Positions 1-61,420 of a stretch of DNA of 61,420 nt are shown one piece after another. The notes under the pieces are model-generated. The model was not told the DNA's origin, searched no databases, and saw nothing but the letters and a program-made list of their open reading frames with translations. This DNA is from Flavobacteriales bacterium. Its GTDB lineage: Bacteria; Bacteroidota; Bacteroidia; Flavobacteriales; Flavobacteriaceae. The stretch lies in NCBI GenBank assembly GCA_027039975.1, contig JALWFE010000004.1, positions 1-61,420 of the forward strand, written 5' to 3'. The position numbers were made by a program, and so were the translations under genes. Positions within the stretch are counted from its first letter, which is position 1; each line of letters opens with the position of its first letter.

Positions 1-3000
1 TTGATGCAAGAACACTTAAGCCGCAAGCATCAAAATTATGTCCGTTAGTGACTAAAACTTCTTTGGTTATGAGAAGTTTGTCCGATAAATCGGCGGGTTG
101 CAGTTCATTATCGTCTTTGTCTGTCCATTTAGCGCCATTCCAGTAGGCAACATCCGAACAATTAGGGCTGGATACAATAACCGAGTAGTCTTCAACTTCT
201 CCGTCAAAATTGGTTTGGCAAGCAGTTGCGGCACTACTATATTTTGCAGAAACCCGCATACGGGTTTTACCCGGAACGGCATCGGACGGTATGGCAACAG
301 ATAATGGTGAATTTGAAGTATTGCCATCCGAAACATCGGTTGCGCTGCCCAGATCGTATTCTTCACCGGCATCATCAAAATCCCCGTCTTGGTTCCAATC
401 TATCCAAACTTTTGCATAAACAATATAATTACCATCTGTGTCTACAGCCACGGTCAAATCATAAGAACTGTCTTGTTTTACGACGGTGGATATATTGGTG
501 TAATCTTCATAAGCATCAGTTTTGCCCCCTGAATGCTTTTGTATATCTTCAAAAACTACATTGGTAATAGCAGTATTGTAATCCATATTTCCTTCACTTT
601 GGCAATAATCCGTAGGCGGTGTATAATCTTTTACTACAAAATTATCGAGAGCGATATCGGATCTATTCCCATTACCGGTAATGGCTTCAAATTTGAATTG
701 TACCCGGGCTTCACCGGCTAAGTTATTGAGATCTTTTTCAATTTTAACCCAGTCGGTCCCTTGGTTTCCGGAAATCTGATTGATCAAGGTCCAATTTTGT
801 CCATCGTCGGTGGTGTAATAATATTTCAAGTCTCCCATTCTTCTGTTACCATACATATTGATAAAGAAACTTAAATAAGGATTGGAAACATTGGTAAAGT
901 CAAAATAGGGTGATGTAATGGAAGCGGTTACGTTATGACAGCCGTTGGCTTCGAGATAAACATACTTACCACCACCGGTTACATCATCCGAAGGGCCTGT
1001 ATCACTAGTTGCCGTTGCTCCGGTATGAATATACCAATCTTTATCGTCCCCTGAAATATTTGACCAGCAGTCTTCTAAGTCTATTGAATCATCAGCGGCA
1101 CAACTGTTGTAATCAGACGGATTACTTGTTGTCCAAGCATCAAAATTTTCTAAATAAGGAAAAGTTGAGACAGGGTTACCACAGCCTGTTATAAAGCTAA
1201 CATTATCACCGTAAGCGGTACCGTAAGAATTGATAGCATAAGCTCTGACATAATATTGGGTATTGTCAGTCAGTCCGGTCATATTTACCGTATAAGTACC
1301 GGTACCGGTGCCGTTTGAAGCATGGTTATCTGCTGTTGTCGGGTCGGGAGAGGTACTCCAACATACGCCTCGTTCGGTTACGGTAGCGCCGTTTTCGCTG
1401 ATGACATTACCTTGCGCAACGGCATCCGTGTGATTGATCTGTTGCATAGGTAAAGTTTCAACAGTAGGAATACCGTTTGTTGTAGCATCTGCGGTAACAC
1501 CGGGCGTTAGATAACAATTATCTGTAGTATTAAATTCATAAATGGCAAAATGATAATTAGTAGCACTTGTCAATCCGGTGACACTTACTGAAGTGCCTGT
1601 TCCGGTATAAACAACATAATTGCCATTACCTATTTGGTCACCGTTACCAAAAGTGTTGTTGGCGTTGTAAGCAGTACCATCAGAAGGGTTGCTGTCAACA
1701 GCGCTACCCTCTTTGGCTAAAACAATGACTTGGTCTCCGTCGCCACGGGTCCAAGATAAATCGATTTGATTTTGTCCATTGGCAGTGGCTTGGAAGTTGG
1801 AAGCTTGGTTGTCGGGATATACACATTTTGGAGGCAATTCATAATGAATAATACGTGTGCGCCAATCCCAATTTCCGGTTGTATATTCAGTAGTAAACCA
1901 GAAAGAGGTGCCATCCGGATCCACACTAACCATAGAATAATCTCCCCATCTTTCGGTTCCAGATTGAGAAGCATTTCCGGTAAATAACTCAATTTCATTG
2001 GTGGTCATTTGACCGAGTTGGTCGCCGTTGTATCTTGCTACAGCTCTAATAGAAGGGTGTTTGTTATTGCTATCGGATACGGAGTAGGCAATGGTAATAT
2101 CACCGTTTTGGTTCATAGCAATGGAGGGCATCCAGCGCCATAAGCCGTCACCGGGACTGTAAGTGCCTTGTTGGTAAACATTCCAGCCGTTACCGTTATT
2201 TCTAAACTCATACCAACGAATGGCGGCTACGCCGTTGTCGTTAACGGTTCTGGTTACTACAAGCGATTCGTGGTTGTTAAAGTGCCTGTAATATGGCCGA
2301 TACATAATACGGGATTGTAACAGGTCCAAGAGTTGATTTGTCCCGGGTTGAGGGACGGAAGTGGAATTATTAAATAAATTGTAATCGGCAACTTGCAAAG
2401 TGGTTGGATTGTTAGCATTAAAAGTTGAATTTGCCGTATTGTTCCAGTCTACATGAAAATCATAAATATAAACCTCATTGTTAGGATTGGCTCCAATCTC
2501 GTCGGAAATAAACGGACAAGGCGTGCCGGCAGCCGGAAAGACATCGGCGTCAGCAGGGAATACAGACCAAAGATTAGCATCCGGTCCAAAGGTGACTACT
2601 TGTGCGTTGGGGTCGCCTTGAAGCATAGCGTCTCTTTCAAAAGCAGAAACATAAGTCCCGATGTAATTATAATTTTGATCAAATCCGTTGGCTCCCATAT
2701 AGTAACCATCCGGCCAGATTGCCCATTTGGGATAATCGGGCATATCGGTTCCGTAACTGAAACCGTATTGGTAATATTGTCCTAGCGGGTCATCGGTTTG
2801 AGAAACGGCAATCAATAAGTAATTTGTATTACCATTCATAGGTACATAAAATTGGGTTACGACCCAACGTTGTGCGTTTTCATCCCATAATATGACGGCA
2901 TCACCGTCATTGCGGTCGTCAAATTGGGTGCCTTGCCAAAAATTTGAGGTTGGAAACGGACCGCTTGCAGTGTTACCTTGACGGTCTTTTATCACAGTAT

Positions 3001-3439
3001 GGTTATTGACACATTGCATATAGAATGTGTCATTGACATCACCTTGTGTATCGGGTGGTGCAACACCGTCAACATTATCAACACCGTCAAAATCAATTAG
3101 TTTGTTTATATTAACTACATTTACATTACGTATGTTTCTTTGTGTAGCGGCCAATGGGTCGGGCGGATTTGAAGGATCTGAAGTGATACGCGGGTGCCAT
3201 TCGTTTTGTTCGTTTTTTTCATGTTCATTTTCATTGTGTTCGTAAGTGCGGTGTTCTCTTTTGGCATTTTCAATCATTTCACTTAAAGGTGGTGAAACTC
3301 TAAAGAAATCCGCTCTTTTAACAACCGGTTGTAAAGAAATTTGTCTGTTTTGCCGATTGGAGTTAATTTGGGAAAAAGCATTAGATATGTCAAAGATTAT
3401 GATTCCCGTTAATAAAAATAAAAAGGTGATTTTTTTCAT
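1..3439 (-). CDS. Large secreted multidomain protein, C-terminus beyond window
   Basis: The reading frame is open from the ATG at 3439 to the left edge, about 1146 residues, with no stop, so the 3' end is missing. It starts with a signal peptide (MKKITFLFLLTG, cleavage near AFSQ, residue 24). Residues about 75-530 hold a large secreted domain with the phrase PPDTQGDVND, seen in many exported Bacteroidota proteins. Two fibronectin-III-like modules follow (about 540-740; the second contains ATVTERGVCWS). Next is a MAM-like or jelly-roll region (about 750-930) and a GEVEDY-type module (about 940-1085, ending GEVEDYSVIV). The layout is that of T9SS-exported, cell-surface proteins; the sorting domain itself would lie outside the window. 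A promoter-like TAGTTTTG lies 24 bases upstream. The exact role, adhesin or degradative enzyme, cannot be told. Confidence 0.85.
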   Translation of the reverse strand, partial: MKKITFLFLLTGIIIFDISNAFSQINSNRQNRQISLQPVVKRADFFRVSPPLSEMIENAKREHRTYEHNENEHEKNEQNEWHPRITSDPSNPPDPLAATQRNIRNVNVVNINKLIDFDGVDNVDGVAPPDTQGDVNDTFYMQCVNNHTVIKDRQGNTASGPFPTSNFWQGTQFDDRNDGDAVILWDENAQRWVVTQFYVPMNGNTNYLLIAVSQTDDPLGQYYQYGFSYGTDMPDYPKWAIWPDGYYMGANGFDQNYNYIGTYVSAFERDAMLQGDPNAQVVTFGPDANLWSVFPADADVFPAAGTPCPFISDEIGANPNNEVYIYDFHVDWNNTANSTFNANNPTTLQVADYNLFNNSTSVPQPGTNQLLDLLQSRIMYRPYYRHFNNHESLVVTRTVNDNGVAAIRWYEFRNNGNGWNVYQQGTYSPGDGLWRWMPSIAMNQNGDITIAYSVSDSNNKHPSIRAVARYNGDQLGQMTTNEIELFTGNASQSGTERWGDYSMVSVDPDGTSFWFTTEYTTGNWDWRTRIIHYELPPKCVYPDNQASNFQATANGQNQIDLSWTRGDGDQVIVLAKEGSAVDSNPSDGTAYNANNTFGNGDQIGNGNYVVYTGTGTSVSVTGLTSATNYHFAIYEFNTTDNCYLTPGVTADATTNGIPTVETLPMQQINHTDAVAQGNVISENGATVTERGVCWSTSPDPTTADNHASNGTGTGTYTVNMTGLTDNTQYYVRAYAINSYGTAYGDNVSFITGCGNPVSTFPYLENFDAWTTSNPSDYNSCAADDSIDLEDCWSNISGDDKDWYIHTGATATSDTGPSDDVTGGGKYVYLEANGCHNVTASITSPYFDFTNVSNPYLSFFINMYGNRRMGDLKYYYTTDDGQNWTLINQISGNQGTDWVKIEKDLNNLAGEARVQFKFEAITGNGNRSDIALDNFVVKDYTPPTDYCQSEGNMDYNTAITNVVFEDIQKHSGGKTDAYEDYTNISTVVKQDSSYDLTVAVDTDGNYIVYAKVWIDWNQDGDFDDAGEEYDLGSATDVSDGNTSNSPLSVAIPSDAVPGKTRMRVSAKYSSAATACQTNFDGEVEDYSVIVSSPNCSDVAYWNGAKWTDKDDNELQPADLSDKLLITKEVLVTNGHNFDACGLSVLAS

Positions 3440-3463
3440 AAGTTTATTTGTTTGTTATGAGGC

Positions 3464-3471
3464 CAAAACTA
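3464..3471 (-). promoter_or_regulatory. -7 box TAGTTTTG of the large secreted protein
   Basis: Exact match to the Bacteroidota TAnnTTTG box, with a TTG 17 bases further upstream (3489-3491). It lies 24 bases before the ATG at 3439, which supports that start. Confidence 0.6.
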
Positions 3472-3632
3472 AAAAAAATTTTTTTATACAATTACAAAAA
3501 AACTTTTTTTAACACAATTAATCTGAATAATGTTTAAAAATTAATGATTTTTTAATAATAATTAATAAAATTTTGTGATGTTAGTTACGTAGATAGGAGA
3601 TTTTGAATCTGATAATTATTGATATATAATAT

Positions 3633-5396
3633 TTATAAAAAAAATTCTTTTTTCAATATTACATCTTCATCGATATCTTGTTTGGCGGTTTTACCAATAA
3701 TGAGTGCTTTTTCTTTCCATTTTAAGCCTGTTCCGGGACTTTTTAAGGTGAGCATCTCTTCGGTTAAAACCGTTCCTTTTTTGATGGGAACTTTGCTGAC
3801 CAAACTTCTGGCAAGTTTGAGTTTTGCCGGCAAAACAACCGGGTCTAATGCTTTAACACCGTCACCAATGGTTTTTCGGGCGTCTTTGATGTATTGTATC
3901 AATTTGGTAAATTCTTCTTTTTCGGCACTACCGGCGTGGTCGCTACCTTTCATAGCTTTGTTGAGTGTTATATGTTTTTCGACAACAGCAGCACCTAAAA
4001 TAGAAGCGGTCAAAGCTGCGATAATTCCCGTGGTGTGATCGGAATACCCGGTTATCTTACCGAATGTTTCACGCAAGGTTTTCATAGCTTTGAGGTTAAC
4101 CCGTTCCAAATCGGCGGGATATTGTGAGATACATTGAAGAATAATGATATCTTTACGGTCTTTGCCTAAAACATCCAAAGCATCTTCGATATCTTTCAAG
4201 GTAGCCATTCCGGTAGAAATAATGACCGGTTTGCCGGTTTTTGCCAATCTTTCCAATAGCGGTAAATTAGTTAAATCACGAGAGGCAACTTTATAAAAAG
4301 GTACATCAAGGCGTTCCATCATTTCTACCGAAGGGATATCGGTAGGGGTTACAAAATACGTGATTCCGCGGGCATTGGCATATTCTTTTAGTTCCCGGTG
4401 TTGTTGTTCATTCAATTCCAAAGCCATACGGTGTTCACCGTAAGTTTTTCCAAAGGAATGGGGATTGTCGTAAGGTTTGTTAAAAGCTTCTTTGGTCAAT
4501 TCGGAAGGGATATCCCTTTTTTGAAATTTGACGGCGTTGGCACCGGCTTCCACAGCCATGTCTATCAATTGCTTGGCTATTTCGACACTGCCGTTGTGAT
4601 TTTGACCTATTTCGGCTACTACATAAACCGGCATATCGTCCCCTACCGGAACACCATCCAATTCGACTTTTAATGCTTTATCATTTTCAATTGTAGATAT
4701 CTCGTTTTTCAGATATTCGTAAATTTCTTTAATGGAGACATTTTTGCGGTCAAAATTCAGTGCCTGCAACATTTTTTCCACACCTCTGAGTTGTTCCCAA
4801 GTATCAACAGTTAAATATTTATTATAAACGGGTTGAATACCGGACCAGTTTTTAGGCAGTTTGGTAATGTTGTAATTTTCGGCATTTTTTCTGAAAAACG
4901 GTGTAACGTGTTCCCGGTCAAAATCATCTTTGGTCAGTTTGTTGGCTTCTTTAATCAAACCGACTTTTATAAATTCCGGAGCCAAAGGAGAAAGCCCGTC
5001 TATGTAAGTGTAGTCTGCTTTGGTAACCAGATGGGTTTGATAGACTTTCAGGGTCAGCTCTTTGTTATAAATGGGATTGTCAGCCGTAAACCGGGCAACT
5101 AGATCATCTTCTTTTAAATTTAAATATCGGGTGGCTTTATCAAAACGATTTAAAACATCCTGCGAATCACCTCTGAATACCTTTACTTGTTTATCGTAAT
5201 CTTTTACAGCAGATTCGATAGGATCATCGGCTGTAAATTTGGTTGTGGCAATTACGATTTCATCAAAAAGTTCCATCTTTTTTATGGCATTGATAACGCG
5301 GTACAACAACGGTATGCCGTTTATCGAAATTAAAGACTTACCGCGAAGTCTGTTACTGAGCATTCTGGCTTGAACAATGGCAGCTTTTTTCATCAT
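3633..5396 (-). CDS. Fused cytidylyltransferase (SpsF-like) and NeuB-family nonulosonate synthase
   Basis: A 587-residue protein made of two enzymes. Residues 1-245 are a SpsF/NeuA-type cytidylyltransferase (N-terminal AAIVQARMLSNRLRGKSL, the nucleotide-binding start). Residues about 250-520 are a NeuB-type TIM barrel, which condenses phosphoenolpyruvate with an N-acyl hexosamine (or its phosphate) to make a nine-carbon nonulosonic acid. Visible motifs are VVAEIGQNHNG, NAVKFQKRD, GYSDHTTG and VVEKHITLNK. Residues about 525-587 are the SAF (antifreeze-like) domain, PIKKGTVLTEEML. Its ATG overlaps the upstream phosphatase stop by four bases (ATGA), so the two are translationally coupled. The pair implies synthesis and CMP-activation of a sialic, legionaminic or KDN-like sugar for surface glycans; which sugar is not decidable from sequence. 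The two activities are usually separate proteins. Confidence 0.88.
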   Translation of the reverse strand: MMKKAAIVQARMLSNRLRGKSLISINGIPLLYRVINAIKKMELFDEIVIATTKFTADDPIESAVKDYDKQVKVFRGDSQDVLNRFDKATRYLNLKEDDLVARFTADNPIYNKELTLKVYQTHLVTKADYTYIDGLSPLAPEFIKVGLIKEANKLTKDDFDREHVTPFFRKNAENYNITKLPKNWSGIQPVYNKYLTVDTWEQLRGVEKMLQALNFDRKNVSIKEIYEYLKNEISTIENDKALKVELDGVPVGDDMPVYVVAEIGQNHNGSVEIAKQLIDMAVEAGANAVKFQKRDIPSELTKEAFNKPYDNPHSFGKTYGEHRMALELNEQQHRELKEYANARGITYFVTPTDIPSVEMMERLDVPFYKVASRDLTNLPLLERLAKTGKPVIISTGMATLKDIEDALDVLGKDRKDIIILQCISQYPADLERVNLKAMKTLRETFGKITGYSDHTTGIIAALTASILGAAVVEKHITLNKAMKGSDHAGSAEKEEFTKLIQYIKDARKTIGDGVKALDPVVLPAKLKLARSLVSKVPIKKGTVLTEEMLTLKSPGTGLKWKEKALIIGKTAKQDIDEDVILKKEFFL

Positions 5397-5902
5397 TGGA
5401 TATTTTCTAGATACCGGTTGATTACCTCATCCAAGCGGTTGATTTTCATTAAATATTTTTGAACAAATTCTCTAAAAGCGCCTTCGCCTCCTTTTTTGTC
5501 CAAGACCCAGTCCACTTCTTTTTTGATATAATCTTCCGCAGATGAAGGACAAGCACTCAATCCGGCTTTACGTAACAATAATATATCATTTATATCATCA
5601 CCTATATAGGCAATTTCGTCCCATTTAAGGCGATATTTTTCTTTTAATTTTGAAGCGATTGCTAATTTGTCGGCAACACCTAAAAAAATTTCGTCAATAT
5701 TGAGTTTTTCAGCCCGTTTGGCTACAACAGAAGTATCTTCACCGGAAATAATTGCTGTTTTAATGTTCAAGATTTTTAAAAACAAGATTCCGGCACTGTC
5801 ACTTGTATTGAATTTTTTACATTCGTGTCCACTTTCGGTGTAATACATCCCACCGTCAGTCCAAACGCCGTCAATGTCAGTAATAAATAGTTTAATATCC
5901 AA
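5393..5902 (-). CDS. KdsC-like HAD phosphatase of nonulosonic acid synthesis
   Basis: A 169-residue C0-type HAD phosphatase. The catalytic loop is FITDIDGVWTDGG (nucleophile Asp9 and Asp11), motif II is AIISGED, and motif III/IV is YIGDDINDILLL. Length matches KdsC (8-phospho-KDO phosphatase) and the HAD partner found beside KDN-9-phosphate or Neu5Ac-9-phosphate synthases. Because it is translationally coupled to a NeuB fusion, the likely substrate is a nonulosonate 9-phosphate rather than KDO 8-phosphate (inference). If so, the upstream synthase would use a 6-phosphorylated hexosamine or hexose, unlike classic bacterial NeuB. The ATG sits two bases after the stop of the LamG gene. Confidence 0.8.
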   Translation of the reverse strand: MDIKLFITDIDGVWTDGGMYYTESGHECKKFNTSDSAGILFLKILNIKTAIISGEDTSVVAKRAEKLNIDEIFLGVADKLAIASKLKEKYRLKWDEIAYIGDDINDILLLRKAGLSACPSSAEDYIKKEVDWVLDKKGGEGAFREFVQKYLMKINRLDEVINRYLENIQ

Positions 5903-5904
5903 TT

Positions 5905-6852
5905 TTATTCTTTTATGATTTTTTTAATAACCGTTTTTCCATTTTCAATTTGGACTTTAGCGACATAAACCCCTTTTGTTAGTTGTTCTACATTTAGATT
6001 TAATTTGTAATTATTAATCTTTTTATTCAATAAATTTTTTCCGCTAACATCAAAAATAGAAATGGATTTTATCTTTTTTTCGGTGAAAATTACCAAATAA
6101 TCGGCAAAAGGATTGGGATAAATTTTGATTTGTGGTGAAGTATGATTAAAATTTGTTTCATCTATGTTTCCAATTCCATCAGTGCAAAAGGAATGGATTT
6201 CATTGTATGTTAATACCCGGTTGTAAACATAAACTTCATCGATGTCACCTGAAAAATATCTGTGATTACCATTGTCACCTAACGGATAATATCCGATTGC
6301 CAAAGATTCATTATTGGTTAAATCCGGAATATTTGCTGTGCTGTACTCTGTGTTTTGCAGATGGCAATCGACATATAATTGCCAAGTATTTCCATCAATA
6401 ATACCTGTCAAATGATGCCATTTCCCATCAGTTACAGGTGACTGAGATAAAACCATTGTATAGGAATTGGCTGTATTTCTTCCGGCTAAAAAAGCATGTC
6501 CATTGTTCCAAACAGCCAAATGATAACCTTTATCAATCTGCCAATCGTATTTTCCGACAACAAAACCGTAATGATTTTGAGTTGCTCTCACCCAAGCATT
6601 GATTGTCACTACATTTGTTACATTTCTATTATTGGAAGATGTAAGTATTTTGGAACTGTAACCGTTAAAGTGATAAGCAAAATTTAATGCACCGTCAGTC
6701 GGTTGCACATTATAAACGGTTCCGTTAAAAGCATACGGACTGAGATCGTTGGCATTATTATCCAAAGGATAGTATGCTACAAAATCTTGGGGAATTTGGG
6801 CTTGAACAAATAATGATAATAAAAGTAAAAGTAAAAAAATAAAATATTTCAT
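5905..6852 (-). CDS. LamG-domain protein with T9SS C-terminal sorting domain
   Basis: A 315-residue exported protein. It has a signal peptide (MKYFIFLLLLLLSLFVQAQ), a concanavalin A-like/LamG domain at about 24-225 (VAYYPLDNNANDLSPY, INAWVRA, GKWHHLTGIIDG, GDIDEVYVYNRVLT), and a type A T9SS sorting domain at about 240-315 (IKIYPNPFADYLVI, ISIFDVSGKNLL, LTKGVYVAKV). It is expected to cross the outer membrane through the T9SS and remain at the surface, binding glycan or protein. Only two bases separate its stop from the HAD phosphatase start, so it heads the nonulosonate operon. T9SS cargo can be anchored through surface lipopolysaccharide, so a shared glycan theme is possible but unproven. Confidence 0.85.
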   Translation of the reverse strand: MKYFIFLLLLLLSLFVQAQIPQDFVAYYPLDNNANDLSPYAFNGTVYNVQPTDGALNFAYHFNGYSSKILTSSNNRNVTNVVTINAWVRATQNHYGFVVGKYDWQIDKGYHLAVWNNGHAFLAGRNTANSYTMVLSQSPVTDGKWHHLTGIIDGNTWQLYVDCHLQNTEYSTANIPDLTNNESLAIGYYPLGDNGNHRYFSGDIDEVYVYNRVLTYNEIHSFCTDGIGNIDETNFNHTSPQIKIYPNPFADYLVIFTEKKIKSISIFDVSGKNLLNKKINNYKLNLNVEQLTKGVYVAKVQIENGKTVIKKIIKE

Positions 6853-6877
6853 TAGAAAATAAATTTGTTGTAAAACA

Positions 6878-6885
6878 CAAATATA
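6878..6885 (-). promoter_or_regulatory. -7 box TATATTTG of the LamG-nonulosonate operon
   Basis: Exact TAnnTTTG, 25 bases before the ATG at 6852. It is the only such box seen ahead of the three-gene operon. Confidence 0.6.
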
Positions 6886-6900
6886 AGTTTTTTTTATAAA

Positions 6901-7311
6901 TTATATTTTGTACAAATATGCCTGCAAAATCAAAGCGGCACTCACTTGATCCAACAAAGCTTTGTTGCGGCGTTTTTTCTTTTTGACACCGCCTTTTATC
7001 ATCGTATCCAATGCCATTTTTGATGTAAAACGTTCATCTTCCCGTATTACTTCTATGCTGGGATATTTTTGTCTGAATTTTGTAATAAATTTTTGAATGT
7101 CTTCTTCAATGGGATTGGGCTTTCCAGACAAATCCAAACTTTCTCCAATGATGATTTTTTCTACTTTGTTTTGTTTCAGGTAGTTTTCTAAAAATTGCCA
7201 AATTTCCGGTGTTTTAACCGTTGTCAATCCCGAAGCAACTATTTGCATATCATCGGTTTCGGCAATACCGGTGCGTTGTTTTCCGTAGTCTATTCCTAAT
7301 AATTTTGCCAT
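6901..7311 (-). CDS. ruvX: RuvX/YqgF Holliday junction resolvase-like RNase H-fold protein
   Basis: A 136-residue YqgF-family protein of normal length. It begins with the first catalytic strand LLGIDYGKQRTGIA (Asp8). The second acidic motif is IIIGES, and the third is in the segment VIREDERFTSKMA. The family works in 16S rRNA 5'-end maturation, and resolvase activity has been reported for some members. The promoter box CAAAGGTA (reverse TACCTTTG) ends only four bases before the ATG, so the mRNA may be leaderless. Confidence 0.92.
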   Translation of the reverse strand: MAKLLGIDYGKQRTGIAETDDMQIVASGLTTVKTPEIWQFLENYLKQNKVEKIIIGESLDLSGKPNPIEEDIQKFITKFRQKYPSIEVIREDERFTSKMALDTMIKGGVKKKKRRNKALLDQVSAALILQAYLYKI

Positions 7312-7315
7312 ACTG

Positions 7316-7323
7316 CAAAGGTA
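7316..7323 (-). promoter_or_regulatory. -7 box TACCTTTG directly abutting ruvX
   Basis: Exact TAnnTTTG with only four bases between the box and the ATG at 7311. A start of transcription 5-7 bases downstream would give a leaderless message. Confidence 0.5.
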
Positions 7324-7412
7324 ATATATTCAAATGAATTTTTTTACAGGCAAAATTTTAAATACCGGTTCAGCTATTTAAATCTAACAAGCTGACAGGT
7401 ACCACATATCAT

Positions 7413-8186
7413 TTATTTGTGACCGTAATCTTTTAAAATCATTTCCGTAAGGTATTGATATAGTATAAATTGTGGTTTGTTTTTTAAAAATTCCAGATGT
7501 TTTTCGACGGTTTTTATATCACCGCGGGCGGCAGGACCTGTTTGGGCTTGTGCAGGAGGCAAATTTTGTACTTTACGGGCAGTTTCTTCAATCAATGGTT
7601 TGACTAAATCGAAAGACAAATTGCTATCTTGTAAAATGTCAGCCGCTTGACGGTACATAAAATTGACAAAATTGGCGGCAAAAACACCGGCAATATGAAG
7701 CGCTTTACGTTGGTCCGAATTAACGGTTTGCACATTCTTTGAAAGTGATTTTGCCAAATTTTCAAGCAATACCAAATCTTGTTTATTTTCAGCTTCAATC
7801 AGTATGGGAATAACGGAAAAATCCAAATCCGGTTTGTTTTTTGAAAATGTTTGAAACGGATAAAATACCCCTTTTCGCCGGGTTTGTAAAGCTTGTAAGG
7901 GAATACTTCCGGATGTATGCACGATTAAAACATCGAAATTTTTAAGTTTTTTTGAAAACGGTACAATAACATTATCTTTTAAGGCTAAGATAAACAAATC
8001 CGCCGGTTTGAGTTGTGATAAATCATCGATGATTTCAACTTGGTTTTCAAAAATTTTTATCGATGACAGATGTCTGTTATAGATTTGTTGCAAGCGGTAT
8101 CCGGACAATTTGAGTAAATTTTTAGCCAAATGAATAGCGACATTACCACCGCCGAATAATGAGATATTTACAGGTTTGTCATCCAT
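7413..8186 (-). CDS. Rossmann-like DUF2520 family protein
   Basis: A 257-residue protein with an N-terminal NAD(P)-binding fold (ISLFGGGNVAIHLAKNL, glycine loop at about residues 11-14). It has the C-terminal helical DUF2520 domain (HIAGVFAANFVNFMYRQA). The family resembles ketopantoate reductase and 6-phosphogluconate dehydrogenase-like proteins but has no settled reaction. The ATG overlaps the end of miaE by eight bases, so the two are co-transcribed. No substrate is inferred. Confidence 0.85.
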   Translation of the reverse strand: MDDKPVNISLFGGGNVAIHLAKNLLKLSGYRLQQIYNRHLSSIKIFENQVEIIDDLSQLKPADLFILALKDNVIVPFSKKLKNFDVLIVHTSGSIPLQALQTRRKGVFYPFQTFSKNKPDLDFSVIPILIEAENKQDLVLLENLAKSLSKNVQTVNSDQRKALHIAGVFAANFVNFMYRQAADILQDSNLSFDLVKPLIEETARKVQNLPPAQAQTGPAARGDIKTVEKHLEFLKNKPQFILYQYLTEMILKDYGHK

Positions 8187-8766
8187 GTACCAAAGCGTTT
8201 TTTCCCAATCCGTTTATGAGTTCCGCTTCGTAATCGAGCAGTTCGTCCCAAATTTTGTCAATGCGTTCTTTACCGCCGAATTTACGGGCGTATTGCAGAA
8301 AAACCCTGTAATGACGAGCTTCACTGACAAATAAGTCTTCATAAAATCCGGCTAGTTCGGGATAAGATTCTTTGATAACAGGTATCAGAATACTGAAACG
8401 TTCGCAACTGCGGGCTTCCATCAAAGACGATAACATGAGTTTTTGTAAAAATTTTTCTTCGCGGTCCTTGGTGCGAGGAAAAAATTTGCGAAGCTGCATA
8501 GCATAAGTATTCTGGGATTCTTGACCTAATTTGAGATTTAATTCTTGTATACGTTCATAGACCATTTCAAAATGTTGCATTTCTTCAATAGCCAAAGCAG
8601 ACATCGTATTGACAAATTCTACGTTGTTGGGACGGTGGTTGATAACTGCCATTGCCGATTGTGCGGCTTTTATTTCGTTATATGCATGGTCGGTGAGGAA
8701 AGTTTCCAAATCTTGAACCACGATATGTGCCCAAGTTTCCGGTGTTTGCGCTTTTAAACCTAACAT
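8179..8766 (-). CDS. miaE: tRNA-(ms2io6A) hydroxylase MiaE
   Basis: A 195-residue ferritin-like non-haem di-iron monooxygenase. It hydroxylates the isopentenyl side chain of ms2i6A37 in tRNAs reading codons that begin with U. The carboxylate/histidine ligands are visible as EEMQHFEMVYER (about residues 61-72) and SEARHYRVFLQYA, with the family motif LMEARSCERF between them. It is the first gene of a pair with the DUF2520 protein. A TAATTTTG promoter box lies about 28 bases upstream. Confidence 0.93.
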   Translation of the reverse strand: MLGLKAQTPETWAHIVVQDLETFLTDHAYNEIKAAQSAMAVINHRPNNVEFVNTMSALAIEEMQHFEMVYERIQELNLKLGQESQNTYAMQLRKFFPRTKDREEKFLQKLMLSSLMEARSCERFSILIPVIKESYPELAGFYEDLFVSEARHYRVFLQYARKFGGKERIDKIWDELLDYEAELINGLGKNALVHG

Positions 8767-8793
8767 ATTTTATTGCTTGTAATTTTGTTTGGT

Positions 8794-8801
8794 CAAAATT
8801 A
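8794..8801 (-). promoter_or_regulatory. -7 box TAATTTTG of miaE
   Basis: Exact TAnnTTTG, 28 bases before the ATG at 8766. A TTG (complement of 8824-8826) lies 22 bases upstream. Confidence 0.55.
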
Positions 8802-8936
8802 GTGTTTTTTTATTAAAACTTGTCAAGTGTTTTTCTGTTCCCTGACCTGCCATGTTTATTATGTTGATTTTTTGTTTCGTCACTCTGTTGGTAGTATTTG
8901 TTTTTTCGCTCTCTCATGTGTTTCCCGAAACCGGCG

Positions 8937-8988
8937 GAATATTTACAAATTTCAGACCTATTAGGATATTTGGAAATTTAACAGAACA
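8937..8988. repeat. Dispersed AGACCTAT-type repeat, copy A
   Basis: The sequence AATATTTACAAATTTCAGAC and the 30 bases around it recur in reverse complement at 59709-59763. The two copies share one uninterrupted 24-base run and about 85 percent identity over 50 bases (counted by eye). Confidence 0.6.
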
Positions 8989-9158
8989 TTGCTGTATCCG
9001 GACCTATCAGATTACCAAAATCTAATAGGTATCTGCCTCCGTTTCCTTCGTTAAAGTTACGTTGCTACGCTCCGCTTGTTATCCCGTTTCCTTCGCCAAC
9101 GGGACGTCACTTTGTTCCGCTTGATACTTGTTACTAACTTTAAGGAAACTCAATAAAC

Positions 9159-9392
9159 CTACATTACAAATCTGGTTTCACTGATGGGCGTCTGCGTATC
9201 CATAGGTAAACCGCGATTACGGTGGTCATCTATTTCGGCGGCAACACCAACGGTTCTACCGAGGAGGAACAAGCTAAATCCAATTTTTTGCATAGCTTTT
9301 TTGTCCACTTTATTTTGACGGTACAATCGCCACATCAATTAAAGCCTGTAAATGCCGTGGCAATCAGGTTGCCGGCACTTACACTTTCTTTC
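9159..9392 (-). pseudogene. Decayed C-terminal fragment, possibly of a citrate synthase-like enzyme
   Basis: Reading the minus strand gives two protein-like segments in different frames. The first is KESVSAGNLIATAFTGFN, then a stop. The second, shifted by one, is MWRLYRQNKVDKKAMQKIGF followed by SLFLLGRTVGVAAEIDDH and RNRGLPMDTQTP to a TAG at 9159-9161. The helical GRTVGVAAEI segment near a C-terminus recalls the last helices of citrate synthase/citryl-CoA lyase-type proteins, but I am not sure of the family. The upstream part is replaced by a seven-base tandem repeat, so this is a remnant, not a gene. Confidence 0.4.
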
Positions 9393-9445
9393 ATCCCTCA
9401 TCACTCATCTCTCATCTCTCATCTCTCATCTCTTATCTCTTATCT
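9391..9445. repeat. Seven-base tandem repeat (tctcatc)
   Basis: Six to seven imperfect copies of tctcatc/tcttatc in direct order. It directly abuts the decayed gene fragment, consistent with repeat growth at the break. Confidence 0.75.
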
Positions 9446-9488
9446 ACATGATACCGATTTATTCGGCAAAGACAAAAAATGACATTTA

Positions 9489-10961
9489 TCAAAAAACATA
9501 AATCATCAAAAATTCGCCCTTTTTTGTCATATTGACATTAATTTGCTTTGTATTGGCAGAAATCAATAATGTTTTTCCTTTTTTAAAATCAATTCCGTTA
9601 ATTTTAAAAGCCCCGTCGCCGGTATTCATCAAAATAATGAAACTGTCAATATTACTTATATCTATGGTTTTAGAGTTTGAAATTTTTATTTTTTTAATTT
9701 TAAAATAAGGCGTATCGACAAAATTTCCGGTTTTTTTCTCCGGTTGAGCTTCAAAATAGATTGATTCCAAGGCGGGTTCGGTATGTAATTCACGGGGTTT
9801 GCCGTTTAATCCGGGACGGTTCCAATCATAGATACGGTAAGTAATATCGGAGCTTTGCTGCACTTCCGCCAGCAAAATACCTTTTCCGATGGCATGAACC
9901 GTTCCGGCAGGGATATAATAAATTTCACCTTTTTTGACTTCAATTTTGTTGAGCAAGAGGTCCAATGTCCCGTTTTGTAGAGCTTTCAGATATGTTTCAC
10001 GGGTTGTGCCGGATTTAAAACCCAGATATAAAACAGCACCTTTGTCAGCTTGAATGATTTGCCACAATTCATTTTTACCGAAAAAGCGGTGTTTCTCGGC
10101 GGCAATTTTATCACCGGGATGAACTTGTATGGACAAATCATCATTGGCATCTATGTATTTGATTAACAATGGAAAATTATCACCGTATTTTTGGTAATTT
10201 GAAGCTCCAACCAAGGTTTGTTTGTATCGACTGACTAATTCCCGTAAATTTTTACCTTTAAAATACCCTGATTTTACAACTGAAATATTTTCCGGCAAAC
10301 AAGAGATTTCCCAACTTTCGCCGGTATGATCACTTGGGATTTTTTTGTGTAAAATACTTTTTAATTTCCGGCCACCCCAAGGTTTTTCTTTAAAAATGGG
10401 GGCAAATTCCAAAGGTTTTTTTTGCAACATTTTCATAGCCAATTCTTCTTTTAATTTGTCCAGAGAATTGGCAAAGATAATTTTGAACCATTCCGTATAT
10501 TTTCCGGGATGTTTTTTAATATCCGCTTCGATGTTTTCCAAACTTTCGTAAGTATAATCCATAACTTCGTCACGGTTGATACGGGGCGGTTCATTGCTAA
10601 ATCCAATCATAACGTGGTCCAGCTCGTGTTCTGTCAATCCGTTATCAAAAGGTGCTTTATAAATGAAATGAAAGATTTCTTTAAGTTTGGCAGCCATTCC
10701 CATTTCTTCTTTCAAACGGCGTTTTCCGGCTTCTATATTTGTTTCGTTTTTTCTTTGATGACTGCAAACGGTGTTTGTCCACAAGCCGGGCGAATGGTAT
10801 TTATGAGCGGCACGCTGTTGTAGTAAGAGTTCGCCTTTATCATTAAATATAAAGACCGAAAAAGCGCGGTGTAATAAGGCTTTTTCGTGCGCCAGCATTT
10901 TAGGAGCATATCCTAAAACTTCATCTTTTTCATTGACCAATATAACTTGTTCTTCTTGCAT
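9489..10961 (-). CDS. Fused isopentenyl-diphosphate isomerase (IDI-1) and class I mannose-6-phosphate isomerase
   Basis: A 490-residue two-enzyme protein. Residues 1-172 are a Nudix-fold type I IPP isomerase, with LWTNTVCSHQR (catalytic Cys66) and EHELDHV (metal/acid Glu region, about 112-115). Residues about 180-490 are a type I phosphomannose isomerase, with FKEKPWGGRKL, the zinc-site motif QVHPGDK, the ELWQII segment and PAGTVHAIG. The first would interconvert IPP and DMAPP, the second mannose-6-P and fructose-6-P. The join (about 175-186, AMKMLQKKPLEF) looks like an idi end run into a normal manA start and contains an eight-A homopolymer. I use the ATG at 10961 because the more upstream TTG at 10979 lies inside the promoter box. 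Confidence 0.88.
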   Translation of the reverse strand: MQEEQVILVNEKDEVLGYAPKMLAHEKALLHRAFSVFIFNDKGELLLQQRAAHKYHSPGLWTNTVCSHQRKNETNIEAGKRRLKEEMGMAAKLKEIFHFIYKAPFDNGLTEHELDHVMIGFSNEPPRINRDEVMDYTYESLENIEADIKKHPGKYTEWFKIIFANSLDKLKEELAMKMLQKKPLEFAPIFKEKPWGGRKLKSILHKKIPSDHTGESWEISCLPENISVVKSGYFKGKNLRELVSRYKQTLVGASNYQKYGDNFPLLIKYIDANDDLSIQVHPGDKIAAEKHRFFGKNELWQIIQADKGAVLYLGFKSGTTRETYLKALQNGTLDLLLNKIEVKKGEIYYIPAGTVHAIGKGILLAEVQQSSDITYRIYDWNRPGLNGKPRELHTEPALESIYFEAQPEKKTGNFVDTPYFKIKKIKISNSKTIDISNIDSFIILMNTGDGAFKINGIDFKKGKTLLISANTKQINVNMTKKGEFLMIYVF

Positions 10962-10976
10962 AAAAAAAATAATGCA

Positions 10977-10984
10977 CAAAGATA
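10977..10984 (-). promoter_or_regulatory. -7 box TATCTTTG of the idi-manA fusion
   Basis: Exact TAnnTTTG on the minus strand, 15 bases before the ATG at 10961. It rules out an in-frame TTG start at 10979. Confidence 0.6.
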
Positions 10985-11016
10985 TGAATTTATGCTTGTT
11001 ATATTAAAAAAATGTT

Positions 11017-11024
11017 TACTTTTG
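11017..11024 (+). promoter_or_regulatory. -7 box TACTTTTG of the DUF4395 gene
   Basis: Exact TAnnTTTG with a TTG at 10996-10998, 18 bases upstream. It divides the divergent pair and places the start of the downstream gene at 11090 rather than at the earlier ATG 11012. Confidence 0.65.
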
Positions 11025-11089
11025 CAACAAAAGTTACGTTAATAATTGTAAGGTTTTACAACAAACTGCGACTATATAAAAAAAAAGAA

Positions 11090-11569
11090 ATGAACAAGCA
11101 TTTTTCATATAATCAATTAGGCCGGGGCAACAAGGTAAAAGCTTGTCCCGTCTCTTATGAACAAGTCAACAAAAATTTAATCAAAGCATACAGTAGTATC
11201 GTTTTGATAGTTTTGGGATATACATTGATTACCGGACATTATTGGGCAATGTATCTCATCAGTTTGGATTTTTTTATACGGGTTTTTGCCGGTATCAAAT
11301 ACAGCCCGCTTTGTAATTTTTTGACAGCAATAATGAAAATCACGCCGTTAAAACCCGTTTTAGTCAATGCCGCCGGCAAAAAGATTGCCGCACAAGTAGG
11401 ATTGATTTTTGCCGTTGGTGTTTGTGTTTTTCATTTAACGGGTTTGACCGTTTTGTCAAATATATTCATTTTAATGTTTATAATAGCCATAAGTTTGGAT
11501 TTGGTTTTCAATTATTGTTTGGCTTGTAAACTTCAAAGTTTGTATTTGACTTATTTTAAGAAGCGTTAG
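11090..11569 (+). CDS. DUF4395-family integral membrane protein
   Basis: A 159-residue protein. It starts MNKHFSYNQLGRGNKVKACP and then has about four hydrophobic segments (for example SIVLIVLGYTLITG, AAQVGLIFAVGVCVFHLTGL, FILMFIIAISLDLVF). Features seen in DUF4395 proteins are the early Cys-Pro, an RVFAG/SPL segment and a late CLAC pair. Function is unknown. The start at 11090 was chosen because the upstream ATG at 11012 precedes the promoter box. It converges on tRNA-Arg, whose encoded 3' end is seven bases beyond the stop. Confidence 0.75.
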   Translation: MNKHFSYNQLGRGNKVKACPVSYEQVNKNLIKAYSSIVLIVLGYTLITGHYWAMYLISLDFFIRVFAGIKYSPLCNFLTAIMKITPLKPVLVNAAGKKIAAQVGLIFAVGVCVFHLTGLTVLSNIFILMFIIAISLDLVFNYCLACKLQSLYLTYFKKR

Positions 11570-11576
11570 AAAAAAG

Positions 11577-11648
11577 TGCCCTTGCCAAGAATCGAACTTG
11601 GATCTACGGTTTAGGAAACCGCTATTCTATCCATTGAACTACAAGGGC
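11577..11648 (-). tRNA. tRNA-Arg, anticodon CCT
   Basis: The 72-base cloverleaf can be drawn by hand. The acceptor stem pairs GCCCTTG with CAAGGGC and has discriminator A. The anticodon stem is GCGGT/ACCGT with loop TTCCTAA, giving anticodon CCT for the AGG codon. The T arm carries GTTCGATTC. CCA is not encoded. Confidence 0.93.
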
Positions 11649-11814
11649 TAAAATATTCAGATTTACAGTTTTTTTTTTGGTGGATCTACCAATTTTTTGC
11701 CGGGCTTACTAGGTTTTTTATACCAGTCGAATATTTCAAACCGGATCCAACCAATTTTTATTTTTCATACTTCCCGGTCAGAAATTATACATTTGAGAAA
11801 ACCTTTCCTTGCTT

Positions 11815-14427
11815 TTAAACATTTTCACCCTTTTCCAAATTTTCGTCTTCTTCGGAATGCTCTATTTTGAAAAACAATTTTTCTTTTTGAGGGTCATAAT
11901 CCATAATAACGGTATCTCCTTCATTAACTTTATCGTCCAGAATTTCTTCTGCCAAAGCATCTTCTACATATTTTTGAATAGCACGTTTTAACGGACGGGC
12001 ACCGTATTGCTTATCATAACCTTTTTCAGCAATAAAATCTTTGGCTTTGTCAGTCATTGTAAAATTATAACCTAATTCTTTAATACGCTTATATACTTTT
12101 TGCAGTTCGATATCGATAATTTTATGTATATCTTCTTTTTCCAAAGCATTAAAGATGATGATATCATCGATACGGTTTAAAAATTCGGGTGCAAATGTTT
12201 TTTTCAGCGCTTTTTCAATCACGCTTTTGGCATGTTCGTCGGCTTGTGACAATTTGGCACTGGTTCCGAAACCGACACCTTGCCCGAAATCTTTCAATTG
12301 CCGCGCTCCGATATTGGAAGTGAGGATAATTACCGTATTTCTAAAATCGATTTTACGGCCTAAACTATCCGTAATAAAACCTTCATCCAATATTTGCAAA
12401 AGCATATTGAAAATATCGGGATGGGCTTTTTCTATTTCATCAAACAGGACAACCGAATAAGGTTTGCGTCTGACTTTTTCGGTGAGTTGTCCGCCTTCTT
12501 CATAACCAACATATCCCGGAGGCGCCCCGATTAAGCGGGATAATGCAAATTTTTCCATATACTCGCTCATATCGAGACGAATCAAAGCATCTTCGTTGTC
12601 AAACAATTCTTTGGCCAAAACTTTTGCCAATTGGGTTTTACCGACACCTGTTTGTCCTAAAAAGATAAACGAACCTATGGGTTTGTTAGGGTCTTTTAAG
12701 CCTAAACGGTTTCGTTGGATGGCTTTGACCACTTTATCGACTGCTTCGTCTTGTCCTATAACTTTTGATTTGAGAATTTTACTCAAATTTTTCAATTTGG
12801 AAGTTTCGGCTTGTGCAATGCGGTTTACGGGTATGCCGGTCATCATTGAAACGACATCAGCCACTTCTTCTTCACCTACGGTATGACGCAGTTCTTTCAT
12901 TTCTTCTTGCCATTTTTCTTGGGCTTTGACCAATTGGCTTTCCACGTATTTTTCATCGTCACGGTATTTGGCGGCTAATTCGAATTGTTGTGCTTTTACC
13001 GCTTGTTGTTTTTTTTCTTTGATTTCTTCCAGTTTATTTTCAAGCGATAAAATGTATTCGGGCACTACAATATTAGTGATATGAACGCGCGAACCGGCTT
13101 CATCCAAAGCATCAATAGCTTTGTCAGGCAAGTTGCGGTCGGTCATATAACGGTTGGTCAGTTTTACAGCCGCTTCAATAGCGCCATCCGTAAAATTAAC
13201 ATTATGGTGATTTTCGTATTTGTCTTTGATATTGTGCAAGATTTGTATGGTTTCGTCCACCGATGTCGGTTCTACCAACACCATTTGAAAACGGCGAGCC
13301 AAAGCACCGTCTTTTTCAATATATTGACGGTATTCGTCGAGAGTTGTCGCTCCAATGGTTTGAATTTCACCGCGTGCCAAAGCGGGTTTGAACATATTGG
13401 AAGCATCTAGCGAACCTTGTGCACCGCCGGCGCCTACTATTGTGTGAATTTCATCGATAAATAAGATAACATCTTTGTTTTTTTCAAGCTCGTTCATCAA
13501 AGCTTTCATCCTTTCTTCAAATTGACCGCGGTATTTGGTCCCGGCTACCAAACTGGCCAAATCCAAAGCAACAACACGCTTGTTAAATAACACACGGGAT
13601 ACTTTTTTTTGAACAATACGCAATGCCAGCCCTTCAACAATAGCCGATTTACCGACACCGGGTTCACCTATCAAAATCGGATTGTTCTTTTTGCGCCGGC
13701 TCAATATTTGCGATACACGTTCTATTTCTCTTTGACGTCCGACTACCGGATCCAATTTGCCTTCTTCAGCAAGTTTAGTGAGGTCACGACCGAAATTATC
13801 CAAAACCGGTGTTTTGGACTTAGACTGTTGACGCCGTCTGGGACGTCCAAAAGGCCTTTCACTGCCGAAATCATCGTCATTTCCTCCAAACGGATTATCA
13901 CTTTCATCTCTAGGCAAATCGGAAAAAGAATTTTCTCCAATATCAAAATCGTCATCATCGTCACTACCGATCATATCGTCCATAAAAATGTCGAAATATA
14001 CCAACTTCAAATCTTCATAACTCAAATCGTAACGGCTGAATATACGGCTGACCGGATCATCTTCATTATATAAAATGCTGATAAATAAATGGGCTGTATT
14101 TATTTGGTCTTCTTTAAAAGTTTTTGATAACAAATATGAACGTTTGAGAGCATTGGATGCTTGATGTGTCAAAGTTATAACCGATTTGTCTTGAACCGTA
14201 AGATTTACATCCGATTTAACGGGTATTAATTGTCTGATTTTCATCAATAAACGGTCCATCGGCAAATCATATTCTTCTTTGAGCAATTGGGTAATTTTAT
14301 TCTCACCGGAACTGAGCAAGGCGTAAACAAGATGCTCCGTCCCGACAAATTTATTGCCGTTCTTATAAGCTATATCCCGGCTTTTCAGAATAACGTTTTT
14401 TAATGTTTTGCTATATTTTTCTTCCAT
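11815..14427 (-). CDS. clpC: ClpC, AAA+ unfoldase of the Clp protease
   Basis: An 870-residue class I HSP100 protein. The Clp N domain is at 1-145 (repeats with [12 protein letters not shown]). An acidic spacer follows ([15 protein letters not shown], about 154-168). AAA domain 1 has Walker A GEPGVGKS (254-261) and Walker [11 protein letters not shown]. The middle coiled coil carries UVR-like text ([20 protein letters not shown]), which marks ClpC rather than ClpB. AAA domain 2 has GQTGVGKT (about 595) and [11 protein letters not shown], then the C-terminal D2 small domain. It feeds substrates, including tmRNA-tagged ones, to ClpP; no clpP is present here. Upstream is only a weak box, TAATTTTA. 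Confidence 0.95.
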
Positions 14428-14625
14428 GAATTTGTGATAATTTGTCGTTGTAAAATTACAAATTTTTTAGATAAATGCAGTTTACAGAAAAATTAAGTTT
14501 GATTTTGTAAAAAAATGGAGTTTTAAAGCATTTTTTTTGCATCAAAAATTGTGCCGTATCATAATATTTTCAACAAGGAATGACAAAAATTGTAATAGGG
14601 TTTCCGGTGTTTTAACAATCTTTGT

Positions 14626-14633
14626 TATCTTTG
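14626..14633 (+). promoter_or_regulatory. -7 box TATCTTTG of the PrsW-like gene
   Basis: Exact TAnnTTTG 17 bases before ATG 14651. It argues against the earlier in-frame start at 14537. Confidence 0.6.
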
Positions 14634-14650
14634 ATAAATTTTTATTTTTT

Positions 14651-15721
14651 ATGAAAATTTCCGTTTTACAAATAATTATTATTTCTTATTTGGTTGGTTT
14701 CGGTTTTTTGCTGTTAATACGTTCTTACGATAAATACGACAAGGAACCCCTTTGGCGGATGATTTTGTTGTCTTTTTTCGGTGGTTTTGTTGCCATAATG
14801 GCTTCATCATTGTTGTATGTATTGGTGCATCCGCAAATGAATTTTACCGATGCCATTTTGAAAGTAGGAACGGTTGAAGAGTTTTCAAAATTGTTGACTT
14901 TATTTGTTTTATACAAAATTTTCCGTAAGGAATTTGACGAAATCGTTGACGGCATAATATATGTAGCCGCTGTATCGCTGGGTTTTTCGGTGATAGAAAA
15001 CATTTTTTACGCTCAACATGCGGCTTTTCCCGTGTCATTGCTTTTCAAAAGGTTTTTATTTGCAACGGTTGGTCATATTTCATTTTCCGTTTATATGGGG
15101 ATTGCTTTTTATGTGCATAAAAAAATCCGGAAAAATTATGCAGGTTTATTTTTATCATTCGTCTTAGCCACTTTGGCGCACGGTTTGTATGACGGTTTTT
15201 TGTTTAATAGAGATTTGATTGCATTCTTTATACCACTTTATATTTTATTGATTATATTCCAATTCAGGTTACTTCACGTTGCCTATGCTTACTCAAAAAT
15301 GAAAGGACAACTCCGTTACAACGATTTAAAAGTATTAAACAACAACACCGGTGATTTATCTTGTTGTAATTGCCGGCAAAACGATACTAAATTGACTAAA
15401 TTTAAAAAAGCGGAAATAGCTATCTGTAATAATTGTAATCATCTGATAATTTCAAAAAAAGATTTTAACCGTTTATTGAAATATTACCGTCCTAAACTGA
15501 ACCGTAAAACATTTTTTAAAATGCTTGATATAAAAGGTCAAAAGGTGGCATTGAACAAAGAAGCAACTATCATTTTCCATACCGATAAAGAAAGGTTAAA
15601 CACCGGTTTTGAAGATTTAAACGATTGGCTTTATTATGAAAATAAAAAAGATTTGGAAAAATACCACCGGACTTTGGAAGGGCGGATTTTTTATCATTTG
15701 GGTTTTAAATATTTATCGTAA
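14651..15721 (+). CDS. prsW: PrsW-family glutamic intramembrane protease with zinc-ribbon-like tail
   Basis: A 356-residue protein. The first half (about 1-220) has eight or so membrane helices and the PrsW signatures TVEEFSK, DEIVDGIIYVAAVSLGFSVIEN and LAHGLYDG. Family members cut membrane anti-sigma factors or related proteins. The second half (about 235-356) is soluble, with two Cys pairs (CCNCRQ and ICNNC) that would make a small zinc ribbon. That tail is unusual for the family. The start was moved from 14537 to the ATG after the promoter. Its stop overlaps the thpR ATG (TAATG). Confidence 0.8.
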   Translation: MKISVLQIIIISYLVGFGFLLLIRSYDKYDKEPLWRMILLSFFGGFVAIMASSLLYVLVHPQMNFTDAILKVGTVEEFSKLLTLFVLYKIFRKEFDEIVDGIIYVAAVSLGFSVIENIFYAQHAAFPVSLLFKRFLFATVGHISFSVYMGIAFYVHKKIRKNYAGLFLSFVLATLAHGLYDGFLFNRDLIAFFIPLYILLIIFQFRLLHVAYAYSKMKGQLRYNDLKVLNNNTGDLSCCNCRQNDTKLTKFKKAEIAICNNCNHLIISKKDFNRLLKYYRPKLNRKTFFKMLDIKGQKVALNKEATIIFHTDKERLNTGFEDLNDWLYYENKKDLEKYHRTLEGRIFYHLGFKYLS

Positions 15722-16269
15722 TGTGTCAAAAAAGAATTTTTATCGGTAGTTTTGTCAAACATAAAGCGCTCGATGATTTGTTTGAAATTTCAAAGAAAAT
15801 ATTGAAGAAAACCGGCAATTTCAAATGGACACGGACACCGGATAATTTTCACATAACTTTTCATTTTTTCGGGACGATGTCTTGTAATGATATTGAAAAA
15901 TTACGCGATGTTTTGCAAGATTTTTCTCTAAAAGAATACGATTTTGATTTGCAGGTTCAAGGATTAAATTTTTTTAAACGCAAGGGACGTCCTTCGGTTT
16001 TATATGCCGGATTATTACCAAATGAAGATTTGCATAAATTACATCAGAGTATTCAAAACCGTTTGTTCAAAACAGGTTTTATCAATGAAATACAAACGAA
16101 ATTTGCCCCGCATATTACTTTTGCCAGAATCAAAAAAACATTACCGTCTTTTGAAGAACAACTTGCACATATCAACCAAAAATTTGAACCTGTAACGTTA
16201 AACCCGGTAAAAATAGAAATTATTGAGAGTGTGTTATCACCGGAGGGAGCTTTGTATCGTGGAATTTGA
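15721..16269 (+). CDS. thpR: RNA 2',3'-cyclic phosphodiesterase / 2'-5' RNA ligase
   Basis: A 182-residue 2H phosphoesterase with its two HxT motifs, FHITFHFFG (about residue 44) and PHITFARIK (about 125). It opens 2',3'-cyclic phosphates and, in the reverse direction, makes 2'-5' links. The start codon shares a base with the PrsW stop, so the two are coupled. Length is normal. Confidence 0.9.
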   Translation: MCQKRIFIGSFVKHKALDDLFEISKKILKKTGNFKWTRTPDNFHITFHFFGTMSCNDIEKLRDVLQDFSLKEYDFDLQVQGLNFFKRKGRPSVLYAGLLPNEDLHKLHQSIQNRLFKTGFINEIQTKFAPHITFARIKKTLPSFEEQLAHINQKFEPVTLNPVKIEIIESVLSPEGALYRGI

Positions 16270-16341
16270 TACGTTTCACTTGTTACTAGCTACTTGTTAC
16301 TTGTTACTAATTTGTTTATCTTTACGCTCAAAATTTAACCT

Positions 16342-17166
16342 ATGAAAGTTTATTTGGACTTACTGCAACATATATTGGATAACGGTGTGGACAAAAACGA
16401 CCGCACGGGAACGGGAACCCGTAGTGTATTCGGATATCAAATGCGATTCGATTTACAGAAAGGTTTTCCGTTGGTAACCACCAAAAAAATCCATTTAAAA
16501 TCGGTTATTTACGAATTGTTGTGGTTTTTAAAAGGTGATACCAATATCAAATATTTGCAAGAGCATGGCGTTCGGATATGGAATGAATGGGCTGATGAAA
16601 ACGGTGATTTAGGACCGGTTTACGGTGCGCAATGGCGTAATTGGAACAATGACGGTATCGACCAGATTGCACAGGTTGTAGAAACATTAAAAAACAATCC
16701 CGACAGCCGTCGTATGTTGGTATCGGCTTGGAATCCTTCTGTTATGCCCGATACATCTAAAAGTTTTGCTCAAAATGTCGCCGAAGGTAAAGCTGCACTG
16801 CCGCCTTGTCATGCTTTTTTTCAATTTTATGTGGCTAACGGTAAATTGTATTGTCAAATGTATCAACGTAGTGCCGACGTTTTTTTGGGTGTTCCTTTTA
16901 ATATCGCTTCATACTCTTTATTGACGATGATGATGGCGCAAGTTACCGGACTGCAACCGGGTGAATTTATTCATACTTTCGGCGATGTTCACATTTATAA
17001 AAATCATTTTGAGCAAGTTAAATTACAATTAACCCGTGAACCTAGGCCTTCGCCGCAAATGAAATTGAATCCGGAAGTAAATTCTATTTTTGATTTTAAA
17101 TATGAAGATTTTGAGTTGATAAATTACGATCCGCATCCGCACATCAAGGCAAAAGTTGCGGTTTAA
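16342..17166 (+). CDS. thyA: Thymidylate synthase ThyA
   Basis: A 274-residue folate-dependent thymidylate synthase that methylates dUMP to dTMP. Seen are the N-terminal [13 protein letters not shown], the active-site PPCHAFFQF with Cys156, and [16 protein letters not shown], the nucleotide-binding segment. No dihydrofolate reductase gene is adjacent. The gene ends at a hairpin terminator shared with the convergent tmRNA gene. A near-consensus TATCTTTA lies about 24 bases upstream. Confidence 0.97.
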
Positions 17167-17177
17167 TCGAAAAAATA

Positions 17178-17204
17178 AAAGCGGGTTAAAAACCCGCTTT
17201 TTTT
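17178..17204. terminator. Bidirectional terminator between thyA and ssrA
   Basis: Stem GCGGGTT (17181-17187) pairs with AACCCGC (17191-17197) over an AAA loop. It is flanked by A-rich sequence on one side and T7 on the other, so it can end both convergent transcripts. Confidence 0.88.
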
Positions 17205-17205
17205 G

Positions 17206-17603
17206 TGGAGTCGGAGGGAATCGAACCCTCGTCCACACAAGCCACTCACATGCTTTCTACATGCTTAGTCTGTGTTTAATTTTCGACTTTGAGCCGTCCA
17301 CAGACAGACTACTCAAAGCTTAGCTCCTTAAATTTCGGTATAAATCCGGAGCAAATTTATACCTAGACTTACTTTTACGAAGCTCCTTGACCGGACGCCG
17401 TAAGTCAAGGCTTCCGAGGAACTTCTTGCCTTCCGGACCTGGCCGGAACGTGGCTTAATCCGTACTGTTATTCGGGATTAAGCAGCAAGAGCGAAGTTAG
17501 TTTCGCCGTTTATTGTGCTTGATACATGAGATTAACGAGCTGTGTATCAGCGCTCGGCATGCTTACATGTCAATGGTCCTTGCTGTCAAATCCAGTCGAC
17601 CCC
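17206..17603 (-). ncRNA. ssrA: tmRNA (SsrA), tag GETNFALAA
   Basis: A 398-base transfer-messenger RNA. The ends pair as an acceptor stem (GGGGTCG with CGACTCC, discriminator A, CCA not encoded). The 3' part has the T arm GGGTTCGATTCCC. The tag frame is at 17478-17507 on the minus strand and reads GETNFALAA then TAA; the first Ala comes from the charged tmRNA. The tag ends in ALAA like other Bacteroidota tags. The molecule frees stalled ribosomes and marks nascent chains for Clp proteases. A TAATTTTG box precedes it. Confidence 0.95.
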
Positions 17604-17614
17604 TTTTCGTTTAG

Positions 17615-17622
17615 CAAAATTA
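17615..17622 (-). promoter_or_regulatory. -7 box TAATTTTG of ssrA
   Basis: Exact TAnnTTTG with 11 bases between the box and the mature 5' end. Confidence 0.6.
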
Positions 17623-17743
17623 AAAAATTTCACTTAAAAACATACAAAATTTGTGCCATTTTTGTTAATTATGCCCGTTTTGAAAAAATAAAGAAATTTT
17701 GTCATATTGTTCTTATAAATTTACATTTTTAAAAAGAAAGAAA

Positions 17744-18214
17744 ATGAAATCGTAAAAAAAAAAATTTGCTTTTATTATTAATTTCGTTGACCTTTATGAT
17801 GACTATGTCTGTTTTTTCGCAGAATTACATCCATGCAGCAGGTTTAAGAGGCGGCGTTTACAACGGTTTCAATTATAAAAATTTTTTCAGTAATTCCGTT
17901 GCTTTTGAAGGCATTTTGTTAAAACCTTGGAAAGCTTTCGACTTGACTCTTTTGGTGGAAAAATACCATCCGGTTGACCGTAGCAGAAACTTCTTTTTAT
18001 ATTATGGGATAGGTGGTCTTGCCGGATTTTATGATGCGCGGTATGCAAACATTCTTTTATTTAGGGGGGAGATGTTATTGTCGGATTTGAATATGAATTC
18101 AGCAGAGTATCTGTTGCTCTCGGGGTTGATTGGAAACCTTTTTACAATTTTATAAGAACATCCGGTTTTTATACCGACGGCGGTGCTTTTTCTTTTCGAT
18201 ATACGTTCCGTTAA
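17744..18214 (+). pseudogene. Broken outer-membrane beta-barrel protein gene
   Basis: Three frames stitch into one protein of about 155 residues. Start ATG 17744 reads Met-Lys-Ser then TAA; dropping one base (for example t17753) restores MKSKKKNLLLLLISLTF and a signal peptide ending SVFSQ. The body (17766-18063) has barrel text such as GGVYNGFNYKNFF and YYGIGGLAGFYD. At the six-G run 18064-18069 the frame is lost; one extra G restores GDVIVGFEYEFSRVS and the end GAFSFRYTFR, with TAA at 18212-18214. So there are two single-base lesions, one in or beside an A-run and one in a G-run. They could be true decay, slipped-strand switching or sequencing error. Family: small porin-like OMP. Confidence 0.8.
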
Positions 18215-18270
18215 AAAAAAAATAATGGAAACCGTCAATGAAACAAATCATTGTCAAGCCGTATTAATCC

Positions 18271-19176
18271 TTATTTTTTATCCCCTCTCGGATGATATTT
18301 TTTCAAGGTTTCGTGTAATTTTTGTTTATCCAAATGCAAATAAATTTCAGTAGTCGTAATACTCTCATGTCCGAGCAATAACTGGATACTTCTCAAATCG
18401 GCACCGTTTTCCAACAAATGTGTAGCAAACGAATGTCTTAACGAGTGCGGGCTAACTTTCTTTTTGATACCGGCTTTTTGAGCCAAATCTTTAATGATAT
18501 GAAAAATCATAACGCGTGTCAATTGTTTGCCCCGCCGGTTTAAATATAAGATATCAGAAAATGCCGGATCGATTTTTTGATGATTTCGGATGTGTTTGAT
18601 ATATATGTTAATGTATTTGGCCGTATAATCACTTACAGGCACAAAACGTTGTTTGTCGCCTTTACCGGTTACTTTGATAAAACCTTCTTTAAAATATAAA
18701 TCGGAAAGTTTCAGATTGATTAATTCGGAAACACGCAAACCACATCCGTAAAGTGTTTCTATGATACTCCGGTTACGTTCACCTTCCGGTTTTGATAAAT
18801 CGATAGCGGCTATCATCCGGTCAATTTCTTCTAATGTCAATACTTCGGGTAATTTTCTGCTTAATTTTGGTGATTCAATCAAGTCCAACGGATTTGTTTC
18901 CACAACATTTTCTAAAATCAAAAATTTATAAAATAAACGTAATCCCGAAATTAGACGTGCTTGTGTGTGTGGCGATACCCAATCTGATAATTGATAAATA
19001 AAATTTTGAATTAATTCCGTATCAATTTGTGACGGAAGTAATTGAGAATCATAAGTTAAAACAAAATTTTTTAATTTATTTACATCGTTAATATAAGCGT
19101 CAATGCTATTATTCGAAAGTTGTTTTTCGAGTTTTAAAAATAATTTGAATTGTTCTGTAGCATCTTTCCAATTCAT
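18271..19176 (-). CDS. xerD: Tyrosine site-specific recombinase XerD
   Basis: A 301-residue phage-integrase-fold recombinase with all catalytic residues visible: Arg148 (CGLRVSEL), Lys172 (TGKGDKQR), His244 and Arg247 (HSLRHSFATH), His270 (LLGHESI) and the nucleophile Tyr279 (TEIYLHLD). The SAM-like N-terminal domain is at 1-90. Length and motifs match chromosomal dimer-resolution XerC/XerD rather than a phage integrase, and no attachment-site duplication is seen nearby. It is divergent from the outer-membrane gene at 19242. Confidence 0.93.
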   Translation of the reverse strand: MNWKDATEQFKLFLKLEKQLSNNSIDAYINDVNKLKNFVLTYDSQLLPSQIDTELIQNFIYQLSDWVSPHTQARLISGLRLFYKFLILENVVETNPLDLIESPKLSRKLPEVLTLEEIDRMIAAIDLSKPEGERNRSIIETLYGCGLRVSELINLKLSDLYFKEGFIKVTGKGDKQRFVPVSDYTAKYINIYIKHIRNHQKIDPAFSDILYLNRRGKQLTRVMIFHIIKDLAQKAGIKKKVSPHSLRHSFATHLLENGADLRSIQLLLGHESITTTEIYLHLDKQKLHETLKKYHPRGDKK

Positions 19177-19202
19177 TTTGTATTTCGTATTAAAAAAAAA
19201 CT

Positions 19203-19210
19203 TATTTTTG
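19203..19210 (+). promoter_or_regulatory. -7 box TATTTTTG of the OMP gene at 19242
   Basis: Exact TAnnTTTG with a TTG at 19178-19180, 22 bases upstream; leader of about 25 bases. Confidence 0.6.
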
Positions 19211-19241
19211 CTATGAAGTTAATTTATTAAAAAGTAAAGGT

Positions 19242-19841
19242 ATGAAAAAATTTATTGTTCTTATAGCTTTTATGACAGGATTTACAACTTTGGCTCAAAA
19301 TTTCAAATTGGGTTTGACAATAGCTCCTACAATCAGTTTTAATCAATCACAAACCAAAACCGATGGCAGTTGGGTAACAGACAAAGACGGTTCGGGAGGA
19401 TTAGGTTGGAAAGGCGGTTTGTTGGCTGATATTAATTTTGCCGGTAATTATTATTTTCATTCGGGTTTACTGATTCACAGTAAATCTTTTGACAAAGATG
19501 ATTCTAAAATGTCTGTTACCACCTTGGAGATACCGTTGGCTTTAAAACTCAGAAGTAAAGAAGTAACTGAAAATGTTCATATAACGGGCTTTTTCGGATT
19601 GACGGGTGACTTGAATGTTGGTGCCAAACAAAAAATAAATGGTTCAGCGGTTGACTATTCCGATAAAATTCGTTTTTTCGGAACAACATTTATGGCAGGT
19701 TTAGGAGGAGAATACGATTTGGATTTTGGCAGTGTCGGTCTTGGTGTCTCTTATCATCACGGTCTGACTGATATTATGAAATCTGATAATATAAAAACCC
19801 TTCCCAGACATATCTCTATTGATATAGTCTTTTATTTCTAA
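19242..19841 (+). CDS. Outer-membrane beta-barrel (PorT-like porin family) protein
   Basis: A 199-residue protein with signal peptide MKKFIVLIAFMTGFTTLAQ. It then has alternating strands typical of an eight-stranded barrel (KLGLTIAPTISF, GLLADINFAGNYYFHSGLL, LGVSYHHGLTDI), ending in the aromatic terminal strand HISIDIVFYF. The role is unknown; such proteins are common in Flavobacteriia. It stands alone between a promoter and a strong terminator. Confidence 0.82.
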   Translation: MKKFIVLIAFMTGFTTLAQNFKLGLTIAPTISFNQSQTKTDGSWVTDKDGSGGLGWKGGLLADINFAGNYYFHSGLLIHSKSFDKDDSKMSVTTLEIPLALKLRSKEVTENVHITGFFGLTGDLNVGAKQKINGSAVDYSDKIRFFGTTFMAGLGGEYDLDFGSVGLGVSYHHGLTDIMKSDNIKTLPRHISIDIVFYF

Positions 19842-19864
19842 TTTGTTAGATATACCTCAATCAA

Positions 19865-19900
19865 AATCCCGTTTTAAAAAATTTGAAACGGGATTTTTTT
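19865..19900 (+). terminator. Rho-independent terminator after the OMP gene
   Basis: AATCCCGTTT (19865-19874) pairs with AAACGGGATT (19886-19895), followed by T-rich sequence. Confidence 0.88.
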
Positions 19901-19971
19901 GTTTTTTTATCAAATGGCATTATATTTGAGTTTTTATAAGGTAAATTATTGAAATAATAAAACATATCCGA

Positions 19972-20042
19972 TTAAAAATAATCATTAAATCCGGATAAAT
20001 GATTATTTTAATCATTGATTATCCCGGCAGTTTCCGGGAACA
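19972..20042. promoter_or_regulatory. Two inverted repeats upstream of the lipoprotein gene
   Basis: A long arm pair, AATAATCATT about 19976-19985 and AATGATTATT about 19999-20008, surrounds ATCCGGAT. A second pair, CCCGG/CCGGG, lies at about 20022-20038. The first is centred on the self-complementary ATCCGGAT. They could be operators or a leader hairpin; there is no T-tract. Confidence 0.45.
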
Positions 20043-20067
20043 ATAATGTTTAATTAAAAATAATAAG

Positions 20068-21255
20068 ATGAAAACAATTATCTCATTCAATTTAACGGTT
20101 TTATTTCTATTGATTACATCTTGTGGTAATGTCAAACAAATTCAACAAGCCATTTACAGTGGTCAATATGATAGAGCTATCGATATGGCTGTTGAAAAAA
20201 TCAAAAAGAAAAAAGGAAAAAAAAGTGCCGATCCGTATGTCGCATTGCTCAAAGAAGCTTATGATAAAGCCGTTGATAGCGATATAAATTTGATTAACAA
20301 ATTGTCCAAGGACCCCAATCCTGAAAAATGGCGGCAAATCTATGATACTTATTTGTTACTGGATACCCGTCAAGATAAAATAAAACCTCTTTTGCCTTTG
20401 TATCTGGTAAAAGAAAACAAAGAAGTTCATTTTTCTTTTCAAGATTATACAAACCGGATATTGGATGCCAAAAGCCATTTGGTAGAACATTTATACAAAA
20501 AAGCCAAAATTTTACTAAAAAGCCGTAACAAATCCGATATAAGACAAGCATATGATTTGCTTGATGAGATTGACAGGATAGATACGGGGTATAGAGATGT
20601 ATCACAACTTATGCAACAAGCTCACGCCAGCGGTACTACTTATGCTTTTGTTAAAATTTCCAATGAAACCGATAAGGTCATTCCCAAAAAATTACAAGAC
20701 GAATTATTGGATTTCAGTTCTTATGGAGCCGATAATTTTTGGGTTGAATATCACAGCAAAAAACAACCGGACAAACATTACGATTATACGGTTGATTTAA
20801 AATTTAAACAAATTAATATTTCGCCTGATAAAGAGCGTGAAAAGGAAGTTATTGAAGAAAAAGAAATTCAAGACGGTTATACCTACCAAAAAGATGCTAA
20901 CGGCAACATTGTAAAAGACAGTTTGGGAAATCCTATTAAAATACCACGGATGATAAAAGTCAGAAGCAAAGTGCATTTGTATCAACAATTTAAAGAAGCA
21001 CAAGTAGTAGCCGATGTCGAAATTACCGACAACAATACAGGGCAATTGGTTGATAAATTTCCATTGCAAAGCACTTACGCCTTTGAACACAATTATGCCA
21101 CATATACCGGTGATAAAAGAGCCATCAGAAATGAATACTTGAACTTTTTAAAAGAAAAACGTATCCCGTTTCCCACTAATGAGCAAATGATATACGATGC
21201 AGCACAAGATATAAAAATGCAGTTTAAAGATATTTTGAATAAAGCCAATTTTTAA
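20068..21255 (+). CDS. Lipoprotein with helical repeat N-terminus, unknown function
   Basis: A 395-residue protein. The lipoprotein signal ends LLITSCGN (Cys19). Residues 20-190 are helical and TPR-like (IYSGQYDRAIDMAVEKI, SDIRQAYDLLDEIDRID). Residues 195-395 look like a beta-rich domain with ITDNNTGQLVDKFPLQSTYAFEHNY. I recognise no named family. It is monocistronic, flanked by inverted repeats upstream and a hairpin terminator downstream. Confidence 0.8.
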   Translation: MKTIISFNLTVLFLLITSCGNVKQIQQAIYSGQYDRAIDMAVEKIKKKKGKKSADPYVALLKEAYDKAVDSDINLINKLSKDPNPEKWRQIYDTYLLLDTRQDKIKPLLPLYLVKENKEVHFSFQDYTNRILDAKSHLVEHLYKKAKILLKSRNKSDIRQAYDLLDEIDRIDTGYRDVSQLMQQAHASGTTYAFVKISNETDKVIPKKLQDELLDFSSYGADNFWVEYHSKKQPDKHYDYTVDLKFKQINISPDKEREKEVIEEKEIQDGYTYQKDANGNIVKDSLGNPIKIPRMIKVRSKVHLYQQFKEAQVVADVEITDNNTGQLVDKFPLQSTYAFEHNYATYTGDKRAIRNEYLNFLKEKRIPFPTNEQMIYDAAQDIKMQFKDILNKANF

Positions 21256-21292
21256 AAATACCCTAAACGAAAACAATTCCTTTTAGAAAAAA

Positions 21293-21318
21293 AAATCCCT
21301 TCAAAATCGAAGGGATTT
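21293..21318. terminator. Bidirectional terminator between lipoprotein gene and ilvE
   Basis: AAATCCCTTC pairs with GAAGGGATTT over a six-base loop, with A-rich and T-rich flanks. It serves both convergent genes. Confidence 0.88.
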
Positions 21319-21327
21319 AATTTTTTA

Positions 21328-22407
21328 TCAATCGACTTTTACGCGCCAACCGTACGGGTCATCAATACGGTTATATTGAATATCCATTATTTTATTTTTA
21401 AAGAATCCGGCATAACTGTTTTCAAGTTTCGGCAAATCGGTATAAAAATCTCTATATTTCAAACCGACAATAGGTAAAACGGTGGCTGCTGTCCCCGAGC
21501 CGAAAATTTCTTTAAGATTACCGTTTTTAGCCGCTTCAACCACTTCATTAACTTCAACCGGTCTGACTTCAATCTCTATACCGTTATCTTTGGCCAATTG
21601 AATGATACTGGCACGTGTTACACCGGGTAAAATTCTGGTACTTTCCGGAATACTCGGAGCAGTTAACAATTTGTCCCCGATACGGAAAAACATATTCATA
21701 GTACCGGCTTCTTCCAAATATTTGTGTTGAGCGGAATCCGTCCAAATGATTTGTTGAAATCCTTCCGCTTTGGCTTTTTCAGTAGGATAAAATTGTGCAG
21801 CATAATTGCCGGCAGCTTTGGCATATCCAATACCACCGTCACAAGCACGGCTGTATTTGTCTTCTATCTTTACTTTGACATCACCCGAATAATATTTAGC
21901 AGCCGGAGAAGTTATAATCATAAATCGATAAGACATTGAAGGAGAGGCTGCTATAGCATTTTCAGTTCCAATATAAACAGGCCTGATATATAACGACTCA
22001 CCGGGACCGGTCGGTATCCAATCTCTATCCAATTTGACCAATTCTTTAATACCGTCAAGAAAATATGCTCTGGGAATCTGTGGCATACCGAGCCGCTCGG
22101 ACGAGCGGTTGATACGAATAAAATTGTCTTCGGGTCTAAATAAAAATACATTACCCTCAGCATCCTTATAAGCTTTCATGCCTTCAAAAACAGCTTGTCC
22201 GTAATGAAAAACCTTAGCAGATGGTTCAAAAGTTAATGCTTGATAAGGCATAATTTTAGGCGTATGCCACTTACCGTCGTAAAAATCGGCTAAAAACATG
22301 TGGTCTGAAAATAATTTTCCGAAAATTAAATTTGAAAAATTCGCTTGCGAAAGCTTTGATTCTTTGACTTTTTCAATGATAAACTTGTTTTTGAGGTCTG
22401 CTGTCAT
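21328..22407 (-). CDS. ilvE: Branched-chain amino acid aminotransferase (class II BCAT)
   Basis: A 359-residue PLP enzyme of fold type IV. It interconverts Leu, Ile and Val with their 2-oxo acids using glutamate/2-oxoglutarate. Seen are KVFHYGQAVFEGMKAY, the PLP lysine in GIGYAKAAGNYA (about residue 197), YLEEAGTMNMFF and GSGTAATVLPI. Length matches the eukaryote-like BCAT group. The ATG at 22407 is chosen over an in-frame TTG at 22416. It has its own promoter box at 22431-22438. Confidence 0.95.
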   Translation of the reverse strand: MTADLKNKFIIEKVKESKLSQANFSNLIFGKLFSDHMFLADFYDGKWHTPKIMPYQALTFEPSAKVFHYGQAVFEGMKAYKDAEGNVFLFRPEDNFIRINRSSERLGMPQIPRAYFLDGIKELVKLDRDWIPTGPGESLYIRPVYIGTENAIAASPSMSYRFMIITSPAAKYYSGDVKVKIEDKYSRACDGGIGYAKAAGNYAAQFYPTEKAKAEGFQQIIWTDSAQHKYLEEAGTMNMFFRIGDKLLTAPSIPESTRILPGVTRASIIQLAKDNGIEIEVRPVEVNEVVEAAKNGNLKEIFGSGTAATVLPIVGLKYRDFYTDLPKLENSYAGFFKNKIMDIQYNRIDDPYGWRVKVD

Positions 22408-22430
22408 AGTAGTCAATTATTAAAGGTTTT

Positions 22431-22438
22431 CAAATTTA
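22431..22438 (-). promoter_or_regulatory. -7 box TAAATTTG of ilvE
   Basis: Exact TAnnTTTG 23 bases before the ATG at 22407. Confidence 0.55.
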
Positions 22439-22590
22439 CAAAAAATAATTAAAAAAAACTACGAATTTCGCAATTTTTACTTCTTTTTTAGTTATGTTAA
22501 TATGAATGTGAAAATTATAAGATTTTTTGTATAATTTTATAAATTGAAATTAAATATTCATAAAAATACCGTTTAACTACTTATTTTTTG

Positions 22591-23283
22591 ATGATGACTA
22601 TTAAAGTTATAACGACCGGTGACGGTTCAAAAAGTTTGTTTTTGCCGGATTTGAATGAAACATATCATTCAAAATTCGGGGCTATAACCGAATCGGAACA
22701 TGTTTTTATCCAGGCAGGTTATAAATACATTTCAAAGTCCGTAATCCGTATTTTGGAAATTGGTTTCGGAACCGGGTTGAACGTTTTATTGACGTATTTG
22801 GCACATCTTAAAGACAATCAAAAAATTTATTACGAAACAATTGAAAAATATCCGTTGCCCGGAAATATTATCGATGCCGTAAATTATTTTAAAGATACCG
22901 GAACAAAAGAAATTTTTAAACGGATACATAATGTTACTTGGCAAGAAGATATTGCGTTAACAGAGCGGTTTGTTTTGCATAAAAATCGTATAGATTTGTT
23001 GGATTATAATACTGATAAAAAATTTGATTTGGTTTATTTTGATGCTTTTGCCCCTGATAAACAGCCGGAAATGTGGACACAAGCAATTTTTGATAAGATG
23101 TATAAATTACTGGATATTAACGGAATATTAGTAACATATTCGGCCAAAGGCAGTGTGCGTCGGACTATGCAAGCTGCCGGCTTTAAAGTGGAACGCCTAC
23201 CCGGACCACCCGGTAAAAGAGAAATGTTAAGGGCGGTAAAAAGCCAGTGGCAAGTATCGAGTTTTGAGGAATTGAGGAAATGA
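22591..23283 (+). CDS. mnmD: tRNA mnm5s2U34 methyltransferase MnmD
   Basis: A 230-residue class I SAM methyltransferase of the DUF752/MnmC-N type. It has the SAM loop EIGFGTGLNVLLTYL, the catalytic-region DLVYFDAFAPDKQPEMW, and the end SVRRTMQAAGFKVERLPGPP. It makes the last methyl transfer to nm5s2U34 in tRNAs for Lys, Glu and Gln. It stands alone, lacking the FAD oxidase half of E. coli MnmC. MnmA, the thiolase of the same nucleoside, is encoded at 59906. The ATG at 22591 (or 22594) is preferred to a TTG at 22588. Confidence 0.9.
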   Translation: MMTIKVITTGDGSKSLFLPDLNETYHSKFGAITESEHVFIQAGYKYISKSVIRILEIGFGTGLNVLLTYLAHLKDNQKIYYETIEKYPLPGNIIDAVNYFKDTGTKEIFKRIHNVTWQEDIALTERFVLHKNRIDLLDYNTDKKFDLVYFDAFAPDKQPEMWTQAIFDKMYKLLDINGILVTYSAKGSVRRTMQAAGFKVERLPGPPGKREMLRAVKSQWQVSSFEELRK

Positions 23284-23348
23284 GGAAGTGAGGAAATTGT
23301 TTGTGGTGTCATTTCGACAGAACGACGAAGGAGTGACGAGAAATCCGG

Positions 23349-23368
23349 TTACTGAGCTTGTCGAAGTG
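23349..23368. repeat. CACTGAG..TCGAAGTG palindromic repeat, copy 1
   Basis: TTACTGAGCTTGTCGAAGTG is an imperfect palindrome and recurs at 34773-34791. The surrounding bases 23300-23410 also have gene-free repeat text (cattcgacag-like, tcgcttcgctcc). Confidence 0.65.
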
Positions 23369-23458
23369 TAATCCCGCTCCTTACAGGCACGGGATGTCGC
23401 TTCGCTCCACTTTCAACTTTTAACTAAATATAATCCTCAATTCATCAAAAATAATCAT

Positions 23459-23466
23459 TAAATTTG
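23459..23466 (+). promoter_or_regulatory. -7 box TAAATTTG of the S9 peptidase gene
   Basis: Exact TAnnTTTG 40 bases before ATG 23507. Confidence 0.5.
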
Positions 23467-23506
23467 CGACAATCATTGATTACAAACTACTTAAAAATTT
23501 TACAAA

Positions 23507-25648
23507 ATGAAAAAATTCTTATACATTCTTCTCTTTATTTTGACGTGTCAAACTTCTCCGGCACAAAAAAAAGAATTAAGCCTCAAAGATGCCGTTTTAG
23601 GATATTACAAAGGCTTGTATCCCAAATATTTAGATAATTTTATCTGGCTTAAAAATACGGATACGTTTTTATATAAAGACGGCGATAGTTTGGTGATAAA
23701 AAATGCATCAAATGAAATAGAAAAAACGCTTTCTTTATCAGTTTTAAAAAAATCAATTCCCGGATTGAACCGTTTGCCTTATATCGAAACCGGAACAGGA
23801 CAATTTTTAGTGTTTACTCACAATAACGCAATAATTTTATACGACTACAACACCGGACAAACCGGAAAAATCAAATATCCGGAAGGTGCTGAAAATCTGG
23901 ATTTTAATCCGGTGATTAAACATTTGGCTTATACAATTGATAATAATTTGTATATCGCAAACTTGGATTATGAGAAAATTCCCGTAGCGGTCAACAATAA
24001 CAAGAATATCGTCAGCGGTCAAGCTATTGCCCGGAGTGAATTCGGAATTACCAAAGGTACTTTTTGGTCGCCAAAAGGAGACAAATTGGCGTTTTATCAA
24101 AAAGACGAAACCAATGTTGCCGAATATCCGTTAGTCGATATCAGTGTAACGCCTGCCAAGTTACATAATATCAAATATCCTATGAACGGATTAGGTAGCG
24201 AAGAACCAGCTGTAGGTATTTATGATTTGACAAGTAAAAAGACCATTTATCTCAAATTGTTTGACAAAGCCGGAAAAGAACATTATGTCACCAACCTGAC
24301 TTGGCAACCTAATGGTGTCAAAGAAGAAAAATATATCTATTTGGCAGAACTCAATCGCGACCAAAATCATTTGTGGTTTAACCAATACGATGCCCGCACC
24401 GGTGCCTTTATCAAAACTTTGTTTGAAGAAACCAACGATAAATGGGTTGAACCGGAACATCCGGGTTATTTTATACCCAATACAAAAAATCAATTTATCT
24501 GGCTGAGTGAACGGGACGGCTTTATGAATTTGTATAAATATGACACGGATGGAAAACTAATAAAACAATTAACACATAATCAATGGGTTATAACTGATAT
24601 CGTAAGTTTTTCTAAAAACGGAAAATACGTTTTCATAAAAGGTACGGGTAATGACCCGCGCGACAGCAAATTATATAAAATCAATACCCGCAACGGCAGG
24701 ATGACCTGTTTGACACCAAAACACGGTCAACATTATATTTTGATGAACGATGCGGCTACACATTATATAGATAATTATACAAATTTAGATGTTCCGGCTG
24801 AAACTTATTTGCAAGATGTTGATTGTAAACAAAATATTTTACTATTAAAATCCAAAAATCCGGTTAAAGACTATAACATTAATCCTGTTCCCGAAATGTT
24901 TACCATTACCGGTGAATACGGTGACAAACTATATGCCCGGATGTTCAAACCGTTGAATTTTGACCCTGCTAAAAAATATCCGGTTTTGGTGTATGTTTAC
25001 GGAGGTCCGCATATACAATTGGTAACCAATGATTGGATGGGTGGCGCTCCACTTTGGATTCCATGGTTGGCATCGCAAGGTTATATTGTATTTACGGTGG
25101 ACGGTCACGGCTCGGCTCATCGTGGATTTGCATTCGAAAGTGTGATTCACCGTCAGGTAGGACGGGTGGAAATGAAAGACCAATTACATGGTGTTGAATA
25201 TCTAAAATCCTTACCTTATATCGATAAAGATCGTATCGCCGTCTTCGGTTGGAGTTTCGGTGGTTTTATGACTGCTTCATTAATGACGACTTACCCCGAT
25301 GTATTTACTACCGGGGTGGCCGGAGGTCCCGTAACAGATTGGAAATGGTACGAAGTAATGTACGGCGAACGCTATATGGACCGGTTCCAACAAAATCCCG
25401 AAGGTTTTAAAGAAACCAGTGTGCTGAACAAAATCCAAAATCTCAAAGGGCATTTGTTGACGATACACGGTTATCAAGATGATGTGGTTGTGCCACAACA
25501 CAACATTGCTCTGCACAGAGAAGCCATTAAAAAAGGTATTCAAATGGATTTTTATCTCTATCCGGCCGCCAAACACAATGTACGCGGTGTTGACAGGGTG
25601 CATTTATTGACCAAGGTTTTGAATTATATTATGCAATACAACAAATAA
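23507..25648 (+). CDS. Secreted S9B dipeptidyl peptidase IV-type serine peptidase
   Basis: A 713-residue protein with a signal peptide (MKKFLYILLFILTCQTSPAQ). An eight-bladed propeller of DPP IV type spans about 40-470. It includes the Glu motif region LDYEKIPVAVNNN and EFGITKGTFWSPKGDKLAFYQKD in overlapping parts. The alpha/beta hydrolase domain is at about 480-713. The catalytic Ser lies in GWSFGGFM, the Asp in GYQDDVV, and the His in AAKHNVRG. It clips X-Pro or X-Ala dipeptides from peptide N-termini, probably in the periplasm or at the surface, feeding amino acid use. It is single-gene. Confidence 0.92.
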   Translation: MKKFLYILLFILTCQTSPAQKKELSLKDAVLGYYKGLYPKYLDNFIWLKNTDTFLYKDGDSLVIKNASNEIEKTLSLSVLKKSIPGLNRLPYIETGTGQFLVFTHNNAIILYDYNTGQTGKIKYPEGAENLDFNPVIKHLAYTIDNNLYIANLDYEKIPVAVNNNKNIVSGQAIARSEFGITKGTFWSPKGDKLAFYQKDETNVAEYPLVDISVTPAKLHNIKYPMNGLGSEEPAVGIYDLTSKKTIYLKLFDKAGKEHYVTNLTWQPNGVKEEKYIYLAELNRDQNHLWFNQYDARTGAFIKTLFEETNDKWVEPEHPGYFIPNTKNQFIWLSERDGFMNLYKYDTDGKLIKQLTHNQWVITDIVSFSKNGKYVFIKGTGNDPRDSKLYKINTRNGRMTCLTPKHGQHYILMNDAATHYIDNYTNLDVPAETYLQDVDCKQNILLLKSKNPVKDYNINPVPEMFTITGEYGDKLYARMFKPLNFDPAKKYPVLVYVYGGPHIQLVTNDWMGGAPLWIPWLASQGYIVFTVDGHGSAHRGFAFESVIHRQVGRVEMKDQLHGVEYLKSLPYIDKDRIAVFGWSFGGFMTASLMTTYPDVFTTGVAGGPVTDWKWYEVMYGERYMDRFQQNPEGFKETSVLNKIQNLKGHLLTIHGYQDDVVVPQHNIALHREAIKKGIQMDFYLYPAAKHNVRGVDRVHLLTKVLNYIMQYNK

Positions 25649-25736
25649 CCGGAACTAAAATTGGTTGCCATTTTGTCAGAAAATCCCTTATGGCTAAATT
25701 TTTGAATAATTTTAATAAAGACTAAAAATCATAACT

Positions 25737-26456
25737 ATGAAAGAAAAATTTGAAGCATTGGAACGCTATAAAAAAGCATCGGATAAGGCGAAATTTGATG
25801 AAATTTTAACTGAACTTTTACCACGATTACAAAAATATATAGAACACCGGATTAAAATATATGAAGCCAAAGGCTGGCTGCCTAAGAATTTCTATAAAAC
25901 GGCTGATGTTTTAGCCGATGTTTATTTGAATGCTTACCGGGAATTTGAACGCATAAAAAATCCCGGTGATTTAAAAATACGGCTGTTTTCTTGGGCAGAC
26001 CAAATTATTGGTGACTTTGCCGCCAAAGAAAATAAAATTCCCGAAAAACAAAAAATGCAGGTTGACAAATTGGTCAAAGAAGAATTAAAATTTATGTATG
26101 AAGATTTGACAGTCGATGCCGATGGAGAAATTTTATTGGTAAACGATATAAAAGATGAAGATATTGAATATCAACAAGATTATTTCAGACCGAAAGTATA
26201 TGTATTTGATTTTGACAGTCAAAAAGCCTTCGCCCAAAGTTTAGGATTGACTGTCGAAGATTTTAAAGATGAAAAATTACGTAGTATTTTCGGTAGTATT
26301 TACAGCCAATTGCCCGAAACGATTCGCCGTGTATTGGATTTGAATGCTTTGGGGGGGCTGACATACGGTGAAATTGCGGAAATTATCGGTCTCAAACCGG
26401 ATGAAGTGGAAAAAATAATTGTATCCGTTCAGGATAAGGTCAAAACATCAGTATAA
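25737..26456 (+). CDS. Sigma-70-like (ECF-type) transcription factor, divergent
   Basis: A 239-residue protein. Residues about 50-100 resemble sigma region 2 (TADVLADVYLNAYREFERI, then IRLFSWADQIIGDF). Residues about 185-237 match region 4 with its helix-turn-helix (LPETIRRVLDLNALGGLTYGEIAEIIGL). Between them lies an acidic stretch of about 80 residues (YEDLTVDADGEILLVNDIKD) not found in ordinary ECF sigmas. No anti-sigma gene is adjacent. It could also be a sigma-like regulator without polymerase binding. It ends at a strong terminator. Confidence 0.7.
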   Translation: MKEKFEALERYKKASDKAKFDEILTELLPRLQKYIEHRIKIYEAKGWLPKNFYKTADVLADVYLNAYREFERIKNPGDLKIRLFSWADQIIGDFAAKENKIPEKQKMQVDKLVKEELKFMYEDLTVDADGEILLVNDIKDEDIEYQQDYFRPKVYVFDFDSQKAFAQSLGLTVEDFKDEKLRSIFGSIYSQLPETIRRVLDLNALGGLTYGEIAEIIGLKPDEVEKIIVSVQDKVKTSV

Positions 26457-26478
26457 TACTCTACTCTATATTAAAAAA

Positions 26479-26508
26479 ACGCCCGGTTTTCCGGGCGTTT
26501 TTTTAATG
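26479..26508 (+). terminator. Terminator after the sigma-like gene
   Basis: ACGCCCGG (26481-26488) pairs with CCGGGCGT (26493-26500) over TTTT, followed by T-rich sequence. It also has an A-run on the left, so it may serve the convergent EF-G gene. Confidence 0.92.
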
Positions 26509-26530
26509 TAAATGGAAACCATGAAAACAA

Positions 26531-28654
26531 TTAGTCTTCTTCTTCTTTATTTTGTTTGATTAATTCTTCCTGTATGTTTTGAGGCACTAATTCATAACCG
26601 TAAAATTCTGATGTAAACGTACCGCGTCCTTGGGTCAATGACCGTAAGGTCGTAGAATAACGGTACATTTCGGCTAACGGTACGCGTGCTTTTATTTGTT
26701 GGTATTTTCCGGCTGTTTCCATACCCATAATAATAGCACGTCTGCTTTGTAAGTCGGTCATCACGCCTCCCATCATCTCTTCGGGCATTTTGACGGTTAC
26801 TTCATGAATAGGCTCCAACAATTTGGGATTGGCATCTAAAAAGGCTTGCTTAAAAGCATTGGCTCCGGCAATTTTAAAAGAAATATCGTTGGAATCGACC
26901 GGGTGCATTTTACCGTCATAAACAATCACGCGTACATCACGCACAGGTGATTTGGTCAAAGGTCCGGCTTCCATTACTTCCAAAATACCTTTTTTGATAG
27001 ACGGTAAATAACGGGCATCAATCACACCGCCTACAATGGAGTTGATAAATACCAATTTACCGCCCCAAGGCAAATCGTCTTCTTCTTTACCGCGGATAGG
27101 GAAGCCTTCGGGGTCAGGCATACCTTCGTAATAGGGCTCTATTTTTAAATGCACTTCTCCAAACTGTCCTGCACCACCCGATTGTTTTTTATGGCGGTAA
27201 CTGGCCGTAGCAGGACGTTGAATGGTTTCACGGTATGAAATACGCGGTTTATCAAATTCGGCTTTTATTCCGTATTCTTTTTGCAAAACCCAATCGACAA
27301 TAGCCAAATGTAATTCTCCTTGACAAGACAAAATTTGTTGTTTCATCTCTTTATCATAAGTAACAACAACTGTCGGGTCTTGACTGTGAATTTTTTTAAG
27401 AGCTTCTTGCAGTTTTTCTTCTTCGTTTTTATTGTTTGCTCTCACGGCTTTACGGATACGTGGCGGCGGAAACTGAATCGGTTTGAAAGTAATTTTGTGT
27501 TCAGGATGATGTAAAGTATCACTTGTTTCCGTTGTTTTGAGTTTGATAACGGCACCGATATCCCCGGCTACCAATTTTTCAACCGGCTCGCGTTGTTTAC
27601 CGTTGATAATGTACAATTGACCTAAATTTTCTATTTCACCCGTACGACTGTTCATCATTTTGTCTCCGGTTTTCACTTCACCGGATTTGACTTTAAAATA
27701 AGTAATCTTACCAACATTGGTTTCATACTTGGTTTTGAATACAAACAATGACGGATCTGCATCTACTTTGGGTGCAATGATTTCACCTTCCAAACTTTGT
27801 TCGGCAGGCATATCCAAAGCCGACGGCGTTACATTGTCTATAAAACCCATCAAACGGCCACTACCCATATCATTTAATGCCGAAACAACAAAAACAGGGA
27901 ATAATTCGAGATTGAGCATTCCTTTTTTGATACCTTTTTTCATTTCATCTTCATTGAGTGTACCTTTGTCAAAATACAATTCCATCAATTCTTCATCATT
28001 TTCGGCGGCTTTTTCCACCAATTCATTGTGAAGGTTTTCGGCAAGTTCTTTGTGTTCTTCGGGTATCTCGTGTTTTTCGGGTTTACCGCCTTCCGGTCCG
28101 AATACATACATTTTCATTTTCAAAACATCGATAATAGCTTGACGACCGTCAGGCATTGTGTGAGGAAATTGGATTTTAACAACATTCTTTCCAGCCAGTT
28201 CGACGATACTTTTAAAAGCTTCGTCAAATTTAGCCCCCGGATGATCTATCTGGTTGATGACAAAAACCGTCGGTCGGTGAAAACGACTGATGTAATTCCA
28301 AATAATTTCCGTCCCGACTTCCGCACCGTGTTGTGCATTGATAACCATCAATGCCGTTTCGGATACCCGCATGGCAGAAATAATTTCTCCGATAAAATCG
28401 TCTAATCCCGGCGTGTCGATAATATTTATTTTGTAATTACGCCATTCGGTATGCAAAGGTGTGGCAAAAATGGAAGTTTGGCGTTCTTTTTCTATTTCGG
28501 TAAAGTCTGAAACCGTATTCTTACCTTCGGTAGTTCCACGTCTGTTTATCAATCCGGCTTCAAATAACATGGTTTCGGCAAGCGTGGTCTTGCCGCTACC
28601 GTGGGCACCGACAAATGCCACGTTTTTAATGTGCTTATCGTCATAAATTTTCAT
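26531..28654 (-). CDS. EF-G paralogue (EF-G2 type) lacking the catalytic histidine
   Basis: A 707-residue translation factor-like GTPase with all five EF-G domains. The P-loop is GAHGSGKT (16-23). Switch I reads FTEIEKERQTSIF in place of the usual ERGITI. G3 is DTPGLDDF (80-87), where canonical EF-G has DTPGHVDF, so the GTPase-activating His is Leu84. G4 is NQID rather than NKMD. A second, GTPase-poor EF-G is known in Bacteroides, where it supports translation in starvation; this protein fits that type. The ATG at 28654 puts the P-loop at its normal distance; an in-frame GTG at 28681 is less likely. A TATTTTTA box lies 28 bases upstream. Confidence 0.88.
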   Translation of the reverse strand: MKIYDDKHIKNVAFVGAHGSGKTTLAETMLFEAGLINRRGTTEGKNTVSDFTEIEKERQTSIFATPLHTEWRNYKINIIDTPGLDDFIGEIISAMRVSETALMVINAQHGAEVGTEIIWNYISRFHRPTVFVINQIDHPGAKFDEAFKSIVELAGKNVVKIQFPHTMPDGRQAIIDVLKMKMYVFGPEGGKPEKHEIPEEHKELAENLHNELVEKAAENDEELMELYFDKGTLNEDEMKKGIKKGMLNLELFPVFVVSALNDMGSGRLMGFIDNVTPSALDMPAEQSLEGEIIAPKVDADPSLFVFKTKYETNVGKITYFKVKSGEVKTGDKMMNSRTGEIENLGQLYIINGKQREPVEKLVAGDIGAVIKLKTTETSDTLHHPEHKITFKPIQFPPPRIRKAVRANNKNEEEKLQEALKKIHSQDPTVVVTYDKEMKQQILSCQGELHLAIVDWVLQKEYGIKAEFDKPRISYRETIQRPATASYRHKKQSGGAGQFGEVHLKIEPYYEGMPDPEGFPIRGKEEDDLPWGGKLVFINSIVGGVIDARYLPSIKKGILEVMEAGPLTKSPVRDVRVIVYDGKMHPVDSNDISFKIAGANAFKQAFLDANPKLLEPIHEVTVKMPEEMMGGVMTDLQSRRAIIMGMETAGKYQQIKARVPLAEMYRYSTTLRSLTQGRGTFTSEFYGYELVPQNIQEELIKQNKEEED

Positions 28655-28817
28655 AGTTGTAGTATTTTTTGATTTTGACACTAAAAATAATCAAAATTCT
28701 CAAATAATTACTTGATATTTACAAAAAAACGGGGATTTTTTTCCGGCAGTGTATTTTTTACCAAAAAAATATCTTAATAGAATAGGCTTTATGTATAAAC
28801 AAATTTGAAATAAAAAA

Positions 28818-29663
28818 CTAATCCGCAAACCTTTTCAGTTCCGTTCTTTTAAATGTATATTCCGGCGTGACCAATACATCACCTGTTTCATTGACGGCAT
28901 ACCACGGGCTGATATCCGGATTGTTAGGATTGATTAAAATTTGTATTTCCTGTGCAGGCATATAACTTTGGGCTAACAGAAATACTTTATTGTGATGTTT
29001 ATCTTCCGCTACATCCACCACGATTGCGGCATGACCCGGGCTGCCGCCCCGAATAAACACATCTCCCGGTTTTATGTCTTCCAAGGGCACAGTGACCAAT
29101 TCTTTGGATAACGATAAAGTTCCGGCATACGCAAATACCAAATCCATATATTTTCTAAAAGCAGTATAAGAACCGGAAGGTGCCGCCGACTTAATCCAAC
29201 GCACTTTATTGCCGTTTACCGCCACTCTGTAACCTTGCCGCCATTTCCGGTAATCAACCCTGAACCCGTTGGTAAAATCAAAGTGTATCTTGTCATATTG
29301 TCCTGTTTTATAGAGGTATTCACCCCGTAGTCGCATCACGGCATCGGCACATTGTTGCAAGTTGCGGCGACCGATATCCATATCGACAACGGCTATATAA
29401 ACACCGTCAGCAGGTTTCTCGTCACCGTTATAATATTTTACTTTTGAACCGTGAGGTTTGAGTTTTAAGTGCGAAAGATAATATGCAAACGAATTGGAAG
29501 CATACGTTTGTCTTTTATAACCTGCGGGCGGTATTATTCTCGTGGTGATATCAGTGCCTTGCGGATTGATAAGATTTCCGGTCCGCTCCGTGTTTTTGGG
29601 CGATGACTGTGCACAAAAATTCAAAGTCAATGCAAACCATAAAATACCAAATATGTTTTTCAT
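28818..29663 (-). CDS. DUF4846 lipoprotein- or Sec-exported protein
   Basis: A 281-residue exported protein (signal MKNIFGILWFALTLNFCAQS; FCAQ may be a lipobox). The body has the DUF4846 marks: VVDMDIGRRNLQQCADAVMRLRGEYL, GDVFIRGGSPGHAAIVVDVA and LAQSYMPAQEIQ. The GHA segment and the preceding GD turn recall NlpC/P60 or papain-like folds, but no Cys nucleophile is evident. Function is unknown. It is a single gene upstream of a long repeat-rich interval. Confidence 0.8.
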   Translation of the reverse strand: MKNIFGILWFALTLNFCAQSSPKNTERTGNLINPQGTDITTRIIPPAGYKRQTYASNSFAYYLSHLKLKPHGSKVKYYNGDEKPADGVYIAVVDMDIGRRNLQQCADAVMRLRGEYLYKTGQYDKIHFDFTNGFRVDYRKWRQGYRVAVNGNKVRWIKSAAPSGSYTAFRKYMDLVFAYAGTLSLSKELVTVPLEDIKPGDVFIRGGSPGHAAIVVDVAEDKHHNKVFLLAQSYMPAQEIQILINPNNPDISPWYAVNETGDVLVTPEYTFKRTELKRFAD

Positions 29664-29783
29664 ATGATTAAAAAATTCATGTTCGTTTCATTTGTTTATT
29701 TTTTTGATGTCAGTTCCGGGATGTCGCTACTGTGTCGCTAAAAATTACATACGGTTCTTATGTTTCTACAATACATATATATA

Positions 29784-29803
29784 AGACGTTGCGTGCAACG
29801 TCT
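29784..29803. repeat. AGACGTTGC palindrome
   Basis: AGACGTTGCGTGCAACGTCT is an almost perfect palindrome followed by CTAC. A related palindrome, GAGACGTTTTG..CAAAACGTCT, lies at about 61146-61167. Confidence 0.7.
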
Positions 29804-30018
29804 CTACTTGATATTTAAAATTAACATTACGAACATTATAAACTTTATGAACATTTAACTTTCAACTTTCAACTACTAACAGGTCGCCCCTACGGGGCTT
29901 TTATGGTATTTTTATTGTTATCATCTACTAACAGGTCGCCCCTATGGGGCTCAATGATATTTTTTTATTGTTATCGTCTATCAAGGTGTCGCCCCTACGG
30001 GGCTCAATGATATTTCCT

Positions 30019-30049
30019 GACCTAGTAGGTTCCTAAAACCTGCTAGGTC
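30019..30049. repeat. GACCT..AGGTC palindrome
   Basis: GACCTAGTAGGT at 30019-30030 pairs with ACCTGCTAGGTC at 30038-30049. It resembles the partial motif at 53321-53337. Confidence 0.6.
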
Positions 30050-30197
30050 TTTTAAATATTTATTACTTGTTATTAGACATTGCAGTGCAACTTCTCTACT
30101 AACATTATGAACATTATGAACATTATAAACTTTAAACTATAGTATTGCCGCCCCTACGGGGCTCAATGGATTTCTTTATCGTTTATATCCTGAAAAT

Positions 30198-30230
30198 GCG
30201 CCGTCGAGGTCGGAAGACCCGCGACGGAGC
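30198..30230. repeat. CCGTCG..CGACGG palindrome, copy 1
   Basis: GC-rich imperfect palindrome with central GGTCGGAAGACC; a second copy is at 34859-34889. Confidence 0.6.
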
Positions 30231-30396
30231 AATTAAAATCAAAAAACATTCGTGAATTCGTGGCGATAAAAAATCAATTTCATTTATGCTGCAATCATTT
30301 CACCCCTACGGGGCTCAATGGTTGTTTTTTCATTATAACATATCTACTAACAGGACGCCCCTACGGGGTTCAATGGTTTTTATTTATTGTTTTATC

Positions 30397-30444
30397 AGAC
30401 GCACGGGTCGTGCGTTTAATATAAGACGCACAGGTTGTGCGTCT
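30397..30444. repeat. Two AGACGCAC palindromes in tandem
   Basis: AGACGCACGGGTCGTGCGT (30397-30415) and AGACGCACAGGTTGTGCGTC (30424-30443) each form an eight-base stem; the second is followed by TCTAC as at 29784. Confidence 0.65.
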
Positions 30445-30805
30445 CTACAACGTTATGAACTTTATAAACATTTAACATTATGAACTTTTATGTCCTTTTA
30501 TGTCTTTTATGGTTTTAAGATAAAATAAGATGTCGCCTTTACGGGGCTCAATCAAATCTAAAATCAGAAATCTAAAATCTAAAATCTAAAATCTAAAATC
30601 TTATATGTTCTTATGTGCCTTATGTGGTTTAAAAAAATAATTTGAAATATTATGTACCTTAAAAATCACCGGATATTGTATAAACGTTCATATCTTGCTT
30701 TTATTTTAAAAAAATATGTAGGAATTGTTAATAACTTTTTTATGTAAAATGTTGTGTTAGCCTTATCATTTAGTAATTTTATATTCCGTTTTTGAATTTT
30801 GTAAT

Positions 30806-33800
30806 ATGAGACAAAAAATCAAAGATTTTATTTATTACAATGCTTCCGACGAGATAATCAAAAGAGGCAAAAAGCTGTATAAAGAAGGTGCGGTTACTTA
30901 CATCAGTTACGATGCTGACAAAAAAATCCATTATTTCAAGGTTATGGGAAGTCAACCTTATACGGTCAAAATCAGAATTTCTCCAAAAGGAGACATTGCA
31001 ACGTCTTGTAATTGTCCTTTTGTTTGGGGGGAAATTTGTAAACACACCGTAGCGGCTTTGATGTATGTATCTGATTATTTTGATTTTAAAAATTATAAAG
31101 CCTTTCTCCAAAAAAAACTTGAAAAAACAAACGATGAACCGGTTATAATAGAAAATTTTGAAAAATTTGAGGAAGCCGAGCTTTTGAAATTTGATATCAA
31201 TCCCAAAAGTAAATTCGGATATCCCAACCAATATATCGTCAAAGATTTTAAATTGGAAGAAAACAAGTTGGTTTTCAATATTGAGTACAAGTTTTTTTAC
31301 AGTAGTGAACATCTGCAAGTTTTTTGCCGTTATGAGTCTGGAAATTTGTTTATTTGGTCTACTCAAAATGTCAGAAGAGGAAAGGGTATCAAACCTGTGG
31401 ATTTTTTTGTCTTGAAATTTTTGACCCATCACAAAAAACAATTTTTAGAATTTCTCGACCCCGCCAAACGTCAAGATATACAAGAACGGATTACGGCAAA
31501 TTACGGTTTAAAACCGGAAGATTTTGATAAATATTTTGAATTAATATTAGATAATGACGAGGGAATTGTTATTGTCAAAAAACAACAAGAAGCCGGTTTG
31601 ATAAGCATTGTTGAACAACAAAATGAATTAGATGGTTTTATCAAAGAATTGGAAGAATTATCCAAAACGGTTCCTTCGATTGCTGATTATCGCAACAAAA
31701 TAGACAGGATTTTAGGATTTAGTATCGATAAAAACGATGAATATAATTATCTTGTTTACACGCCAATTGCGGCCAAACCTAACAAAGCACAGACCAAATT
31801 GATATCACGGTTTTCAACTTATATCAATTACGAAATGGAAGGTGAAGTAAAAATTTTTCCCGGCCAGAAAGAACTTTTGGATAAAATTATGGAATTAGGG
31901 ATGTCTTATTTGCAAACTCCTGTTGAAAAAAACCGTATTTTCAGTTTGTCAAAAAGTATTTTTAAAGATTTAACCCGTGAAAAATTTGTTTTTTTCAGAA
32001 AAACCGTCAATGATTATATCGTTCGTAAAAAAGACTTTCATCCGGCAACATTATCTCCGGATTTTATTCACAGCGTTTTATTGGTCAAAGAAAATGCCGG
32101 CTTTGTAACAGCACAAGCTTTTTTAAAAATTGACGGGAAATTAGTCGATATTTCAAAAATAGATTCGAAATTATCCGATGACAAAATTATCCGTTACAAC
32201 GATGTATTTTATCATCTCAACAGTGTAAAAGATGCCTATTTGATTCAAAATTTCTCAACTCCTGTTAAGGTCGTCAAATCACACAAAGATATTTTATACC
32301 GGAAAGTCATCGAACCGTTGGCCAAAAATTATGAAGTGCAATTTGCAGACGACAGTTTCAAACACGAATCCATTGCTTTGGATTACAAGAAAAAACAGAT
32401 TTTTTTGAGTGAAGACGGCGATTTTATCATTATCAAATTGCAAGTGGTCTATGACAACAATATGGAAGTTTTGTTGACCACCGAAGGTGATTATGTCCAC
32501 AGGGAACCGGAAACCGGAAAAATCATAAAATATGTCCGTAATAAAGAATTGGAGGAAGATTTTATCAACGAAATCAGTGAGTTACATCCCGGTTTTGAAG
32601 AACAAAAATATCAAAAATTCTTTTACATACACTTTGAAGATTTTGTCAAAGATATGTGGTTTTACGGTTTTTTTGACTATTTGCACAAACATCAGATAGA
32701 AGTTTACGGTGTCAAACAGCTCAAAAATTTCAAATACTCACCGCATAAAGCCAAAATTCATACTTCGGTAGCTTCTGGACAAGACTGGTTTGACGTCAAT
32801 GTAGAGGTTAGATTCGGTGAACATACCGTCAATCTCAAAGACATAAAAAGAGCTATTGTCAACAAGCAAAAATATATCCGGCTCGGTGATGGTTCGGTCG
32901 GTATTTTGCCCGATGAATGGTTACATAAACTGGAAAGATATTTTCGTAATGCTTCCAAAATCGAAAAAGACCGTTTACAAATATCCAAATTGCGGTTTTC
33001 CATTATCGACGAATTGTTTGAACAACAAGAGCAATTGGATGTTTTGGAAGAAATAGCGGCGAAAAAGCAACGTTTAAAGGCGTTTAAAGAGATTAAAAAC
33101 GTCAAGGTACCGCGAAGTATCAAAGCCCGGTTGCGTCCGTATCAAAAAGAAGGTTTTAATTGGCTTAATTTTCTCGATGAAATGGGCTGGGGCGGTATTT
33201 TGGCCGACGATATGGGACTGGGAAAAACTTTACAAGTTTTGACATTTTTACAACACATCGTTGCCAAAGACAAAACACCGAATCTCATTGTTGTGCCTAC
33301 GACTTTGTTGTTTAACTGGCAAAAAGAAATAGAAAAATTCGCTCCGAAACTCAAAGTATATTACCACTACGGTCCCAACCGCCGCCAAGATACCGGAGAG
33401 TTTAAAAAATATCATCTGATTATCACCACTTACGGCACGCTTTTGCGCGATATAGAATGGCTGCACGAATATCAATTTAACTATGCCGTTTTGGACGAAT
33501 CGCAAGCCATTAAAAATCCGTCTTCGCGACGCTTTAAAGCCGCAAGTTTGCTCAAAACCAAAAACCGCTTGGCATTAACCGGTACACCAATCGAAAACAG
33601 TACCTTTGATTTGTATGCACAGATGAGTTTTGTCAATCCGGGCTTTTTTATCAACCTGAAATCATTCAAAGAAAATTACTCCGACCCTATCGACAAAGAA
33701 GGTGACGAATTAGTTGCGGCGGAATTACAAAAACTCATCAATCCCTTTGTTTTGCGACGTACCAAGGAACAAGTCGCTACGGAGTTGCCGCCAAAAGTCG

Positions 33801-34516
33801 AAGATGTCATTTATTGTGAAATGCCGCCGGCACAACGCAAGGTTTATGAAGCATACAGGAACAAATACCGCGACAAGTTACTTTCCAAAATTGAAAAAGA
33901 AGGTATTGCCAAATCAAAATTTATGGTTTTGGAAGCATTGACACGCTTGCGGCAAATTTGCGATTCACCTTTACTGCTCAACGATGACGGTATCAATGTC
34001 AAAGATTCGGTTAAAATACAAGAAATTATTACCCATATAACCGACAAAACGGCACAGCACAAACTTTTGATTTTTTCGCAATTTACTTCTATGTTGGCAT
34101 TGCTCAAAGAAGAATTGGATTTGCTTGGTATCCCTTACGAATATTTAGACGGTAAAAGCAATACCAAACAGCGGGAAGCTTCCGTGCAACGTTTCCAATC
34201 GGATGACGATTTACGCGTATTTTTGATCAGTTTGAAAGCCGGTGGCACGGGTCTCAATCTCACTGCCGCCGATTACGTTTACATTTTGGATCCGTGGTGG
34301 AATCCGGCTGTCGAAAATCAGGCCATAGACAGAATTTACCGGATAGGACAAGACAAAAAAGTCTTTGCATACCGGATGATTTGTAAAGATACGGTCGAAG
34401 AAAAAATCCTTGATTTACAAGCCAAAAAGAAAAAAATAGCTACGGATATTATCCAAACGGATGAAAAGATAATGAAGTCTCTGGATATCAATGATATTAA
34501 AAATCTTTTGGGATGA
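30806..34516 (+). CDS. SWIM zinc-finger SNF2-family DEAD/DEAH helicase
   Basis: A 1236-residue protein. A SWIM zinc finger lies near residues 67-85 (CNCPFVWGEICKH). A long central region (90-750) has no named domain that I can assign. The Snf2 ATPase core is at about 770-1236: Walker A LADDMGLGKTLQ (about 800), box II DESQAIKN in place of DEAH, LTGTPIENS, then the helicase C lobe ending ILDPWWNPAVENQAIDRIYRIGQ. Such proteins remodel protein-DNA or nucleic acid complexes. It is a single gene between two repeat-rich intervals. Confidence 0.9.
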   Translation: MRQKIKDFIYYNASDEIIKRGKKLYKEGAVTYISYDADKKIHYFKVMGSQPYTVKIRISPKGDIATSCNCPFVWGEICKHTVAALMYVSDYFDFKNYKAFLQKKLEKTNDEPVIIENFEKFEEAELLKFDINPKSKFGYPNQYIVKDFKLEENKLVFNIEYKFFYSSEHLQVFCRYESGNLFIWSTQNVRRGKGIKPVDFFVLKFLTHHKKQFLEFLDPAKRQDIQERITANYGLKPEDFDKYFELILDNDEGIVIVKKQQEAGLISIVEQQNELDGFIKELEELSKTVPSIADYRNKIDRILGFSIDKNDEYNYLVYTPIAAKPNKAQTKLISRFSTYINYEMEGEVKIFPGQKELLDKIMELGMSYLQTPVEKNRIFSLSKSIFKDLTREKFVFFRKTVNDYIVRKKDFHPATLSPDFIHSVLLVKENAGFVTAQAFLKIDGKLVDISKIDSKLSDDKIIRYNDVFYHLNSVKDAYLIQNFSTPVKVVKSHKDILYRKVIEPLAKNYEVQFADDSFKHESIALDYKKKQIFLSEDGDFIIIKLQVVYDNNMEVLLTTEGDYVHREPETGKIIKYVRNKELEEDFINEISELHPGFEEQKYQKFFYIHFEDFVKDMWFYGFFDYLHKHQIEVYGVKQLKNFKYSPHKAKIHTSVASGQDWFDVNVEVRFGEHTVNLKDIKRAIVNKQKYIRLGDGSVGILPDEWLHKLERYFRNASKIEKDRLQISKLRFSIIDELFEQQEQLDVLEEIAAKKQRLKAFKEIKNVKVPRSIKARLRPYQKEGFNWLNFLDEMGWGGILADDMGLGKTLQVLTFLQHIVAKDKTPNLIVVPTTLLFNWQKEIEKFAPKLKVYYHYGPNRRQDTGEFKKYHLIITTYGTLLRDIEWLHEYQFNYAVLDESQAIKNPSSRRFKAASLLKTKNRLALTGTPIENSTFDLYAQMSFVNPGFFINLKSFKENYSDPIDKEGDELVAAELQKLINPFVLRRTKEQVATELPPKVEDVIYCEMPPAQRKVYEAYRNKYRDKLLSKIEKEGIAKSKFMVLEALTRLRQICDSPLLLNDDGINVKDSVKIQEIITHITDKTAQHKLLIFSQFTSMLALLKEELDLLGIPYEYLDGKSNTKQREASVQRFQSDDDLRVFLISLKAGGTGLNLTAADYVYILDPWWNPAVENQAIDRIYRIGQDKKVFAYRMICKDTVEEKILDLQAKKKKIATDIIQTDEKIMKSLDINDIKNLLG

Positions 34517-34772
34517 TTGATGAATTGATGATATGATGAGTTGATGAATTGATGAATTGAGGAATTGAGGATTTATTGTAGGTCATTGCATATTTCGATG
34601 TTTGATGAATGTTTTGTAATTCAAACTGATTTTTTGGCTTTAAAATTGAGGAATTGAGGATTTATTGTGCTTCATTGAATATGACGTTGTTTGATGTTTG
34701 TTTTCTATTTCATACCTTATTTTCGTCTTTGAATTTGAGGAATTGAGGATTTTTATTGATTTCAGAAACGGT

Positions 34773-34791
34773 CACTGAGCCTGTCGAAGTG
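34773..34791. repeat. CACTGAG..TCGAAGTG palindromic repeat, copy 2
   Basis: CACTGAGCCTGTCGAAGTG, matching 23349-23368 at all but two positions. Confidence 0.7.
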
Positions 34792-34858
34792 CAGATTTTC
34801 GATTTAAAAGGTCACTGAGTGATTCTGTGGCGTAGGAACAAAATTGCATTGAAGCGCC

Positions 34859-34889
34859 GCTCCGTCGGGGGTCTCCCGACCCCGACGGA
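34859..34889. repeat. CCGTCG..CGACGG palindrome, copy 2
   Basis: TCCGTCGGGGGTC and GACCCCGACGGA form an 11-12 base-pair stem; related to 30198-30230. Confidence 0.65.
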
Positions 34890-34937
34890 ATATTTACGTT
34901 TGCTTTGATGCTTCATCTTGTTTTTGACTTTGTTTCC

Positions 34938-35102
34938 GGGTCGCCCCTACGGGGCTTGTGTTTTTATCATAAATTTCGTTTGCTACTAATGGGTCGCTCC
35001 TACGGAGCTGATATTGAAACAATAAAAAAATTGATACCCGTTAGATGCGACATCTTGGTAGATAAAAATAGCAGAAAAAACCATTAAGCTCCCTAGGAGC
35101 GA
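34938..35102. repeat. Three REP-like units, the third inverted
   Basis: Unit 1 (34938) has GCCCC-TAC-GGGGC. Unit 2 (34991), 53 bases on, has GCTCC-TAC-GGAGC, a compensated pair change. Unit 3 (about 35080-35102, minus strand) reads GTCGCTCC-TAG-GGAGC then TTAATGG. Confidence 0.75.
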
Positions 35103-35112
35103 CACTTTTGTA

Positions 35113-37029
35113 TCAAGAATATTCAAATCGTAAACGTACCTGCTCCAAACTTTCTTTTGACCCTACAAAGGTTAGAATATCACCGGGACGTAATTGTGTG
35201 TAACCGTGTGTGATAACCGTATTGCCGCGCCGCTTGAGCGAAAGAATGATAACATCTTGTGGCAAATGCAAATCACGGATACGCAAACCGACCAAATCCG
35301 GATTGCGGACTTCCACATCGATAGTATCTTGATTTTCATCAAAACCGAGTAAAATATTAGTCGCTTCGGGTGCTCTGACCATGTGATCCAACAGGTTGAC
35401 CATAGCCGCCGTCGGTTCTATCACTTGCACACCGATTTCCCTGAATTTTTGGGCATACGAACCACTTTCCAGCCGTGTTATCATATTAGGTGAACCGATA
35501 GTTTCGTAAAGCCATTCGGCAATTTCATAGTTTTTTTCGTCATCAGGATAAAGCAAAACCACCGTATCGGGATTACCTAAATCCAATTTGGCAATATTTT
35601 CTTTGTTATAATCGGAAACTTGTAGAATTTCAATATCTTTTATATTATGTTCTTTTTGGGTTGTAACGATTTTGACCGACCATTCATTTTGTTTCAGTAA
35701 GCGTGCCAATGCCAGCGAAATACTGTCCAAACTGAAAATCACGGCTTTATGTTGTGGACTTGACGGTTTAAATTCCTGTTTTTGGTGCGCTTCGCCTGCG
35801 TATTTAATCGCCCACTTGAATACAGGGGGACCGATGATTTGGTTTAAAACGATAATAGCGATAATGATCGTTTCAAATTCGTGTCCCCAACTTGGAAAAG
35901 TTTCAGAAACCATAGTTGTCAAACCGATAGCCACACCAGCTTGTGTGATATAAGGCATCCAAGCAATTTTGGCATATTTTAAATCGTCTTTTGCCGCCCA
36001 GGTTCCGATAAGTCCGCCTAAAATTAACGACAAAAGCCTGACACCGAATAAAATAAGAGCAATTTCTACAACATTAATTAAAATTTGTAATGATAAAGAA
36101 TTTCCGGTCAAAGTAAAAAAGATAATGTAAATATACGGACTAATCCTGTTGATAATTTCTTCAAATTCATGATTGTAACCCGTGTAATTGGTAACATAAA
36201 AGCTGGCAATAATAGCAATCAACAAAGCTTCCAATTCAAAATGATGTCCTGTCAGCTCCGCTTGATATCCGACCCAATGATTAAGCAGGTATATACTGTA
36301 TCCGGTTAAAACAATGAAGATTGCTTTAATATTGACATGCAAATTTGTCCATAATAAAAATTGCAAAATTTTACCGTAAATAAATCCGACAATGACCGAC
36401 ACCAAGATTTCAAGCAAAAGTACTATCAAAAAACTCAAATTAAGCGGCTCTCCGTTGACAATTGTTTTGACAATAGCAAAACTTATGGCAAACAAGATAA
36501 TAACCAATACATCGATAACCACCGTAACTCCCATAGCCGTTTTAACAAAAGGACCGCGCGCCCGCATTTCGTTGATGATAGCAATGGCAGAAGATGGTGA
36601 ACGTGCTACAAAAATAGTCCCGAATAACATAGCTATTGCAATACGGATATTTGTATCAAACCCGGACATAAACGGGATATATCCAGACATATAATAGACA
36701 AAAATGCTACTGGCTAAAAACGTTACACCGAGTTGGGAAATAGTCATCCATTTGATACTGTTCAAACGGCTACGCAATTCTTCCAAATGTAACTCGGCAC
36801 CGGCAGAAAAAGCAATGATAGCCAAAGCTATTTCGTTTAAAAAATTGAGTTTGGATAAAGCCGTTCCGGGTATAAATCCTAAAAAGGAGCTGCCGGCCAA
36901 TATACCGGTCAAAATCAAACCGGTTATCAACGGAAAATGAATTTTCTTTTGAAAAAACTTGGCTATTTGATAAGCCGCAATAGAGACAATAAAAAATCCG
37001 GTTAAATATTTGAAAAAGTTTATATCCAT
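35113..37029 (-). CDS. CPA2-family cation/proton antiporter with RCK (TrkA) tail
   Basis: A 638-residue protein. Residues about 1-400 have 12 or so membrane helices of the Na+/H+ exchanger fold (PLITGLILTGILAG, LNEIALAIIAFSAGAELHLEEL, FVARSPSSAIAIINEM). Residues about 410-525 form an RCK-N-type nucleotide domain (KAVIFSLDSISLALARLL). Residues about 540-638 form an RCK-C domain (DLVGLRIRDLHLPQDVIIL). It probably exchanges K+ or Na+ for protons and is gated by a ligand. The start at 37029 follows an AGGA; ATG 37044 and a TTG at 37053 are upstream but lie at or inside the promoter. Confidence 0.88.
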   Translation of the reverse strand: MDINFFKYLTGFFIVSIAAYQIAKFFQKKIHFPLITGLILTGILAGSSFLGFIPGTALSKLNFLNEIALAIIAFSAGAELHLEELRSRLNSIKWMTISQLGVTFLASSIFVYYMSGYIPFMSGFDTNIRIAIAMLFGTIFVARSPSSAIAIINEMRARGPFVKTAMGVTVVIDVLVIILFAISFAIVKTIVNGEPLNLSFLIVLLLEILVSVIVGFIYGKILQFLLWTNLHVNIKAIFIVLTGYSIYLLNHWVGYQAELTGHHFELEALLIAIIASFYVTNYTGYNHEFEEIINRISPYIYIIFFTLTGNSLSLQILINVVEIALILFGVRLLSLILGGLIGTWAAKDDLKYAKIAWMPYITQAGVAIGLTTMVSETFPSWGHEFETIIIAIIVLNQIIGPPVFKWAIKYAGEAHQKQEFKPSSPQHKAVIFSLDSISLALARLLKQNEWSVKIVTTQKEHNIKDIEILQVSDYNKENIAKLDLGNPDTVVLLYPDDEKNYEIAEWLYETIGSPNMITRLESGSYAQKFREIGVQVIEPTAAMVNLLDHMVRAPEATNILLGFDENQDTIDVEVRNPDLVGLRIRDLHLPQDVIILSLKRRGNTVITHGYTQLRPGDILTFVGSKESLEQVRLRFEYS

Positions 37030-37050
37030 AAATCCTGCTTTCATATCTGA

Positions 37051-37058
37051 CAAAAATA
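37051..37058 (-). promoter_or_regulatory. -7 box TATTTTTG of the antiporter
   Basis: Exact TAnnTTTG. It overlaps the upstream TTG start candidate and so supports the start at 37029. Confidence 0.55.
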
Positions 37059-37256
37059 AGCTTTTTGTTTTAATTACACATCCTGTTATTTCAGACTAAT
37101 AACGCTTGCACATCCAATATAATCTTTTTCTAATTGAATTTTTTTGTAGGGAATTACTATAATTTACAAAGTTTTATGTTTTTTACCGGTTTCATAATAT
37201 TACATTAATTCCTAGGAAAAATGTTGGTACAAATGTATAAACCTTATAATTTTTTA

Positions 37257-37264
37257 TAACTTTG
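37257..37264 (+). promoter_or_regulatory. -7 box TAACTTTG, candidate promoter of block 1
   Basis: Exact TAnnTTTG 105 bases before ATG 37369, which would leave a leader of nearly 100 bases, much longer than elsewhere in the window. Confidence 0.45.
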
Positions 37265-37284
37265 TTATGACAAGAATTGATTCC

Positions 37285-37298
37285 ATTTGTTAACAAAT
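37285..37298. promoter_or_regulatory. Perfect 14-base palindrome ATTTGTTAACAAAT
   Basis: Symmetric site just downstream of the candidate promoter; a possible repressor operator for the carbohydrate block. Confidence 0.4.
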
Positions 37299-37368
37299 TA
37301 AAAAAGTACAAAACAAAAGGCACAATTATTGCAAAACCGAATTTATTAGTAACATACAAGTATTAAAT

Positions 37369-39156
37369 ATGAAGATAAGCAAAGTTTTTTCAAATCCTAA
37401 AATCTACACATTTTTATTGTTGAGTGTATTTTATTTTTCTTGTGCGCAAAAACAAATAAATCTTAAAAACAAGCCGGTTAATCTGATAGATTACAGCCGG
37501 TTGGACAGTATAATGCACCTAAAGGAATATGGCAGTATTTCTTATTTGGATGACAAGCGAGGAAAAGAATCGGTTTTGGTGGTAAAAACCGTCAAACAAC
37601 CGCGATTTATCTATAAATTATCAGAAGCATTGCCATTGAAAGGTAAAAAGAATTTTAAAAAAGGACAGGTGTTTTTATTGACTTTTGATGCCAAAAGTTT
37701 GAAATCGAGTCTGGAAACTGGTGAAGCCAAAGTCAATTGGCAATTGAGACAGGCGCTTTCCCACAGGCATGATTTGAAATTTACAAACAGTTTGGTACCG
37801 GAGTGGAAAACTTACTACGTACCTTTTGAAACAACCATTGATGTGGACCCCGGAAGTTTTGCGTTGGTACTTCAATACGGTTACCGGCCGCAAGAATTTT
37901 TAATCAAAAATATCCGTTTTTTAGCCTATCCCGGAGGAACGGACATTAATACTTTACCCAAAACAAAAATCACCTACAAAGGTATGGAAAAAGATGCCGG
38001 TTGGCGTCAAAAGGCATTAAAAAGAATAGAAAAAATCCGGAAAACGGATTTTACGGTTAAATTTATACACAAAGGTAAACCTCTTTCAAATGCCAAAGTA
38101 AAAATTGAATTAATCAAACACGATTTTGATTTCGGAGCGACTATCAGCTCGAAGGATGTTGTCAACAACACACTTGCTTACCAAAAATTGAAAGAATATT
38201 TCGACATCTGTGTTTTTGAAAACGACCTGAAAATCAGACAATGGCAGCAACCCAAACGCCGGGCAATGACTTTAAAAGCTTTGGATATTCTCAAACTAGA
38301 CGGTCTTAAAGTCAAAGGACACGTATTGATATGGCCGGGTTTTAAATATATGCCTAAAAAAATAAAACAAAATCAAGATAATCCCGAGTTGGTCAAAAAA
38401 ATCATTTTAAACCACGTTAGAGGTATTTTACGTAAGACCAAAGGCAAAATCGATATTTGGGATGTTGTCAACGAGGCTTATACCAACAAGGATTTACAAC
38501 GGATTACCGGTTCGGAAAAAATACTGTATCAAGGTTTTAGAATCGTTAAGAAAATGCAACCCGGTGCCAAAAGGTTTGCCAATGAATACGGTATTATCAG
38601 CCAAGGCGGTATTAACCGTGAAAAACAAAAATGGTATTATAAATTTATTAAGCGTCTGGACAATAGAACCGGTGGTTTGGTCGATGGTATCGGTATTCAA
38701 AGTCATATCGGAAACGATTTGACATCACCTGAAAGAATTTTGGAAATTTTAGATTATTATGCCAAATTGGATAAAGAAATCAGTATATCCGAATTTACTT
38801 TGGATGTTAAGGACCCTGAATTACGAGAACAATATACCCGTGATTTTATGATTGCAGCTTTCAGTCATCCCAGTGTCACCCAATTTATCTTTTGGGGTAT
38901 GATCAGAAACAAAAAAGAAAAAGTGGATTTGTTTAACCCTGACGGCACACCGGGGGCTATGGGACGGGCCTTTTTAGATTTGACTCAAAATGTTTGGACT
39001 ACCAAGACAGAAACTCAAACCGATAAAAGAGGTAAACTGAAAACCAGAGGATTTTATGGTATATATCAGTACCAAATTGAAGTAAATGGTAAGACATATA
39101 AAGGTATATTGAATGTAACACGGGATAACACCGATTTTGACATAAATCTATACTGA
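37369..39156 (+). CDS. GH10-family glycoside hydrolase lipoprotein
   Basis: A 595-residue lipoprotein (FYFSCAQKQ). Residues about 30-205 form a beta-rich, carbohydrate-binding-like module. The GH10 TIM barrel spans about 215-530: FDFGATISSKDVVNN, then KGHVLIWPG. The acid/base Glu369 is in WDVVNEAY, GIGIQSHIG follows, and the nucleophile Glu475 is in ISISEFTLDV. GH10 enzymes are endo-beta-1,4-xylanases, some acting on related beta-linked chains. A short beta domain ends the protein. It opens a block with a sulfatase 21 bases downstream, so the natural chain may be sulfated. Confidence 0.9.
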   Translation: MKISKVFSNPKIYTFLLLSVFYFSCAQKQINLKNKPVNLIDYSRLDSIMHLKEYGSISYLDDKRGKESVLVVKTVKQPRFIYKLSEALPLKGKKNFKKGQVFLLTFDAKSLKSSLETGEAKVNWQLRQALSHRHDLKFTNSLVPEWKTYYVPFETTIDVDPGSFALVLQYGYRPQEFLIKNIRFLAYPGGTDINTLPKTKITYKGMEKDAGWRQKALKRIEKIRKTDFTVKFIHKGKPLSNAKVKIELIKHDFDFGATISSKDVVNNTLAYQKLKEYFDICVFENDLKIRQWQQPKRRAMTLKALDILKLDGLKVKGHVLIWPGFKYMPKKIKQNQDNPELVKKIILNHVRGILRKTKGKIDIWDVVNEAYTNKDLQRITGSEKILYQGFRIVKKMQPGAKRFANEYGIISQGGINREKQKWYYKFIKRLDNRTGGLVDGIGIQSHIGNDLTSPERILEILDYYAKLDKEISISEFTLDVKDPELREQYTRDFMIAAFSHPSVTQFIFWGMIRNKKEKVDLFNPDGTPGAMGRAFLDLTQNVWTTKTETQTDKRGKLKTRGFYGIYQYQIEVNGKTYKGILNVTRDNTDFDINLY

Positions 39157-39177
39157 TCAAATTTTTAAATTAATCCT

Positions 39178-40872
39178 GTGAAAAAAATATTCGGATATAT
39201 TATCTACGGCTTAACCGGGAGTATACTTTTGTTTGCTTGTCAAGCGACAAAAAATACCAAAAAAGAGGAAAAAGTTATAAAACCAAACATAGTTTGGATT
39301 GTAACGGAGGACCTAAGCCCGTTATTATCATTTTATGGCGACCATACCGCCAAGACTCCGCATTTGGACGATTTGGCCAAAGAAAGTATGATTTACGACA
39401 ATGCTTATACTACGGTTGGGGTTTGTGCACCTAGCCGTTCATCTATCATTACCGGTATGTATCCAACGAGCATCGGCACGATTCACATGCGAACCGGTAA
39501 AGATGTGTTCGGTTGGGGCAAACGGGTTTATTTGGACAGCACAGAGGTTAATATCCGTGATTTGTCAGGCAAAAAAATCAGGCAATATTCGGCCGTTATT
39601 CCCGGAAATGTCAAATGTTTTACGGAATATTTACGAAAAAACGGTTATTACTGTACCAACAATCCAAAAACCGATTACCAATTTGCCGCACCGCTTACGG
39701 CTTGGGACGAAAATTCGTGGCATGCCCACTGGAAACACCGTCCGGGAGATAAACCTTTTTTTGCCGTATTTAATATCGGTGACACCCATGAAAGCCGTTT
39801 ATGGCGGAATGAAAATTTACCGTTGACCGTTTCACCGGATTCGGTTCCCGTACCACCTTTTTTACCGGACAATGCCGTTACGCGGGAAAGTGTAGCCCGT
39901 ATGTATAGCAATGTGGAATTAATGGACAAAAAAGTGGGGATATTAATTAAAGAACTCAAAGATGCCGGCCTTTATGACAGTACCATTATATTCTTTTACA
40001 GTGACCACGGTGGTCCTTTACCGCGGGAAAAACGCGAAATATATGATACCGGTCTGAAAGTGCCTTTTTTGGTCAAAGATATCAACAGCCGTCACAAAGG
40101 CAGAACTGACCGGATGATTTCATTTGTCGATTTGGCACCTACGGTTTTAAGTTTAACTCATACACCTATCCCCGATTATATGGAAGGAAAAGCATTTTTG
40201 GGTGATACTCAAGCCCCGCCGCGGCAGTTTATTTACGGCTCGTCCGACCGTTTTGACGAATATAGTGACCGTATCCGTTCGGCGAGAAACAAACGGTATC
40301 TGTATGTCAGAAATGATTATCCCCAACTGCCCAAATATAAAGACATTCACTACCGGAAAAAGATTCCTATGATGCCGGAATTTTTAAGATTACATAGGGA
40401 AGGCAAACTCAATCCTGTGCAAGAGTCTTGGTTTCAAACCAAAACGGTCGAAGAACTGTATGACTGTCAAAAAGATCCTTATCAATTACATGATATATCA
40501 AACCAACCGGGATGCAAGGCTATTTTAGAAGAAATGCGACAGGCACTGAAACAGCATTTTGATGGTAAAAAAGATTACGGTAAAATACCCGAATCCGAAT
40601 TAATTTCCCTAATGTGGCCCGGTTACAAGCAACCCGTTACGCAACCTGTCCGTATTGAAAAAAAGAATGGTAAATATTATTTGAGTTGCCCCGACAAAGA
40701 TGCTTCCATTGCTTATTTGATAACGGAACAACCGGTTAAAAAAACGGATTTCGATGCCCGTTGGCAGGTATATTATAAACCATTAAAGCTTAAAAAAGGG
40801 CAATTTTTAACAGCTATTGCACAAAGAATAGGATATAAAGAAAGTAAACTGACAAGTAAAAAAGAGCAATAA
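39178..40872 (+). CDS. S1-family sulfatase lipoprotein (CAPSR type)
   Basis: A 564-residue formylglycine sulfatase with a GTG start. The lipoprotein signal ends LLFACQAT. The metal motif IVWIVTEDLSPLLSFYG is followed by the sulfatase signature GVCAPSRSSIITGMYP with Cys83, which a maturing enzyme must oxidise. FFYSDHGGPLPREK carries further metal ligands. The C-terminal lobe has VEELYDCQKDPYQLHDIS. It resembles heparan-N-sulfatase-like S1 subfamilies, but the substrate is not determined. It follows GH10 with a 21-base gap and is likely co-transcribed. Confidence 0.92.
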   Translation: MKKIFGYIIYGLTGSILLFACQATKNTKKEEKVIKPNIVWIVTEDLSPLLSFYGDHTAKTPHLDDLAKESMIYDNAYTTVGVCAPSRSSIITGMYPTSIGTIHMRTGKDVFGWGKRVYLDSTEVNIRDLSGKKIRQYSAVIPGNVKCFTEYLRKNGYYCTNNPKTDYQFAAPLTAWDENSWHAHWKHRPGDKPFFAVFNIGDTHESRLWRNENLPLTVSPDSVPVPPFLPDNAVTRESVARMYSNVELMDKKVGILIKELKDAGLYDSTIIFFYSDHGGPLPREKREIYDTGLKVPFLVKDINSRHKGRTDRMISFVDLAPTVLSLTHTPIPDYMEGKAFLGDTQAPPRQFIYGSSDRFDEYSDRIRSARNKRYLYVRNDYPQLPKYKDIHYRKKIPMMPEFLRLHREGKLNPVQESWFQTKTVEELYDCQKDPYQLHDISNQPGCKAILEEMRQALKQHFDGKKDYGKIPESELISLMWPGYKQPVTQPVRIEKKNGKYYLSCPDKDASIAYLITEQPVKKTDFDARWQVYYKPLKLKKGQFLTAIAQRIGYKESKLTSKKEQ

Positions 40873-41064
40873 AAAAACAAACCGGAAACCGCATATTTAA
40901 CCGGAAAACGATAAAACATTATAAAAAAAATGTAAAATTTTTAAAAATAAATACAATTTAGTTTTATTTTGATAAAAATCAATAAAAAAAGAGCTTATCT
41001 AACCCTAATTTAGAGCTTTATTTCAGATTTATTATCATCTTTGTATTAGCAAAAAAAACAAATT

Positions 41065-41424
41065 ATGAAAAAGGTAGTATTAATAAGTTTAGTCTTTTTA
41101 ATCGGTTTTGTATTTTCAGGTAATGCACAATCGAAAAAGGTGAATCAAAAAATTAACGAAAAAATTGAAAAAATCAACCGGCAAATTATAGCTTCCAATC
41201 CCGAAGCCGCTTTGACAAATGAACAAAGAGAAAAGATTTACGAATTATTATTAGGTTTAAGAAAAAAAATCAAAGAACTCAAAAAGGAGCATAAAGGAGA
41301 TGATAATTTGAAAGAATTGATTAAAGCTGAAAGAAAAAAAGTAAATAAAATTATTTTTAATAAAATCTTAACGCCTGAACAAAAAAAGGCACGAAGAGCG
41401 ACAAAAAGAAAAAATAAAAAATAA
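41065..41424 (+). CDS. Small basic exported helical protein, Spy/CpxP-like in style
   Basis: A 119-residue protein: signal peptide (MKKVVLISLVFLIGFVFSGNAQS), then about 95 residues of charged helix (INEKIEKINRQIIASNPEAA, ELLLGLRKKIKELKKEH). It ends with LTPEQKKARRATKRKNKK. The LTPEQ motif and the high Lys/Glu content recall periplasmic Spy-like chaperones, but I see no firm family match. It lies between a sulfatase and a T9SS protein and starts 26 bases upstream of the latter's ATG. Confidence 0.7.
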   Translation: MKKVVLISLVFLIGFVFSGNAQSKKVNQKINEKIEKINRQIIASNPEAALTNEQREKIYELLLGLRKKIKELKKEHKGDDNLKELIKAERKKVNKIIFNKILTPEQKKARRATKRKNKK

Positions 41425-41450
41425 ATTAACCCCCCAAAAAAATCAAGATT

Positions 41451-42662
41451 ATGAAAAAAATTATTCTTTCCATGGTAATGTTAAGCATATCGTTTCTCGG
41501 TATGGCTCAAACATTTGATTTTAACAATAGTGATGACGGCTGGAATATTTACACCCACTTTACAGCTACTCTCAATGCTACATATATGACATTAACTACA
41601 ACGCCGGGTGACGGCACAATTAAAAATCCTAATTTTTCAACCTTAACTGCCGGTGTTGACACCTCTGCCGGTTCGTATATCGGTATCACTTTAAAAAATA
41701 GTGACCCCAACGGACCTACTTATATGCGGGTGACTTATCCGAAACAAGGCAATGGACGTGTATATAAAAATATTGATATCACGGCAGGCGATACGGATTT
41801 TAAAACTTATTGGATTGATTTGAGCAATCCGAATTGGACGGGCACAATGGATGATATTAAAATCATTTTTAAAGCAGTAGGGAATACGGATTATATTTTA
41901 CCCACTAACTCAATTAATATTGATATTGATAAAATTGAGTTTGCCGCTCAACCTTCTACGACCGAGCAACACGTTTACGAATTTGACGTTGATAATGACA
42001 CAGAAGGTTGGCAAGCTGTTAACGGAACCATCTCAGGACCTTCCAATGGTTATTTAACTTTTACACCGGAACAAAACAAATATGCCAAAATCAAACAATT
42101 GAGCCACCACGTTGATGCTTCTCAATATTCAAGAGTGCATATCACTTTAAAAAACTTGTCAACCGACGACGATGAAATCCGTTTTATTTTTAACGGCGAT
42201 ACACAGAACATTTTGGATTTCCCGATTTCAACATCCGATGCTGATTTTGTGACGTATGATTTCGATTTAACTGCATCTACCGCTTGGGCAGGTGATGTTA
42301 TGGTAACAATTGCATTTAGAGATCCTGACAATCCGAATCAAGCCGGACAATCATCCGGAACCGGTGATTTTTTGATTGACAGAATAGAATTTACCAATCA
42401 ATCTAATGTAGATAACAAAACATTACCGTTTTTGGATATCTATCCTAATCCTGCATCGGATTATATCAAAGTACAAACTAAAAATTCGATTACAGAAATC
42501 ACCATTTACGATATTACAGGTAAAACGGTTTACAAACAACTCAATATGGACAGACCTGTGGAAATTATCGATATTTCACAATACAAATCCGGCATCTATT
42601 TGATCAAAGTCAAAGATGTGAACCGTTACAGTTCCACCCGTAAATTTGTAAAATTTAGATAG
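41451..42662 (+). CDS. T9SS-exported protein with duplicated beta-sandwich module
   Basis: A 403-residue protein with signal peptide MKKIILSMVMLSISFLGMAQ. It has two related beta-sandwich modules (about 21-165 and 170-315). Both have the pattern FDFNNSDDGW or YEFDVDNDTEGW, then a strand-rich core ending in IDIDKIEF or FLIDRIEF. A T9SS type A sorting domain follows at about 325-403 (FLDIYPNPASDYIKV, ITIYDITGKTVY, YKSGIYLIKV). The modules look like carbohydrate-binding units; no catalytic site is apparent. It probably displays sugar binding at the surface for the neighbouring enzymes. Confidence 0.85.
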   Translation: MKKIILSMVMLSISFLGMAQTFDFNNSDDGWNIYTHFTATLNATYMTLTTTPGDGTIKNPNFSTLTAGVDTSAGSYIGITLKNSDPNGPTYMRVTYPKQGNGRVYKNIDITAGDTDFKTYWIDLSNPNWTGTMDDIKIIFKAVGNTDYILPTNSINIDIDKIEFAAQPSTTEQHVYEFDVDNDTEGWQAVNGTISGPSNGYLTFTPEQNKYAKIKQLSHHVDASQYSRVHITLKNLSTDDDEIRFIFNGDTQNILDFPISTSDADFVTYDFDLTASTAWAGDVMVTIAFRDPDNPNQAGQSSGTGDFLIDRIEFTNQSNVDNKTLPFLDIYPNPASDYIKVQTKNSITEITIYDITGKTVYKQLNMDRPVEIIDISQYKSGIYLIKVKDVNRYSSTRKFVKFR

Positions 42663-42700
42663 TTTATTTTATTACCTTATTTTATTATCTTATAAAAAAA

Positions 42701-42737
42701 AGACTATTTAACATTAGCGGTTAAATGGTCTTTTTTT
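42701..42737 (+). terminator. Terminator after the duplicated-module T9SS gene
   Basis: AGACTATTTAAC pairs with GTTAAATGGTCT over about seven bases, followed by T7. It splits block 1 into two transcripts or attenuates the distal genes. Confidence 0.85.
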
Positions 42738-42809
42738 AGCTTATGCTGGATTAAAAAAGATTTTTATTATTTTTATCAAACAAATGAACTAGTATTTAAG
42801 AATCGCAAA

Positions 42810-44477
42810 ATGAAATCTTTTTTGCTCACTATCATAATATTGATACATTTCAATTCTTCTTTCGCACAAACCAATTGGCATGTTGCCGTAAACGGTTCGG
42901 ATACCAATGGGGACGGTTCTATCAATGCCCCTTTTGCCAGCTTACAAAAAGCCGGAAATATGGTGCAAGCGGGCGATACAATTTTCATTCATCAAGGCAT
43001 TTACTACAATTCGTTATTTGGCAACGGCGATATTTGGAAAGACGATAATTTACTCACTCTTAGCGCCAACGGACAACCCGGTCAATATATCGTGATTATG
43101 CCGTATCCGGGCGATCAGGTTGTCTTAAAATCCGATGCCAAGTATACTGTTTTGGTCAGAAATTCGTCTTATATTAAAATACAAGATATTGAATTTGAAG
43201 GTGTTGGAACACAAATTACACAAACCGAAGCTGAAAATGCTTGGGGATTATACAAAGATTCAATAGGTAATGTTCACGATTTGGCAGTGGAATTAGGTAT
43301 CAACATCAACGACCCGTCAATACGCGGAACCATTATCAATAAACCTATTTTATCAAACATAAAAAAACCTTCTTATTACAACGGACACGGACTGGTCTGT
43401 CTCAGATCGCATCATATCATTTTTGCCAATAACATTGTACACGATTATCCTGCTTCCGGGATGCGTTCCGACAAGAGTGATTATGTTACGATAATTCGCA
43501 ACGAAATTTACCATAATTCCTATTGGACAACCGTAGGAGTAGGGGCATTAACCATAGCCGGATCACAAGTCAGACCAACAGGTGATACAAATAACAATGT
43601 CAAAATAGAAATTCTGAAAAACTATGTGTATCATAACGAAAACCGTTTGATTTCTTGGAATCCATCCAAAGATTTTATCAATATGGTTATCGATGAGGGT
43701 AGTGGTATTTTTTTAACCCGTAATGCCGATACTTATACTAACGGGTATTTTCTCGTTGCCAATAATATTTCTAATTTCAACGGTGCTTCGGGTATTATTA
43801 TTCACAAAACGGACCGTGCTATTGTCGAATACAATACGGTTTACAAAAATGGTAATAATAACGATGGAAAAGCAGGCGGAATCGGGCTAAACAACGTTCA
43901 AGATGCCAAAGTAAGAAATAATATCGCTTATGCCAAACCCGACCACTGGGCCCTGTACAAAAACGGTGGCACACTGACAAATGTAATCGTTAATAACAAC
44001 TTGGTTTACAACGAAAACGGAAATATAAACCCTGTTCATAATTTGCCCGCAAACGCAACATATATGGAAACAGACCCGCAATTTACCGGAGCCGGTAATG
44101 ACGATTTTCACCTTTTAAATACCTCTCCGGCTATATCTTATGCGATTGTCTCTCCTTTAACAAGCGATGACTTTGAAAACAATCAACGCGATACACAACC
44201 TGATGCCGGTGCATTGGAATTTATAGTTAATCATATCAACGATAACACAAAACAAAATATACAATTGTACCCCAATCCCGTTGATGATAAAATCTATATT
44301 ACAGGTTTGAATCCGCAAAAACAAACAATGCGAATAATTGACTTGTCGGGGAAATTAATTTTCAGGCAACAAATCGTTCCTCAATCCCAAAAAATTGTCA
44401 TACCTTTAAACTTTCTAAAAACCGGTATTTATACATTAAAAATCGGCTCTGTCAGAAAGTTGTTTGTTAAAAATTAA
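42810..44477 (+). CDS. T9SS-exported right-handed beta-helix protein, polysaccharide-lyase-like
   Basis: A 555-residue protein with signal peptide MKSFLLTIIILIHFNSSFAQ. The start TNWHVAVNGSDTNGDGSINAP plus FASLQKAGNMVQAGDTIFIHQG is the usual opening of DUF1565/parallel beta-helix proteins. Helix rungs run to about residue 450 (NNIVHDYPASGMRSDKSDYV, NNISNFNGASGIIIHKTD). The T9SS sorting domain is at about 480-555 (IQLYPNPVDDKIYI, FLKTGIYTLKI). Relatives include alginate/chondroitin lyases and exo-glycosidases, and catalytic residues cannot be assigned here. Its stop is seven bases before the cytochrome gene. Confidence 0.85.
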   Translation: MKSFLLTIIILIHFNSSFAQTNWHVAVNGSDTNGDGSINAPFASLQKAGNMVQAGDTIFIHQGIYYNSLFGNGDIWKDDNLLTLSANGQPGQYIVIMPYPGDQVVLKSDAKYTVLVRNSSYIKIQDIEFEGVGTQITQTEAENAWGLYKDSIGNVHDLAVELGININDPSIRGTIINKPILSNIKKPSYYNGHGLVCLRSHHIIFANNIVHDYPASGMRSDKSDYVTIIRNEIYHNSYWTTVGVGALTIAGSQVRPTGDTNNNVKIEILKNYVYHNENRLISWNPSKDFINMVIDEGSGIFLTRNADTYTNGYFLVANNISNFNGASGIIIHKTDRAIVEYNTVYKNGNNNDGKAGGIGLNNVQDAKVRNNIAYAKPDHWALYKNGGTLTNVIVNNNLVYNENGNINPVHNLPANATYMETDPQFTGAGNDDFHLLNTSPAISYAIVSPLTSDDFENNQRDTQPDAGALEFIVNHINDNTKQNIQLYPNPVDDKIYITGLNPQKQTMRIIDLSGKLIFRQQIVPQSQKIVIPLNFLKTGIYTLKIGSVRKLFVKN

Positions 44478-44483
44478 TAAAAA

Positions 44484-46694
44484 ATGAACAGGCAGGTCAA
44501 TCATAGTTTACAATATTTTATAATTGCAGTTATCCTTATTTTCACCATTTCCTGCCGGGATCATGAGTTTCAAAAAATAGACCATACGCAAACACCGGAT
44601 ATTGAAAAAAAATTTGCCGGTAAAGAAACTTGCAAAAAATGCCATCCCGAAGAATACGCCCAATGGCAAGGCTCCGACCACGATTTGTCCATGCAAATAG
44701 CTAATGAACAGACCGTTTTAGGCAATTTTAATAACGTTATTTTTAAAAGCAAAGGGATTACTTACAAATTTTTAAAAAAAGGCGAAGATTATTTAGTCAA
44801 CACCGAAGGAGATGACGGACAATATCATGATTTTAAAATTGCCAATACTTTTGGGGTCAGACCTTTGCAACAATATTTGGTGGATTTTCCGGGCGGACGG
44901 AAACAATGTTTGACCGTAGCTTGGGATACCCGCCGAAACCGTTGGTTTGATATCCAACCCGAAGACAGTGTTCATCCCGGAGAATGGATGCATTGGACAG
45001 GTGGTAGTATGACTTGGAACAATATGTGTGCCGATTGTCATTCCACGGATTTGCACAAAAATTATGACCCCGCCACAGACACCTATCATACCACATACAG
45101 TGAAATAAACGTGTCTTGTGAAGCTTGTCACGGACCGGCTTCACAGCATGTGGCATATTACCGAAATCCCGGAAAATACAAAACGGCAAAACCACCGGCA
45201 TTGTATATGACTAAAAAGACAACGGCACACGAATTAGTTGATAAATGTGCCCGTTGTCACGCCAGAAGGAGCCAATTAACCCCGTATTTTGATTATACCG
45301 GACACTTTCTTGACCACTATAAACCTGCTTTGATTTCGCCTCCCGAATACGAAGCGGACGGGCAAATCAAAGATGAAGACTATGTATATGCTTCTTTTAT
45401 TCAGAGTAAAATGTATCATCATGGCGTATCTTGTCGTGATTGTCACAATATGCATACCTTAAAACTCAAAAAACAAGGCAATAAATTATGCTTGCAGTGC
45501 CATGAAAGTACTTATAACAATCCCGCCCATCATTTTCACAAACAAGGGACAGCAGCCTCTCAATGTATCAACTGCCACATGACCGGACGCTATTATATGG
45601 GTATAGATTTTCGACGTGACCACAGTTTCAGAATACCACGCCCCGATCAAAGCGAAAAATATGGCACCCCCAATGCTTGTACCGGTTGTCATGAAGACAA
45701 ATCTAACCGGTGGGCTAGTCAAGTAATAGAAAATCATTTCGGAAAAAACCGCCAGGATCATTTTTCTAATGATATGCTCAAAGGCTATTTTACCAATCCG
45801 GATTATTTTTTGGAAGTTGTCCGGCAAAAAAAATATCCGGCTATCAGCCGTGCCACCGCTCTGTCACATTTTGCCGGAATTAACTTGACAGATGATGATA
45901 TACGGACCGTCATATCATATTTAAAAGATAGTTCCGCACTAGTTAGAAATGAAGCAATTACGGGGTTGGATAAATATACAGCTCCGGCAATTATCGACAA
46001 AATAAACAATTTATTAAATGATTCTATTCGATTGGTACGTATTTCGGCAGCAAGGTACTTACAATTGCATAACCTACCGGTTGACACAAATTCAACCGCC
46101 TACAAAGAATACCTCACCGAACTTAAAACTAACGCCGACTTTGCTTCGGGACAACATCAATTGGCCTTGTTCTATCAATCAAAAGGTCAAATAGACAAAG
46201 CCATATTCGCTTACGAAAAAGCTTTAAAAATAGATAATTATTTCAATATGTCGCGGATAAATTTAGCGCTGCTTTATTATCAAAAAGGAAACATAAATAA
46301 AGCGGAAAAATTATATCAAACCGTCATCAAACAGGAACCGGCATATAGCTATCCGTATTTTATGTTGGGGCTACTCTACAATGAAACAGGTGATAAAGCC
46401 AAAGCCATGAAATATTTGGCAACGGCTTGCGACAAACAGCCCCCCGTTAGCCGGGCATTTTACAATTACGCATTGATGCTACAAGCCGCACATAAAGATA
46501 AACAATCGGTTGAAGTGCTTCAAAAAGCTCTGCAAATTTTTCCAGGTAATGAAAACTTATTATACGTCAAGCTTTTAGGAGAAAAAAACGCCGGCTTTAA
46601 CGACCAAGCCCTTAAAACCTGCCGGTTGTTATTGCAAATCAATCCCGACAATCAAACTTATCAAAAAATTTATCATGATTTGCAAAACAAATAG
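44484..46694 (+). CDS. Octahaem cytochrome c lipoprotein with HEAT and TPR repeats
   Basis: A 736-residue lipoprotein (FTISCRDH, Cys24). It has eight CXXCH haem sites, starting at Cys50, 182, 212, 255, 317, 336, 361 and 399. Residues about 440-540 read like HEAT repeats (DSSALVRNEAITGLDKY). Residues about 550-736 are TPRs (GQIDKAIFAYEKALKIDNYF, GNINKAEKLYQTVIK). Cytochrome c554-like electron carriers with TPR tails exist in several phyla. The start is seven bases after the beta-helix gene, so the two are likely one transcript. It may carry electrons at the outer membrane for an oxidative step or a respiratory branch. Function is inferred only. Confidence 0.88.
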   Translation: MNRQVNHSLQYFIIAVILIFTISCRDHEFQKIDHTQTPDIEKKFAGKETCKKCHPEEYAQWQGSDHDLSMQIANEQTVLGNFNNVIFKSKGITYKFLKKGEDYLVNTEGDDGQYHDFKIANTFGVRPLQQYLVDFPGGRKQCLTVAWDTRRNRWFDIQPEDSVHPGEWMHWTGGSMTWNNMCADCHSTDLHKNYDPATDTYHTTYSEINVSCEACHGPASQHVAYYRNPGKYKTAKPPALYMTKKTTAHELVDKCARCHARRSQLTPYFDYTGHFLDHYKPALISPPEYEADGQIKDEDYVYASFIQSKMYHHGVSCRDCHNMHTLKLKKQGNKLCLQCHESTYNNPAHHFHKQGTAASQCINCHMTGRYYMGIDFRRDHSFRIPRPDQSEKYGTPNACTGCHEDKSNRWASQVIENHFGKNRQDHFSNDMLKGYFTNPDYFLEVVRQKKYPAISRATALSHFAGINLTDDDIRTVISYLKDSSALVRNEAITGLDKYTAPAIIDKINNLLNDSIRLVRISAARYLQLHNLPVDTNSTAYKEYLTELKTNADFASGQHQLALFYQSKGQIDKAIFAYEKALKIDNYFNMSRINLALLYYQKGNINKAEKLYQTVIKQEPAYSYPYFMLGLLYNETGDKAKAMKYLATACDKQPPVSRAFYNYALMLQAAHKDKQSVEVLQKALQIFPGNENLLYVKLLGEKNAGFNDQALKTCRLLLQINPDNQTYQKIYHDLQNK

Positions 46695-46806
46695 ACATGG
46701 TAATTTTTTAAACTATACTTCGCCGTGAATCTTCGGTTCCTTACGGAACTATCTAAAAATAATCCAATTATTGAAACCGGCTTTGTTGGTATCTTGATTA
46801 TACAGA

Positions 46807-48294
46807 TTAATCGAAAAATTTTAATAAATCTATAATATCAGAAGCTATCATTGAATAACTGTTACACTTTTCAACATATTTTTCCGCAGTTTGACCATGA
46901 ATATAAACACCGAGTAAAGCCGCTTTAAGAGGTTGGAGACCTTGTGCCAAAAGCCCTGTAATGATACCCGATAGAACATCACCGCTTCCGGCAGTCGCCA
47001 AAGCCCCATTAGCAACCGGATTTATATAGAAATATGCCCCGTCACTAATGGTCGTATAAGCACCTTTTAATACGGTAATAACTTGATATTTTGCTGAAAA
47101 TTCTCTTAATTTTTGCCATTTTTCCGTATCATTTTGCCAGCCGCCAACGAGCCGTTTAAATTCACCGGGATGCGGTGTTAAAACGGCATTTTCCGGTAGC
47201 AACTTCAACCATTCCGGGTGCATTGACAAAATATTTAAAGCATCGGCATCGAGCAAGAGCGGTTTGTTGTTATGGTTTATTAAAAATTCTTTCAAAGCTT
47301 TTTGGGTTTTAGGCTTGGTCCCCATACCCATACCTATTCCAATAGCAGTAATTTTTTCCGGCACTTTAATATGACTTATTCGTTTATTGGAATTATCTGT
47401 AAGCGTCATCACTTCGGGGGCATAAGTTTGACTGATGCTGTAACCGCAACGGGGTATAAAGTTAGTCACCAGACCGGTGCCTATGCGCAAAGCCGCTTTT
47501 GACGCCAAAACAGGGGCTCCAATCATACCGTAACTACCCCCTACAATTAAAGCATGCCCGAAAGTATTTTTATAGCTAAATTTGAAACGTTTTTTTAGCA
47601 TCTTTTTTACGCCTGACGTCAACATAAGATATTTGGTAGGCATTTCATCAATGATACTTTTTTCCAGTCTGATATCTACAATTTCAAAATCATTGACAAA
47701 TGTTTCATTTTCAGGGAAGAAAAAACTTATTTTAGGAAATTGAAAACTATAAACCATATGAGCCTTGACAACAGGGTCACTTATCGCGTTGGAACGATCG
47801 GCATATAATCCTGACGGCATATCGATACTTAAAATTTTTGAACCCGAAGCATTCATAAATTCAATAGCTTCCTTGGCAATACCAGCAGCCGGACGGGATA
47901 ATCCCGTACCGAAAATGGCATCGACAATAATCTCATTTTCTGAGATTTCAGGTTGATTATCTTTCGAAAATTCCAAAATTTCAACGGATGTTTTTTTAAG
48001 TTTATTAAAATTACTGTCAAAATCCGGCGATGATTGTTTTGTAAAAGGCACAATTACACAATAAACCCGGTAATCCGGTTGTAACAAACGGGCTAATACC
48101 AAACCGTCACCACCATTATTACCTTTACCACAAAAAATATAAATTCGTTTATCGGGTGACAATTCTTTAACGATATGCGGTTTCAAATTGATAACCGCCC
48201 GTTCCATCAAAGCTTCGGAAGTTATTTTTTGTCTGATAATGGTTTGATTATCAATCTCTTTAATTTGTTTAGCCGTAAATAGTTTTTGAAACAT
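46807..48294 (-). CDS. nnr: Bifunctional NAD(P)HX epimerase/dehydratase
   Basis: A 495-residue two-domain repair enzyme. The N-terminal domain (about 1-210) is the epimerase: EIDNQTIIRQKITSEALMER, IYIFCGKGNNGGDGLVLAR. The C-terminal domain (about 230-495) is the ADP-dependent dehydratase: GHALIVGGSYGMIGAPVLA, VLTPHPGEFKRL, ATAGSGDVLSGIITGLLAQG. It restores hydrated NADH/NADPH. The ATG at 48294 is chosen; a more upstream ATG at 48357 overlaps the divergent fmt gene and its promoter. Confidence 0.95.
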   Translation of the reverse strand: MFQKLFTAKQIKEIDNQTIIRQKITSEALMERAVINLKPHIVKELSPDKRIYIFCGKGNNGGDGLVLARLLQPDYRVYCVIVPFTKQSSPDFDSNFNKLKKTSVEILEFSKDNQPEISENEIIVDAIFGTGLSRPAAGIAKEAIEFMNASGSKILSIDMPSGLYADRSNAISDPVVKAHMVYSFQFPKISFFFPENETFVNDFEIVDIRLEKSIIDEMPTKYLMLTSGVKKMLKKRFKFSYKNTFGHALIVGGSYGMIGAPVLASKAALRIGTGLVTNFIPRCGYSISQTYAPEVMTLTDNSNKRISHIKVPEKITAIGIGMGMGTKPKTQKALKEFLINHNNKPLLLDADALNILSMHPEWLKLLPENAVLTPHPGEFKRLVGGWQNDTEKWQKLREFSAKYQVITVLKGAYTTISDGAYFYINPVANGALATAGSGDVLSGIITGLLAQGLQPLKAALLGVYIHGQTAEKYVEKCNSYSMIASDIIDLLKFFD

Positions 48295-48317
48295 AGGGTT
48301 TGGTTTGAAATCTTGTT

Positions 48318-48325
48318 TATTTTTG
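48318..48325 (+). promoter_or_regulatory. -7 box TATTTTTG of fmt
   Basis: Exact TAnnTTTG 16 bases before ATG 48342. A near-consensus minus-strand box (TATTTTTA, 48327-48334) could serve nnr. Confidence 0.55.
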
Positions 48326-48341
48326 CTAAAAATACAAATAA

Positions 48342-49298
48342 ATGAAGCAAAATCCAAGAATTGTTTTTATGGGAACGCCGGAATTTGCCGTAGCAAGTTT
48401 AAAAAAATTGATTGAGAATAATTATAATATTGCAGGTGTTATTACAGCTCCGGACAAACCGGCAGGACGCGGTAAAAAACTTCGGGAAAGCGCCGTAAAA
48501 CAATTTGCCAAACAATACGGTTTACCGGTTTTACAACCGGTCAATTTAAAATCGGAAGAATTTAACAGGCAGTTAAAAGCTTTAAAACCCGACTTACAAA
48601 TCGTTGTGGCATTCAGAATGTTACCGGAAATTGTTTGGCGTCTTCCTAAATTAGGTACTTTTAATCTCCACGCTTCCCTCCTGCCCGATTATAGAGGGGC
48701 GGCACCTGTCAACTGGGCTATCATAAACGGCGAGACCGAAACCGGTGTCACCACTTTCTTTATCGACGATAAAATAGATACGGGTGAAATAATTTTGCAA
48801 AAAAAGGTTGCCATAACACCTGATGACAATGCATCCGCTTTGCACGATAAATTGATGGAAGTTGGTAGCAATTTAGTCTTAAAAACCGTTGATTTGATAG
48901 CGGAAGGCAATGTGAAAACAGTAGCGCAACCCAAAATTGATTTACCCAAAAAAGCACCGAAACTGAATCCTGAAAATACCCGTATTAATTGGAACAACAC
49001 AGCGGAAAATATCCATAATTTGATACGCGGTTTATCTTTTTATCCCGGTGCTTGGACGCAAATAACCCTGCAAAACGGCGAACCCCGGAAATTTATTATC
49101 TACAAAAGCCGTTTTGAAAATACACATCACAACGAACCGGTTGGCACTGTCATTGCCGGAAAAAAAGATATGAAAATAGCCGTAAAAGACGGTTATATCT
49201 ATCCGGAATTAGTCAAATTGCAAGGCAAAAAAATGATGGATATAGCATCTTTTTTAAACGGCATAAGAGATAAAAAATCGATTAAACTTATTTTTTGA
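48342..49298 (+). CDS. fmt: Methionyl-tRNA formyltransferase
   Basis: A 318-residue enzyme that formylates initiator Met-tRNA from 10-formyl-THF. Seen are IVFMGTPEFAVASLKKLIE, ITAPDKPAGRGKKL and HASLLPDYRGAAPVNWAI, the catalytic HASLLP loop. The C-terminal OB-like domain is at about 205-318. No def gene is adjacent. It is followed by a thioredoxin gene with its own promoter box. Confidence 0.96.
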   Translation: MKQNPRIVFMGTPEFAVASLKKLIENNYNIAGVITAPDKPAGRGKKLRESAVKQFAKQYGLPVLQPVNLKSEEFNRQLKALKPDLQIVVAFRMLPEIVWRLPKLGTFNLHASLLPDYRGAAPVNWAIINGETETGVTTFFIDDKIDTGEIILQKKVAITPDDNASALHDKLMEVGSNLVLKTVDLIAEGNVKTVAQPKIDLPKKAPKLNPENTRINWNNTAENIHNLIRGLSFYPGAWTQITLQNGEPRKFIIYKSRFENTHHNEPVGTVIAGKKDMKIAVKDGYIYPELVKLQGKKMMDIASFLNGIRDKKSIKLIF

Positions 49299-49299
49299 T

Positions 49300-49307
49300 T
49301 ATTTTTG
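49300..49307 (+). promoter_or_regulatory. -7 box TATTTTTG of the thioredoxin gene
   Basis: Exact TAnnTTTG, two bases after the fmt stop, 16 bases before ATG 49324. Confidence 0.5.
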
Positions 49308-49323
49308 AAAAAAACAAAAAATT

Positions 49324-49620
49324 ATGGCGAAATTTCAAGATTTAATCAATCAAAGTACCCCTGTTTTTGTAGATTTTAAAGCGGAATGGTGTGCGCCTTG
49401 CAAGATGATGACACCCATATTAAAAGAAGTCAAACAACATTTCGGCGACCGGATTAAAATCATTAAAATAGATATCGACAAAAATCCCGGTGTGGCACGG
49501 AAATATCAAATCAGAGCCGTTCCAACCAGCATGTTATTTAAAAACGGACAGGCTCTTTGGCGGCAATCCGGGGTATTACCGGCTAATCAGTTGATACAAA
49601 TTTTAAGTCAATATGTCTAA
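49324..49620 (+). CDS. trxA: Thioredoxin
   Basis: A 98-residue protein with the thioredoxin fold, FVDFKAEWCAPCKMM (active site CAPC, where E. coli has CGPC), KIDIDKNPGVARKYQIRAVPTSM (cis-Pro) and FKNGQALWR. It is cytosolic and has no signal peptide. The Ala in place of Gly is common in Bacteroidota thioredoxins. Its stop overlaps by a few bases the stop of a convergent 41-residue gene. Confidence 0.92.
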   Translation: MAKFQDLINQSTPVFVDFKAEWCAPCKMMTPILKEVKQHFGDRIKIIKIDIDKNPGVARKYQIRAVPTSMLFKNGQALWRQSGVLPANQLIQILSQYV

Positions 49621-49742
49621 TTCTCAGGATTTTTATTGATTTTTCCACATTTACGGCACTCATCCCGTTTATTTTTAAACAAGCGTTTATATACCTGCCA
49701 AAAGGCCCATAATACTGCTAAGTAAACAATTATGTCAATCAT
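49617..49742 (-). CDS. 41-residue membrane protein with CXXC tail
   Basis: A short minus-strand gene, ATG at 49742 and TAG at 49617. It has one membrane helix (MIDIIVYLAVLWAFWQVYKR), a Lys/Arg run, then ECRKCGK. The layout resembles FeoB-associated Cys-rich mini proteins, although those usually have more Cys. It starts 17 bases after the SAM hydrolase gene, so co-transcription is likely. The overlap with the trxA stop is four bases. Confidence 0.55.
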   Translation of the reverse strand: MIDIIVYLAVLWAFWQVYKRLFKNKRDECRKCGKINKNPEN

Positions 49743-49759
49743 TATTAAACAGATGCAAA

Positions 49760-50578
49760 TTAATTAAATACAATATGAACGGATTGATGTTTTTGCAAAC
49801 CTAGTAAAGTGGCGGCACCACCTGTTATTTTATTACTTTGAGAGATAAAAATTTCCAAATACCCGAAACCGTTAAAACGCGCAAACATTTGTCCCGCTAC
49901 CATAATATCGTCATTATGTTTAACGGCATCATGATAATTATCGATAAGCCGGTTTATTTCATAATGTCCGAATTTAATGGTGAATTTCCGTCCTTCCCGC
50001 CATTTTTCAAACGTATCTTTTTTCAAATTGAACACCGCATTGCCATAATGGTCATTATAAATCACTTGTGATACAATTAAAGAGACCTGTCCCGTTTTTT
50101 CGTGGTATTTTATAAAAGGTTTCGGTAACGAAGTTGTTTTTAGTGTTGCCGTTTCTTTTCCTATTTCACCGGGCAATTTTCCTGCTGCCAACTGCTGCGC
50201 CGCCAAAATATGCGCTTGCATAAAAGCCTGAGAATTGCTCGGCGGTAAAAGATAATAACGCATCTCTTTGCCGGCCAATGCCACCGGTATCACACCGTTA
50301 TCGTTTCCAAAATAATATTGTTCGTTTGCCACTACCAAAACCGCCGGTTGTATCTCGTGAGATTCACTGTCAAAGCCGATAAAATGAATGGTATTCTGCG
50401 GAAAATCTTTCAAACTGTTTTCGATAATATAAACAGCTTCCTGCGGGTCAAAAGGGGTTAAATTATGCGAAATATCAACAATTTGAGCCCCGGGTATTGA
50501 CTTTAGAATCCGGCTTTTTAAATAACCGGAATCGGGGTCTTTATAACCGAAATCGGTTGTCAGCGTAATTAATGGCAT
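49760..50578 (-). CDS. SAM hydroxide adenosyltransferase (S-adenosylmethionine hydrolase family)
   Basis: A 272-residue DUF62-type protein. The N-terminus LITLTTDFGYKDPDSGYLK holds the SAM-site residues, and VDISHNLTPFDPQEAVYI and FIGFDSESHE follow. The second domain ends in GYLEIFISQSNKITGGAATLLGL. The family splits SAM into adenosine and methionine and is related to fluorinases and chlorinases; the halide-specific loop is not apparent. Physiological role is unclear. Confidence 0.9.
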   Translation of the reverse strand: MPLITLTTDFGYKDPDSGYLKSRILKSIPGAQIVDISHNLTPFDPQEAVYIIENSLKDFPQNTIHFIGFDSESHEIQPAVLVVANEQYYFGNDNGVIPVALAGKEMRYYLLPPSNSQAFMQAHILAAQQLAAGKLPGEIGKETATLKTTSLPKPFIKYHEKTGQVSLIVSQVIYNDHYGNAVFNLKKDTFEKWREGRKFTIKFGHYEINRLIDNYHDAVKHNDDIMVAGQMFARFNGFGYLEIFISQSNKITGGAATLLGLQKHQSVHIVFN

Positions 50579-50598
50579 AAATCGGCGGTTTTTGACGA

Positions 50599-50606
50599 TA
50601 TTTTTG
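50599..50606 (+). promoter_or_regulatory. -7 box TATTTTTG of phoH
   Basis: Exact TAnnTTTG. It places the start at ATG 50651 rather than the in-frame TTG at 50612. Confidence 0.55.
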
Positions 50607-50650
50607 TAATTTTGAGAATAAAACTTCTTAAAAAAACAAAGATACGAAAT

Positions 50651-51592
50651 ATGACAGAACGTTTATTGGAAATTAACGGTATCGATCCCGTGGTATTAAG
50701 TGGTGTTAAAAATGAAAATATCGATTTTTTAAAAGAACATTTTCCTAAAATAAAAATCGTTTTCAGAGGTAATCAAATCAAGATATACGGCGAACCGGAG
50801 ATATTGGATGAATTTGAACAAAAATTGGATTTGATTTTAAGTCATATTCAAAAATTCAACAAGCTTGACAAGGAGACCATCGAACAGATTCTGTTGACCA
50901 ACCACCGCGAATACCGTGATTTTGTCGATAATGACGATGTGATTGTGCATGGTACCGGCGGTCAGTTAATTAAACCGCAAACACCCAATCAACGAAAAAT
51001 CGTCGTTTCTGCCCGTAAAAACGATATGATATTTTTGGTAGGTCCGGCCGGAACGGGAAAAACTTTTGTCAGTGTGGCTTTGGCGGTTCGTGCTTTAAAA
51101 AATAAGGAAGTTAAACGTATTATTTTGACCCGTCCCGCAGTGGAAGCCGGTGAGAACCTCGGTTTTTTACCCGGTGATTTAAAAGAAAAACTCGACCCTT
51201 ACCTTCAACCGCTTTACGATGCCCTTCGCAGTATGATACCTTATGAACGTTTGGAAAGTCATCTCGAAAAAGGTATTATTCAAATTGCCCCGCTTGCCTT
51301 TATGCGAGGCCGTACGCTTGACAACGCTTTTGTTATCTTGGATGAAGCCCAAAATACCACGCACAACCAAATGAAAATGTTTTTGACCCGGATGGGTAAA
51401 AATGCCAAGTTTATCATCACCGGCGACCCGGGACAAATCGATTTGCCTACAAAACAAGTATCCGGACTAAAAGAAGCACTCGGTATCTTAAAAAACATCA
51501 AAGGTATTGATGTTATCCACCTGTCCGAACGCGATGTCGTCCGGCATCGTTTGGTCAAAAAAATTATCGACGCTTATAAAACGCTTGATTGA
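50651..51592 (+). CDS. phoH: PhoH-family ATPase
   Basis: A 313-residue PhoH/YbeZ-type protein. A KH-like N-terminal segment (about 1-80) is followed by Walker A FLVGPAGTGKTFVS, the RNA-helicase-like RPAVEAGENLGFLPGDLKEK, Walker B AFVILDEAQNTT, and ITGDPGQIDLP. It works with YbeY in rRNA maturation or decay in other bacteria; ybeY is not in the window. The start at 50651 follows the promoter. Confidence 0.93.
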   Translation: MTERLLEINGIDPVVLSGVKNENIDFLKEHFPKIKIVFRGNQIKIYGEPEILDEFEQKLDLILSHIQKFNKLDKETIEQILLTNHREYRDFVDNDDVIVHGTGGQLIKPQTPNQRKIVVSARKNDMIFLVGPAGTGKTFVSVALAVRALKNKEVKRIILTRPAVEAGENLGFLPGDLKEKLDPYLQPLYDALRSMIPYERLESHLEKGIIQIAPLAFMRGRTLDNAFVILDEAQNTTHNQMKMFLTRMGKNAKFIITGDPGQIDLPTKQVSGLKEALGILKNIKGIDVIHLSERDVVRHRLVKKIIDAYKTLD

Positions 51593-51781
51593 CCGATGAT
51601 AATCTAAATTTTTTTCATGCGTTTTTCAATTTAATTATCCTCTTCCGTTTTACTAGAATGTAAATATATACGTATATTTCAGAAAAAGCCGGGAAAAGAT
51701 ATGATATAAACTATTGTTCATTGAAAAGACACATTAAAGAAAATTATGTAATATTGCAAAAAACTATTTTAAACATAAGCA

Positions 51782-53293
51782 ATGAAATTTAAAAACTTAC
51801 TTCTTATTCTTCTCGGAATTATTTTACTTTCGGGATGCTCATCTACAACAGTTGTTCCGAATGAAAAGGTACAAAACCAAACCGGAATGACACCGCAAAA
51901 CCAATCAAAACCTAACATTTTAATTATTTATGTCGATGATTTGGGTTACCACGATTTGAGTTTAACCGGTTCCGAATTATATGACACCCCCAATATCGAT
52001 AAATTGGCCAATGAATCGGTGCAATTTACCAATGCTTATGCCGGATATCCGCGCTGTGTACCATCCCGTTACAGTGTATTTACCGGCACTTATCCCGTCA
52101 ATGAAAACAAAGGAGATGTCAACAGTATTCCTGCCGGTAAAAATCTCATCAAACAGTTTAACAATGCCGGATACAACACGTATTATGTAGGAAAATGGCA
52201 TTTATGCCGGCGCGGTACAACCCCGAAAGCATTTGGATTTACAGACACTTATGCCGCCGGAGCAGCCGGTGGTATTGCCTCGCATTTTTATCCGTTTAAT
52301 GTCGATAAAAACGGTAAACCGGGCAAATACACCGTTCCCGATATCAAGGAAGACAGCAAACCCGGTGATTATGCCGCTGATAAATTGACCGAAGTGACTA
52401 TTAATTTTATCAAAAACAATCCGAAAGATAAACCATTCTTGGCTGTCTTGGCATTCTATGCCGTTCATACACCTATCGAAGCCAAAAAAAAAGATATTGA
52501 ACGGAACAAAGCGGAGCTAAAACATATTGACTTTGGCGATATACCGGAATACATCATTAAAGACGGCGTAACCAAAATACGGCAAGACAATCCCGTCTAT
52601 GCCGGTATGGTGGAAAATGTTGATGAAAATGTGGCTAAATTATTAAAAACTTTAAAAGACGAAGGCATTGCCGATAATACAATAATCGTATTTTCTTCCG
52701 ACCACGGAGGTTTGTCTAACCGTGGTATTAACAGTCATCGTGAGTTGGCTACGACCAATTATCCGTTGCGTGCCGGAAAAGGCCATATTTACGAAGGTGG
52801 TATCAAAGTACCATTGTTTGTAAAATGGAGCAACAATTTTAAACCGGAAATAGATGATAAATCCATTATCATGCAAATGGACATACTGCCTACACTTCTG
52901 GATTTGGCAACCGGAAAACAAGTGGAAGGTATAGATGGTAAATCTTTTAAAAAAGTTTTGGTAGGTAAGGAAACTTGGGAAAACAGAACCGTTTTTTGGA
53001 GCAAACGCAAAGAAAGACCCAACCGTACCGGAGACCGCAAAGCGTATGTCGTCCGTTCGGGGGATTATAAATTGATTGATTTTTTCGGTGATAACGAAAT
53101 AGAACTGTATAACTTAAAAAAAGACCCCGGCGAACATAACAATTTGGCAGACCGGATGCCCGAAAAAAAAGCGGAATTGCAAGCTTTACTCGAAGAGTGG
53201 AAAAAAGAATATTTGGTTCCCGAAAAACTGAATGTTGGTGGCAAAAACAAAAAACATTATAAGAATAAGCATAATAAACTTCATAAAAAATAA
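51782..53293 (+). CDS. S1-family sulfatase lipoprotein (CVPSR type)
   Basis: A 503-residue sulfatase. The lipoprotein signal ends LLSGCSST. Metal motif ILIIYVDDLGYHDLS; catalytic AGYPRCVPSRYSVFTGTYP with Cys92; VGKWHLCRRG; and the later FSSDHGGLSNRG. The tail is very basic (KNKKHYKNKHNKLHKK). It is a close paralogue of the sulfatase at 56888: both share the DLGYHDLS, NYPLRAGKG and YEGGI segments. Substrate unknown; the first gene of block 2. Confidence 0.92.
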   Translation: MKFKNLLLILLGIILLSGCSSTTVVPNEKVQNQTGMTPQNQSKPNILIIYVDDLGYHDLSLTGSELYDTPNIDKLANESVQFTNAYAGYPRCVPSRYSVFTGTYPVNENKGDVNSIPAGKNLIKQFNNAGYNTYYVGKWHLCRRGTTPKAFGFTDTYAAGAAGGIASHFYPFNVDKNGKPGKYTVPDIKEDSKPGDYAADKLTEVTINFIKNNPKDKPFLAVLAFYAVHTPIEAKKKDIERNKAELKHIDFGDIPEYIIKDGVTKIRQDNPVYAGMVENVDENVAKLLKTLKDEGIADNTIIVFSSDHGGLSNRGINSHRELATTNYPLRAGKGHIYEGGIKVPLFVKWSNNFKPEIDDKSIIMQMDILPTLLDLATGKQVEGIDGKSFKKVLVGKETWENRTVFWSKRKERPNRTGDRKAYVVRSGDYKLIDFFGDNEIELYNLKKDPGEHNNLADRMPEKKAELQALLEEWKKEYLVPEKLNVGGKNKKHYKNKHNKLHKK

Positions 53294-53480
53294 AATCTGC
53301 TTAGGGTCATAATCAAAACCTGCTAACAGGTATCTAAAAAATACAGTTTTGAATTAATTGAATCACCGGAAAAAATTTGATGACGACAATTGAAAACAAC
53401 ATCTATGCTACTTATTTTAACATCGGTATTGACTTGATATGAATTACTGATACACGAATCCATCAAAGCACTGTGAAACA
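53294..53480. other. Intergenic region before the second sulfatase
   Basis: No gene. It contains AACCTGCTAACAGGT (53319-53333), a small palindrome related to the one at 30019-30049, and no exact TAnnTTTG box. Confidence 0.45.
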
Positions 53481-54926
53481 ATGGTTAAAAAAATAATCAT
53501 CTTATCCATAATCCTTATCGGGTTACTTTCCGGTTGCTCATCTTTGGCACAACATAAAGACCAACAACAAACCGCTAAAAAACCCAATGTCTTATTCATT
53601 TTGGCAGATGATTTGGGTATCAATGCGCTTAATTCTTATGGCAATCCCATAGTGGAATCGCCCCATATTGACAAACTGTATGCACAGGGAATGCACTTTA
53701 CTAATGCCTATTCCAACGACCCCACTTGTGCGCCGTCACGGGCATCGATTATGTCCGGACAATATGTGCCGCGACACAAAGTTTATCGTGTGTCAGACCG
53801 TTACAAAAAGCAAAAAAATGTTTTACCGCATATGCGTTACTTACCTCCCGACAGTTATAAATTACCCGGGAGCGGTGTCGGTTTGGCACTGGATAAAGTA
53901 ACCTTGGGCGAAGCTTTTCAACAAAACGGCTATCTTACCTCGGCATATGGCAAATGGCATTTGGGTAAAAATGCTTTGGGAATTCCCCATCAAGGATTTG
54001 ATAAAGGATATGAAATTACCGGACATTACAATTTTAAAACCTCGCCCCATCAAGAAGGTATTGATACGACGCAATATTCGGCGGATTATATTACCAAAAA
54101 AACCAAAGAATTTATTGCCGAAGCCGTTAAGCAAAACAAACCCTTCTTTTCTTACGTGCCTTACTATTTGGTGCATAAACCCTTGGAACCCAAACCCGAA
54201 TACCTTAAATATTTTGAAGAAAAATACAAAGACAGCACCCACATCAGTCACAAAGAAATCGTGGTATTGGCAATGATTAAAAGTTTGGATGATAGTGTTG
54301 GTGAATTGATGGACTACCTCAAAAAATTGGGCATCGAAGACAATACCATTGTTGTTTTTACATCGGACAACGGACATTACAAAACCGATAATTTGATTTT
54401 TACACGCCCTTATCGCGGCTACAAAGGACTGACCTATGAAGGCGGTATCCGCGTTCCTTTAATCTTCCGGTGGCCACTTCATATCCCTGCCGGAAGTGTA
54501 TCCAAAGAACCGGTAATTCACGTAGATTTTTATCCGACCCTATTGGGATTGACCGGCTCTGAAAAGCCAAAAAATTACATTTTAGACGGAGAAGATTTAA
54601 CTCCTGTTTTAACGCATCCGGGAACTAAAACCAAACGCGATGCATTGGTTTGGGAATACACCAATTATGCACGCTATAACTCTAAAAAGAAAAAGTTTAA
54701 ATCCGAATGGGTGAATGTTATCCAAAAAGACGGTTTTAAAATGACCGAAGTAGTGGAAGACGGTTCTTATTATCTGTTCAATTTGAACAAAGACCCGTAT
54801 GAAACCAAGAACGTTGCCAAAGATTACCCCGAAGTTATAAAAAGATTAAAAGCCCGATTGGAAAAATGGAAAAAAGATACCGGTTACGAACCACCCAGAA
54901 AAAATCCGGCATTCATCGGGAAGTAG
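53481..54926 (+). CDS. S1-family sulfatase lipoprotein (CAPSR type)
   Basis: A 481-residue sulfatase. The lipoprotein signal ends LLSGCSSL. FILADDLGINALNSYGNP carries the first metal ligands, then SNDPTCAPSRASIMSGQY with Cys83. SAYGKWHLGKNALG and FTSDNGHYKTD complete the site. It differs clearly from the CVPSR pair next to it, so two sulfate positions may be handled. It stands before a fucosidase gene. Confidence 0.92.
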   Translation: MVKKIIILSIILIGLLSGCSSLAQHKDQQQTAKKPNVLFILADDLGINALNSYGNPIVESPHIDKLYAQGMHFTNAYSNDPTCAPSRASIMSGQYVPRHKVYRVSDRYKKQKNVLPHMRYLPPDSYKLPGSGVGLALDKVTLGEAFQQNGYLTSAYGKWHLGKNALGIPHQGFDKGYEITGHYNFKTSPHQEGIDTTQYSADYITKKTKEFIAEAVKQNKPFFSYVPYYLVHKPLEPKPEYLKYFEEKYKDSTHISHKEIVVLAMIKSLDDSVGELMDYLKKLGIEDNTIVVFTSDNGHYKTDNLIFTRPYRGYKGLTYEGGIRVPLIFRWPLHIPAGSVSKEPVIHVDFYPTLLGLTGSEKPKNYILDGEDLTPVLTHPGTKTKRDALVWEYTNYARYNSKKKKFKSEWVNVIQKDGFKMTEVVEDGSYYLFNLNKDPYETKNVAKDYPEVIKRLKARLEKWKKDTGYEPPRKNPAFIGK

Positions 54927-55040
54927 TGACGAGTTAAAAGTTAAAAGTGGAAAGTGGAAGATTGAAAGTAGAGACACACGGATACGGGGCTTTCTGTAAG
55001 AAATTTACAAACATCCGACATCCGACAAAAAAATAAAAAA

Positions 55041-56828
55041 ATGAAAATAACAACATATCTATACATTCTTGCCGGTTTAATGTTAATGGCTTGTCATAGT
55101 ACAAAAGATGCGATAACTCACAAGAAGGATAGGCAAGAAAAAACGATTGTCAATAAAAAAGTCAAAAAGAATGCATCAACCGAAGTTGATGAAATTCAAA
55201 CTTACAAGATTGACAAATCGGTCAAAGTGCCTATGGCTTCGCCGGAAACGGTTGAAAATTGGAAAGACAATAAATTCGGATTGTTTATCCATTGGGGTCC
55301 CATTAGCCAAAAAGGATTGCCTTTAAGCCATTCGCGCCACAGCGAAAGTCATCATAAAGGAGGAAAACCGTACAAACCTTATAAAAAAGGACTTATTGAG
55401 CCGGAAGAATACGATGTGCAATACAAAACCTTCAATCCTACAAAATACAATCCTGATGAAATTGTGCAGTTGGCAAAAGATGCAGGGATGAAATACATTG
55501 TATTTACGGCAAAACATCACGACGGATTCTCAATGTTCGATTCAAAAGTATCGGATTATGATATGATGGCAACGCCGTATAAAAAGGATATTTTAAAAAT
55601 GTTAGAGCAATCTTGTCGTAAAAACGGTATGGAATTCGGGTTTTACTATTCGCCAAGAGATTGGCATCATCCGGATTGTGATAGCGAAAACCATCACGAT
55701 AGATACATTAAATATTACGAAGCACAAATGGACGAATTGTTAACCAATTACGGTCCTATTTACGAAATTTGGTTTGATGGTTTAGGCCCCGGAAATTGGG
55801 GAAACACTTCGGAAGTAATAATGAAAAAAATAAGAAAATTACATCCTAATGCAATGGTCAATGATCGTGGCGGTGTCGGAGCCGATTTTTATACGCCGGA
55901 ACATACCATTAGTCAGTTAAACAACGAAGAGAATTGGGAAGCTTGCCATACGACCACATCGCAATGGGGTTACAATCCCAATGTAAGTGTAAAATCCTTG
56001 CCACAATTAATGGAAATATTGTTGTACACTTGGGGCGGTGGTGGAAATATGCTGCTTAACATAGGCCCAAGAGGCGACGGTTCTTTAAATCCGGTTGAGG
56101 TCAAACGCTTAAAACAAATTGCACAATGGTGGAAAAAATATGGCGAAACCAGTATCCGTAGTGCACGTGGCGGTCCCTATTATCAAGAGAATTGGGGTGT
56201 TTCTACACGTAAAGAAAACAAAGCTTTTGTGCATATATTTAGATGGTCAAAAGACAATAAAATGACTTTCCCTAATTTGCCAAATAAAACACTGAAATCA
56301 GCTAAATTGTTAAACGGAAAAAAACTAAAACTTACCCAATCAAAAGATGGTTTTACTATTGAAGTAACACCGGAAAACAGAGATAAAATTGTAACAAGCA
56401 TCGAATTGATTTTTGACAAACCGATTATGGATGTCAAGCCCTTGCATGTAATTACCCCTTTGACTTATCAAGCCAAATTAACCGCATCTCAAAACCAAAA
56501 GGATATTAAAAATGTAGTGGATGGCGATGCGAAAACTACTTGGTATGCCGAAAAGAAAAAAGGAGATATTTGGATAGAAGCCGATTTTGATAAACCTGTT
56601 ACTATTGCAAGTGTCGTGTTAGGTCGTGGCAATCATTGGATGTCAAAAAACAGACCTGAATTACAAATACCTGACGGGAAAGGCGGCTGGAAAACCGTTT
56701 TTAAATGGAAACCCAAATGGACAACGGTTAAATTTTTAAAAAAACCGGTAACCACTAAAAAAGTAAGGATATTGGTAAAAACAAAATGGTACAATTTAGC
56801 GGAGTTTGAATTGTATCCGCCTTTGTAG
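55041..56828 (+). CDS. GH29 alpha-L-fucosidase lipoprotein with C-terminal discoidin-like domain
   Basis: A 595-residue lipoprotein (LMLMACHSTK). The GH29 barrel is at about 65-400: DNKFGLFIHWGPISQKG, YIVFTAKHHDGFSMFDSK, YEIWFDGLGPGNWG with the nucleophile Asp246, and NMLLNIGPRGDG. A beta domain follows, then a coagulation-factor 5/8 (discoidin, CBM32-like) domain at about 475-595 (VVDGDAKTTWYAEKKKGDIW). It removes terminal alpha-fucose; its neighbours suggest sulfated, fucose-bearing glycans. Start ATG; no separate promoter seen. Confidence 0.93.
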   Translation: MKITTYLYILAGLMLMACHSTKDAITHKKDRQEKTIVNKKVKKNASTEVDEIQTYKIDKSVKVPMASPETVENWKDNKFGLFIHWGPISQKGLPLSHSRHSESHHKGGKPYKPYKKGLIEPEEYDVQYKTFNPTKYNPDEIVQLAKDAGMKYIVFTAKHHDGFSMFDSKVSDYDMMATPYKKDILKMLEQSCRKNGMEFGFYYSPRDWHHPDCDSENHHDRYIKYYEAQMDELLTNYGPIYEIWFDGLGPGNWGNTSEVIMKKIRKLHPNAMVNDRGGVGADFYTPEHTISQLNNEENWEACHTTTSQWGYNPNVSVKSLPQLMEILLYTWGGGGNMLLNIGPRGDGSLNPVEVKRLKQIAQWWKKYGETSIRSARGGPYYQENWGVSTRKENKAFVHIFRWSKDNKMTFPNLPNKTLKSAKLLNGKKLKLTQSKDGFTIEVTPENRDKIVTSIELIFDKPIMDVKPLHVITPLTYQAKLTASQNQKDIKNVVDGDAKTTWYAEKKKGDIWIEADFDKPVTIASVVLGRGNHWMSKNRPELQIPDGKGGWKTVFKWKPKWTTVKFLKKPVTTKKVRILVKTKWYNLAEFELYPPL

Positions 56829-56887
56829 ATGTTCAAATAGGTAATAATTTGAAATAAGAAAATGATATAACCAACAAATCAAAATAA

Positions 56888-58315
56888 ATGTTCCCAATAA
56901 AAAATACATTCATTTTTCTAATGGCAGTTCTGCTGATAAGCTCTCGCAAATCTACACAAGATAAATCCCAAAAACAAACCCTACCAAATATCGTGATTTT
57001 ACTTGTCGATGATTTGGGTTACCACGATTTGAGTTGCAAAGGTTCGCAAATTTATCAAACACCCCATATCGATGCTTTTGCAAAACAATCGGTCGATTTT
57101 ACCAATGCTTATGCCAATTACCCCCGTTGTGTTCCTTCACGTTTTGCCATACTGACGGCAAATTATCCCGTTCAAAACGGCGATATCCCAGATGATGGTT
57201 TTATTATGTCAAATATTCCCGGTGATAAAAATGTTACAAAAGCCATTGAACAAGCCGGTTATCAAACCGCTTATTTCGGAAAATTTCATCTGGGAGATAA
57301 AAACATAATTCACAAATTAGGTTTTCAAACCGTTTTAGGTGCCGGCCGTGCCGGTTCTCCGGTCAGTTATTTCCAGCCTTTTAATGTACCTAAAAGAAAA
57401 AATGAAAAAATCAAAAAAAATTTGATTCCCGGCTTGGACAGTTTGTCAAATAAAGGTGATTATCTAACAGATGTATTGACCCGTCAAGCCATACAATACA
57501 TCAAAAACCGTAACCCTGAAAAACCTTTTATGCTCATGTTGGCATTTTACGCCGTACATCAACCTTTGGAAGCCAAAAAAGATTTGATAGAAAAAAACAA
57601 AAAAGAAATTACCAGTTTTGATTTTGGGAATCAACCCACATATATTAAGGAAGGTACCGGACGCACCAAAATGCGTCAAGACAATCCGGTTTATGCCGCA
57701 ATGGTTGAAAATTTGGATGCTAATACCGGTAAAATATTACAAACATTGCAAGATTTAGGATTGGAAAAAAATACCATTGTCATTTTGACCTCCGACCACG
57801 GCGGCTTGTCAAATGACGGTTACAAACGTAGAAATTTGGCTACATCCAATTATCCATTGCGTGCCGGTAAAGGCTGGCTTTACGAAGGAGGCATCCGTGT
57901 ACCTTTATTTGTCAGATGGCCAGGATATTTCAAGCCGCACATTGACAGTACCTCCACCGTGATGTTAATGGATGTTTTTCCTACCTTGCTCGACATTATA
58001 CGGCATACCGCCAAACCGGTGGATGGTAAAAGTTTATTGCCTGTTCTCCAAGAAAAAGAAATCTGGGCAAACCGTACCGTTTATTGGCACGAACCCCATG
58101 CCCGCCAGCGAAGTACGGGCGAAAGTAAAGCATCGGCTATCAGAATGGGAGATTACAAACTGATTGATTTTTATAAACAACAAAAAGTAGAATTGTATAA
58201 TATTAAAAAAGATATATCGGAACAATACGATTTATCAGATGATTTGCCTGAAAAAAAAGCACAATTGTTACAAAAATTAAAGGAATGGAAAAAAGAAAAT
58301 TATTTGAATGAATAA
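56888..58315 (+). CDS. S1-family sulfatase (CVPSR type) without lipobox cysteine
   Basis: A 475-residue sulfatase with IVILLVDDLGYHDLSCKG, catalytic ANYPRCVPSRFAILTANYP (Cys81) and LTSDHGGLSNDGY. Unlike the other three, the signal reads MFPIKNTFIFLMAVLLISSRKS. The position where a lipobox Cys would stand is Arg20 (codon CGC at 56945), one transition away from TGC. It may thus be released or processed differently. A paralogue of the 51782 gene. Confidence 0.92.
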   Translation: MFPIKNTFIFLMAVLLISSRKSTQDKSQKQTLPNIVILLVDDLGYHDLSCKGSQIYQTPHIDAFAKQSVDFTNAYANYPRCVPSRFAILTANYPVQNGDIPDDGFIMSNIPGDKNVTKAIEQAGYQTAYFGKFHLGDKNIIHKLGFQTVLGAGRAGSPVSYFQPFNVPKRKNEKIKKNLIPGLDSLSNKGDYLTDVLTRQAIQYIKNRNPEKPFMLMLAFYAVHQPLEAKKDLIEKNKKEITSFDFGNQPTYIKEGTGRTKMRQDNPVYAAMVENLDANTGKILQTLQDLGLEKNTIVILTSDHGGLSNDGYKRRNLATSNYPLRAGKGWLYEGGIRVPLFVRWPGYFKPHIDSTSTVMLMDVFPTLLDIIRHTAKPVDGKSLLPVLQEKEIWANRTVYWHEPHARQRSTGESKASAIRMGDYKLIDFYKQQKVELYNIKKDISEQYDLSDDLPEKKAQLLQKLKEWKKENYLNE

Positions 58316-58316
58316 C

Positions 58317-58324
58317 TACTTTTG
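58317..58324 (+). promoter_or_regulatory. -7 box TACTTTTG before the SGNH esterase gene
   Basis: Exact TAnnTTTG just after the sulfatase stop, 12 bases before ATG 58337; an internal promoter, or chance. Confidence 0.4.
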
Positions 58325-58336
58325 TAAAATAAGCCA

Positions 58337-59425
58337 ATGAAAAGATTGATTTTAAATACCATTCTTTTATTAATAGCTCTATCTCAAAATACTTGTTCTT
58401 TACAAAAAACCGTAGCTGCCCACGACAGCCGGATAAATCACTATGGTAGTCAGTTTGTTAATTACCAAAACAACGAAATGATTTTACACCGGCACTCCGA
58501 CAAAATTTATAAAAGAACAACTTATGAAAACCTGTTCAATCCCGTAAAAGCCCGTTCCGGTAGCGGTATTAAATTGGAATTTAAAACTGCCAGTCCGCAT
58601 ATCAAAATGCGTTTCAAAATTGTAAAAGGTTGGCACAAAAATCCGGTTTTTAGTGTTTTTCAAAACGGAAAATTTCAAAAAAATTTGTCGTTTACTTACG
58701 GAGATGATAAAATTATCACGCTTGACTTACAAACCGAAACACCCGGCAAACCGGTAACTTATACAATTACCTATCCCCTCCGCACCGATGTGCATTTTTT
58801 AGGAATAACCTTGGATAAAAAATATAATCTGTTGAAAATCGACAAACAACAACAACCCGTTTATGTCGCTTTCGGTAATTCCATAACCCACGGCACCGGA
58901 CAACAAACAACACCGCAAACTTATGCTTATCAATTAGCCTTAAAAATGAATTGGGAACTTTACAATCTGGCTGTCGGTGGCAGTAAAACGTCACCGGTAA
59001 TGGCTCAAATGATACGGGATGATTTTGACAAAATTGATTATATGACAATTCTCACCGGATTTAATGATTTTAACGGCGAAGGTATAGACACTTTGACTTT
59101 TGCCAAACGGTACAGACGGGTTTTATCTCTCATAAGAGAGACACATCCTTTAACTAAAATTTTTGTTATAAATTTGACCGCAACTAAAATCAAATATTCC
59201 AAAACATCAGGTATTCCGGTTGAATATTTTCGAAAAGTTATCAGAAACATCGTTAAAGAAAGACAAGCTAAAAATGATCATAATATTTTTCTGATTGAAG
59301 GCGAAGAACTTACATCGGAAAACGATTTGATCGACAATGTTCATTTATCAATTGAAGGTGCTAAAAAATTTGCCGGGAAGTTATACGAACGACTTATTTC
59401 CATAACCAAATATGTTTCTCCGTGA
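58337..59425 (+). CDS. SGNH/GDSL-type esterase, possible carbohydrate deacetylase
   Basis: A 362-residue exported protein (signal or lipoprotein MKRLILNTILLLIALSQNTCS). Residues about 30-165 are a beta-sandwich like that of CE2-type esterases. The SGNH domain (about 170-362) has block I FGNSITHGTGQQ (Ser catalytic), block III LTGFNDFNG and block V LIDNVHLSIEG (Asp/His). In this context the likely job is removal of acetyl groups from the polysaccharide. Last gene of block 2. Confidence 0.88.
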   Translation: MKRLILNTILLLIALSQNTCSLQKTVAAHDSRINHYGSQFVNYQNNEMILHRHSDKIYKRTTYENLFNPVKARSGSGIKLEFKTASPHIKMRFKIVKGWHKNPVFSVFQNGKFQKNLSFTYGDDKIITLDLQTETPGKPVTYTITYPLRTDVHFLGITLDKKYNLLKIDKQQQPVYVAFGNSITHGTGQQTTPQTYAYQLALKMNWELYNLAVGGSKTSPVMAQMIRDDFDKIDYMTILTGFNDFNGEGIDTLTFAKRYRRVLSLIRETHPLTKIFVINLTATKIKYSKTSGIPVEYFRKVIRNIVKERQAKNDHNIFLIEGEELTSENDLIDNVHLSIEGAKKFAGKLYERLISITKYVSP

Positions 59426-59544
59426 AGTTCAGATATCTCTAATCATTTGAATATTCATTTTGATTTATTTGATTTATATCCTGTCCAGGCAGATAAAATA
59501 TTAATAGCAGATAAAATATTAATAATTGCAATAAATTAACCTCT

Positions 59545-59704
59545 TAAATACAACTTTCAAATATTGGATATTTCTGGTAAAAGTCTAATGAAAAAAATGT
59601 AAACCGGATAGATGTCACTACATTGACCGGAGGTATTTATTGGATTAAAATTACGGAAAAAAACTACCGGACAAATTATTGTTAAGCCATGGTTGAAAAA
59701 ATAA
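59545..59704 (+). pseudogene. Remnant of a T9SS sorting domain
   Basis: Frame 1 reads YNFQILDISGKSLMKKM then stops. A one-base shift gives NVNRIDVTTLTGGIYWIKI. Another shift gives TGQIIVKPWLKK and the stop TAA at 59702-59704. Together they form the canonical end of a T9SS protein (DISGK, LTGGIYWIKI). The upstream part of that protein is gone, so this is debris from a lost exported gene of the block. Confidence 0.75.
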
Positions 59705-59708
59705 AAAG

Positions 59709-59763
59709 ATCTGTTAGATTTCCAAAACCTGATAGGTCTGAAATTTGTAAATATTTCACCGGA
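59709..59763. repeat. Dispersed AGACCTAT-type repeat, copy B
   Basis: Reverse complement of the 8937-8988 element, with CAAAACCTGATAGGTCTG in the middle. Confidence 0.6.
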
Positions 59764-59881
59764 GCCGGCACACACACAACGTAGCGACAAATATCATGTA
59801 TGAAACAAGAAACAATCCTCAAAAAGACGAATTAATCTGTGAACCGGAACAAATTATCAATAAATCTAAAATCTAATTTTT

Positions 59882-59889
59882 TATATTTG
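59882..59889 (+). promoter_or_regulatory. -7 box TATATTTG of mnmA
   Basis: Exact TAnnTTTG 16 bases before ATG 59906. Confidence 0.6.
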
Positions 59890-59905
59890 CCGGAAAATCA
59901 GAAAA

Positions 59906-61102
59906 ATGCCATCAAAAGGAAAAGTTGTCGTCGGTTTATCGGGTGGTGTCGATTCGAGTGTAGCGGCCAAATTGCTTATAGATGAAGGTTACGACGTTAT
60001 GGGGGCTTTTATGCTCAATTGGGATGATACCCGCTATACCATAACCGACGAAATGCAGTGGATTAAAGACAGTGAAGATGCCCGTAAAGTAGCCGAAGCC
60101 CTCAATATTCCTTTTGAGATTTTCGATTTTAGAAAAAAATATTTCAAACGTGTGGTCGATTATATGTTTCGTGAATATGCCCGCGGGCGAACACCCAATC
60201 CCGATATTTTATGTAACCGTGAAATAAAATTCGATTTGTTTTGGGAAGAAGCCAAAAAATACGGTGCCGATTTTGTAGCAACAGGCCATTATGCCCGTAA
60301 AGGACAAATTGAAAAAGACGGCAAAATCTACTACCGCTTGCTTGCCGGTGTGGACCCTAAAAAGGACCAAAGTTATTTTTTGGCACAACTCAATCAAGAA
60401 CAGCTCAAACATGCTTTATTTCCAATAGGCAAACTGGAAAAACCGGAAGTTAGACGTATCGCCAAAGAATCCGGATTTGTGACGGCTGATAAACGCGACA
60501 GCCAAGGTCTTTGTTTTGTAGGAAAAGTCAACCTCCCCGATTTTTTACGCCAGCAACTCGAACCCAAAGAAGGGGATATCATCGTTATTCCGAGAGAATA
60601 TTACGAACAATTTGAAACACCTGAAACTTTTGAGAACGAAAGACAACGTTTGGAATATTTAGGACGTACTTATAATTACAAACCAACTGACGGTAAAGTG
60701 GTTGGCAAACACCAAGGAGCGCATTATTTTACCAAAGGACAACGTAAAGGTTTGAATATAGGCGGTTTTAAACAACGTACCTTTGTTATCGAGACTGATG
60801 TAGAAAGCAATATCGTTTATATTGGTGAACACTACACACATCCGGGATTATACAGAAGTGCTTTAAAAATTACTAACGACGAATTACATTGGGTCCGTCC
60901 CGATTTGGCTTTAAAACCCGGTGAAACTATGGATGTGGAGGTTCGTTACCGTCATCTTCAACCTTTGCGCAAAGCCCGTTTACACCAATTTGACGATGTG
61001 CTTTGGGTCGAATTTTTCGAACCGCAACAAGCCATTGCCGAAGGACAATTTGCCGCTTGGTATATTGGTGATGAATTGATTGGGTCGGGGGTCATTAGTT
61101 GA
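59906..61102 (+). CDS. mnmA: tRNA-specific 2-thiouridylase MnmA
   Basis: A 398-residue enzyme that adds sulfur at C2 of U34 in Lys, Glu and Gln tRNAs. The PP-loop [13 protein letters not shown] is at the N-terminus. [15 protein letters not shown] has the first catalytic Cys, and [13 protein letters not shown] the second. Near the end is the RKARLHQF segment. It is slightly longer than E. coli MnmA. It uses the same nucleoside pathway as MnmD at 22591. Confidence 0.96.
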
Positions 61103-61273
61103 AAGTTAAAAGTTGAAAGTTTATAATGTTTGTAAAGTTGAATGTAGAGACGTTTTGACAAAACGTCTGAATTGAAAATTAAAAATGGAGAATGGAATGA
61201 AGTGACAGCAGTTGTCATTCCGGCAGAACCTTTATGATGCAGAAGTAAAAACGAAGAGGAATCTTTCAGAAAA

Positions 61274-61310
61274 AAAAACGGCATCGATTTTTCGGTGCCG
61301 TTTGTTTTTA
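61274..61310. terminator. Bidirectional terminator between mnmA and the right-edge gene
   Basis: AAACGGCATCGA (61276-61287) and TCGGTGCCGTTT (61292-61303) form a stem with one or two weak pairs over a short T loop, flanked by A and T runs. Confidence 0.82.
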
Positions 61311-61325
61311 ATAGATTAATAAATT

Positions 61326-61420
61326 TTAATTTTTAACCAATTCCTTAACATCTGTTATTTGTCCGTCGGTTACCAAAACCACCGAATAAACACCGGTAGG
61401 ATAATTGGACATATCAATAT
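61326..61420 (-). CDS. C-terminus of a T9SS-exported protein, N-terminus beyond window
   Basis: The last 31 residues read IDMSNYPTGVYSVVLVTDGQ then ITDVKELVKN and TAA at 61326-61328. The pattern ID(M)SNYPTGVYSVVL is the end of a type A T9SS sorting domain. The rest lies to the right of the window, so nothing can be said about its main domain. Confidence 0.75.
   Translation of the reverse strand, partial: IDMSNYPTGVYSVVLVTDGQITDVKELVKN

Follow-up and report, generated by a model that had tools for sequence, protein, structure and literature searches.

A conserved gene fusion of type 1 isopentenyl-diphosphate isomerase and class I mannose-6-phosphate isomerase, likely bifunctional, in Flavobacteriaceae

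The joining of isopentenyl-diphosphate isomerase (IDI) to another enzyme has a precedent in the diatom Phaeodactylum tricornutum, which has an IDI-squalene synthase fusion (PMC12168105). The gene analyzed in the current study resembles that protein in carrying IDI fused to a second enzyme and differs from it in the choice of partner: the diatom protein draws both enzymes from one pathway (PMC12168105), whereas here IDI is paired with a sugar-phosphate isomerase from a different one. Each half also has a free counterpart of solved structure. Escherichia coli Idi (1hx3/1nfs) shares its fold, family models and putative metal-binding and catalytic residues with residues 1-163 of the fusion protein, whose IDI half differs in ending in a predicted helix that continues into a second enzyme, while Bacillus subtilis ManA (1qwr) shares its fold and putative zinc-site residues with residues 184-490, which in the fusion form a C-terminal domain; in several fusions, no start codon from which this domain could be translated separately lies near the junction. 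A further comparison is offered by the separate idi, queD and manA genes of Flavobacteriaceae such as Polaribacter, Cellulophaga and Myroides, which follow the same order on the same strand as the two halves of the fusion, but which are distinct genes with their own stops, mostly with the queD-like gene in between, whereas the fusion is a single frame. No description of an IDI-ManA fusion was found among the matches listed in our search of the open-access literature, a scope outside which most subscription papers fall, so that the gene joins members of two known enzyme families in a combination for which we have found no description.

The window, by which we mean the whole stretch of 61,420 nucleotides that was analyzed, carries the idi-manA fusion gene at positions 9489-10961 on the minus strand as a single open frame of 490 codons from an ATG at 10961, followed by a stop at 9489; an upstream TTG start would give a protein of 496 amino acids. 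A previous sequence-only reading had assigned this frame to IDI and ManA because it contains the motifs NTVCSHQR, EHELDHV, QVHPGDK and PAGTVHAIG, all of which are present in the translation, and the assignment proved right, since each half scored over the cut-offs of curated NCBIfam models. The type 1 IDI domain (residues 1-163; 10473-10961, minus strand) reached 161 bits against a cut-off of 127 with NF002995 (isopentenyl-diphosphate isomerase, residues 1-163) and 121.6 bits against 105.8 with TIGR02150, and the class I mannose-6-phosphate isomerase domain (residues 184-490; 9492-10412, minus strand) reached 141.5 bits against 116.2 with TIGR00218 (manA), the best stretch being residues 188-290. 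Among the Pfam models, NUDIX (54.6 bits, cut-off 21.1) and PMI_typeI_cat (48.7 bits, cut-off 22) were also over their cut-offs, while MPI_cupin_dom, the C-terminal cupin model, remained under its own (24.4 versus 27 bits). We treated this shortfall as a miss by a weak model and not as the loss of a domain, considering that the predicted fold of this half matches 1qwr_A with a TMt of 0.86.

The fusion is genuine and conserved, and it is not the product of a stop loss or an indel. The joined frame was free of stops over the junction in 22 distinct sequences, namely the window itself, the congeners L005 and L009, and 19 fused loci detected among public genome contigs, which came from 21 genomes or metagenome-assembled genomes (MAGs), 12 from the genus of the window and nine others, one of which has two copies. 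Within the genus, 12 of the 13 genomes, including that of the window, are open through the junction. Nine of the 12 congeners carry a full-length fusion, two (G003 and G010) pass the junction before reaching a contig end, and in the twelfth (G005) the contig stops at residue 56, so that this genome gives no information on the junction. Chance joining is excluded because the whole joined frame is conserved in relatives. The earlier reading had warned that a run of eight adenines at the junction (eight thymines on the plus strand, 10416-10423) could conceal a stop loss or an indel. The run lies exactly where it had been placed, but the concern did not hold, given that in 11 of the 12 congeners the frame continues unchanged from one half into the other and that the other 21 fused sequences have no junction A run longer than six, with no stop in any of the 22. 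Likewise, close relatives with two separate genes, which had been considered evidence against a fusion, were seen only outside the fused rows.

Conservation of the putative active sites suggests that both halves are functional. Across the 17 full-length fusions, eight IDI residues were invariant, which we take to comprise the catalytic cysteine and glutamate (C66 and E113), the metal-binding histidines and glutamate (H25, H31, H68 and E111) and the conserved tyrosine and tryptophan (Y101 and W158). The same was true of the ManA residues Q279, H281, E298, H356 and R376, presumably the zinc ligands and the active-site arginine, and the invariant residues of both halves align with those of the solved structures (E. 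coli IDI chains and 1qwr). HMG-CoA reductase marks the mevalonate pathway, in which dimethylallyl diphosphate (DMAPP) requires IDI, and it was found in all 13 genomes of the genus; therefore, IDI should be needed in these bacteria. Besides, the fusion used as a query gave one match per genus genome, the exception being G003 with two contig-end fragments, and thus revealed no further copy of idi or class I manA; PF20511 had one match in the genome of the window. On this evidence from sequence, the gene likely encodes one bifunctional polypeptide with IDI and phosphomannose isomerase activities.

The connector between the domains (residues 164-183; 10413-10472, minus strand) lies mostly within a predicted helix. 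The distance from the WFKI motif of IDI to the F-x-P motif of ManA was 27 residues in 21 of the 22 fusions. The window is the exception with 28, one codon more than all the others, because its A8 run corresponds to the A5 run of a relative plus one codon; in 39 free IDI proteins, 15 to 24 residues separate WFKI from the protein end. The residues of the connector are among the most variable while its length is fixed, which indicates that length is kept more than sequence. An AlphaFold model built from 88 aligned rows (17 fused proteins and 71 free IDI or ManA proteins) had a mean pLDDT of 96.3 and a pTM of 0.92, with one helix (residues 157-181) spanning the junction, and a poorer model from 10 sequences (pLDDT 67.9, pTM 0.65) showed the same junction helix. 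In Foldseek searches, the IDI half matched E. coli IDI (1hx3_B, TMt 0.87) and the ManA half matched B. subtilis ManA (1qwr_A); these were separate matches, and none of the 50 matches listed was named as having both enzymes. The predicted structure points to a rigid arrangement of both domains, and the protein would offer a naturally occurring scaffold for two activities linked by a helix.

We consider it probable that the gene specifies a bifunctional IDI-ManA that has retained both active sites and that likely had a single origin through the loss of queD from an ancestral cluster and the loss of the idi stop. The N-terminal type 1 IDI would convert isopentenyl diphosphate (IPP) to DMAPP in the mevalonate pathway, the C-terminal class I ManA would interconvert mannose-6-phosphate and fructose-6-phosphate, and the short helix would join one to the other. 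To our knowledge the two reactions have no common intermediate, and channelling is therefore unlikely. The benefit would most likely be a fixed one-to-one expression of two housekeeping enzymes, and the helix may possibly also stabilize the protein. The conservation of a fusion that bridges two pathways hints that the supply of both enzymes is better kept in a fixed ratio.

A neutral history, in which gene loss joined two neighbors and drift fixed the result with no functional gain, would be compatible with bifunctionality and is plausible, even if we lean away from it. In its favor, idi and manA are close on one contig in at least 30 of 47 genomes of the same family, all of other genera, and the absence of a shared intermediate and the variability of the connector sequence agree with it as well. 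However, the fusion is present in the genus of the window and in two further genera of the family, down to approximately 51% identity, with the connector length fixed, and the two halves have stayed joined in all 12 genomes of the genus in which the junction can be seen, both of which speak against a neutral history.

The sequence-only reading had suggested a possible coupling of isoprenoid-carrier supply with mannose- or fucose-type sugar supply for surface glycans, which we regard as unlikely. The mevalonate marker in every genus genome and a cytidylyltransferase-NeuB gene located approximately 4 kb from the fusion are in line with this proposal, but gmd (GDP-mannose 4,6-dehydratase) was over the cut-off in five of the 13 genus genomes and the ManC domain in three, the genome of the window being in neither group. 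Weaker ManC matches occurred in eight more genus genomes, that of the window included, and gmd matches under the cut-off mean little because 14 of 14 control genomes match at that level. Moreover, the product of IDI is also used for quinones and carotenoids, and ManA can have a catabolic role. It is similarly doubtful that the helix of fixed length turns the protein into a single rigid unit and thereby lets one active site, or the way one domain assembles, affect the other. If this were true, mannose-6-phosphate or fructose-6-phosphate would tune DMAPP supply, or IPP and DMAPP would tune ManA, which would tie central sugar metabolism directly to isoprenoid supply, and a mutual influence of the two sites would represent an unrecognized control point between sugar phosphates and isoprenoids.

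Expression of the gene may start from a promoter-like TATCTTTG (TAnnTTTG, which we assume to be the -7 type promoter motif of Bacteroidota) at 10977-10984 on the minus strand, which starts 23 nt upstream of the ATG. Of the 22 fusions, 14 were examined for this motif, and 12 of these have it beginning 20-25 nt before the ATG, the two exceptions being L070, where it occurs only at 12 nt, and L072, where none was found. In the window, an internal TATCTTTG at position 482 of the open reading frame precedes ATG codons 176 and 178, and one gene could accordingly give two products, the fusion and a free ManA made from an internal promoter, start codon or both. We consider this improbable, since these internal signals are not conserved. 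An ATG near the junction is present in the window and in 10 of the 16 other full-length fusions, leaving six of 17 without any, and in L058, L059 and L060 the first 60 codons past WFKI contain neither ATG nor GTG nor TTG; the TAnnTTTG motif near the junction was present in five and absent in 10 of the 15 fusions examined. As some fusions lack a start codon near the junction, the fusion itself is likely the source of ManA in at least some species. A palindrome, CTTTTGTTGCAAAAG, at 11019-11033, between the fusion and a divergent DUF4395 gene (11090-11569, plus strand), was evaluated as an operator of the fusion and rejected. It was found, exact or as a variant, in seven of 14 upstream stretches, all of them adjacent to DUF4395, and was missing in L057 and L063 although both have DUF4395. 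Across the genome, it matched once exactly and four times with a single mismatch, compared with one match for a reversed control pattern.

The fusion was rare in the wider samples. Among the matches listed, best ones first, for 397 genomes of the family (237 genera), a full-length fusion occurred in six genomes of three genera, namely G000, G001 and G012 of the genus g1, G997 of g499, and G1127 and G974 of g476, and G1142, which belongs to g499 like the fused G997, gave no match to either half. Among the matches listed for the order sample (395 genomes) and the class sample (395 genomes), only the genome of the window had a full-length match. One MAG (G827) contains two copies (L065 and L067) on two contigs, with IDI halves 61% and 60% identical to that of the window, which represent either two strains binned together or a duplication. 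The fused records are titled Flavobacteriales or Flavobacteriaceae MAGs at NCBI, except for L066 and L071, which are labelled Chlorobiota. These two and L105, a third record with that label, carry Flavobacteriaceae-like idi or manA genes, and for L071 (genome G832) the label looks wrong because G974, of the family of the window, matches at the same coordinates.

The arrangement of the separate genes in relatives suggests how the fusion could have formed. The contig scan retained 80 loci, 19 fused and 61 separate, and in 60 of the 61 separate loci idi, a queD-like gene and manA follow in that order on one strand, a frequency that is biased because likeness to the entire fusion determined the ranking of the loci; in the sole exception (L130), manA is outside the stretch covered. 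These 60 loci of the set L075-L135 share the order although the three genes serve different pathways. The distance between queD and manA was at most 225 nt in 43 of the 60 loci and 397-3547 nt in the other 17. The count of same-family genomes given above is less biased, and a queD-like gene stood between idi and manA in 18 of 20 such loci inspected, Pfam having confirmed PTPS for three middle proteins (from two of the 18 loci and from L084) and the remaining assignments among the 18 resting on likeness. The other two loci had either a peroxiredoxin gene alone in between (G034, with AhpC-TSA confirmed by Pfam) or nothing but a gap of 67 nt (G053), and G051 had a queD-like gene plus a peroxiredoxin-like gene. 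In some relatives, open frames of approximately 637 to 696 amino acids had been reported over idi and manA, and three-domain idi-queD-manA fusions were thus considered; in the five of these relatives that were examined (G046, G013, G017, G040 and G050), the DNA instead shows separate open reading frames with stops. In the genus that carries the fusion, a PTPS (queD) gene is present in 11 of 13 genomes, away from the fusion, and queD is absent from the 189,853 bases around the 19 fused loci.

These observations indicate that the fusion probably arose once from an idi-queD-manA cluster. As the simplest route, we propose that in a lineage of the family with this ancestral cluster queD would have departed, after which the loss of the idi stop would have created one frame, and the fusion would then have been inherited vertically with both active sites kept. 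The fused rows fell on one side of a branch both in the IDI tree (22 of 82 rows, SH-aLRT 87) and in the ManA tree (20 of 80 rows, SH-aLRT 100, with two short fused rows left out and six fused rows of unusual letter make-up). Both were quick, unrooted trees with some long-branched rows, and the drawing midpoint falls among the fused rows, so that they allow a single origin rather than prove it. The locus offers a testable case of the passage from a gene cluster to one protein in which the likely precursor order can still be seen in relatives.

We deduce the direction of change, from separate to fused, from how seldom the fusion occurs in the wider samples. It is very unlikely that the fusion is the older state and that the separate genes derive from a split, an idea to which the midpoint root drawn among the fused rows of both trees would lend itself, because IDI and ManA normally occur free beyond the few fused genomes found, that is, among the matches listed, six of 397 in the family and the genome of the window alone in the order and class samples. 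Hardly credible at all is the idea of what would be a two-gene locus that looks fused through an error of sequencing or assembly, or through a stop loss or frameshift that recently arose at the A8 run. Even though the genome of the window is a draft in 140 contigs and the window alone has the extra codon at that run, the junction is open in each of the 22 distinct fusions, which represent 21 genomes or MAGs, 21 of the fusions have no A run longer than six there, and substitutions across the junction follow a coding pattern with the third position most variable. In the window and its eight nearest full-length fusions, a comparison that includes L057 from another genus, codon variability was highest at position 3 and lowest at position 2 in every block tested, and the differences over residues 164-187 in these nine sequences were 0.41, 0.23 and 0.57 at codon positions 1, 2 and 3, respectively.

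The window contains a second fusion, which involves sugar genes of the nonulosonic-acid type. A gene of 587 amino acids at 3633-5396 on the minus strand joins cytidylyltransferase (CTP_transf_3), NeuB and SAF domains, and it is adjoined by a HAD-like hydrolase gene at 5393-5902.
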